NCBI GenBank assembly: GCA_003161615.1
Contig: PMOB01000030.1
Location: forward strand, 35,794-80,078
Direction: 5' to 3'
Length of the DNA stretch: 44,285 nucleotides
From: Actinomycetota bacterium
GTDB lineage: Bacteria; Actinomycetota; Thermoleophilia; Gaiellales; Gaiellaceae
Positions 1 to 44,285 of this stretch are shown here, one piece after another (the stretch's first letter is position 1; each line of letters begins with the position of its first letter). A program made the position numbers and the translations under genes. Below the pieces are notes generated by a model that had not been told where the DNA came from, made no database searches, and worked only from the letters and a program-made list of their open reading frames with translations.

Positions 1-537
1 TGGTGGATCCGCCAGGCGGTGCAGCGCGGTGTCGCGAACAAGTCGCGGACGATCCGGATCCCCGTCCATATCGTCGAGCGCGAGCAGAAGATCGCGCGCG
101 CCGAGCGCGAGCTGACGCTGAAGCTCGAGCGGGCGCCGACCGACGAGGAGGTCGCGAAAACCGCGAAGCTGTCGTTGAAGCATGTGGGCGAGGTGCGGCG
201 CGCGGCGCGGACGGTGGCGAGCCTCGACAAGCCGCTCGGCGACGAAGGCGACACGTCCTTCGGGGACATCGTCGCGACGCATCCGACGGACGTCGAGGAG
301 GAGGTCGTCGTCGGGTTGAGCGAGACGCTGCTCCACGAGGCGGTCGACAAGCTGCCCGAGCGCGAGCAGCTGGTGATCAAGCTCCGCTACGGCCTGAACG
401 GCGACCGCGATCCGATGTCGCTAGAGACGATCGGGCGGGAGATGGGCCTGACCCGCGAGCGCGTCCGCCAGATCGAGACGCGAGCGCTCGAGCGGCTTGC
501 GCGCGAGCGCGAGATCGCCGCAATGGCCCCGGCCTAG
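1..537 (+). CDS. RNA polymerase sigma-70 family factor, 5'-truncated by the window edge
   Basis: The reading frame is open from base 1, so the start lies outside the window; 178 residues are visible. It opens inside conserved region 2.4 (WWIRQAV), which reads the -10 element, followed by the region 3 stretch RTIRIPVHIVEREQKIARAE. Region 4 carries the -35-reading helix-turn-helix, EMGLTRERVRQIETRAL, near the C-terminus. These are the hallmarks of a primary or group 2 sigma factor (RpoD/SigA/HrdB type) that directs core RNA polymerase to promoters. The acidic sequence before region 4 (DKPLGDEGDTSFGDIV) also fits the RpoD family. Which paralogue it is cannot be decided without the N-terminus. 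Its TAG stop lies in a CTAG shared with the convergent hxlR-type gene. Confidence 0.93.
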   Translation, partial: WWIRQAVQRGVANKSRTIRIPVHIVEREQKIARAERELTLKLERAPTDEEVAKTAKLSLKHVGEVRRAARTVASLDKPLGDEGDTSFGDIVATHPTDVEEEVVVGLSETLLHEAVDKLPEREQLVIKLRYGLNGDRDPMSLETIGREMGLTRERVRQIETRALERLAREREIAAMAPA

Positions 538-851
538 GCCGAGGCCGCGTACGCGGTGAGTGCCTCTACGACGTAGCGCAGGCGGCGCCCCGCTTCGCTC
601 AGCTGGTACTCGACCCGCGGAGGGCGGGTGTCGAAGACGTGGCGCTCGAGCACGCCGGCAGCCTCGAGTTCCGCGAGGCGCGCGGCGAGCGTGCGCGGCG
701 GGATCCCTTCGAGCGTCTGCTTGAACTCGTTGAAGCGGACGGCGCCCGCCTCCGCTGACGCCCAGACGATCGCGAGCGCCCAGCGGCGCCCGAGCAGATC
801 GACCGCGCGGGCGACCTCCTCGGGCAGCGGCTGGCAGGGGTTACACCGCAT
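534..851 (-). CDS. HxlR-family winged-helix transcriptional regulator
   Basis: 105 residues, the usual size for HxlR-family DNA-binding regulators. The winged-helix core is clear: the LLGRRWALAIVWA helix, FNEFKQTLEGIPPRTLAARL as the recognition helix-turn-helix, LEAAGVLERHVF, and a PPRVEYQLSEAG wing. The N-terminus carries CNPC; cysteines near the N-terminus are redox sensors in some family members (Bacillus HypR), so thiol sensing is possible but unproven here. The ATG lies inside the end of lon, overlapping it by 11 bases, so translation is probably coupled to lon and the regulator is made with the protease. Targets are unknown. It converges on the sigma-factor gene with a shared CTAG stop. 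Confidence 0.85.
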   Translation of the reverse strand: MRCNPCQPLPEEVARAVDLLGRRWALAIVWASAEAGAVRFNEFKQTLEGIPPRTLAARLAELEAAGVLERHVFDTRPPRVEYQLSEAGRRLRYVVEALTAYAASA

Positions 852-3144
852 GTAGATGCGACTGCTTCGGCTCGAGCGCCAGATCGAGCACCTCGCCGAG
901 CGTCATCACCGGATGGAACCGAATCGCCTCGCGCACGTCCGCCGGGACGTCGTCGAGGTCGGCGCGGTTCCGCTCGGGGATGATTACGTCGGTCAGCCCG
1001 GCGGCGTGCGCGGCGAGCACCTTCTGCTTCAGCCCGCCGATCGGCAGCACGCGCCCCTGCAGCGTCACCTCGCCGGTCATCCCGACCGTGTGCTTCACGG
1101 GCCGGTCGGAGAGGAGCGATGCGAGAGCGGTCGCCATCGTGATTCCGGCGCTCGGCCCGTCCTTCGGGATCGCGCCGGCGGGGACGTGCACGTGGAAGGA
1201 GCGGTCTTTGAAGGCATCCTCCGCCACGCCAAGCTCGTCTGCGTGCGAGTGGACGTACGAGAGCGCGATGCGCGCCGACTCCTTCATGACGTCGCCGAGT
1301 TGGCCCGTGAGTACAAGGTCAGTGCCGCCGTCCATCGTGGTCGCCTCGACGAAGAGGACGTCGCCGCCGGTGCCGGTGACCGCGAGACCCGTCGCGACAC
1401 CGGGAACGGCCGTCCGCTCCGCGACCTCCTGGAACACCTTCTGCCGGCCGAGCGCGTCGCGCACGACGTCGACGTCGACCTCGACAGGCGCCTCGACCTG
1501 CGCCGCCGCGATCCGGGTCGCGGTCTTGCGGAGGATCGTGCCGAGCTCACGCTCGAGCTGCCGGACGCCGGCTTCCCGCGTGTACTCCGAGACGACGAGC
1601 TGGATCACGTCGTCGGCGACGGTGACCTCGTCGTCGCGCAAACCGTTCCGCTCGACCTGCCGCGGCCAGAGGTAGCCGCGCGCGATCGCGGTCTTCTCGT
1701 CGACCGTGTAACCGTCGAAGCGGATGACCTCCATCCGGTCGAGCAGGGCAGCGGGAATCGTGTCCGCGACGTTGCCGGTCGCGATGAAAACGACCTCGGA
1801 GAGGTCGAGCTCGACGTCGAGGTAGTGGTCGCGGAAGGAGTGGTTCTGCGCCGGGTCGAGCACCTCCAGCAACGCCGCGGACGGGTCGCCGCGCCAGTCG
1901 GCGCCGACCTTGTCCACCTCGTCGAGGAGGATCACCGGGTTCATCGTCCCGGCGTCGCGGAGGGCGCGGACGAGCCGGCCCGGCAGCGAGCCGATGTACG
2001 TGCGGCGGTGGCCACGGATCTCCGCCTCGTCGCGGACGCCGCCGAGCGACATCCGCACGAACTCGCGGTTGAGCGCGCGCGCGACCGACTCGCCGATCGA
2101 CGTCTTCCCGGTGCCGGGCGGGCCGATCAGCGTCAGGATCGCGCCGCTCTTCTTGTCGTTCGGGATGCCGCGGTCCTGGCGTAGCTTCCGTACCGCGAGG
2201 TACTCGACGATGCGGTCCTTGACGTCCTCGAGGCCGGCGTGGTCGGTGTCGAGCACGGCCCGCGCGCTCGTCGGATCGAGAGTCTCCTCGCTCCGCTTCG
2301 ACCACGGCACAGCGATCAGCCAGTCGAGGTACGTGCGGATCATCGAGGCCTCGCCACTCGCGTCGCCCATCGTCTCGAGGCGCCGCAGCTCGCGGTCGGC
2401 CTGGGCGCGGACGTCCTCGGGCATCCCTGCCTCTTCGATCTTGGTCCGGTACTCCTCGACGACAGAACCCTCGTCCTCGCCGAGCTCCTTGCGGATCGAG
2501 TTCATCTGCTGGCGGAGGAACCACTCGCGCTGCTGCTTCTGCGCGCCCTCCTCGACGTCGTCGCGGATGCGCCGGCGCACCTGCAGCTCGGCGAGCCGCT
2601 CCTTCTGGATCGCGAGAGCAAGCTCGAGCCGCTCGACGACATCGACCTTCTCGAGCAGCTCGACGCGCTGCGCGAAGGTCACGTCGGGCGCGTAGGCGCA
2701 CGTGTCGGCGAGCGCGCCTGCGTCGCTGATCGCGCGGAGAAACTCGCGGACACGGTCGTCGGCGTCGCGCAGGTCGAGGATCTCCTCGACGACGGCGCGG
2801 TACTCGCGCTCGAGCTCGCGCGTCTGGACAGGCGGCGGATTCTCATCGGGCTTCTCCTCGACCTCAGCGCGGAGCCGGCCGAGCGCGTCGGTGTGGGCGG
2901 CGCCGATGACGCCGCGGTGCAGGCCTTCGAGGGCGACGGCGTAGGCGCCGCCGGGCATGCGGACGTGGTCGGCGACTTCGGCGACGATGCCGACGGCCGC
3001 GTACTCGTTCTCGTGCCGCGGCACGAGCAGGACGCGGTCCTCATCCCCCACCTCCACTGTGAGGGTGACATTCATTCCCGGAAAGACGACGATGTCCTCG
3101 AGCGGGACGAGCAACGAATCGGTCAAGACTGACTCACGCTCCAT
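841..3144 (-). CDS. lon: ATP-dependent Lon protease
   Basis: 767 residues, typical LonA length. The order is an N-terminal substrate-binding LON domain beginning MERESVLTDSLLVPL, a coiled-coil segment, an AAA+ ATPase with Walker A GPPGTGKT at about residue 338 and Walker B ILLDEVDK, and a C-terminal serine-lysine protease domain. The catalytic serine is in PKDGPSAGITMATAL (near residue 664) and the lysine in GGLKQKVLAAHAAG (near 706). Lon degrades damaged and selected regulatory proteins in the cytoplasm. A TACAAT -10-like element at 3162-3167 lies upstream, suggesting its own promoter although the SnoaL-like gene ends only 38 bases away. I see no HAIR-type HspR operator. The end of the gene overlaps the hxlR-type regulator. 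Confidence 0.98.
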   Translation of the reverse strand: MERESVLTDSLLVPLEDIVVFPGMNVTLTVEVGDEDRVLLVPRHENEYAAVGIVAEVADHVRMPGGAYAVALEGLHRGVIGAAHTDALGRLRAEVEEKPDENPPPVQTRELEREYRAVVEEILDLRDADDRVREFLRAISDAGALADTCAYAPDVTFAQRVELLEKVDVVERLELALAIQKERLAELQVRRRIRDDVEEGAQKQQREWFLRQQMNSIRKELGEDEGSVVEEYRTKIEEAGMPEDVRAQADRELRRLETMGDASGEASMIRTYLDWLIAVPWSKRSEETLDPTSARAVLDTDHAGLEDVKDRIVEYLAVRKLRQDRGIPNDKKSGAILTLIGPPGTGKTSIGESVARALNREFVRMSLGGVRDEAEIRGHRRTYIGSLPGRLVRALRDAGTMNPVILLDEVDKVGADWRGDPSAALLEVLDPAQNHSFRDHYLDVELDLSEVVFIATGNVADTIPAALLDRMEVIRFDGYTVDEKTAIARGYLWPRQVERNGLRDDEVTVADDVIQLVVSEYTREAGVRQLERELGTILRKTATRIAAAQVEAPVEVDVDVVRDALGRQKVFQEVAERTAVPGVATGLAVTGTGGDVLFVEATTMDGGTDLVLTGQLGDVMKESARIALSYVHSHADELGVAEDAFKDRSFHVHVPAGAIPKDGPSAGITMATALASLLSDRPVKHTVGMTGEVTLQGRVLPIGGLKQKVLAAHAAGLTDVIIPERNRADLDDVPADVREAIRFHPVMTLGEVLDLALEPKQSHLHAV

Positions 3145-3182
3145 GTGTAGTAGATATCGGAATTGTACCTACTCGCTCCACT

Positions 3183-3602
3183 CTAGTGGTGGTCGTCTTC
3201 GAGCCCTGCGGCCTCCAGCGCTGCTTCGAGATGGGGGTACTCCTCCACCCGCACGACGCGGCCGCCGCGCCGGTGGACGACGCCCGCCCAGCGGCCGAGG
3301 AGGTAGGAACGGCGGCTCTGCAGCGGTCGCTCGTCGGTCGGGTCGACCTCGACTCGGGAGAAGCGCATGCTGACGACGACGCGGTCGCCGAGCCCGATCG
3401 CGCGGTCGACGACGACGTGGTAGCTCTCCGCGACGCGCTCGGCGAGTACTTCGAGGACGCGGTCGCGGCTGACGAGGATCGCCTCCTCCCCCGCGGCAAC
3501 CCACTCGACGTCCGGGTCGAGCATTCCCTCGAGCGCCTCGAGGTCGCCGGCAACGAAGGCGCGATAGCCGCGCAGGAGAAGCTCGACGCTCTCGTGACTC
3601 AT
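3183..3602 (-). CDS. SnoaL-like / NTF2-fold protein
   Basis: 139 residues from the ATG at 3602. The pattern is that of the nuclear transport factor 2-like superfamily (SnoaL-like, DUF4440-type): an N-terminal helix ESVELLLRGYRAFVAGDLEAL, then LDPDVEWV, a cone of beta strands (VVVDRAIGLGDRVVVSMRF), and a final strand GRVVRVEEYPHLEAALEAAG. Members are small cyclases, isomerases or ligand-binding proteins; no catalytic set lets me choose. An in-frame extension reaches 3746 but would translate the tRNA-Ala gene, so I reject it. The ATG is only 13 bases after the tRNA 3' end and has no clear Shine-Dalgarno, so it is probably transcribed with the tRNA. Confidence 0.8.
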   Translation of the reverse strand: MSHESVELLLRGYRAFVAGDLEALEGMLDPDVEWVAAGEEAILVSRDRVLEVLAERVAESYHVVVDRAIGLGDRVVVSMRFSRVEVDPTDERPLQSRRSYLLGRWAGVVHRRGGRVVRVEEYPHLEAALEAAGLEDDHH

Positions 3603-3615
3603 GGTGCCGAGTCTA

Positions 3616-3688
3616 TGGAGCCGAGGGGGCTCGAACCCCTGACCTTCTGGCTGCCAGCCAGACGCTCTCCCAGCTGAGCTACGGCCCC
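3616..3688 (-). tRNA. tRNA-Ala (anticodon GGC)
   Basis: A full cloverleaf folds on the minus strand. The acceptor arm GGGGCCG pairs with CGGCTCC and contains the G3:U70 wobble pair that is the alanine identity element. The D arm reads AGCTCAGCTGGGAGAGC. The anticodon stem TCTGG/CCAGA closes the loop CTGGCAG with anticodon GGC, reading GCC and GCU. The T arm has the standard GGTTCGAGCC core. The discriminator base is A and no CCA is encoded. A TACACT hexamer sits 10 bases upstream. Confidence 0.97.
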
Positions 3689-3698
3689 TGGACGGCCC

Positions 3699-3704
3699 AG
3701 TGTA
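3699..3704 (-). promoter_or_regulatory. -10 element for tRNA-Ala (TACACT)
   Basis: TACACT on the minus strand ends 10 bases before the tRNA 5' end, which would place transcription start a few bases ahead of the tRNA. The same CTACACTG context recurs before rsfS and rplU and, with a T in front, before the response regulator. No good -35 hexamer is visible. Confidence 0.55.
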
Positions 3705-3745
3705 GCCGCGTGCCCATCGTTCTCCAGTCTGTTGCCTGAAGTGCA

Positions 3746-4522
3746 ATGGCGGTTGTAAGCGCGGTCCGCCACAATCGCAGCGTGTTCGAGATCGGAGCCA
3801 GCCTGCGCGAGGCGCGCATCAAGCGCAACCTCTCACCTACGGACGTCCACAAGGCGATCCGCATCCGCGACCGCTACCTCCAGGCGCTCGAGGAGGAACG
3901 CTGGGAATCGCTGCCGGGCGATGCGTACGTCAAGGGATTCCTCCGCACGTACGCCGATTTCCTCGGCCTCGACGGGAACCTCTACGTCGACGAGTACAAC
4001 AGCCGTTTCGCCGAGCACGACGAGCCGCCGCTCGCGCCGCAGCCTCTGCCGAGAAGGGAGCTGGGCGGGGGACGCAGCGTTGGCCTGCTGTGGCCGCTGC
4101 TCGCAATCGGCGCGATCGTGGCGATCGTGGCGGCCGTCGCCGCGTGGCAGCTCAACCGCGGCTCGAACAAGGCATCGCCGCCGACCACGACCACGAACCA
4201 GACGACGACGAGCGGAACCACGACGACGAAGAAGCACCACACGCCGCCGCCCGTGGCGCTGCCGACGCACGCCACGCTCGTCGCAGCGCGCGGCGCCTGC
4301 TGGGTCGAGGTCCGGGTCGGAAGCCCGAACGGGAAGCTGCTCTTCGAGAACACGCTGCAGCAAGGGCAGTCGCAGACGGTGAGCCTGGCCGGCGGCTCCC
4401 TCTGGCTGGACGTCGGCGACCCGCCGAATCTCGACGTCCACCTCGGCGGGCGGATCGCGCCGGGCCTACCGAGCCAGGCGGGGAACGTGCTGCTCACGCA
4501 GCGCGGGCTCAAGCCCGCCTAA
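3746..4522 (+). CDS. RodZ-like membrane protein with N-terminal helix-turn-helix
   Basis: 258 residues. The N-terminal ~95 residues form an Xre-like helix-turn-helix (IGASLREARIKRNLSPTDV ... LEEERWESLPGDAYVKGFL) of the RodZ/HTH_25 type. One transmembrane helix, about residues 112-134 (GLLWPLLAIGAIVAIVAAV), is followed by a Thr/Pro-rich linker and a C-terminal beta-rich DUF4115-like domain (GACWVEVRVGS ... LWLDVGDPPNLDVHLGG). RodZ ties the MreB cytoskeleton to the envelope; an mre cluster lies 7 kb away, which fits. The start is uncertain: the ATG at 3746 or a GTG at 3782, which gives MFEIGASLREAR; neither has a Shine-Dalgarno. It is divergent from the tRNA-Ala gene and converges on rsfS with a 3-base gap. 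Confidence 0.82.
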   Translation: MAVVSAVRHNRSVFEIGASLREARIKRNLSPTDVHKAIRIRDRYLQALEEERWESLPGDAYVKGFLRTYADFLGLDGNLYVDEYNSRFAEHDEPPLAPQPLPRRELGGGRSVGLLWPLLAIGAIVAIVAAVAAWQLNRGSNKASPPTTTTNQTTTSGTTTTKKHHTPPPVALPTHATLVAARGACWVEVRVGSPNGKLLFENTLQQGQSQTVSLAGGSLWLDVGDPPNLDVHLGGRIAPGLPSQAGNVLLTQRGLKPA

Positions 4523-4525
4523 GGC

Positions 4526-4882
4526 TTAGACCGCTGCGGCGTCGAGGTCGACGGCGGGCACGTCGCTCCACAGATCCTCGAGCCGGTAGTACGCGCGCGC
4601 CTCGGGCGTGAAGACGTGGAGGACGACGTCGAGATAGTCGGCGATGATCCACGCGCCTTCGCGCATTCCGTCGACGCTCGCCGGCAGCAGCCGTGCCTCC
4701 TGCTTCAGCTGCGTGTGCACCTCGTCCCAGATCGCCGCCGTCTGCCGCGGATTGCGGCCGCTCGCGATGACGAAGTAGTCGGTGAAAGAGCATTCCGGCC
4801 GCATGTCGAGGATGACAACGTCCTCCGCCAGCTTCTCCTGGGCGAGAGCGGCGATGCGGCGGGCCTGTTCGAGAGAGTTCAG
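4526..4882 (-). CDS. rsfS: Ribosomal silencing factor RsfS, probable CTG start
   Basis: Iojap/RsfS family, which binds L14 (uL14) and blocks subunit joining. The motifs AEDVVILDM, SFTDYFVIASG, WIIADYLDVVLHVF and YYRLEDLW are intact. The first ATG (4804) would delete the conserved first ~26 residues (SLEQARRIAALAQEKLAEDV). The frame stays open back to a TGA at about 4909 but has no ATG, GTG or TTG. I therefore place the start at CTG 4882, preceded 10 bases upstream by GAGGA (4893-4897), giving 118 residues, the normal family length. An ATC at 4903 is the alternative, nearly leaderless relative to the TACACT at 4912-4917. It is the last gene of the rne-rplU-rpmA-obgE-nadD-rsfS cluster. Confidence 0.85.
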   Translation of the reverse strand: MNSLEQARRIAALAQEKLAEDVVILDMRPECSFTDYFVIASGRNPRQTAAIWDEVHTQLKQEARLLPASVDGMREGAWIIADYLDVVLHVFTPEARAYYRLEDLWSDVPAVDLDAAAV

Positions 4883-4911
4883 CTGGAAATCGTCCTCGGT
4901 GATCGCGGCTC

Positions 4912-4917
4912 AGTGTA
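4912..4917 (-). promoter_or_regulatory. -10 element for rsfS (TACACT)
   Basis: GGCTACACTGAG lies in the gap after nadD. It would start transcription near 4905, giving rsfS a leader of about 20 bases if the CTG start at 4882 is right. The context matches the tRNA-Ala and rplU elements. Confidence 0.45.
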
Positions 4918-4925
4918 GCCCTGGG

Positions 4926-5480
4926 TCACGGACGGTAGAGCCCGCGCTCGGAGATCAGCCGGACGACGGCGGCCGGGACGAGGCCATCGAGCGGCTCGCC
5001 GGCGGCCGCGAGCGCCCGGACGTCGGTCGACGCGGCGGGGTTCGGCGCGATCTCGAAGAAGAGGACGCGCTCCGGCCGAACGAGTTGAGCGAGCACGTCG
5101 TCGAGGTCCTCCTGCGGGAAGCCGGGACGCGTCGCAACTGCGAGCCGCGCCCGCTCGAGCACCTCGTCCGGCTCCGTCCAGTCGAGGAAGCCGCGGAACT
5201 GGTCGGCGCCGACAACGAAGACCGGGTCGTCGAAGGGCTCCACGCGCAGGAGCGCGACGGTGCGCGGATGCGGGTCGAGGCGGACGTCGTCGTTCGGGAA
5301 GGCGGCGCGCGCGAGCGCGAGCCTGTCGCCGGCCGAGGCGTGAGTCGCGCGGTGCCCGGGCTTTTCGTTGACGAGGATCACGAGCCGTTCGGCGCCGAAC
5401 CGCTCGCGCGCCGCGTCGGCGACGGCGACGTGGCCGAGATGCGGCGGGTCGAACGCGCCGCCGTAGAGCACTACTCCCAT
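4926..5480 (-). CDS. nadD: Nicotinate-nucleotide adenylyltransferase
   Basis: 184 residues, slightly short for NadD. The nucleotidyltransferase signature GGAFDPPHLGHV is at residues 7-18, followed by LVILVNEKPGHR, HASAGDRLALARAAF, the FVVGADQFRGFLDWTEPD segment and a late SERGLY matching the family's C-terminal ISSTxIR/GLYR region in degraded form. It transfers AMP from ATP to nicotinate mononucleotide in NAD synthesis. The start ATG overlaps the end of obgE by 10 bases, so expression is likely coupled. Its position between obgE and rsfS is the common bacterial arrangement. Confidence 0.95.
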   Translation of the reverse strand: MGVVLYGGAFDPPHLGHVAVADAARERFGAERLVILVNEKPGHRATHASAGDRLALARAAFPNDDVRLDPHPRTVALLRVEPFDDPVFVVGADQFRGFLDWTEPDEVLERARLAVATRPGFPQEDLDDVLAQLVRPERVLFFEIAPNPAASTDVRALAAAGEPLDGLVPAAVVRLISERGLYRP

Positions 5481-6655
5481 TCGAGCTGCTCCTCCCCGAT
5501 CTCGACCGTGTCGCCTGCGCGCGCTCCGGCGGCGCGGAGGATCGCCTCGAGCTCCTCCTCCCCGGGCGGCTTGCCGGTGACCCGGAAGCCGCGCTCGGTG
5601 CGGAAGACCCGGTACCGGCGGCGGTCCGCGCCCGGCCGGTAGAAGAGGAAGTCGACCATCTCGTCCGCAACCTCTTCGGGCTCTTCCTCCGGCGGCACGA
5701 GCTCGAACAGCGTCCCACGCAGCTCGTCGAGACCTGCGCCCGTCGCGGCGGAGACGCGGAGAACGCGTTCGATCCGCTCGTCCTCGATGCCGAACGAGGG
5801 CGGCTCTGGCTTGAGGTCGATCTTGTTCAGGATGACGATCTGCCGCCGCTCGTCGAGGCCGGCGCCATAGGCGGCGAGCTCGGCGTCGATCGTCCGCCAG
5901 CGTTCGGCGGCGTCGTCCTCCGACGAGTCGATCACATGGACGAGCAGGCGCGCGCGCTCGAGATGCGCGAGGAACTCATGGCCGAGGCCGATGCCCTCGC
6001 TCGCGCCCTCGATCAGCCCCGGGACGTCCGCGACGACGAGCTGACGCCCGTCGGAGGACTCCACCGTCCCGAGCACCGGCGACAGCGTCGTGAACGGGTA
6101 CTCGGCGACCTTGGGGCGAGCGTTCGAGATGCGGGTCAGGAGCGACGATTTGCCTGCATTTGGGTGACCGACGAGCGCGGCGTCGGCAAGGAGCTTGAGA
6201 CGGAGCTCGATCTCCTTCTCGTCGCCGGGCAGGCCGATCTCGGCGAAACGTGGCGTCTGCCGGGTGGGGCTGGCGAAATGCTTGTTGCCACGGCCGCCCG
6301 TCCCGCCGGCCGCGACGACGACGCGCGCGCCCGCGCGGGCGAGGTCCGCGACGAGCTCCTCGCCCGCGAACACCTGCGTCCCGATCGGCACTACGAGCAC
6401 CGCATCCTCCCCGCGTGCGCCGTTCGACAGGCGCCCGCCGCCGCCGCCGCCGCGGCCGGCACGGAGCTTCTGGTTCGGCCGGACGCCGGACAGGTCGCGC
6501 TTGCGCCCATCTGCGACGAGCACGACGTCTCCGCCGTCCCCGCCGTCGCCACCGTCCGGCCCGCCACGCGGCACGTACTTCTCCCGCCGGAAGTGGATCG
6601 AGCCGTCACCGCCGCGGCCCGCGGCGGCCGTCAATTTCGCTTGATCGTGGAACAT
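5471..6655 (-). CDS. obgE: GTPase Obg/CgtA
   Basis: 394 residues in the three-part Obg layout. The N-terminal glycine-rich Obg fold (MFHDQAKLTAAAGRGGDG, GGDGGDGGDVVLVAD) is followed by the G domain with G1 GHPNAGKSSLLTRIS, switch II DVPGLIEGAS and NKID at G4. A C-terminal OCT domain follows (VVDFLFYRPG-like region, FRVTGKPPGEEELEAIL). Obg is essential for late 50S assembly and stress signalling. It sits directly behind rplU and rpmA, the classic order. The ATG has no strong Shine-Dalgarno. A 90-base gap separates it from rpmA and contains an imperfect GC-rich hairpin around 6686-6715. Confidence 0.97.
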   Translation of the reverse strand: MFHDQAKLTAAAGRGGDGSIHFRREKYVPRGGPDGGDGGDGGDVVLVADGRKRDLSGVRPNQKLRAGRGGGGGGRLSNGARGEDAVLVVPIGTQVFAGEELVADLARAGARVVVAAGGTGGRGNKHFASPTRQTPRFAEIGLPGDEKEIELRLKLLADAALVGHPNAGKSSLLTRISNARPKVAEYPFTTLSPVLGTVESSDGRQLVVADVPGLIEGASEGIGLGHEFLAHLERARLLVHVIDSSEDDAAERWRTIDAELAAYGAGLDERRQIVILNKIDLKPEPPSFGIEDERIERVLRVSAATGAGLDELRGTLFELVPPEEEPEEVADEMVDFLFYRPGADRRRYRVFRTERGFRVTGKPPGEEELEAILRAAGARAGDTVEIGEEQLEWE

Positions 6656-6745
6656 CGAGGGGGAACGGTACTCAGCTCTCGTCGCCGCGCTCTAGATGCG
6701 CGCGGCGCGACAAAGCCGACTCGGTTGCGGCGAACCAGGCGTCCG

Positions 6746-7012
6746 CTAGCCCGCAGCGGGCGAAGCGGGATCGACACTGATGAAGCGGCGTTCGCCGCTC
6801 GTGCGGAACGCGACCTTGCCGTCGCGCTTCGCGAAGATCGTGTCGTCCTTGCCGATGCCGGTGCCCTCGCCGGGGCGGAAGCGGGTGCCACGCTGGCGGA
6901 CGAGGATCATCCCCGCCGTCACGTCCTGGCCGGCGAAGAGTTTCACGCCGAGCATCTTCGGCTTGGAGTCGCGGCCGTTCCGCGAGGAGCCGAGTCCCTT
7001 CTTATGCGCCAT
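6746..7012 (-). CDS. rpmA: 50S ribosomal protein L27
   Basis: 88 residues, full length. It begins [19 protein letters not shown] and contains the bL27 core [21 protein letters not shown] and [17 protein letters not shown]. The N-terminus has no cleaved leader of the Firmicute type; the mature-type MAHKKG start is encoded. L27 reaches into the peptidyl transferase centre. The ATG overlaps the TAA of rplU by one base (TAATG), so translation is probably coupled. Confidence 0.98.
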
Positions 7013-7557
7013 TACTTCGCCTCCAATGCGCTTTCGAGCGCGGCGAGCGCGCCCTTGCGTGCCTTGCCCGAGTGCTCGGCCTCGAGCGCCGCCTCGACCT
7101 CGGCCTTGCTCCAGCCGGCAGCGGCCTCGGTGAGCTGTGCGATCGTCATCCCGCCGACGTCCGGCCCTGCCGCCGCCTTCGCGGGAGCTGCCTTCTTCGG
7201 CGCGGCTGCCTTCTCCGCCTTCGGCTTCTCGGCTGCGGCCTTCGCCTTCGCAGTCTTGGCGCCGATCGACTCGATCTGGATCCGCGTCAGGCGGCTGCGG
7301 TGGCCGTTGTGCCGCTTGTAGCCGGTGCGCTTGCGGTACTTGCCGATCCGGATCTTCTCGCCGAGCTCATGCCCGACGACTCGCGCCGTGACCGTGGTCG
7401 ACGGCGTCAAGTCCGTGTTGCCGTTACCGCCGATGAGGAGCACGCGCGGCTCGAGGGTTTTGCCCTCGTCAACTTTCAGGCGGTCGACTAGCAGCCACTC
7501 GCCCTCCTGGACGCGGTACTGCTTGCCGCCGAGACTGATGATCGCGTAACCGCTCAT
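7012..7557 (-). CDS. rplU: 50S ribosomal protein L21 with long C-terminal extension
   Basis: 181 residues against about 103 for ordinary bL21. The first ~103 residues are canonical ([19 protein letters not shown] ... [19 protein letters not shown]). An Ala/Lys-rich linker ([20 protein letters not shown]) follows, then a small helical domain ([24 protein letters not shown]...), which resembles short helical DNA/RNA-binding tails fused to L21 in some actinobacteria. I set the start at ATG 7557; a longer in-frame extension would run through the intergenic hairpin. No Shine-Dalgarno is visible; a 7-bp hairpin (7568-7586) occupies the leader. Confidence 0.95.
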
Positions 7558-7567
7558 GGCGTGGAAA

Positions 7568-7586
7568 CGCGGGCCTTCCGCCCGCG
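7568..7586 (-). other. Hairpin in the rplU leader
   Basis: CGCGGGC and GCCCGCG pair around the loop GGAAG on the minus strand, ending 10 bases before the rplU ATG. A TACACT -10 element lies just upstream, so the hairpin would begin the rplU transcript. It may govern L21 synthesis or stabilise the 5' end. Confidence 0.5.
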
Positions 7587-7594
7587 AGTCGTGC

Positions 7595-7600
7595 AGTGTA
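7595..7600 (-). promoter_or_regulatory. -10 element for rplU (TACACT)
   Basis: GCTACACTGCAC on the minus strand spans the 44-base gap between rne/rng and rplU. It would allow rplU-rpmA-obgE to be transcribed independently of the long RNase gene. No clear -35 is seen. Confidence 0.4.
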
Positions 7601-7601
7601 G

Positions 7602-10388
<2,787 letters not shown>

Positions 10389-10395
10389 AGAGAAA

Positions 10396-10401
10396 CTCCT
10401 T
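10396..10401 (-). promoter_or_regulatory. Shine-Dalgarno site fixing the TTG start of rne
   Basis: AAGGAG on the minus strand lies 7 bases before TTG 10388. It is one of the few strong ribosome binding sites in the window and justifies the non-ATG start. Confidence 0.75.
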
Positions 10402-10542
10402 GAGAGAGGCGCGCTGCACTAAACCGGTCAACCATGGGCCAATCCGCTCTGCGCGCGCGCTCGTTGTTGTCAATGAAAAGCATGGAATGCCTCGACAGCC
10501 AGAGTAGCAGTGGGTTTGGTCGGCTCTCCGTCCGGCGCCCCC

Positions 10543-10599
10543 CGGCCGCCCTTGGGCGGCCGATTCTCGCCCGGGCGCCGGCGGCTTCGCCGACGGCGC
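10543..10599. repeat. Two GC-rich hairpins upstream of the 64-residue gene
   Basis: CGGCCGCC/GGCGGCCG pair around loop CTTG at 10543-10562. A second stem-loop at 10575-10599 pairs GCGCC with GGCGC and GGCG with CGCC. The string CCGTCCGGCGCC occurs on both sides (about 10529 and 10609). Neither hairpin is followed by a T tract. The 271-base gap between rne and the small gene otherwise shows only the small gene's likely promoter. Confidence 0.45.
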
Positions 10600-10625
10600 T
10601 TGCAGGCTCCGTCCGGCGCCGGTCC

Positions 10626-10631
10626 TACGAT
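10626..10631 (+). promoter_or_regulatory. Possible -10 element (TACGAT) for the 64-residue gene
   Basis: TACGAT is 28 bases before the GTG start, leaving room for a ~22-base leader that contains GGGAGGTG. The same hexamer precedes two other genes in the window. Confidence 0.4.
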
Positions 10632-10659
10632 CCGGCCAATCACGACCGGGAGGTGAACG

Positions 10660-10854
10660 GTGGCGGCTAAGCGTGAGGCCGAAGAGCTCTTGATGATCGA
10701 AGAGGCCGACGCCTGGTTCGAGTACCTCGAGGCAACGCGGAGCCAGGCGGAGAGCCGCTACCACGAGATCGAGCCCTGGGCGTGGGCCCGCCTGTCGCAG
10801 CGCTTGCGCGCGATCAGAGCGCGACGGGCACGGCTGCGGCCGGCTGCCGCGTAG
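10660..10854 (+). CDS. Small uncharacterised protein, 64 residues
   Basis: I do not recognise a family. The start is GTG 10660 with a strong ribosome binding site, GGGAGGTG (10648-10655). The protein is almost entirely helical: an acidic first half (EAEELLMIEEADAWFEYLEA) and a strongly basic end (RLRAIRARRARLRP). It contains several aromatic residues (WFEYLE, PWAWARL) and has no cysteines and no membrane segment. A cytosolic protein that binds nucleic acid or ribosomes is possible from the charge pattern alone. Its TAG stop is the first codon of structured repeat copy A. Confidence 0.72.
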   Translation: MAAKREAEELLMIEEADAWFEYLEATRSQAESRYHEIEPWAWARLSQRLRAIRARRARLRPAAA

Positions 10855-10935
10855 CTCGCGAAGCTGCGCTTCGCTCGCTGGGTGAAGGAACTCGGGAGCG
10901 GAAGAGCGCGGTCTTCCGCTCCCTCGTGCTGTAGA
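10852..10935 (+). repeat. Structured 3'-UTR repeat, copy A
   Basis: Starting at the TAG of the 64-residue gene: hairpin 1 pairs GCGAAGC with GCTTCGC (10858-10874), then the core CTGGGTGAAGGAACT (10878-10892), then hairpin 2 with a perfect 12-bp stem and loop GCGCGG (10894-10923), then TCGTGCTGT. Copy B downstream of rodA has the same order on the other strand. It shares the core and the GCGCGG loop exactly while the stems differ in sequence but still pair. Confidence 0.7.
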
Positions 10936-11018
10936 GCTTGTTCTGGGCTGACGCATGGTTCAGAGCGCTCTCCCGTCGCGAGCGCGCAGGCCTTCGGCGT
11001 GCCCGCCCGCTACTCCGC

Positions 11019-11045
11019 GGCGGCGTAACGCACCGTTACGCCGCC
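11019..11045. repeat. 12-bp perfect hairpin between the two repeat copies
   Basis: GGCGGCGTAACG and CGTTACGCCGCC pair around a 3-base loop CAC. There is no T tract on either strand, so this is not a canonical intrinsic terminator. Confidence 0.6.
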
Positions 11046-11068
11046 ACCTGGGCGCCGTGGGGGTTCTC

Positions 11069-11139
11069 ACCGTTCGAGCAAAGAACGGTCCTAGGCCGGA
11101 GGCTAAGACGCCCGCGCAGCGGCGACTTAGCCGCAGGCC
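11069..11139. repeat. Two further stem-loops in the rodA-proximal gap
   Basis: ACCGTTC/GAACGGT pair at 11069-11089. GGCC and GGCTAAG pair with CTTAGCC and GGCC at 11094-11139, around a 3x3 internal loop (GGA/GCA). Together with the repeats they fill the 441-base gap between the 64-residue gene and rodA, where I see no further coding frame. Confidence 0.5.
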
Positions 11140-11209
11140 GCACTGCGCTCGCGCCGGCCTCCGCCGCGCGCGAGCGCACGACGTAGCCAGTCCGTCCAGA
11201 GCATCACCA

Positions 11210-11298
11210 GCAAGAACAGCACGGAGCGGGACGGAACCGCGCTTCCGGCCCGCGCAGTTCCTTCACCCAGCTCGCGAGAGCAAAGCTCTCGCGAGCTA
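11210..11298 (-). repeat. Structured 3'-UTR repeat, copy B
   Basis: Read on the minus strand from the rodA stop: hairpin 1 is a 12-bp stem with loop CTTTG (11269-11297), then the core CTGGGTGAAGGAACT (11256-11270), then hairpin 2 GCGGGcCGGAA / TTCCGtCCCGC with loop GCGCGG (11226-11253), then CCGTGCTGT. The order, core and loop match copy A, and the stems are different but complementary. Confidence 0.7.
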
Positions 11299-12480
11299 GC
11301 GCCGCCGGCGCGATGCGCGTCCGCGGGCGTGGATCGCGAGCAGCACGCCCATCGCCGCGAGGTTGGAGATCATCGACGAGCCGCCGACGCTGACGAACGG
11401 CAGCGGGATGCCGGTGATCGGAGCGATTCCCATCGTCATCCCGACGTTGACGAAGATCTGGAACAGGAGCGCGACGACGATCCCGCCGGCGACGACCGCG
11501 GAGAAGAGGTCGCGCGCGACCGTGACCACGCGCAGCCCGCGCCACAGCACGAGCAGGTAGAGCCCGAGCAGGATGGCCGCGCCGATGAAGCCGCGCTGTT
11601 CCGCGTAGCCCGCGAACACGAAGTCGGTGTCGCTCGCCGGCAGGAAGCCGAAGCGGACTTGCGTCGCGCCGTTCGGGCCGCGGCCGTGGAACTGGCCGGA
11701 GCCGATCGCCGCCTCCGACTGGTCGAGGTTGTAACCGGCGGCGACCGGACACGTCGTCGGATGCGTGAAGCAGGTCAGTCGCTGCTGCTGGTAGCCCTTG
11801 AGGAACGTGACGCCGGCGGCAGGCCCGATCCACAACACGCCGGCGACGAGCAGGACGGCGACACTCGCGAGTGTCGCGAGGTGGCGCCACGGCGCCCCGG
11901 CGACGAAGAGCATCGCGGCGAGCGCGGCGATGTAGACGAGCGCCGTCCCGAGGTCGGGCTGGATGAAGACGAGCAGGACGGGCAGCGCCGCGAAGAGGAC
12001 GACCTTCATCGTCGTCCCCCACTCCCCGATCAAGCGCTGCCGCTCGGCCAGCATCCCGGCGAGCGCGAGGACGAAGAGGAGCTTCCCGAACTCGGACGGC
12101 TGGAAGGTGAAGAAGCCGAGGCTGATCCAGCGCGTCGAGCCGTTCGCGGCGTGGCCGAGCAGGAAGACGAACGCGATCAGCCCGGCGGTGCCGCCGAAGA
12201 TCCAGCGCCAGTAGCGGCGGTAGAGGTCCGGGTCGATGAGCGCGGCGACGACGAGGACGACGGCTCCCACGACCGCGTAGAGGATCTGGCGGTTGAGGTA
12301 GTACGTCGGGTCGTTCGGCACCGCGAACTTCGTCACGCCGGCGACGCCCCAGAGCCCGACGACGACGAGCGCAGCGACGCTCGCGAGCAGGACCCAGTCG
12401 AGCGAGCGCACGACCGCGAGCAGACGCGGCGCCTCCCGCTCCCGCAGTCCCGCTCTCTGTGATCCGGCGTATTCGAGCAT
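11296..12480 (-). CDS. rodA: Rod-shape SEDS glycosyltransferase RodA
   Basis: 394 residues, about ten transmembrane helices, SEDS (FtsW/RodA/SpoVE) family. Signature segments are NGSTRWISLGFFTFQPSEFG, the FIQPDLGTALVYIAALAAM segment with the essential aspartate region, and the C-terminal TGIPLPFVSVGGSSMISNL. RodA polymerises lipid II glycan strands with its partner class B PBP2, encoded immediately upstream with a 10-base gap. Position in an mre cluster favours RodA over FtsW. The C-terminus is basic (RGRASRRRR). The TAG stop begins structured repeat copy B. Confidence 0.95.
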   Translation of the reverse strand: MLEYAGSQRAGLREREAPRLLAVVRSLDWVLLASVAALVVVGLWGVAGVTKFAVPNDPTYYLNRQILYAVVGAVVLVVAALIDPDLYRRYWRWIFGGTAGLIAFVFLLGHAANGSTRWISLGFFTFQPSEFGKLLFVLALAGMLAERQRLIGEWGTTMKVVLFAALPVLLVFIQPDLGTALVYIAALAAMLFVAGAPWRHLATLASVAVLLVAGVLWIGPAAGVTFLKGYQQQRLTCFTHPTTCPVAAGYNLDQSEAAIGSGQFHGRGPNGATQVRFGFLPASDTDFVFAGYAEQRGFIGAAILLGLYLLVLWRGLRVVTVARDLFSAVVAGGIVVALLFQIFVNVGMTMGIAPITGIPLPFVSVGGSSMISNLAAMGVLLAIHARGRASRRRR

Positions 12481-12490
12481 CAGTCAGCCA

Positions 12491-14512
12491 TCAATCGGAG
12501 TGGATATAGCCCGCCTGCTTCGGCGAGACGTTGAAGAACTTCGCGAACACCTTCTCGGCCGCCGGCGCTGCAGCCGTGCCGCCGTGGCCGCCGTTCTCGA
12601 TCCACGCGCACACGACGAGCTTCGGGTCGCCGACCGGACCATAACCGCACCACCAGGCCTGGTCTTCCTCCCGCACGACCCCCGGCAGCGTCACGACTTT
12701 CTGGGCCGTGCCGGTCTTGCCGGCGATCGGGACCGGAAAGTTGCCGAAGACGCCGTAGGAGGTGCCGATGGAGAGGTGCGTGCCGTCGTAGAGGCCCTGC
12801 TGCACAACGTTGAGATAGCCCTGGTTGAGGCCGGGGATCGGCTTCGGCGCCGGCGTCGCAGCCGTCGGGACGAGCGTCTTGTTCGGGTTCTCGACATCCA
12901 TCAGCACGTGCGGCGTGACGAGCTTGCCGCCGTTCGCGATCGCCGCGTAGAAACGCGTCATCTGGATCGGCGTCACCGTCAGGTCGCCCTGGCCGATCGC
13001 GAGCTGGATGTTGTCGCCCGGCTTCCAGATCCTGTCGACCTGCCAACAGCAGTGATCCGTCTTCCGCGTGTACGTGCGCTCCCGCCAGCCGATCGTCGGC
13101 ACGAGACCGGGATACTCGCCGCCGACGTCGATCCCGCTTGGCGCTCCGAAGCCGAAGGCCCGGGCCCATTTCTGCTCCGGCTGCCCGAACTTCGGGGGCA
13201 GAAGGAAGAAGTTGTTGCCGACGCGGTAGAAGTACGTGTCGCACGAGTAGGCAAGGGCGGTCGTGAGGTTCATTCCCTGGTCGATGTTCGGGTCCCAGTT
13301 GTGCCAGACGCGATGTCCCTTGTCCTCCGGCGCGACGTACGTGCCGGTGCAAGGCAGGAGGGAGTACGGGTTGAGGATCCCCTGCTGCATCGCGGCGATC
13401 GCGGTGAGCGGCTTGAAGGTCGAGCCGGGCGGATATTCCGCGGCGAGGGCGCGGTTGATGACGGGGTAGTTGTGGTCGAGAGCCGACTTCGCGCTACCAA
13501 GCCCGGCAGCGTCGAGCTTCTTCTGCGTGACGCGTCCGGTGTAGATGGACGGGTCGTACGTCGGCGCCGAGGCGAGGGCGAGAATCGCGCCGGTGTTGGG
13601 ATTCATCGCGACGACCGCGCCGCCATCCGCCGCCCACAAGCCCTGGCCGTGGGCGATTCGGATGCCTTCCTGGAGCCCCTGCTCCGCCGCGAGCTGGAGG
13701 CCGGTGTCGAGCGTGAGGCGAACGGTCTGGCCCGGCTGCGCGGGCGTCACGAGCGTGTGCGCGCTGCGCGGCCGGCCAAGCGAGTCGACGCGCACGCGCG
13801 CCGAGCCTGGGACTCCCTGCAGGTACGTGTTGAACGAATGCTCGACGCCGGACTGGCCGATCACCTCGCCCGGCTGGTAACCCTGCTTCGAGAGAACCTT
13901 CAGCTCCGGCGTCGAGATCTGGCCGACACCGCCGAGCAGCTGGGTGGCGAGCGCGCCGTGGGGATACGTGCGGACGTAGCTCCGCTCGAGCCCGACGCCC
14001 TGGAACTCGCTGGCGCGCTCCTGCATGTACGTCACGAGCCCCGCCGGCGCGTTCGCGCGAACGACGACGGGATCGAGCATGTCGTTCTCGTGCCGGCGCG
14101 TGACGATCGCCTTCGTGATGTCGTGCAGCCGGACGCGCGTTACGTGCGCGAGGCTGCGCAGCTCGGCGTCGCGGCGGGCCGTGTCCTTCGGGAGGCTGGA
14201 CGGCCAGAGCTCGACTGCGGTGACTGCCTGGTTCGAGACGAGGGTGTCTCCGTTGCGGTCGACGATCGAGCCGCGCGGCGCCGGCACGCTGATCGTGCGG
14301 AGCTGGTTCGCCTGCGCCTTGACGGCGTACTGCGGGCCGGCGAGCACCTGGAGATCCCAGAGCCGGAGAAGTAGCGCGGCGAAGCCGATCAGGAGAAGAG
14401 CGCTGAGCAGTGCGATCCGCCGCGCGAGCTTGGGGGTCAGCCGGTACGGCTCGACGACAACGTCGTCGGCATCTTCAGGCTTCGCCTGTCCTGGGACGGC
14501 GACGCTAGCCAA
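12491..14512 (-). CDS. mrdA: Penicillin-binding protein 2 (peptidoglycan transpeptidase)
   Basis: 673 residues, class B PBP. A cytoplasmic N-terminus and one membrane anchor (LLSALLLIGFAALLLRLWDL) are followed by the pedestal/dimerisation domain (RGSIVDRNGDTLVSN) and the transpeptidase domain. The active-site serine motif STFK is near residue 361, the second motif SCD (in YSCDTYFY) near 422, and KTGTAQ near 597. It crosslinks new wall during elongation, working with RodA. The 5' end lies inside mreD's 3' end by 8 bases. The second motif reads SCD rather than the common SxN, which is seen in other PBP2 proteins. Confidence 0.95.
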   Translation of the reverse strand: MASVAVPGQAKPEDADDVVVEPYRLTPKLARRIALLSALLLIGFAALLLRLWDLQVLAGPQYAVKAQANQLRTISVPAPRGSIVDRNGDTLVSNQAVTAVELWPSSLPKDTARRDAELRSLAHVTRVRLHDITKAIVTRRHENDMLDPVVVRANAPAGLVTYMQERASEFQGVGLERSYVRTYPHGALATQLLGGVGQISTPELKVLSKQGYQPGEVIGQSGVEHSFNTYLQGVPGSARVRVDSLGRPRSAHTLVTPAQPGQTVRLTLDTGLQLAAEQGLQEGIRIAHGQGLWAADGGAVVAMNPNTGAILALASAPTYDPSIYTGRVTQKKLDAAGLGSAKSALDHNYPVINRALAAEYPPGSTFKPLTAIAAMQQGILNPYSLLPCTGTYVAPEDKGHRVWHNWDPNIDQGMNLTTALAYSCDTYFYRVGNNFFLLPPKFGQPEQKWARAFGFGAPSGIDVGGEYPGLVPTIGWRERTYTRKTDHCCWQVDRIWKPGDNIQLAIGQGDLTVTPIQMTRFYAAIANGGKLVTPHVLMDVENPNKTLVPTAATPAPKPIPGLNQGYLNVVQQGLYDGTHLSIGTSYGVFGNFPVPIAGKTGTAQKVVTLPGVVREEDQAWWCGYGPVGDPKLVVCAWIENGGHGGTAAAPAAEKVFAKFFNVSPKQAGYIHSD

Positions 14513-15029
14513 GCAGCTGCACCTCTGCGCTCAACTCCTGCCGCTCCATCGCCCGCAGCAGCCGCCGCACGAGCCCGTAGACCGGGCCGGTGACGATGAG
14601 GTTGAGGACGACCGCGGGTAGCAGGCTCCTCACGACCGCGCCGGCGGGAGCGCTCTCGCCCAGGACGAAGTGGACAACGAGGAGGCCGAGCTCGTAGAGC
14701 ACGGTCACGACTGCGATCGAGAGGTACGGCGCGTGCGCGCGGTCGCGGCCGGTCGTTTCGCCGTAGCGCCCGATCCAGAAACCCGAGAGCGTCAGGACGA
14801 GCGAGGTGAGGCCGAGCGTGCCGAGCGACGCGGTATCGACGATCAGCCCGGCGAAGAAGCCGCCGACCGCGCCCGCGACGCTCCCACGCAGGAGCGAGAT
14901 GGCAACGAGCGTGACGAGCAGGATGTCCGGCACCGCGCCGAAGACGTGCAGCTGCCCGAAGATCGAGACCTGCGCGATCGCCGCCACGAAGAGCAGGACG
15001 GCGACCTTGACGCCATCGAACGCGCTCAC
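14505..15029 (-). CDS. mreD: Rod shape-determining protein MreD
   Basis: 174 residues, five to six hydrophobic helices, little conserved motif content, as usual for MreD. Typical segments are AVPDILLVTLVAISLLRG, GGFFAGLIVDTASLGTLGL and a C-terminal VYGLVRRLLRAMERQEL. It is a membrane partner of MreC in the elongasome. It overlaps mreC by 4 bases and mrdA by 8 bases, so the three are almost certainly co-translated. Confidence 0.92.
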   Translation of the reverse strand: MSAFDGVKVAVLLFVAAIAQVSIFGQLHVFGAVPDILLVTLVAISLLRGSVAGAVGGFFAGLIVDTASLGTLGLTSLVLTLSGFWIGRYGETTGRDRAHAPYLSIAVVTVLYELGLLVVHFVLGESAPAGAVVRSLLPAVVLNLIVTGPVYGLVRRLLRAMERQELSAEVQLLG

Positions 15030-15961
15030 TTGTGCTTGGAGGTCTTGACGAGAACGGCGACCGAATCGAGCGAGCCCAGGTTCCCGAACGGCTGCACCTG
15101 CACCTGGAGGAAGCTCGCCGTGTCGGTGACGGTCGGGGCCGAGGTCTTCCCGATCGGGATCCCGGACGGGTAGAGATCGGGATACCGCGGGTCGATCGTC
15201 CCGAGCGTGACGAGCACGTCGGCGGCATCCACCTTGTACTGCTTCTTCACGTCGTCGAAGATCAGTGCCCCGCCCGGCCCGGGGTGGACGACGCCGCGCA
15301 CGCCGGTGTGAAGGTCGAGCGCCGGCACGGGGCTATTCGGATCGCTGAGCAGCGACACGACGGCCGTGTCGGAGAAGACGTTCGAGACGCGCCCGATCAG
15401 ACCGTCTCCGCTCACGACCGGGGCGTTCTCCCGAATGCCGGACGACGAGCCGGCGGCGATCGTCAGCGTCTGGGCGAACGGGCCTGCCGAGTCGGAGATG
15501 ACGCGCGCGTTCACGGCGCTGTAGCCATTCGGGAAGGTCGCGCCCTGCTCGTAGTGCATGAGCCGTACGAGGCTGTCGTACTCGCGCGCCTTCTCCGATT
15601 TGAGCAGCTGGGTGCTCCGGAAATAAGCAATCTCCTTCCGGAGCTTCGAGTTCTCGGTTTTCGCGTTCGCGAGGCTATCGAGGTAGTCGTAGGCGTCCCT
15701 GAACGGCTGCGCGACGCGCGTCGCGGCGATCTGGAACGGACGCAGCGCCGACGAGCCGGCGCCCTGCAGATCGTGGAGCGCGCCTGCGGTCGGCGAGCGG
15801 AAGGAGATCGTCAAGAGCGTCAGCGCGCCGAGCACGAGGACGACCAGGACCATGCGGCGGAGGAACGCGCTGCGGACCTTCGACGGGTACGGCGTCGGCT
15901 TCGAGCGCTGGACGGAGGAAGCGAGGACCGCCGCCCGCGCGCTGCGACCACGGGTAGCCAC
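15026..15961 (-). CDS. mreC: Rod shape-determining protein MreC
   Basis: 311 residues. A basic cytoplasmic tail and one transmembrane helix (MVLVVLVLGALTLLTISF) are followed by a coiled coil (YDYLDSLANAKTENSKLRKE) and the two beta domains of MreC (VNARVISDSAGPFAQTLTI, ENAPVVSGDGLIGRVSNVF, RGVVHPGPGGALIFDDV). It sits outside the membrane and organises PBP2 and MreD. It is preceded by an acetyltransferase gene where mreB would usually be its neighbour. Confidence 0.95.
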   Translation of the reverse strand: MATRGRSARAAVLASSVQRSKPTPYPSKVRSAFLRRMVLVVLVLGALTLLTISFRSPTAGALHDLQGAGSSALRPFQIAATRVAQPFRDAYDYLDSLANAKTENSKLRKEIAYFRSTQLLKSEKAREYDSLVRLMHYEQGATFPNGYSAVNARVISDSAGPFAQTLTIAAGSSSGIRENAPVVSGDGLIGRVSNVFSDTAVVSLLSDPNSPVPALDLHTGVRGVVHPGPGGALIFDDVKKQYKVDAADVLVTLGTIDPRYPDLYPSGIPIGKTSAPTVTDTASFLQVQVQPFGNLGSLDSVAVLVKTSKHK

Positions 15962-15965
15962 CGCC

Positions 15966-16922
15966 CTAGGGTACCGCGGTTGCTGGCGATCCGAGAACGA
16001 GGGCTGCCATCGTCTCGACGGCGGTCGCGCGGAATCCGATCGACTCGTTGAGGTGTCGCATCACCGAGTTCTCCTCCGCGTTCGAGGTGGTGACGACCTC
16101 GACCTCCGGATGGTCAGCGCGAAGACGGCGCAGGGACTCGAGCTTCACGGCGCGCGCGAGCCCCTTGCCGCGCTGTCCGGCGACCGTGCCGGTGTCGTCG
16201 GTGAAGCCGAGCGTCGATCCCTTGGAGAGGCGCAGCTCGGTGAACGCGCCAATCTCCCCATCGCCGGCCATCGCGACCGTCAGCCGCATCTCGCGCCCGC
16301 GGCGCGCGAGCGACTCCTCTGAGGCTCGCACCTTCTCCGCCGTCGAGCTCGGGAAGTCGAACTCGTCGGGCGCAGGCGCGTCGTCCATGGCACAGCGCGA
16401 GCGGACGTAGGCGGGGAGATGCTCGTCGGGAACGCGGCCGAGCCAGCTGACGAGGCGAAATCCGTCTGGGACTTGCGGCTCGGGGAGCTCCGCAGCGCCT
16501 ATGTCCAGGAGCGAAGCAACGATGCGCTGTTCCTCCCGCGCTCCGGCCCGAGCAGCAAAAGCGGCTCCCGCCGGGGTCGAGTGATGGCCGCGCAAGATTC
16601 CGACGCCGAGCTCTCGGCAGCGCGCGACGACGCGCTCGAGCAGTGCCGATCCGATGCCGCGCCGCCGCCGGGAGGGGTCGACGAGCAAATTCACGAACGT
16701 CGCCGTGGGGCCGTGGACGTAGAGCGTCGCGACGCCCCCGTCGGCGAGCCAGTGGCAGCTCGTCTGCGTCTCCGGCAGATGGCGATGGAAGGCGATCACC
16801 TCGTCGCGTGTCCGGACCGGCTCGCCGGGCCTGAGCTCCTCGTGGCAAGCGAGCTCGAGCTCGTGGAAGCGCGCCAAGACCTCGTCGGCCGCGGTGCGCG
16901 CGTCGACCTCCTCGATGCGCAT
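15966..16922 (-). CDS. Tandem GNAT-domain acetyltransferase inside the mre cluster
   Basis: 318 residues with two GCN5-like N-acetyltransferase folds. The first has the acetyl-CoA loop RRRRGIGSALLERVV and FVNLLVDP; the second has TVAGQRGKGLARAVKLESL and ends NSVMRHLNESIGFRATA. The two-domain layout resembles MshD and related actinobacterial enzymes, but residues that would define a mycothiol role are not evident. It lies between mreC (4-base gap) and mreB (9-base gap) on the same strand, so it is in the elongasome operon. Substrate unknown; a wall precursor or a protein amine are guesses. Confidence 0.85.
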   Translation of the reverse strand: MRIEEVDARTAADEVLARFHELELACHEELRPGEPVRTRDEVIAFHRHLPETQTSCHWLADGGVATLYVHGPTATFVNLLVDPSRRRRGIGSALLERVVARCRELGVGILRGHHSTPAGAAFAARAGAREEQRIVASLLDIGAAELPEPQVPDGFRLVSWLGRVPDEHLPAYVRSRCAMDDAPAPDEFDFPSSTAEKVRASEESLARRGREMRLTVAMAGDGEIGAFTELRLSKGSTLGFTDDTGTVAGQRGKGLARAVKLESLRRLRADHPEVEVVTTSNAEENSVMRHLNESIGFRATAVETMAALVLGSPATAVP

Positions 16923-16931
16923 CGCGCGTCC

Positions 16932-18014
<1,083 letters not shown>

Positions 18015-18095
18015 TCATAAAGCTCTGACCAAGCCGCAATCCTCCTGTCACGACCTCCCGACTAGCGTCGGAGGGAGCGACGACGGAGGCTGAAA

Positions 18096-18458
18096 GTGAA
18101 CGTGGTGACGCTGATCGGGAACCTTGCGACGGACGTGGACATGCGCGAAGTCGCGCCTGACAAGAAGGTGGCGAGCTTCCTGCTCGCGGTCGATCGCGCG
18201 ACGCGCGACGGCGGCGCCGACTTCGTGAGCGTCTCGGCATGGGACAGGCAGGCGGAGCTGTGCGCCGAGTACCTCGGCAAGGGACGGCGGGTCGCGGTCG
18301 ACGGGCGGCTCAAGTCCCGCTCGTGGGAGGAGGACGGCAAACGGCGCACGGCGGTCGAGGTCGTGGCGCGGCGGATCGAGTTCCTCGGCGGCGGCCCGCG
18401 CTCGGACGACGGCGCCGGCGGCGAGGTGATCCCCTTCGAGACGCCGGTGGCGAGCTAG
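18096..18458 (+). CDS. ssb: Single-stranded DNA-binding protein, short paralogue type
   Basis: 120 residues. An OB-fold SSB domain: MNVVTLIGNLATDVDMREV, FLLAVDRATRDGGADFVSV, AWDRQAELCAEYLGKGRRVA, VDGRLKSRSWEEDGKRRTA. The start is GTG 18096 with GGAGG upstream. The C-terminal region is very short and the usual terminal acidic tip (DDDIPF) is replaced by EVIPF followed by six more residues. A canonical tip must be C-terminal to recruit partner enzymes, so this may be an SsbB-like paralogue (competence or stress) rather than the replicative SSB. It is divergent from mreB. Confidence 0.92.
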   Translation: MNVVTLIGNLATDVDMREVAPDKKVASFLLAVDRATRDGGADFVSVSAWDRQAELCAEYLGKGRRVAVDGRLKSRSWEEDGKRRTAVEVVARRIEFLGGGPRSDDGAGGEVIPFETPVAS

Positions 18459-18468
18459 GCACGCAGAG

Positions 18469-19326
18469 CTAGGCGGGCAGGCCGGCGAGGAACTCCTCGA
18501 TCGCGGCGAGGCAGGCGTCCGGCCGCTCGCCGATCAGGAGGTGTCCGCAGCCGGCGATCGTCCGGAGGGGTGCGCGGAGACGGCGCGCGTACTCGATCCC
18601 GTCTTCGAGCTTGACCCACTTGTCGCTCGCGCCCCAAAGGCAGAGACAGGGACAGCCGACGCGGTCGAGACCGGCGCGCGGATCGCTGAAGCGGAGCGCC
18701 CGCCCGGCCTGGCGCGTGTTCGTGTGGTACGCCGGACCGACGAGGAACGACTCGGCGGCCTCCGGCTCGAAGCCGTCGGTGTCGGCGACGCCCCAGCCGC
18801 CGAATGCCACGCGGCGACCGAGGCGCGACCGTGACCACCCCTGGCGGAACGGCGCGACCGCCTTTCCCGGCTGGAGGAGACCGTCCAGCATCAGAGTCAC
18901 CTGCGCGCCGCGCTTGGCCGAGCCGATCCCGGCAGCCGCCGCGAGAACGATCCCCCGCACGGCCCGGGGACTGAGAACCGCTGCGCGCAGGGCGATGAGG
19001 CCACCGAGCGAGTGACCGACCCAGGCGGCCGGCGCGAGCCCCTCGGTCTCGTCGATGGCGAGCACGGCAGCTGCGAGGGCGTCGATGTCCCGCGCCTCGG
19101 GCAATGCGGCCGAGCGCCCGTGACCGGGCAGGTCGGGGACGAGAACGCGGTGCGTCCGGGCGAGCGCAGGCGCGAGCGCCCGCCAGTTCTCGATCGTCCC
19201 ACCGAGCCCGTGCACGAGGACGAGCCTCGGCCCGCTGCCGCCGATGGCGTAGCGAAGCGGCGTTCCGCGCCAAAGGAGCTCGCGCTCCTCGAATCCGTCC
19301 AGACGTCGTTTGCTCTCCGTCACCAT
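18469..19326 (-). CDS. Alpha/beta-hydrolase
   Basis: About 285 residues from ATG 19326. A TTG at 19347 would add seven residues; it is equally free of a ribosome binding site. The alpha/beta-hydrolase fold shows the oxyanion motif VLVHGLGGTIENW, the nucleophile elbow VGHSLGG and the catalytic histidine in GCGHLLIGERPDACLAAI. The acid is probably the aspartate in the CLCLWGASDKWVKLEDG region. It has the size of haloperoxidase or ester/lactone hydrolase relatives; substrate not predictable. It ends 10 bases from ssb, convergent. Confidence 0.88.
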   Translation of the reverse strand: MVTESKRRLDGFEERELLWRGTPLRYAIGGSGPRLVLVHGLGGTIENWRALAPALARTHRVLVPDLPGHGRSAALPEARDIDALAAAVLAIDETEGLAPAAWVGHSLGGLIALRAAVLSPRAVRGIVLAAAAGIGSAKRGAQVTLMLDGLLQPGKAVAPFRQGWSRSRLGRRVAFGGWGVADTDGFEPEAAESFLVGPAYHTNTRQAGRALRFSDPRAGLDRVGCPCLCLWGASDKWVKLEDGIEYARRLRAPLRTIAGCGHLLIGERPDACLAAIEEFLAGLPA

Positions 19327-19333
19327 CGGGGCA

Positions 19334-19339
19334 TATTCT
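19334..19339 (+). promoter_or_regulatory. Possible -10 element (TATTCT) for the leader RNA
   Basis: TATTCT is preceded by TTGCTC about 18 bases upstream. It would start a transcript near 19347 that runs through the leader and terminator into the 55-residue gene. It overlaps the start region of the divergent hydrolase gene. Confidence 0.35.
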
Positions 19340-19346
19340 TCGCTCA

Positions 19347-19442
19347 ATGGATGTTTCGAAGGAGCAGGCGCGGTGAGCCCTGCGATGTGGACAAGCGAGG
19401 GTGCGAGCTAACCCGCAGCGCGTTGTGCGCGGCGGGTTTTTT
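19347..19442 (+). ncRNA. Attenuator-like leader RNA before the 55-residue gene
   Basis: About 95 bases with a hairpin GCAGG/CCTGC (19364-19383), a linker, and an intrinsic terminator. GGGT (19399-19402) can pair with ACCC (19411-19414), which is the left arm of the terminator, so a competing antiterminator fold is available. A 9-codon frame, MDVSKEQAR then TGA, begins at 19347. I could not match it to the T-box, fluoride, ZTP, glycine, guanidine or c-di-GMP consensus features I know. It could also be a free-standing small RNA ending at the terminator. Confidence 0.5.
19410..19442 (+). terminator. Intrinsic terminator within the leader
   Basis: AACCCGC pairs with GCGGGTT, and an inner GCGC/GCGC stem closes the loop GTTGT; six T residues (19437-19442) follow. 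It is the only textbook rho-independent terminator I found in the window. It lies just ahead of the ribosome binding site of the 55-residue gene, not behind a gene. Confidence 0.85.
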
Positions 19443-19466
19443 CGTTCCAGGGAGGAGTCTCAGTAG

Positions 19467-19634
19467 ATGGCGAATCACCTCACGCCCGAAGAACTGTCGA
19501 AGGAGCTTGGCCTCGATCGGCAGGAGGTGATCCGGGTTTGTGTGGAAGAAGGCGTGCCGATCTATCAGGGGAAGATCGACAAGTACCTCTTCCAAGCGCA
19601 GCTGCAAGCGACAGGGGCGCAGGCGCAGGCCTGA
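19467..19634 (+). CDS. Small HTH-like protein of 55 residues
   Basis: ATG 19467 with a strong GGGAGGAG ribosome binding site (19450-19458), stop TGA at 19632-19634. The protein begins MANHLTPEELSKELGLDRQE and continues VIRVCVEEGVPIYQGKID, ending in a Gln/Ala-rich tail. The first ~40 residues look like a helix-turn-helix of the kind in MerR- or excisionase-like small proteins (LTPEELSKELGLDRQEVIR, then a short wing VPIYQGKI). I cannot name a family. It sits behind the attenuator-like leader and converges on ku with an 18-base gap. Confidence 0.75.
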   Translation: MANHLTPEELSKELGLDRQEVIRVCVEEGVPIYQGKIDKYLFQAQLQATGAQAQA

Positions 19635-19652
19635 CGAACCGATTCCGCGCGC

Positions 19653-20519
19653 CTACGCGCTCTTGCGCGCGGGCGCCTTGCGAGACCGGGAGCCGCCCTT
19701 CGAGGCGGCTTTCCCGTTGGAGGAGTCGTTCTGCGCGGTGCGCTTGCCCTGCACGTCGGCGACGCTCTGGCGCAGCGCCTCCATCAGATCGATGACCGGC
19801 GTCTCGGCGACGGGCTGCGGCGCGACGATCTCCTGGCCCGCGAGCTTGGCCTCGAGCATCTGCTTGAGATCCTCGCGGTAGTCGTTGGCGAAGTCCTCGG
19901 GCGTCCATTCGCCGGAGAGGCTCGAGATGACCTGCCCGGCGAGCTGGAGCTCAGCCTCCTGCACCGCGGTCGCGCTGACGACCTCCTCGATCTCCTGCTT
20001 CGAGCGGACGTCCTCGGCGAAGAAGAGCGTCTCGAGCAGGAGGGTGCCGTTCCGCGCCCGGATCAGGCAGAGGTTCTCCTTGCCCCAGAGCACGAACTTG
20101 CCGACCGCCGCCATGCCCGACTCCTCCATCGCCCGGAGCAGCAGGACATAGGGCTTCCGCTGTGCCTCGGCCTCGGCCGGCGCGAGGTAGTACGTGCGGT
20201 CGAAGAAGACGGGGTCGACGTCCTCGACCCGGACGAAGCGGAGGATCCCGATCGACTGAGAGCGCTGCAGCGCGACGGCTTCGAGGTCGGACTCTTCGAC
20301 GAGGACGTACTGGCCCTTCGCGAACTCCCAGCCCTTGACGAGCTCGTCGGGCTCGACGTCGCGCTCGTGCACCGGGCACCACCGCTTCTGCTTGATCGGC
20401 GTGCCGCACTCGCGATGCAGGGTGCGGAAGGACACATCCTGCCGTTGGGTCGCCAAAGCGAGCCCCACAGGGATGTTGACGAGCCCGAAGCTGATCGATC
20501 CGTTCCAGATCGTGCGCAT
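19653..20519 (-). CDS. ku: Non-homologous end-joining protein Ku
   Basis: 288 residues, typical bacterial Ku. It starts MRTIWNGSISFGLVNIPVGL, includes FRTLHRECGTPIKQKRWCPV, VLVEESDLEAVALQRSQSI, FFDRTYYLAPAE and VLLLRAMEESGMAAVGKFVL, and ends with a Lys/Arg/Ser-rich tail (GSRSRKAPARKSA). The homodimer rings broken DNA ends and recruits LigD. No ligD is nearby in this window. The basic C-terminal tail, seen in other actinobacterial Ku proteins, aids DNA binding. Confidence 0.97.
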   Translation of the reverse strand: MRTIWNGSISFGLVNIPVGLALATQRQDVSFRTLHRECGTPIKQKRWCPVHERDVEPDELVKGWEFAKGQYVLVEESDLEAVALQRSQSIGILRFVRVEDVDPVFFDRTYYLAPAEAEAQRKPYVLLLRAMEESGMAAVGKFVLWGKENLCLIRARNGTLLLETLFFAEDVRSKQEIEEVVSATAVQEAELQLAGQVISSLSGEWTPEDFANDYREDLKQMLEAKLAGQEIVAPQPVAETPVIDLMEALRQSVADVQGKRTAQNDSSNGKAASKGGSRSRKAPARKSA

Positions 20520-20561
20520 GGGGAGGGCGAATTCTAGTCAGAGACGAGTTCTCCTCTGGCT

Positions 20562-20567
20562 TACGAT
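20562..20567 (+). promoter_or_regulatory. -10 element (TACGAT) for a leaderless acyl-CoA synthetase mRNA
   Basis: TGGCTTACGATGGG: the hexamer ends 6 bases before the ATG, so transcription should start at or within a base or two of the start codon. The identical hexamer and spacing occur at the HAD phosphatase gene. Confidence 0.5.
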
Positions 20568-20573
20568 GGGGTG

Positions 20574-22262
20574 ATGGAGCGACTCACAGCGCCCGAGCTC
20601 TGGCGCGACGCCATCCGCGACGCGCCGGCTTCGCCTGCCTACCTCGAGGAGGGGCCGGAGGGCTGGCGCCCGGTCTCGTGGGACGAGGCGGCCGAGCGCA
20701 TCGACTCGCTGGCGCACGGACTGCTCGCGCACGGCGTCCGCCACGGCGACTGCGTCGCCGTCCTCTCGCGCACGAGCGTCGACTGGATCCTGCTCGACTG
20801 GGCGATCATGTCGATCGGCGCCGTCGTCGTCGGCCTCTATCCGACGAGCACGGCGACGGAGTGCGCCTACGTGCTCGAGCACGCCGAGGCGGTGCTCGCC
20901 TTCGCCGAGGACGACGAGCAGACCCGCAAGCTCGTCTCCGTGCGTGGCTCGCTGCCGGCGCTGCGGGAGATCATGCCGTTCGAGCTGCTGGACAAGCTCG
21001 AGGCCGAAGGACGCGCCTCCCGCCACCTCCGGCCCGAGCCGGTGGAAGAGGACGACCTCGCGACGCTCATCTACACGTCCGGCACGACCGGTCCGCCGAA
21101 GGGCTGCATGCTCACGCACCGCAACCTCGTCACCGCGGCGACGAAGGTGCGCGAGACGCTCGAGCATCCCGGCGATGTCGTCCTTCTCTTCCTGCCGATG
21201 GCGCACAGCTACGCGCGGCTCGCCCACCAGGCGGCGAGCAATCGCGGCGCGACGGTCGCCGCCGTCGCGGACGTGGCGCGCGTGCCCGAGGCGCTGGGAG
21301 CGGTGCACCCCGCGATCCTGCCGGCGGTGCCGCGCGTCTACGAGAAGATCCACGCCAACACGCTCGGCGAGATCGAGCGGGCCACCGGCTTGCGACGCCG
21401 GATCGGCCTGTGGGCACTCGGCGTCGGCACGCGCGTCAGCCGCGTTCGCCGCGAGGGCGGGCGGGTGTGGCCGTGGCTCGCGCTCCAGCACCGGGTCGCG
21501 GACAAGCTCGTCTTCGCCAAGGTGCGCGAACGGCTTGGCGGCCGGCTCCGGCTCGGCATCTCGGGCGCTGCGCCGCTGTCCGTCGACGTGATGGAGTTCT
21601 TCCACGCGCTCGGCGTCCCGGTGCTCGAGGGCTATGGACTGACGGAGACGGCGAGCTCGGCCACGGTCAACGATCCGGCCGACTTCCGGATCGGCACAGT
21701 CGGCCGGCCCGTCGACGACGCGGAGGTCAAGCTCGCAGACGATGGCGAGATCCTGATCCGGAGCGATGCGGTCTTCGCCGGCTACTACAAGGATCCGGAG
21801 GCGACAGCCGACGTCCTGTCCGAGGACGGCTGGTTCCGCACCGGCGACGTCGGCGAGATCGACGCAGAGGGCTTCCTCCGCATCACCGACCGCAAGAAGG
21901 ATCTGATCATCACCGCGGGCGGCAAGAACATCGCGCCGCAGAACCTCGAGAACGCGCTCAAGTCGTCCCGGTTCGTGTCACAGGCGATCGTCGTCGGCGA
22001 CCGCCGGCCCTACGTGACTGCGCTGCTGACGCTCGACGAGGTGGAGGTCGGCGCGAGCGGCCGCGAGCCGCGGGAGATCGCTCAGGAGATCGTCGACGAG
22101 GTCAACAGCGACCGCGTCCGCGTCGAGCAGATCAAGAAGTTCCTCATCGTTCCGCGGGAGTTCTCCCAGGAGGAAGGCGAGGTGACGCCGACGCTCAAGC
22201 TGCGCCGCCGCGTCATCCACGAGCATTTCGCCGCGGAGATCGAAGATCTCTACGCGGGGTAG
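20574..22262 (+). CDS. AMP-forming long-chain acyl-CoA synthetase (FadD15-like)
   Basis: 562 residues, ANL superfamily. The P-loop is YTSGTTGPPKGCMLTHRN; later motifs are GYGLTETAS, DGWFRTGDVGEID and ITDRKKDLIITAGGKNIAP, with the C-terminal lysine region TPTLKLRRRVIHEHF. The arrangement with GGKNIAPQNLE fits long-chain fatty acid:CoA ligases. It activates fatty acids through an acyl-adenylate. A TACGAT hexamer ends 6 bases before ATG 20574 and no Shine-Dalgarno exists, suggesting a leaderless mRNA; a GTG lies one codon earlier. It is divergent from ku. Confidence 0.93.
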   Translation: MERLTAPELWRDAIRDAPASPAYLEEGPEGWRPVSWDEAAERIDSLAHGLLAHGVRHGDCVAVLSRTSVDWILLDWAIMSIGAVVVGLYPTSTATECAYVLEHAEAVLAFAEDDEQTRKLVSVRGSLPALREIMPFELLDKLEAEGRASRHLRPEPVEEDDLATLIYTSGTTGPPKGCMLTHRNLVTAATKVRETLEHPGDVVLLFLPMAHSYARLAHQAASNRGATVAAVADVARVPEALGAVHPAILPAVPRVYEKIHANTLGEIERATGLRRRIGLWALGVGTRVSRVRREGGRVWPWLALQHRVADKLVFAKVRERLGGRLRLGISGAAPLSVDVMEFFHALGVPVLEGYGLTETASSATVNDPADFRIGTVGRPVDDAEVKLADDGEILIRSDAVFAGYYKDPEATADVLSEDGWFRTGDVGEIDAEGFLRITDRKKDLIITAGGKNIAPQNLENALKSSRFVSQAIVVGDRRPYVTALLTLDEVEVGASGREPREIAQEIVDEVNSDRVRVEQIKKFLIVPREFSQEEGEVTPTLKLRRRVIHEHFAAEIEDLYAG

Positions 22263-22265
22263 CGC

Positions 22266-23357
22266 CTAGCCGAGGATCCGCTTCGCGCCGACGTACTCGG
22301 AGGAGTACCAGCCGCTCAAGCGGTCGATGCTGACGACGGTGCCGGTGTGCGGCGCGTGGATGAACTCGCCGTTGCCGATGTAGATCCCGACGTGGCCGAG
22401 TCCGTCGAAGAAGACAAGGTCTCCCGGCTCGAGCTGGCTCCGCGCCACCGAGACGGCGTTGGGGTAGTCCCACTGCGCGACCGTGTAGTGCGGGAGCGAG
22501 ACGCCGACCTGCGCGTAGACGTACATCACGAGACCGGAGCAGTCGAACCCCGCCGGGCTCGCTCCGCCCCAGACGTACTGGACGCCGAGGTACTGCATGG
22601 CGATGGAGACGACCTGGCTGTAGCGCTCCGGCCCGACGCTGCTGCCGGCGCCGATGGGGTCGAAACCACCGAGCCGCGACGTCGTCTGCTGCGCCTGGGC
22701 CGCAGCCTCGGCGCGACGAGCCGCCGCGAGCTGAGCCGCGCGCTGCGCAGCCTCGATCTGGTTGATCTCCCCGCGAACCGAGTTATAGAGACGCTGCTCC
22801 GTGGCCAGCCGGGCGCCGATGCTGCGCTTGGCGGCCGCGCGCACCGAAACGAGCCGCCTCTCGGCGACACGGGCGTGCCGGAGAACCTGCCGGTGCCGGA
22901 CGATCGCGTGCTGGTACGAGATCACCTGACGGATCAGGGTCGAATCCTGCGTCGTGACGCTGTTCACCGTCTCGAGGCGGGAGACGAGGTCGTCGATGCT
23001 CTGCGCGCCGAGGATCACCGCGAGCGACGACTGCTGCTCGCCCTGGGAGGTGTAGATCTCGACGAGGCGGCGGGCGAGCACGTGCTGCGCGCGGACGAAG
23101 TTGGCGCGCGCAACGCCAAGCGCCTGCTTGTTGTCGGCGAGCTGGCGCTCGACGTGTTGCAGCTTCTGAGTGGCGAGCTGATAGCGGTTGTTCGCCTGCT
23201 GCGCGCTCGCATCAAGCTGCTGCAGCTCACCGAGGACGCGCTGCGCCTCGGCCCGTTTGGCCGATAGCGAAGGTCCGGCATGCGCCGCCGCAACCGCGAC
23301 GCAGCAGAGACCCGCTAACAGCGCCGAAACCGCTACCTGCCGCTTCAGCGCCCGGAT
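22266..23357 (-). CDS. Secreted NlpC/P60 peptidase with CwlO/PcsB-like coiled coil
   Basis: A signal peptide (KRQVAVSALLAGLCCVAVAA) is followed by a coiled-coil region (residues ~30-210) and an NlpC/P60 domain with catalytic Cys in PAGFDCSGLVMYVYAQVG and His in LGHVGIYIGNGEFIHAP. Such D,L-endopeptidases cut peptidoglycan stem peptides. The frame has no ATG, GTG or TTG ahead of the signal peptide. I place the start at ATC 23357, 5 bases after GGAGG (23363-23367); CTG 23348 gives MKRQVAVSALLAG but lies 14 bases from that site. The first GTG (23081) would remove the signal peptide. It is divergent from the 3D-domain gene and converges on the acyl-CoA synthetase gene. Confidence 0.85.
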   Translation of the reverse strand: MRALKRQVAVSALLAGLCCVAVAAAHAGPSLSAKRAEAQRVLGELQQLDASAQQANNRYQLATQKLQHVERQLADNKQALGVARANFVRAQHVLARRLVEIYTSQGEQQSSLAVILGAQSIDDLVSRLETVNSVTTQDSTLIRQVISYQHAIVRHRQVLRHARVAERRLVSVRAAAKRSIGARLATEQRLYNSVRGEINQIEAAQRAAQLAAARRAEAAAQAQQTTSRLGGFDPIGAGSSVGPERYSQVVSIAMQYLGVQYVWGGASPAGFDCSGLVMYVYAQVGVSLPHYTVAQWDYPNAVSVARSQLEPGDLVFFDGLGHVGIYIGNGEFIHAPHTGTVVSIDRLSGWYSSEYVGAKRILG

Positions 23358-23520
23358 GACGTCCTCCGGACCGTCACAAGGTCATGACGCTAACAGCGAT
23401 CTCGGATGCCCGCAACAGGGAACCGTCATCGAAAATCCTGCAATTTGGCATAAAGGCGGTCCCATCCGGACCCGGAACGTAGCGCACAAACTCCGACCTT
23501 CCGTTACGGTCCTCCCCCTC

Positions 23521-24498
23521 GTGCCCGGTCGGATCAGATCACGGACGGGGAAGCTCGCCGGCCTCGCGGTACCCGTCGCGCTCCTCGCCGCCTCGGCTGC
23601 AGTCGCCGCGCGAGGCGCCGCGCAGGCACCCGCGACGAAGCATGTCGGCAGCCGCGTCCAACACGCGCTGCTCGGCCTCTACGCCCTCGACAGCCGCTTT
23701 CGGGCGGCGCACGCCCGGGTGGCGGACCTCGAGAACGCGACCGTGAGCCTCCGGCGGCAGAGGAGCTCGCTCCGGCAGGAGCTCGGCGCCGCGCACTCGA
23801 CGCTCGTGGTCTCGCAGCGCGAGCTGGCGATCCGCCTGCGCGACGTCTACGAGCAGGAGAACGTCGATCCGCTGGCGATCGTCTTCGCCGCCGGCTCGCT
23901 CGGGAAAGGGCTGCGCAAGCTCGACGACCTGAAGCGAATCGCCGACGAGAGCCGCCAGGTCGCCACGGTCACCCGCAACGCACGAGTCCGGCTCCTCGAC
24001 GCGCGGCAGACCATGGCCGTGGACGCACGCCGGCTTGCGCGCTCGCTCCGCGCCGCGCGCGCCGCGGAAGGGAGCCTCGCGAGCGCCGTTGCCTCCCGGA
24101 CGTCCTACATCTCCTCTCTGCGCCGGCAGGTCAGCCGGGCGCAGACGCAGACGATCGTCGCCGGCGCGCATGCCGCTGTACAGAAGTCGCGGACGCTCCA
24201 ACCGCCGACGCCGCCCATCAAGCCGCCGCCCGCCGGAGGCCGCAAGCTGACGGTCAGCGCGACCTGCTACATCCTGAAAGGCACAACCGCGACCGGGATG
24301 CCCGTCGGCAAGGGCGTCGTCGCCGTCGATCCCCGCGTGATCCCGCTCGGGTCGAAGCTCTACATCCCCGGCTATGGCCCGGGCGTTGCGGCCGATGTCG
24401 GTGGCGGGATCAAAGGAGCGATCATCGACCTCTGGTACCCGTCGTACGCGCAGTGCGCCACGTGGGGACGCCGCACCGTCACGATCACCGTGTACTGA
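23521..24498 (+). CDS. Secreted 3D-domain protein with CwlO/PcsB-like coiled coil
   Basis: 325 residues from GTG 23521. The signal peptide (LAGLAVPVALLAASAAVAA) is followed by a coiled coil (residues ~40-225), a Pro-rich linker (PPTPPIKPPPAGG) and a C-terminal 3D (Asp-Asp-Asp) domain: VSATCYILKGTTATG, GVVAVDPRVIPLGSKLYIPG, AADVGGGIKGAIIDLWY. 3D domains are double-psi beta barrels related to lytic transglycosylases (MltA) and resuscitation-promoting wall hydrolases. TACGGT ends 10 bases before the GTG and there is no ribosome binding site. It shares its coiled-coil pattern with the divergent NlpC/P60 protein. The 163-base gap between the two starts shows nothing else I can name. Confidence 0.85.
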   Translation: MPGRIRSRTGKLAGLAVPVALLAASAAVAARGAAQAPATKHVGSRVQHALLGLYALDSRFRAAHARVADLENATVSLRRQRSSLRQELGAAHSTLVVSQRELAIRLRDVYEQENVDPLAIVFAAGSLGKGLRKLDDLKRIADESRQVATVTRNARVRLLDARQTMAVDARRLARSLRAARAAEGSLASAVASRTSYISSLRRQVSRAQTQTIVAGAHAAVQKSRTLQPPTPPIKPPPAGGRKLTVSATCYILKGTTATGMPVGKGVVAVDPRVIPLGSKLYIPGYGPGVAADVGGGIKGAIIDLWYPSYAQCATWGRRTVTITVY

Positions 24499-24508
24499 GC
24501 TTCACGTC

Positions 24509-24528
24509 AGACGGCGAAGAAGCCGTCT
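24509..24528 (+). other. Small hairpin between the 3D gene and the response regulator
   Basis: AGACGGC and GCCGTCT pair around GAAGAA, 11 bases after the 3D gene stop. It lacks a T tract and runs directly into the TACACT promoter of the next gene. Confidence 0.35.
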
Positions 24529-24533
24529 ACACT
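24528..24533 (+). promoter_or_regulatory. -10 element (TACACT) for the response regulator
   Basis: GTCTACACTGAG lies 24 bases before the GTG start, leaving space for the GGAAGGGGG ribosome binding site. It shares TACACTG with the tRNA-Ala, rsfS and rplU elements. Confidence 0.5.
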
Positions 24534-24557
24534 GAGCCGTTCGGAAGGGGGTACGCG

Positions 24558-25241
24558 GTGACTCAGGTCATCGAGACTGCTGAGGAGCGTCAAACCGACA
24601 CGCTGCGCGTGCTCCTCGTCGACGACCACGACCTCTTCCGCACCGGCCTCCGCAACCTCTTGGAGGAGCAGGGCCTCGAGATCGTCGGCGAGGCCGCGAC
24701 CGGCTCGGAGGCCGTTGCGCACGTCCGCGAGCTCGCGCCCGACGTCGTAGTGATGGACCTCAACATGCCGTCGATGGGCGGAGTCGAGGCCACCCGCCAC
24801 ATCGCCGAGGTCGCACCGCTGACACGCGTCGTGATGCTGACAATCTCGGACGAGGACAGCGACGTGACCGACGCGATCCTCGCCGGCGCATGCGGCTACC
24901 TCCTCAAGAACGCCTCGATCCACGATCTCGTCAACGGCATCCAGGCGGCGGCGCGCGGCGAGGCGCTCATCTCCCCCAACATCGCCGGCAAGGTGCTGCA
25001 GCGGATCCGCGCCACGAGCGCTCAGCCGGAGATCGAGAAACTGATCCGCACCGAGCTCTCCGAGCGGGAGATCGAGGTGCTGAAGCTGATCGCGAACGGC
25101 AAGGACAACGCCGTCATCGCAGCCGAGCTCCACATCAGCCCAAAGACGGTCAAGAACCACATCTCGAACATCCTCATGAAGCTCCAGATCGACAACCGCA
25201 TCCAGGCGGCCGTCTACGCCGTGCGGAGCGGAATCGTCTAG
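24558..25241 (+). CDS. NarL/LuxR-family response regulator
   Basis: 227 residues. The receiver domain (LRVLLVDDHDLFRTGLRNLL, phospho-acceptor aspartate in VVVMDLNMPSMGG, VMLTISDED, YLLKNASIHDLV) is followed by a LuxR-type helix-turn-helix (LSEREIEVLKLIANGKDN, ISPKTVKNHISNILMKL). The start is GTG 24558 with GGAAGGGGG upstream. It is phosphorylated by a histidine kinase and binds DNA as a dimer. No kinase gene is adjacent, so the partner is encoded elsewhere. Position between cell-wall genes suggests but does not prove an envelope role. Its TAG is in a CTAG shared with the convergent small gene. Confidence 0.95.
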   Translation: MTQVIETAEERQTDTLRVLLVDDHDLFRTGLRNLLEEQGLEIVGEAATGSEAVAHVRELAPDVVVMDLNMPSMGGVEATRHIAEVAPLTRVVMLTISDEDSDVTDAILAGACGYLLKNASIHDLVNGIQAAARGEALISPNIAGKVLQRIRATSAQPEIEKLIRTELSEREIEVLKLIANGKDNAVIAAELHISPKTVKNHISNILMKLQIDNRIQAAVYAVRSGIV

Positions 25242-25492
25242 GACGCTTTCGAGCGCGCGCTGCTCCGCTGCGAGCGAGCGCGCTCCTGCAGCGTTTGCAG
25301 GAGCGGCCGCAGGCGGGCGAGCTCAGCGTCGACCTCACGGAGTCGACGATCGATCCGCAGCCGCTCGGCCTCGAGCGCGAGCGCCTTGGCGTAGCCGTCG
25401 GTGAGCCGTCGCTCGAGGATGGACAGGGTCGGAGCCTCCGTGCCGTTCTCGGGCAGGGTGAGGAGTTCCGCGATCTCGTCCTGCAGCGGCAT
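25238..25492 (-). CDS. Small coiled-coil protein, 84 residues
   Basis: I do not recognise a family. The protein starts MPLQDEIAELLTL and is a single predicted coiled coil with strong heptad character (LALEAERLRIDRRLREVDAE, LARLRPLLQTLQERA), ending in a Ser/Arg-rich tail. The ATG at 25492 has no Shine-Dalgarno, but GATAAT (25500-25505) ends 7 bases upstream, fitting a leaderless mRNA. It shares its stop palindrome CTAG with the response regulator. A structural or adaptor role is only a guess. Confidence 0.68.
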   Translation of the reverse strand: MPLQDEIAELLTLPENGTEAPTLSILERRLTDGYAKALALEAERLRIDRRLREVDAELARLRPLLQTLQERARSQRSSARSKAS

Positions 25493-25598
25493 AGATGGGA
25501 TTATCGAAGCCCCGTCGCTGCGCCGGAATGGGCCGCGCGACCCATCTTCGACCGCGGAGCGGCCCACCGCGCTTGACGTTTCGGGCCTTGCTTGAAAA

Positions 25599-31804
<6,206 letters not shown>

Positions 31805-31808
<4 letters not shown>

Positions 31809-32518
31809 TAGGCGACTGAAACGAGATACAGCCCCCACGGCGGCGCGGTCACGCCCGCCTCGGCGCGGGAGCGCCCGTCGAGCAAGGCGGGAATCGACGC
31901 CGGCGCCTCGAGCATCGTCCCGACGAGGCTCCGGACCATGTGGCGGAGGTAGCTGTCAGCCGTGATCTCGAAGTCGAGGTGGTCGCCGCGGCGGATCCAC
32001 TCCGCTTGCCCCACGGTGCGGACGAAGACCTGGTGGTTCGTCTGCGTGGGCGTGAACGCAGGGAAGTCGTGCTTGCCGACGACCGCCGTGGCCGCCGCGC
32101 CGAGCGCCTCCTCGTCGAGCGGCCGGGGAACCCACAAGCTTCGCCGCAGCTCGAACGGCGACGCCTCCGCCCGCGTAAAGAGGCGGTAGCGGTAGCTGCG
32201 CGAGCGGGCCGAGTGGCGCGCGTGGAAGTCCGGCGACGTCTCCGCTGCCGAGATCACGCTGATCTCGTCCGGCAGCCGCGGGTTGAGCGCAGCGGCAGCT
32301 CGCTCCGGCGGTGGTCCGCCCTCGACGTCGACGGAGACGACCTGGCCCAAGGCGTGGACGCCGGCGTCGGTGCGCCCGGCGACTGCGAGTTTCTCCACCG
32401 AGGCGAACGTCTCGCCGAGCGCCTTCCGCAACGCTGCCTCGATCGTCGGCAAACCGGGCTGCGCCGCCCAGCCGTTGAAGGGCGTGCCGTCGTACTCGAG
32501 CGTCAAGATGAGGCGCAC
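31805..32518 (-). CDS. truA: tRNA pseudouridine synthase A
   Basis: 237 residues from GTG 32518 (MRLILTLEYDGTPFNGW); a GTG at 32536 would add six residues but would lie inside a palindrome. The catalytic aspartate is in VAGRTDAGVHALGQVV. Other family blocks are HARHSARSRSYRYRL, FPAFTPTQTNHQVFVRTV and SYLRHMVRSLVGTML. It makes pseudouridine at positions 38-40 of tRNA anticodon arms. The gene is usually just downstream of rplQ; here a transporter gene on the other strand separates them. Confidence 0.96.
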
Positions 32519-32547
32519 GTCAGGCCGCCCTGACACTATTTGTCAGG
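32519..32547. promoter_or_regulatory. Overlapping palindromes between truA and the VIT-type transporter
   Basis: GTCAGG (32519), CCTGAC (32529) and GTCAGG (32542) alternate in orientation. This gives CCTGACACTATTTGTCAGG, a 7-bp inverted repeat with a 5-base gap, and an adjoining GTCAGGCCGCCCTGAC. A related CCTGAT is at 32579. The placement just ahead of both divergent genes fits an operator. The binding protein is unknown. Confidence 0.5.
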
Positions 32548-32583
32548 TTTGCCTTATGCTCTATTAACTTGCACAATGCCTGA

Positions 32584-32589
32584 TACACT
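32584..32589 (+). promoter_or_regulatory. Extended -10 (TGATACACT) for the VIT-type transporter
   Basis: TGaTACACT ends 8 bases before ATG 32598, so the mRNA should be leaderless or nearly so. The palindromic half-sites lie in the expected -35 to -70 zone. Confidence 0.5.
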
Positions 32590-32597
32590 CTAAACCG

Positions 32598-33089
32598 ATG
32601 TCGGACGAGCACGCCTTCCTCCTGCAGCGCGTCCAGCCAGCCATGGTCGGTCTGATCGACGGCTCGCTTTCCACGCTCGCCCCGATCTTCGCAGTCGTGC
32701 TCGCCTCACACGACACGCGCTACGCCTTCATCGCCGGCCTCGCCACCTCACTCGGCGCGGCGATCTCGATGGGCTTCTCGGAGGGTCTCTCCGACACCGG
32801 CGAGCTGACCGGTCGTGGCAGCCCCTGGGCCCGCGGCGCGATCACCGGCGGCGGCACGTTCATCGGCGGCATCCTCCACTCGCTGCCGTTTCTCATCACG
32901 CAGTACCACGTCGCGCTCTCGTTCGCGGTCGCGGTCGTCGGCTTCGAACTGCTGATGCTCGCCTACTTCCGCTGGAAGTTCTTTGGCGACACGTTCGTGC
33001 GCGCTCTCGGCATCGTCACGTTCGCCGGGATGCTCATCGCCGGCATCAGCGCCGGCCTCGGCTCGCTGCTCGGAACGCCCGGCGGCTAG
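32598..33089 (+). CDS. VIT1/CCC1-family membrane transporter (iron/manganese type)
   Basis: 163 residues with about five hydrophobic segments: VGLIDGSLSTLAPIFAVVLA, FIAGLATSLGAAISMGFSEG, GGGTFIGGILHSLPFLITQY, SFAVAVVGFELLMLAYF and IVTFAGMLIAGISAGLGSLL. The GLIDGSLSTLAP and AAISMGFSEGLSDTG blocks match the VIT/CCC1 fold (the membrane half of MbfA-like exporters), which moves Fe2+ or Mn2+ out of the cytosol. No ferritin-like domain is attached. It interrupts the rplQ-truA neighbourhood and shares a CTAG stop with rplQ. Confidence 0.82.
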   Translation: MSDEHAFLLQRVQPAMVGLIDGSLSTLAPIFAVVLASHDTRYAFIAGLATSLGAAISMGFSEGLSDTGELTGRGSPWARGAITGGGTFIGGILHSLPFLITQYHVALSFAVAVVGFELLMLAYFRWKFFGDTFVRALGIVTFAGMLIAGISAGLGSLLGTPGG

Positions 33090-33457
33090 CGCACGGCCGG
33101 ATCGAAATCGACGAGCTCGAGATAGACCATCTCGGCGGCGTCGCCGGGCCGGTGCCCGAGCTTGACGATCCGGGAGTAGCCGCCCGGCCGGTCGGCCATC
33201 CGCGGCCCGACGTCGGCGAACAGCTTGTGCACGACTTCCTGCGAGCGCAGCTTCGCGAGCGCCTGCCGGCGCGCGTGAAGATCGCCACGCCGGCCGAGCG
33301 TGATCATCTGCTCGGCGAACGGCTTGACAGCCTTCGCCTTCGCCTCGGTGGTCCGGATCCGCCCATGCTCGAGGAGCGAGCACGTGAGGTTCGCGTAGAG
33401 CGCCTTCCGGTGCGCCGAGTCGCGGCCGAGCTTCTTGCCTGTCCGGGCGTGGCGCAT
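33086..33457 (-). CDS. rplQ: 50S ribosomal protein L17
   Basis: 123 residues. bL17: MRHARTGKKLGRDSAHRKAL, LTCSLLEHGRIRTTEAKAKA, KLGHRPGDAAEMVYLELVD. It is the last gene of the alpha cluster, 7 bases after rpoA. It converges on the transporter with a shared CTAG stop. Confidence 0.98.
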   Translation of the reverse strand: MRHARTGKKLGRDSAHRKALYANLTCSLLEHGRIRTTEAKAKAVKPFAEQMITLGRRGDLHARRQALAKLRSQEVVHKLFADVGPRMADRPGGYSRIVKLGHRPGDAAEMVYLELVDFDPAVR

Positions 33458-33464
33458 CGCGTCC

Positions 33465-34454
33465 CTACTCGCCGAACCCGCCGGAGCCGTTCTCCCCGCG
33501 CAGGTGGAGGCCGTGCTGCGCGAGCGTCTCGCGCACTTCCTCGATCGACTTCTTGCCGAAGTTCGGGATCGCCGCCAGCTCCTGCTCCGACTTGACCACG
33601 AGGTCGCCGATCGTCTCGATCCCGACCCGCTTCAGGCAGTTGTAGGAGCGGACGCCGAGCTCGAGCTCTTCGATCGGGAAGTTCTCCATCCCGTGCGCGA
33701 GCGCAGTCTCGGGCGTGACGCCTCCGTCGACGGGCGCAGCCTCGCCGAACCCCTCCATCTTCTCGAGGTCGGTGAAGATCGCGAGCTGGCGGATGAGAAT
33801 CTCCGCCGCCTCTGCGAGCGCGTCCTTCGGATCGACTGAGCCGTCGGTCGTGATGTCGAGCGTCAGCTTGTCGTAGTCCGTCCGCTGGCCGACGCGGGCC
33901 GCCTCGACCTGGTAGGCGACGCGGCGCACCGGGGAGAAGATCGAGTCCATGGGGATGACGCCGATCGTGTGCTGCGACCCGCGGTTGAGCTCCGCCGGCG
34001 CGTAGCCGTGGCCGCGACCGATTGTCAACGTGATCTCGAGCCGGCCCTTGTCCGAGAGGTTCGCGATCTCGAGCTCGGGGTTGAGGATCTCGAGATCAGC
34101 GGGCGCCTCGATGTCGGCAGCCGTGACCACGCCGGGGCCCTTCTTCGCGATGTGCACCTCGATCTCGGGCGACTCGCCATGGAGCCGCGCGATGAGGTTC
34201 TTGAGGTTGAGGATGATGTCGGTGACGTCCTCACGAACGCCCGGCAGCGTCGTGAACTCGTGTGCGGTGCCCTCGACCTTGACCGAGGTGACCGCTGCGC
34301 CCTCGAGCGAGGACAGCAGGACGCGCCGGAGCGAGTTGCCGAAGGTGTGGCCGAAGCCGCGGTCGAGCGGCTCGATCGCGAAGACGCCGCGGTGGTCATC
34401 GACCTCCTCGTGGACGATCTTCGGGATCTGGAAGTTCATTTCTCTAGTCGCCAA
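33465..34454 (-). CDS. rpoA: RNA polymerase alpha subunit
   Basis: 329 residues. The N-terminal assembly domain (GFGHTFGNSLRRVLLSSLEG, HEFTTLPGVREDVTDIILN, RVAYQVEAARVGQRTDYDKL) is followed by a linker with acidic residues and the C-terminal domain (IEELELGVRSYNCLKRVGI, VKSEQELAAIPNFGKKSIEE) that contacts UP elements and activators. Two starts are possible: TTG 34454, with GAGGG 7 bases upstream, or ATG 34439 (MNFQIPKIV), which has a weaker site; I chose the TTG. It sits between rpsD and rplQ as usual. Confidence 0.98.
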   Translation of the reverse strand: MATREMNFQIPKIVHEEVDDHRGVFAIEPLDRGFGHTFGNSLRRVLLSSLEGAAVTSVKVEGTAHEFTTLPGVREDVTDIILNLKNLIARLHGESPEIEVHIAKKGPGVVTAADIEAPADLEILNPELEIANLSDKGRLEITLTIGRGHGYAPAELNRGSQHTIGVIPMDSIFSPVRRVAYQVEAARVGQRTDYDKLTLDITTDGSVDPKDALAEAAEILIRQLAIFTDLEKMEGFGEAAPVDGGVTPETALAHGMENFPIEELELGVRSYNCLKRVGIETIGDLVVKSEQELAAIPNFGKKSIEEVRETLAQHGLHLRGENGSGGFGE

Positions 34455-34472
34455 AAAAGTTCCCTCTTTCCG

Positions 34473-35093
34473 TTACTTCGAGTAGAGCTCGACGATCAGG
34501 CTCTCTTGGACAGGCGTGTCGATCTCGGCCCGCTCGGGCTGCTTCAGCACCTTGCCGGTGAGCCCGTCGTGGTCGGCTTGGAGCCAGGGCGCGACCGTCG
34601 AGACGAGATCGGTGGCGTCGCGGATCACCTGTTGCGCGGACGAGCTCGGCGGGACGGTGACCACGTCGTTCGGTCGCACCTGGTAGCTCGGGATGTTGAC
34701 CCGCCGGCCGTTGACATGGAAGTGGCCGTGCCGGACGAGCTGGCGCGCCTGGGCGCGCGAGGCGGCGAAGCCGAGCCGGTAGACAACGTTGTCGAGCCGG
34801 GTCTCGAGCATCCGCAGCAGCTCCTCGCCGGTGACGCCGGAGCGCTTGGCCGCCTTCTCGTAGTAGGTGCGGAACTGCTTCTCGAGCAGCCCGTAGTAGC
34901 GGCGCGCCTTCTGCTTCTCGCGCAGCTGCAGCAGGTACTCGCTCTGCTTGATGCGGCCGCGGCCGTGCTCTCCCGGCGGATACGAGCGGCGCTCGATGGC
35001 GCACTTCTCCGTCAGGCAGCGCTCGCCCTTGAGGAAGAGCTTCATCCCCTCGCGGCGGCAGATGCGGCACTTCGGACCGAGATCGCGAGCCAC
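34473..35093 (-). CDS. rpsD: 30S ribosomal protein S4, zinc-binding form
   Basis: 206 residues. The N-terminal zinc site uses Cys9, Cys12, Cys26 and Cys31 (CRIC ... CLTEKC), followed by [20 protein letters not shown] and the S4 RNA-binding domain ([38 protein letters not shown]). It nucleates 30S assembly and is a frequent operon repressor. The start is GTG 35093, overlapping the TAG of rpsK by one base (TAGTG). In-frame sequence upstream is the shadow of rpsK. Confidence 0.98.
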
Positions 35094-35500
35094 TAGACGC
35101 GCCTCCGCTTGCGCGGGCGAACACCGTTGTGCGCCTGCGGCGTCACGTCCTTGACGGACAGGATCTCGAGGCCGGCGGCCTGGAGCGAGCGGATCGCCGT
35201 CTCGCGGCCAGAGCCCGGGCCTTTGACGAAGACCTCGACCTTCTGGAGGCCGTGCTCCATCCCCTTGCGCGCGGCGGAGTCGGCCGTGACCTGCGCGGCG
35301 AACGGCGTCGACTTGCGCGAGCCCTTGAAGCCGGCCGACCCGGCGGACTCCCAGGCGATCACGTTCCCTTCGCGGTCGGTGAGCGCGACGATCGTGTTGT
35401 TGAAGCTCGTCTTGATGTGCGCCTGGCCGATCGCGATGTTCTTGCGGACGCGGCGGCGCGTGCGGCCCCTTGCGGCCGCCTGTTTGCGAGGAGGTGCCAT
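35093..35500 (-). CDS. rpsK: 30S ribosomal protein S11
   Basis: 135 residues. uS11: [59 protein letters not shown], ending [19 protein letters not shown]. The N-terminus is Arg/Lys/Ala-rich. It is linked to neighbours by 1-base overlaps on both sides (TAATG with rpsM, TAGTG with rpsD). Confidence 0.99.
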
Positions 35501-35883
35501 TAAGTCTTAGTCGCCGCCTTCTTGCCGCGGCCGACGGTCTTCTTCGGCCCCTTGCGGCTGCGCGCATTCGTCTTCGTCCGCTGCCCGTTCACCGGCAGGC
35601 CGCGGCGATGACGGACGCCCCGGTAGGCGCCGATCTCGGAGAGGCGCTTGATCGCCTGCTGCCGGTCGCGCCGGAGGTCACCCTCGACCTCGAGGTTCCC
35701 GTCGATGTAGTTGCGGAGCTTCGTGACCTCTTCGTCGGTGAGGTCCTTGACCTTCGTGTCCGGATTGAGGCCGAGCTCGACTGCGACCTTGCGCGCCGTC
35801 GGCTGGCCGATCCCGTAGATGTACGTCAGCCCGATCTCGAGCCGCTTCTGATTGGGGAGATTGACTCCGGCGATGCGTGCCAC
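35500..35883 (-). CDS. rpsM: 30S ribosomal protein S13
   Basis: 127 residues. uS13: [79 protein letters not shown], ending in a Lys-rich tail. It contacts the tRNA in the P site and 23S helix 38. It starts the rpsM-rpsK-rpsD-rpoA-rplQ alpha cluster, 4 bases after rpmJ. Confidence 0.99.
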
Positions 35884-35887
35884 TGCG

Positions 35888-36001
35888 CTATCCCTGCCTT
35901 TGCTTGTGCCGAGGGTTGGTGCAGATGACCATGGTCGTGCCGTGCCGCTTGATGACGCGGCAGCGCTCGCACATGGGCTTGACGGAGGGACGGACTTTCA
36001 T
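35888..36001 (-). CDS. rpmJ: 50S ribosomal protein L36, zinc form
   Basis: 37 residues, normal bL36 size. It starts [20 protein letters not shown] and keeps the zinc ligands Cys11, Cys14, Cys27 and His32. It lies between infA and rpsM as in most actinobacteria. ATG 36001 is 6 bases after the infA stop. Confidence 0.98.
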
Positions 36002-36007
36002 CGTGAG

Positions 36008-36229
36008 TTACCTGTGCCGGTAGGTGATCCGGCCGCGGCTGAGGTCATAGGGACTGAGCTCGACCTTGACCTTGTCGCCCGGGAGGATTCGGATGTAGTG
36101 CTTCCGCATCTTCCCGGAGATGGTCGCGAGCACAGAGTGGCCCCCGTCGAGCTGCACCCGAAACATCGTGCTCGGGAGCGCTTCGACGACCTCTCCTTCG
36201 ACCTCGATCTTCTCTTCCTTGGTAGGCAA
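36008..36229 (-). CDS. infA: Translation initiation factor IF-1
   Basis: 73 residues. An S1-type OB fold: [67 protein letters not shown]. It binds the 30S A site during initiation. The start is TTG 36229; AAGGGG is only a few bases upstream, a tight spacing. Upstream is a 66-base gap with a perfect hairpin. Confidence 0.98.
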
Positions 36230-36265
36230 ATCCCCTTCAGTGAATAGGAGGCTCAGACGCGCAAC

Positions 36266-36288
36266 CGCGCACGGCTGAGCCGTGCGCG
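36266..36288. repeat. Perfect 11-bp palindrome between map and infA
   Basis: CGCGCACGGCT and AGCCGTGCGCG flank a single G. It is the only sizeable structured gap inside the ribosomal cluster. No T tract follows on the minus strand, so partial attenuation or an RNA stability element are possible. Confidence 0.5.
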
Positions 36289-36295
36289 AAGGGGC

Positions 36296-37060
36296 TCATC
36301 GTAGCAAAGCCTTTCCGGCAGCCGTCAGGACGCGAGGGCCCTCGGTCGTGACGGCGACGGTGTGCTCGAAATGCGCCGCGAGCGACTCGTCGACCGAGGA
36401 AATCGACCACTCGTCGGCGTGAACGTAGACGTCCGGCTCGCCCGCCGTGATCATCGGCTCGATCGCAAGCGTCATCCCCTCCTGCAGGAGGGGGCCGCGG
36501 CCGGGAGCGCCGTAATTCGGGATCTGCGGATCCTCGTGGTACGACCGTCCCACGCCATGACCGACGAGGCTGCGGACGACGGAGAAGCCGGCACCCTCGA
36601 CGACGACCTGCACGGCGTGGGAGATGTCGGAGAGGTGGTTGCCGGCGCACGCGTGCTCGATCCCGGCGGCGAGCGCCTCCTGGCAGACGTCGAGCAGGCG
36701 TTGCGCTTCGGAGGAGACCTCGCCGACGGGCAGCGTCACCGCACTGTCGGCGACGAGGCCGTCGAGCGTGACACCGAGGTCGAGGGAGATCAGATCGCCC
36801 TCGCGGGCCTGGTAGTCGTCCGGGATCCCGTGCACGACCATCGAGTTCGGCGAGATGCAGAGCGCGGCGGGAAAGCCCTTGTAGCCCTTCGAGGTCGGCG
36901 AGGCGCCGTTCGCGGCGAGATGCTCGTCCGCGATCCGGTCGAGCTCGCGCATCTCGACCCCCGGCTCGAGGTGCTCTCCGACGAGCGCGAGCGTCTCGGC
37001 GAGGAGAGCGCCGGCGCGGGCCATCCCTTCGATCTCGGACTGGGACTTGCGGATGATCAC
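36296..37060 (-). CDS. map: Methionine aminopeptidase, type I
   Basis: 254 residues. The metal ligands are present: two aspartates in SLDLGVTLDGLVADSAVTL, His in LVGHGVGRSYHEDPQIPN, Glu in LAIEPMITAG and Glu near the end (AAHFEHTVAVT). It removes the initiator methionine from new proteins. The gene overlaps adk by 4 bases and has the standard secY-adk-map-infA order. Confidence 0.97.
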   Translation of the reverse strand: MIIRKSQSEIEGMARAGALLAETLALVGEHLEPGVEMRELDRIADEHLAANGASPTSKGYKGFPAALCISPNSMVVHGIPDDYQAREGDLISLDLGVTLDGLVADSAVTLPVGEVSSEAQRLLDVCQEALAAGIEHACAGNHLSDISHAVQVVVEGAGFSVVRSLVGHGVGRSYHEDPQIPNYGAPGRGPLLQEGMTLAIEPMITAGEPDVYVHADEWSISSVDESLAAHFEHTVAVTTEGPRVLTAAGKALLR

Positions 37061-37641
37061 GCGCGAGCCTCCACCGACTGGAGCGACCGCCCGATCTCGC
37101 CGAAGACCTCCTCGACGGTGCGGTCTGCGTGGATGCCGACGACGTTCGCCTGGTGTGTCCGGTAGTACTCGACGAGCGGCGCAGTCTCGCGCTCGTACAG
37201 CTCGAGCCGCCGCTGAATCGCCTCGGGCGTGTCGTCGGAGCGGCTCTCCTCCGCGGCGCGATGAAGCATCCGCTGCAGCAGCACGTCGCGGTCGGGAACC
37301 TGGAAGTCGAAGACGATGTCGAGATCGCGGTCGAGCTCGCGCAGGAGCTCGTCGAGCGCCTCGGCCTGCGGCATCGTGCGCGGGAAGCCGTCGAGGATGA
37401 AGCCCGCGACCGTGTCGCCGCGCGAGAGCCGGCTGCGGATCAGCTCGATCATCAGCTCGTCCGAAACGAGATCGCCGCGGTCCATGACCTCCTTCAACTC
37501 GCGGCCTAGCTCGTCCGGAACGTCCCTCATCTCACGGAGCATGTCCCCGGTCGCGATGTGCGGGATCCCGTACGTCGCCTTGATCCGGCCGGCCTGCGTG
37601 CCTTTGCCGGAGCCCTGCGGGCCCAGCACGAGGATGTTCAT
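37057..37641 (-). CDS. adk: Adenylate kinase, short-LID form
   Basis: 194 residues. P-loop LGPQGSGKGTQAGRI, AMP-binding GDMLREM and FILDGFPRTMPQAEALDELL, and a short LID (RMLHRAAEESRSDDTPEAIQ) without zinc cysteines. It interconverts ATP + AMP and 2 ADP. It directly abuts secY and overlaps map, the normal arrangement. Confidence 0.97.
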   Translation of the reverse strand: MNILVLGPQGSGKGTQAGRIKATYGIPHIATGDMLREMRDVPDELGRELKEVMDRGDLVSDELMIELIRSRLSRGDTVAGFILDGFPRTMPQAEALDELLRELDRDLDIVFDFQVPDRDVLLQRMLHRAAEESRSDDTPEAIQRRLELYERETAPLVEYYRTHQANVVGIHADRTVEEVFGEIGRSLQSVEARA

Positions 37642-38901
37642 CTAGCGCAGGAAGCCTTCGTAGTGGCGCATGACCATCTGCGACTCCATTTGTCGCATGG
37701 TCTGCAGCGCAACGCCCACCACGATGAGGACGGAGGTGCCGCCGAGGGCTCGATAGGTCGCTTGCGAGAAGTGGAACTCCGAGATGAAGATCGACGGTGC
37801 GACCGCGACGCTCGCGAGGAACAGTGCGCCGAAGAACGTCAGCCGCGTCAGGACACGGTCGAGATACGCCGCCGTCGGCGGGCCCGGTCGGATGCCGGGG
37901 ATGTAGCCGTTGTACTTCCGCAGGTTGTCCGCCTGGTCGACGGGATTGAACTGGACCGAGGTGTAGAAGAACGTGAAGATGAAGATCATCAGCGCCTCGG
38001 CTACCAGGTACTTCCAGCTCGCGTAGCCGAAGTTGGTCTGCAGCCAGATGCTCCAGGCGGGCTTGAAGCTGCCGACGGTCTGCGGGACGGCGAGGATCGC
38101 CGCCGCGAAGATGATCGGGATGACGCCCGCCATGACGACGCTGAGCGGCATGTAGGTCGAGCCGCCGCTCGTCTGCCGGTTGCCGAGCTGCCGCCGCGCG
38201 TACTGGACGGGAATCCGCCGCTGTCCCTCCATCACGAAGACGACGGAGACGACGATCCCGAGCGCGACGAGCGGGAAGAAGAGGCGCGCGGTCGTGTTGC
38301 CGTTGATCCAGCCGCTGATGCCCTGTGGGGCGTACGCGAGGATCGAGGCGAAGATGATCAGCGAGATCCCGTTGCCGATGCCGCGCTTCGTGATCTGCTC
38401 ACCCATCCACATCAGCAGCGTCGTGCCGGCGGTGAGCGTGAGGATGATGATTAGCAGGCGGCCCGCGTTCGTGTTCGGGAGCGCGTTGCTGTGCTTGAAG
38501 AGGAACGCGTAACCCGTGGACTGCGCCGCCGCGAGCGCCACCGTGAGGTAGCGCGTGTACTGGTTGATCCTGGCCTGGCCGGCCTCCCCTTCCTTCTGCA
38601 GCCGCTCGAGCGTCGGCACGACGACCGTCATGAGCTGGAGGATGATCGAGGCCGTGACGTACGGCATGATCCCGAGCGCGAAGAGCGAGAATCGCGACAG
38701 CGCCGAGCCCGAGAAGAGGTTGAGCAGGCCGAGGACGCCGTTGCCCTGCGGGCCGCCGAAGTACGACTGGAGCGCCTTCTGGTCGACGCCCGGCGCCGGA
38801 ATCCATGAGCCGAAGCGGTAGGCCGCGAGCACTCCGGCGGTGAAGAGGACGCGCCGGCGCAGCTCGGGGACGCGCCAGGCGTTCGCGAGCCACGCGAACA
38901 T
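37642..38901 (-). CDS. secY: Protein translocase subunit SecY
   Basis: 419 residues, about ten transmembrane helices. Signatures: FGSWIPAPGVDQ, FSGSALSRFSLFALGIMPYV, ITKRGIGNGISLIIFASIL, and the cytoplasmic loop FMEGQRRIPVQYARRQLG used for SecA/ribosome binding. It forms the protein-conducting channel with SecE and SecG. It lies 3 bases after rplO. Confidence 0.98.
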   Translation of the reverse strand: MFAWLANAWRVPELRRRVLFTAGVLAAYRFGSWIPAPGVDQKALQSYFGGPQGNGVLGLLNLFSGSALSRFSLFALGIMPYVTASIILQLMTVVVPTLERLQKEGEAGQARINQYTRYLTVALAAAQSTGYAFLFKHSNALPNTNAGRLLIIILTLTAGTTLLMWMGEQITKRGIGNGISLIIFASILAYAPQGISGWINGNTTARLFFPLVALGIVVSVVFVMEGQRRIPVQYARRQLGNRQTSGGSTYMPLSVVMAGVIPIIFAAAILAVPQTVGSFKPAWSIWLQTNFGYASWKYLVAEALMIFIFTFFYTSVQFNPVDQADNLRKYNGYIPGIRPGPPTAAYLDRVLTRLTFFGALFLASVAVAPSIFISEFHFSQATYRALGGTSVLIVVGVALQTMRQMESQMVMRHYEGFLR

Positions 38902-38904
38902 CTC

Positions 38905-39546
38905 TTAGGCCTCCGCCTCGTCGGCGTCTTCTGCCGAAGCGTCGTCGGCTGCCGCTTCGGCGGGCGCTTCGTCGGCGGGAGCCTCGTCGGTCGCCTCGGA
39001 GTCGGGCTCTTCGGCGGCGGCCTCGGGCTTCGCCTTGTGATGGCGCACCTTCTTGATCTTCGGCTCGCGCAGGAGCTCGACCGTGCCGCCTGCAGCCTCG
39101 ACCTTTTCCCGCGCCGTGGCGGAGATGGCGTGGACGCGGACGGTGAGCTTCTTCGACAGTTCGCCGACGCCGAGCAGCTTCACGTCGGTGCGCGTGTTCT
39201 TGATCAGGCGCTTGGAGACGAGCGTCTCGGGCGTCACTTCCTCGCCGGCCTCGAAGCGGTCGAGGTCGCGGATGTTGACGGGCACTGTGTAGGTACGGAA
39301 CGGCCCGATCGGCATCGCGTCCTTCGACGTGTTACCGCGCAGCTTGCCGAGGCGCATGTAGATGTTCGTCTGGCCGCCCTCGAAGCCCGCCCGCATCTTG
39401 TGCGAGCCCGCGCGCGACTTCTGGCCCTTGATGCCGCGACCGGAGTAGCGACCCTTGCCGGAGCCGAGCCCGCGGCCGACGCGCTTGCGATCCTCGCGCG
39501 GCTGCGCCGGGGTGAGATTGGAAAGGTTGAGCTGCTTCTCGGGCAT
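38905..39546 (-). CDS. rplO: 50S ribosomal protein L15 with acidic C-terminal tail
   Basis: 213 residues; ordinary uL15 is about 145-150. The core is canonical: LSNLTPAQPREDRKRVGRGL, GKGRYSGRGIKGQKSRAGSH, GFEGGQTNIYMRLGKL. After PKIKKVRHHKAKPE the protein continues for ~60 residues of Ala/Glu/Asp/Pro (EAPADEAPAEAAADDAS...). The tail is likely disordered. The ATG overlaps the TGA of rpmD (TGATG). Confidence 0.97.
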   Translation of the reverse strand: MPEKQLNLSNLTPAQPREDRKRVGRGLGSGKGRYSGRGIKGQKSRAGSHKMRAGFEGGQTNIYMRLGKLRGNTSKDAMPIGPFRTYTVPVNIRDLDRFEAGEEVTPETLVSKRLIKNTRTDVKLLGVGELSKKLTVRVHAISATAREKVEAAGGTVELLREPKIKKVRHHKAKPEAAAEEPDSEATDEAPADEAPAEAAADDASAEDADEAEA

Positions 39547-39725
39547 CAGGCGTTCTCGATCTTCACGAGGTGGCGAACCTTGCGGAGCATGCCGGCGAGC
39601 ACCGGCGACTCCTCGTGCTCACGGGTGTGGCCGATGCGACCGAGCCCGAGCGCGCGCAGGGTACCGCGATGCCGCTGGGACTGGCCGATCTGGGACTTGA
39701 TCTGCGTGATGCGCAGCTTCGCCAC
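39546..39725 (-). CDS. rpmD: 50S ribosomal protein L30
   Basis: 59 residues, standard uL30: AKLRITQIKSQIGQSQRHRG, TLRALGLGRIGHTREHEES, AGMLRKVRHLVKIENA. The start is GTG 39725, overlapping the TAG of rpsE by one base. The stop overlaps the rplO ATG by one base. Confidence 0.97.
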   Translation of the reverse strand: MAKLRITQIKSQIGQSQRHRGTLRALGLGRIGHTREHEESPVLAGMLRKVRHLVKIENA

Positions 39726-40507
39726 TACGAATCGTCCTTCTTGCGGCGCAAGCCGCGGCGCTTCTTGGGCTGATCTTCAGGAGGTGCTTCCGCGGCCGGA
39801 GCTTCAGCGGCCGGGGCCTCGGGCTCCGGCGCGGCCTCCGCGACCGGCTCCTCGGCGGGCGTCTCCTCTGCAGGAGCCTCCTCGACGACGGCCGGCGCCT
39901 CTTCGACTGCGACCGGCGACTCTTCGACAGCCGCGGGCGTCTCCTCGACGACCGCCGCGACGACAGGCGCTTCCTCCACCTGCGCGCCCTTCCGGATCGC
40001 AGGCAGCGGGAGCACCTCGCTGATCCGCTTGCCGCGGATCCTGGCGACGTCCTCCGGCCGGCGCAGCTCCTTCAGCGCGACGACGGTGGCCTTCGCCATG
40101 TTGATCGGGTTCGTCGTGCCGAGGCTCTTCGCAAGGACGTTGCGGACGCCGCCGAGCTCGAGCACCGCGCGCACTCCACCGCCGGCGATGACGCCGGTTC
40201 CCTCGGAGGCCGGGCGCAGCATCACCCGAGCCGCGTCGAAGCGGCCGAGCACCTCGTGCGTGATCGTCGAGCCGTGCTTCGGGATCGTGAAGAGGTTCTT
40301 CTTCGCGTCCTCGACGGCCTTCGTGATCGCAAGCGGCACCTCGCGCGCCTTGCCGTAGCCGACCCCTACGCGGTCGACCTCGTCCCCCACGACGACGAGC
40401 GCCGTGAAGGAGAAGCGCCGGCCGCCCTTGACGACCTTGGCGACGCGGTTGATCTCGACTACGCGCTCCTTGAGCTCGCGTGTCTCGGTGTACTCGATGC
40501 CTCCCAT
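39725..40507 (-). CDS. rpsE: 30S ribosomal protein S5 with acidic C-terminal tail
   Basis: 260 residues against about 165-200 in most bacteria. The canonical uS5 part includes [59 protein letters not shown] and [20 protein letters not shown]. From about residue 185 a Glu/Ala/Pro/Val-rich tail runs to a basic end ([13 protein letters not shown]). S5 guards decoding accuracy. The tail is probably an added disordered arm. It overlaps rplR (TGATG) and rpmD (TAGTG). Confidence 0.97.
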
Positions 40508-40863
40508 CAGAACTTCAAGCCTCCTTCGCGGGCGCCGTTGGCGAGCGCCTTGACGCGTCCGTGGTAGAGGTAGCCGCCCCGGTCGAAGACGCATGCCTCG
40601 ACGCCGGCCTTTTTCGCCGCCGCGGCGAGGGCCTTTCCGACGGCCTCCGCCTGCGCGGTCTTGTCGCCCTTGAACGACTTCGCCAGCCCGAGATGGGAGG
40701 CGGACGCGAGCGTCTTGCCCGCTGCGTCGTCGACGAGCTGGGCCTCGATGCCGCGGTTGGAGCGGAAGACGGCGAGGCGCGGGCGCTCGGCGCTGCCGAT
40801 CACCTTGGCGCGCACGCGGCGGTGACGACGGGCGCGGGCCTGTCTCACGGTCAGGCTAGGCAC
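40507..40863 (-). CDS. rplR: 50S ribosomal protein L18
   Basis: 118 residues. uL18: [63 protein letters not shown] 40863 ([13 protein letters not shown]) overlaps rplF by 8 bases and is preceded by AAGGTGGG; GTG 40848 is a possible shorter start. It brings 5S rRNA into the 50S with L5. Confidence 0.97.
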
Positions 40864-41389
40864 GCTTGCCCACCTTCCTCCGCACGTACTCGCCCTCGTA
40901 GCGGATGCCCTTGCCCTTGTACGGCTCCGGCGGGCGCACCTTGCGGATCTCGGCGGCCGTCTGGCCGACCATCTGCTTGTCCGTTCCCTTGACGACGATC
41001 TGCGTCGGGACGGGCACCTCGAAGGAGATGCCGGTGCGCGGCTTGATCGTGACGGTGTGGGAGTAGCCGACGCTGAGCTCGATGTCGTTGCCCTTGAGCG
41101 CGGCGCGGTAGCCGACACCCTGGATCTCGAGGCGTTTCTCGAAGCCCTTCGTCACGCCCTCGACCATGTTCGCGACGAGTGTCCGCGTCAGGCCGTGCAG
41201 CGCGCGATCCTCGCCGCGCTCGGTCGGGCGGCTCACGGTGACGATGCCGTCGGTCTGCTCGATCTTCATCCGCGCCGGAACCTGCTGCTGGAGCGCGCCG
41301 AGCGGACCTGCGACCGCGACGCGGGCAGGCTCAATCGTGACGGTGACGCCGTCGGGGAGCTGGATGGGGGCTTTGCCGATTCTGCTCAT
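40856..41389 (-). CDS. rplF: 50S ribosomal protein L6
   Basis: 177 residues. uL6: [80 protein letters not shown]. Starts at ATG 41389, 4 bases after rpsH. Confidence 0.98.
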
Positions 41390-41393
41390 GCGG

Positions 41394-41789
41394 TTACCAG
41401 ATGAAGGCCACGACCTCGCCGCCGATGCCGCGCTCCTGAGCGGTGCGGCTCGTGACGAGACCGGACGAGGTGGAAAGAATTGCGACTCCCAGCCCGCCCA
41501 GCACGCGCGGAAGACGGTCCTTCCTCGCGTAGACCCTGCGGCCCGGCTTCGACACGCGCTTCAAGCCTGAGATGACTCGTTCGCGGTTGCGGCCGAACTT
41601 GAGGTCGACGACCAGGGTATCGAAGGACTCGCCCTTCTCCACGTGATAGTCGCGGATGTAGCCCTCCTCCTTGAGGAGGCGCGCGATCTCCACCTTCATC
41701 CTCGAGCTCGGCATGGCCGCGTGCTCGTGCAGCGCCTTGTTCGCGTTGCGGATGCGGGTGAGCATGTCTGCGATCGGATCGGTCAGCAC
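41394..41789 (-). CDS. rpsH: 30S ribosomal protein S8
   Basis: 131 residues. uS8: [40 protein letters not shown] and the C-terminal [20 protein letters not shown]. It is an early 30S assembly protein and, in E. coli, the spc operon repressor; no equivalent target is evident here. Confidence 0.98.
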
Positions 41790-41799
41790 TGTTTCTCTC

Positions 41800-41985
41800 C
41801 TACCAGCTGGACTTCGTCATGCCGGGAATCGCGCCCTGGTGCGCAAGCTCGCGCAGGCAGATCCGGCAAAGGCCGAACTTCTTGAACACCGCGCGCGGCC
41901 GGCCGCACCGGTTGCAGCGCGTGTAGTTCCGCACCTTGAACTTCTGGGGCCGCCGCTGTTTCACGACGAGCGAGGTCTTCGCCAT
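41800..41985 (-). CDS. rpsN: 30S ribosomal protein S14, type Z (zinc form)
   Basis: 61 residues, the short zinc-binding form, with Cys24, Cys27, Cys40 and Cys43 (CNRCG ... CRICL). It begins [20 protein letters not shown]. Many actinobacteria carry a second zinc-free S14 elsewhere for zinc starvation. The ATG overlaps the TAA of rplE by one base. Confidence 0.98.
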
Positions 41986-42572
41986 TACTGATTCCTTCCT
42001 TCGCCATCGGCGTTCGCGAACGGCAGGCCGAGCGCCAGTAGCAGCGCGAGGGCCTGCTCGTCCGTCTCGGCGCTCGTCGTGATCGTCACGTCGAGACCGC
42101 GGACCTGCTGAATGTCGTCGTAGTTGATCTCCGGGAAGATGAGCTGCTCCCGCACACCGAGCGAGTAGTTGCCGCGACCGTCGAACGAGCCCGGGTTGAG
42201 GCCTCGGAAGTCGCGGATGCGCGGCAGCGCGATCGAGACGAGCCGGTCGAGGAACTCGTACATCATCGCGCCGCGCAGCGTGACGCGCGCGCCGACGGCC
42301 ATCCCCTCGCGCAACTTGAACTGTGCGATCGACTTGCGGGCCTTGCGCACCTGCGCGCGCTGGCCAGCGATCGTCGTCAGCTCCTCGATCGCCGAGTCGA
42401 GCTGCTTGGAGTCGGTCTTCGCCTCGCCGACGCCCATGTTGAGCGTGATCTTCTGGATCCGCGGCACCCGCATGATCGAGTCGAGCTCGAGCTCGTCCTT
42501 GAGGCGCGGACGGATCTCGCTCTCGTAGAGCTCCTTGAGGCGGGGCGTGTATGTCTCGGTAGCGGTAGCCAT
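41985..42572 (-). CDS. rplE: 50S ribosomal protein L5
   Basis: 195 residues. uL5: [80 protein letters not shown]. It binds 5S rRNA. It overlaps rplX (TAATG) and rpsN (TAATG) by single bases. Confidence 0.98.
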
Positions 42573-42934
42573 TACCTGTCGACTTCCTGGTTGCAGCGCT
42601 TGCAGACGCGGATGCGGACCTGCTTGCCGCCGATCGTCTTCTCGATCGTGCCGATGCGCGTCGGCTTGCCGCAGGACGGGCAGACGAGCATCACGTTCGA
42701 CACCGGTAGCGGCGCCGGCAGCTCGATGATCCCGCCCGGGACGACGGAGCCGCCGATGCCGGTCGTGTTCTGGATCGCCTTCGGCCGCCGGTGCTTCTTG
42801 ATGACGTTGATGTTCTCGACGAGGACCTTGCCGTCCTTGGGCCGCGCCTCGAGGACGCGCCCTTCCTTGCCGGCGTCCTTGCCGCGGAGGACGTGCACGA
42901 CGTCGCCCTTCTTGATTTTCATGGTCTGCGACAT
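42572..42934 (-). CDS. rplX: 50S ribosomal protein L24 with C-terminal zinc ribbon
   Basis: 120 residues. The KOW-type core ([60 protein letters not shown]) is followed by a four-cysteine ribbon ([12 protein letters not shown] ... [11 protein letters not shown]). It is a 50S assembly initiator. The extra ribbon is found in many bacterial L24 proteins, so this is not unusual by itself. Confidence 0.98.
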
Positions 42935-43303
42935 CTAGAGCACCTCCGGAGCCAGGCTGACGATCTTCATGAAGTTCTTCTCCCGCAGCTCGCGCGCGAC
43001 CGGGCCGAAGATGCGCGTACCGCGAGGGTTGCGCTGCTGGTCGATGATCACGGCCGCGTTCTCGTCGAATGCGATCGTCGTCCCGTCGTCGCGGCCGAAC
43101 GGCTTCTTCGTCCGCACGACGACCGCGCGCACGACCTCGCCCTTCTTCACGGCGCCTTGCGGCGTCGCGGTCTTGACGGTGCCGACGATGATGTCGCCGA
43201 CCCGCGCGTAGCGGCGGTGGTGGCCTCCCATGACGCGGATGCAGAGGATCTCGCGCGCGCCGGTGTTGTCGGCGACCTTCAGACGGGACTCCTGCTGGAT
43301 CAC
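42935..43303 (-). CDS. rplN: 50S ribosomal protein L14
   Basis: 122 residues. uL14: [80 protein letters not shown]. The start is GTG 43303, overlapping the rpsQ stop by 4 bases (GTGA). This is the binding site of RsfS, whose gene is also in the window. Confidence 0.98.
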
Positions 43304-44031
43304 TTTGCGGCCTCCACGACTTCCGCGAGCCGCCAGTGCTTCGTCGCGGAGAGCGGCCGCGTCTCGACGATGCGAACGATGTCGCCGACCTTGGCGGAGT
43401 TCTGCTCGTCGTGGGCGTGGAACTTGACGCTGCGCCGGATGACCTTCTTGTACCGCTGGTGCGAGCTGATCATTTCGACCTTGACGACGATCGTCTTGTC
43501 CATCGCGCTCGAGACGACGACGCCGCGGCGCTCCTGGCGCCGGCCGCGGTCGTACTCAGGCTTCGGCTGACGGACGATCGGATTGCCGGTCGCGGCAGTG
43601 CGGCGCGCACGCCTCTTCTCGGTGCGCAACCGGCGCGGGAGCCGCTTCGGCTTCTTCTTCGGCTCCGACTGGGGAGCTGCCACGGCCTCCTCAGGCGCCT
43701 CTTCAGCAGCCAGCTCTTCGACGGCCGGCTTGGCCTCTTCAACCGCAGGCTCTTCAACCGCAGGCTCTTCAACCGCAGGCTCTTCGGCGGCAGCGTCAGG
43801 CTCCGCCTCTTCGACAGCAGCCTCGGGCTCCGCGGCCGGCTCTTCGGGCACGGGCTCTTCGGCGGCGGGCTCTTCGACCGTCGGCTCCTCCGCAGCAGCC
43901 TCGGGCTCGGCGGGAGTCTCCTCCGCCGCAACCTCCGGAGCTTCCGCCTCTACCACGGTCTCCTCCGCCGACTCCGGCTCCGCCGGAGTCGCCTCAATTG
44001 TCTTTTCGTTCTTTTCGGTCTCTTCACTCAT
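43300..44031 (-). CDS. rpsQ: 30S ribosomal protein S17 with ~150-residue acidic N-terminal extension
   Basis: 243 residues against about 85-100 for ordinary uS17. Residues ~1-125 are Ala/Glu/Pro/Val ([20 protein letters not shown] onwards, with AVEEP repeated), then a basic bridge ([20 protein letters not shown]) and the S17 domain ([58 protein letters not shown]). S17 is a primary 16S-binding protein. ATG 44031 overlaps the stop of the rpmC remnant by one base (TGATG); a TTG lies one codon earlier. The extension is probably disordered. Confidence 0.95.
43735..43785 (-). repeat. 15-bp tandem repeat in the rpsQ extension
   Basis: CTCTTCAACCGCAGG on the plus strand occurs three times without change (43735-43779), followed by CTCTTC. 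It encodes the repeated AVEEP pentapeptide. In-frame expansion or contraction would change the acidic arm length by five residues. Confidence 0.8.
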
Positions 44032-44126
44032 CAACTTGCCTTCGCCTTCTCTGATTCGCGTTCGTTCACGACGGTGAGGATGCGGGCGATCTCGCGCTTC
44101 GCGAGCCGGAGGCGCGCCGAGTTCTC
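44031..44126 (-). pseudogene. rpmC: 3' part of rpmC (50S ribosomal protein L29), 5' part missing
   Basis: The last ~31 residues of an L29-like protein, [20 protein letters not shown] then [11 protein letters not shown], directly before rpsQ, where rpmC belongs in the spc/S10 order. The normal L29 N-terminus is absent: upstream, in the same frame, the sequence changes to a branched-chain aminotransferase start. Either the contig end is a chimera or the genome has an in-frame fusion. As it stands the L29 fold would be incomplete. Confidence 0.75.
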
Positions 44127-44285
44127 GAGCCGGTCGATGTGCTTCGTCAGCCGAAACACGGCGCTGCCGCGCGGCGTCTCGTAGGCCCTGATGCCTTCGA
44201 AGACACCCGAGCCGTAGTGCAGTCCGTGCGTGCCGACGTGGACGGTCGCGTCTGCCCAGTCCACGAGCTCGCCGTTCATCCAGAT
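44127..44285 (-). pseudogene. ilvE: 5' fragment of a branched-chain amino acid aminotransferase gene
   Basis: The encoded [38 protein letters not shown] and [12 protein letters not shown] match the N-terminus of class IV aminotransferases (IlvE type). IWM before the visible ATG (44279) fits the usual MIWMNGEL start, so the true start is just beyond the window. After residue ~51 the frame runs into L29 sequence without a stop. The catalytic lysine and most of the protein are absent. Confidence 0.75.

Follow-up and report, generated by a model that had tools for sequence, protein, structure and literature searches.

Results

A 447-bp non-coding element joins two convergent genes

The window, by which we mean the whole 44,285-nucleotide stretch analysed, contains two convergent genes – a gene of 64 residues and rodA – whose TAG stop codons mark the limits of a single 447-bp non-coding unit (10852–11298, + strand, left to right). 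The unit is bounded by inverted ends of ~83 bp with two hairpins each. Each end opens with TAGCTCGCGA at the stop codon and continues with hairpin 1, the core CTGGGTGAAGGAACT, hairpin 2 (loop GCGCGG) and CGTGCTG. The stop codons are part of the element boundary: the left TAG (10852–10854, + strand) ends the 64-residue gene and also provides the element's first bases, while the right TAG (11296–11298, − strand) is the stop of rodA and the first bases of the right end. The left end (10852–10931, + strand) comprises hairpin 1 at 10853–10879, an exact copy of the core at 10878–10892 and hairpin 2 at 10894–10923, with its loop at 10906–10911; the right end (11217–11298, − strand) carries a second exact copy of the core at 11256–11270. 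Four further hairpins occupy the interior, all given on the + strand: hairpin 3 (10975–11013), hairpin 4 (11017–11048, GCGGCGGCGTAACG...CGTTACGCCGCC), hairpin 5 (11094–11139, GGCCGGAGGCTAAG...CTTAGCCGCAGGCC) and hairpin 6 (11140–11179, TGCGCTCGCGCCGG...GCGCGAGCGCA). No ORF fits the element. The right end was at one point considered as protein-coding, possibly a small membrane peptide; this idea was dropped, the interior being a chain of hairpins whose length varies among copies.

A sequence-only reading of the window had described two structured repeats on opposite strands at TAG stops, sharing an exact core and an identical loop, and this description is accurate. It had also taken the repeats for independent 3′-UTR elements, which they are not: because the interior between them recurs at other sites too, the two look-alike repeats are the inverted left and right ends of one element. 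The core itself, with up to three mismatches, gave four matches against 0.39 expected, far above chance.

Copies in the genome and their subtypes

A search for the core across the whole genome revealed a second inward-facing pair of ends with the same interior (L003/L015). R1, a covariance model built from 15 ends and comprising 84 positions and 25 pairs, scores the window's left end at 82.9 bits (E 1.1e-12) and its right end at 97.3 bits (E 1.9e-15). In this genome it identified 27 ends, spread over 18 sites, and it also matched 11 of the 16 genomes of the genus; the prediction of further copies made from the window alone is thus borne out. Both ends are present at nine sites, the window element included. 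In paired copies the ends face inward and are matched by the one 84-position model, and the copies span 188–457 bp without a transposase gene. Autonomous copies were also sought: inward ends 3 kb apart (L074, L075) enclose ordinary genes only. Alignment of 18 full copies, all oriented from left to right, shows that the left and right interiors differ from one another yet are conserved across copies, with hairpins 3–6 lying between the ends. The two ends have nearly invariant linkers, GAACT and CGTGCTG, which are mutually complementary across the element; since they hardly vary, their complementarity is no evidence for pairing.

Alongside the double-ended type there is a single-ended type of ~250–280 nt, which shares this end but differs in its interior and has a tail partly conserved around GTGAGAGTCCGCACTGGCGCAGGCGA (L011, L023, L034, L041, L009, L044). 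Hairpin 1 was not seen as a stand-alone repeat in this genome. Runs of N (L015 near 1476; L012 near 1402) and contig ends (C18, C22) interrupt some copies, and the numbers counted in these MAGs are therefore likely to be too low.

Covariation in the stems

The stems of the two copies in the window had been read as covarying, which two copies can do no more than suggest. The pattern holds on 15 ends: 91.8% of stem cells are paired, both sides have changed in 17 of 25 pairs, and the covariation score of 0.373 (0.120 when shuffled) was reached in none of 500 shuffles. Were the pairing under selection in RNA, G.U should exceed A.C on the sense strand. Across hairpins 1 and 2 of 91 distinct ends, however, ~2,000 cells contain 14 G.T and 30 A.C (11 pairs counted in hairpin 1 and 12 in hairpin 2, two usually mismatched inner pairs of hairpin 1 being left out). 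Because G.T is no commoner than A.C, the pairing of the ends is better explained by DNA palindromes than by RNA, and DNA-level pairing in hairpins 1 and 2 is supported by these counts. When full-length copies are aligned and an RNA program picks the structure, the counts are 49 G.T and 25 A.C among ~1,880 cells; hairpin 6, with 11 G.T and no A.C, is the most RNA-like part of the element.

Rfam 15 at the gathering score returned only tRNA from the window and nothing significant from five element-bearing loci. No U-tract terminator was found at the element ends, and a search for intrinsic terminators gave one weak match, within hairpin 5. The proposal of selection on RNA or single-stranded DNA structure therefore stands in part: the structure is under constraint, while an RNA role is disfavoured by the G.T and A.C counts, by the missing U-tract and by the fact that either end of the element can stand after a stop codon. 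The idea that hairpin 1 was lengthened by copying the flanking gene was rejected, with just three of 118 stems extending past the boundary. At one locus in G008 (L055, 93–125) the 5′ arm of hairpin 1 is the coding end of the flanking gene, and the stop, TGA, lies in the loop.

Stop codons and TA

Genes reading into the element were called by the codon usage of the flanks for 111 distinct ends. A gene reads into 78, and in 37 of these the element's TAG is the gene's stop; in 59 of the 78 (the 37 included) a stop lies 0–10 nt from the element, and 51 of these 59 stops are TAG. The bias to gene 3′ ends suggested by the window is therefore strong. Of 73 canonical ends, 57 have TA first, a dinucleotide that makes up 1.05% of the flanks; among ends of other subtypes it flanks only 12 of 45. 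The base before TAG in canonical ends varies (C 22, G 15, T 11, A 9). Copies upstream of genes also occur (L083, L084, L078).

In this genome an end falls at the stop itself in 14 of 18 sites (L034 judged by hand against its orthologue). TA makes up 1.0% of the dinucleotides of the window, and 35 of its 79 non-coding TAs (44%) are within stop codons. Measured against all non-coding TAs (the 44% null) the figure of 14 in 18 has p = 0.004; against TAs downstream of a stop, p = 0.07. With TA so scarce, and 44% of non-coding TAs in stops, insertion at TA together with purifying selection is nearly enough to account for the stop-codon position, and the 3′-end bias is largely what these two factors would give in a TA-poor genome. 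Of the 54 genes called in 1–44285, 32 stop at TAG, the most frequent stop, against 11 each at TAA and TGA, and in five of nine convergent pairs the overlap is exactly CTAG; for a genome rich in G+C this is unusual.

Filled and empty sites

The orthologues of rodA in the genus lack the element and mostly end in TGA near the site. In G006 the same two convergent genes as in the window lack the element; 4 nt separate their stops, and a TAG stands at the same codon as the left TAG. The clearest comparison is that of an empty site (L166) with a filled one (L020): in the former the stops overlap at CTAG, and GCC-TA-GAG corresponds to GGG-TA[G...C]TA-AAG in the latter, where TA is present on both sides and the right-hand protein ends at the same residue as in L166. 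Further comparisons are L179 with L081 and L018, L146 with L092, and L097 with the window. At L179 and L146 the position of the stop is kept, but several to ~30 nt of flank are gone. In general empty and filled sites differ by more than a clean TA duplication, with ~4–30 nt of flank missing; L166/L020 fits a duplication well.

Several element sites are common to different species. Copies within a genome are ~75–86% alike (the best pair from different sites in this genome reaches 0.86), and no two copies from different sites are nearly identical, so there is no sign of recent movement. In genomes with more than one double-ended copy, each of the 26 such copies is closest to another copy from its own genome. 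Moreover, at three orthologous sites the element stands in opposite orientation (L008/L047, L019/L088, L084/L078), and in the last of these its boundaries differ by ~12 nt. Clustering by genome and not by orthologous site, together with the opposite orientations, suggests repeated insertion. Repeated independent insertion at favoured sites would be the simplest reading of these comparisons, with inversion accompanied by gene conversion as a possible alternative.

Distribution beyond this genome

In a first sample, R1 matched none of 45 genomes from outside the genus; among 299 genomes sampled from the class it gave three weak matches outside the genus. Two of these are diverged relatives in another genus of the family, each with hairpin 1 directly after a TAG stop. 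In the first (L188, 1500–1620) the TAG belongs to an NlpC/P60-like gene and the layout that follows is that of the element, with the same hairpin-2 loop, GAGCGCGGTC; the second is L190. The third lies in apparent coding sequence. A pattern scan of 84,980 species returned MAGs of the genus, which are soil Thermoleophilia and include isolate palsa_739, together with five records scattered elsewhere; occurrence beyond the family was rejected, these five and one viral contig all scoring at most 18.5 bits with R1.

Search for a mobilising enzyme

No mobilising enzyme was found among the DDE_3 and Y1 families searched. IS630-type DDE_3 is absent from 15 of the 16 genomes of the genus and is represented by a single fragment in the other (G005); an IS630-type helper was accordingly rejected. 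Y1 (IS200/IS605-like) transposase genes are present in 14 of the 16 genomes, with one to four each (L124–L135, L223–L242). Y1_Tnp is absent from this genome, with its 27 ends, and from G013, with 15. Among the 32 Y1 loci examined (some overlapping) there was no R1 match with E below 0.1 and no element within ~1.5 kb. A helper of the RAYT kind (REP-associated Y1 tyrosine transposase) was therefore also set aside: Y1 genes are frequent in the genus, yet they are absent here and adjoin the element at none of the loci examined. The DDE_3 and Y1 loci searched contain no full-length insertion sequence that shares the element's ends.

Discussion

The entity described here is a real, apparently undescribed family of MITE/REP-like palindromic DNA elements. 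The suggestion that it belongs to no named family has held up – there is no Rfam match, and we found no description in the open-licence papers searched – and the alternative offered at the outset, a mobile REP-like palindrome family, was of the right kind. Dispersal of the element is well supported, TA insertion is likely and the element is probably mobile. We think it probable that it is a non-autonomous interspersed DNA element, served by an enzyme in trans, whose insertion at TA recreates TAG stops.

The element has much in common with the MITE-like bacterial repeats with TA termini (ERIC, RUP, Correia/NEMIS) reviewed in PMC2229807. Like these it is small, non-coding, dispersed and intergenic, has terminal inverted repeats and stable stem-loops, carries TA at most of its canonical termini and lacks a transposase of its own; as in bacterial MITEs of the ERIC/RUP type, it is a short, dispersed, non-autonomous repeat. 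It differs in length (447 bp versus ~100–200), in having two complete hairpins per end, in being G+C-rich and in showing no recognised sequence relation to ERIC, RUP or Correia. RUP, moreover, has a proposed IS630-type helper, which the genus lacks save for the one fragment.

How might such an element come to supply stop codons? An enzyme acting in trans would recognise hairpins at the ends, extruded or in single-stranded form, whose loops and linkers are conserved. The element would be inserted at a TA dinucleotide, and TA would end up flanking it on both sides. As the element begins with G after TA, entry at the TA within a stop codon (TAG or TAA), or within the CTAG shared by two convergent genes, would recreate TAG and leave the proteins intact; with TA scarce outside stops, surviving copies would then be those that lie on stop codons and supply them.

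The likeness to GTAG-type REPs and BIMEs raises the issue of whether the ends are REPs in the strict sense, mobilised by a RAYT, with the inverted pair constituting a BIME. The parallels are substantive: both are palindromic, occur as inverted pairs and preserve their palindromes by complementary changes (PMC2817692), and GTAG REPs are reported often to supply the TAG stop of flanking ORFs (PMC3733652), which provides a precedent for the element's stop-codon habit. The presence of Y1_Tnp proteins in most genomes of the genus points the same way. Nonetheless we regard a strict REP/BIME as unlikely. RAYT genes are reported always to be flanked by REPs (PMC2817692), and none of the Y1 loci examined is flanked by the element or its ends, while two genomes rich in ends have no Y1_Tnp at all. 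There is no fixed GTAG or GTGG head before the palindrome: TAG is common, and the base preceding it is no fixed G. Finally, REPs measure 20–40 bp, unlike a unit of 450 bp whose interior is conserved and holds four more hairpins.

A functional RNA or 3′-UTR element would be a terminator active in both directions, or a structure affecting mRNA stability, that has spread to the ends of genes and is maintained because selection acts on how the RNA folds. Such an element would account for the closeness of stops, for the strong covariation, for the RNA-like hairpin 6 and for the occurrence of the single-ended type between co-directional genes. We judge it rather improbable, given that hairpins 1 and 2 show no excess of wobble pairs over A.C mismatches, that the ends have no U-tract, that Rfam offers no match, that either end may follow a stop and that copies also stand in front of genes. 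Least credible to us is an old, vertically inherited element, homogenised in each genome by gene conversion and flipped via its inverted ends, with no ongoing transposition. Sites common to several species, and within-genome copies that are alike without being identical, are consistent with this account; presence and absence vary, however, at rodA and other loci, the ~12-nt shift in boundaries at L084/L078 is at odds with it, and the diverged stems of the ends are poor substrates for homologous flipping.

A bolder proposal, which we advance tentatively and think doubtful, is that the element represents a new structural class: a mobile element recognised as folded DNA and tuned to stops and to the CTAG of overlapping convergent genes, which has entered the same gene ends repeatedly and independently across species by means of an enzyme not yet recognised. 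If true, a chain of palindromes would be enclosed by inverted ends of two hairpins each, the fold and not the stem sequence would be what is recognised, and the proteins would be left unchanged. The element also provides a worked case in which base-pair covariation, the usual sign of RNA, more likely reflects DNA palindromes, with the G.T and A.C cells serving to separate the two. Our analysis adds a family of long, interspersed palindromic elements, seemingly undescribed, from uncultured Thermoleophilia of soil, and offers a simple account of their position at stop codons in a TA-poor genome.
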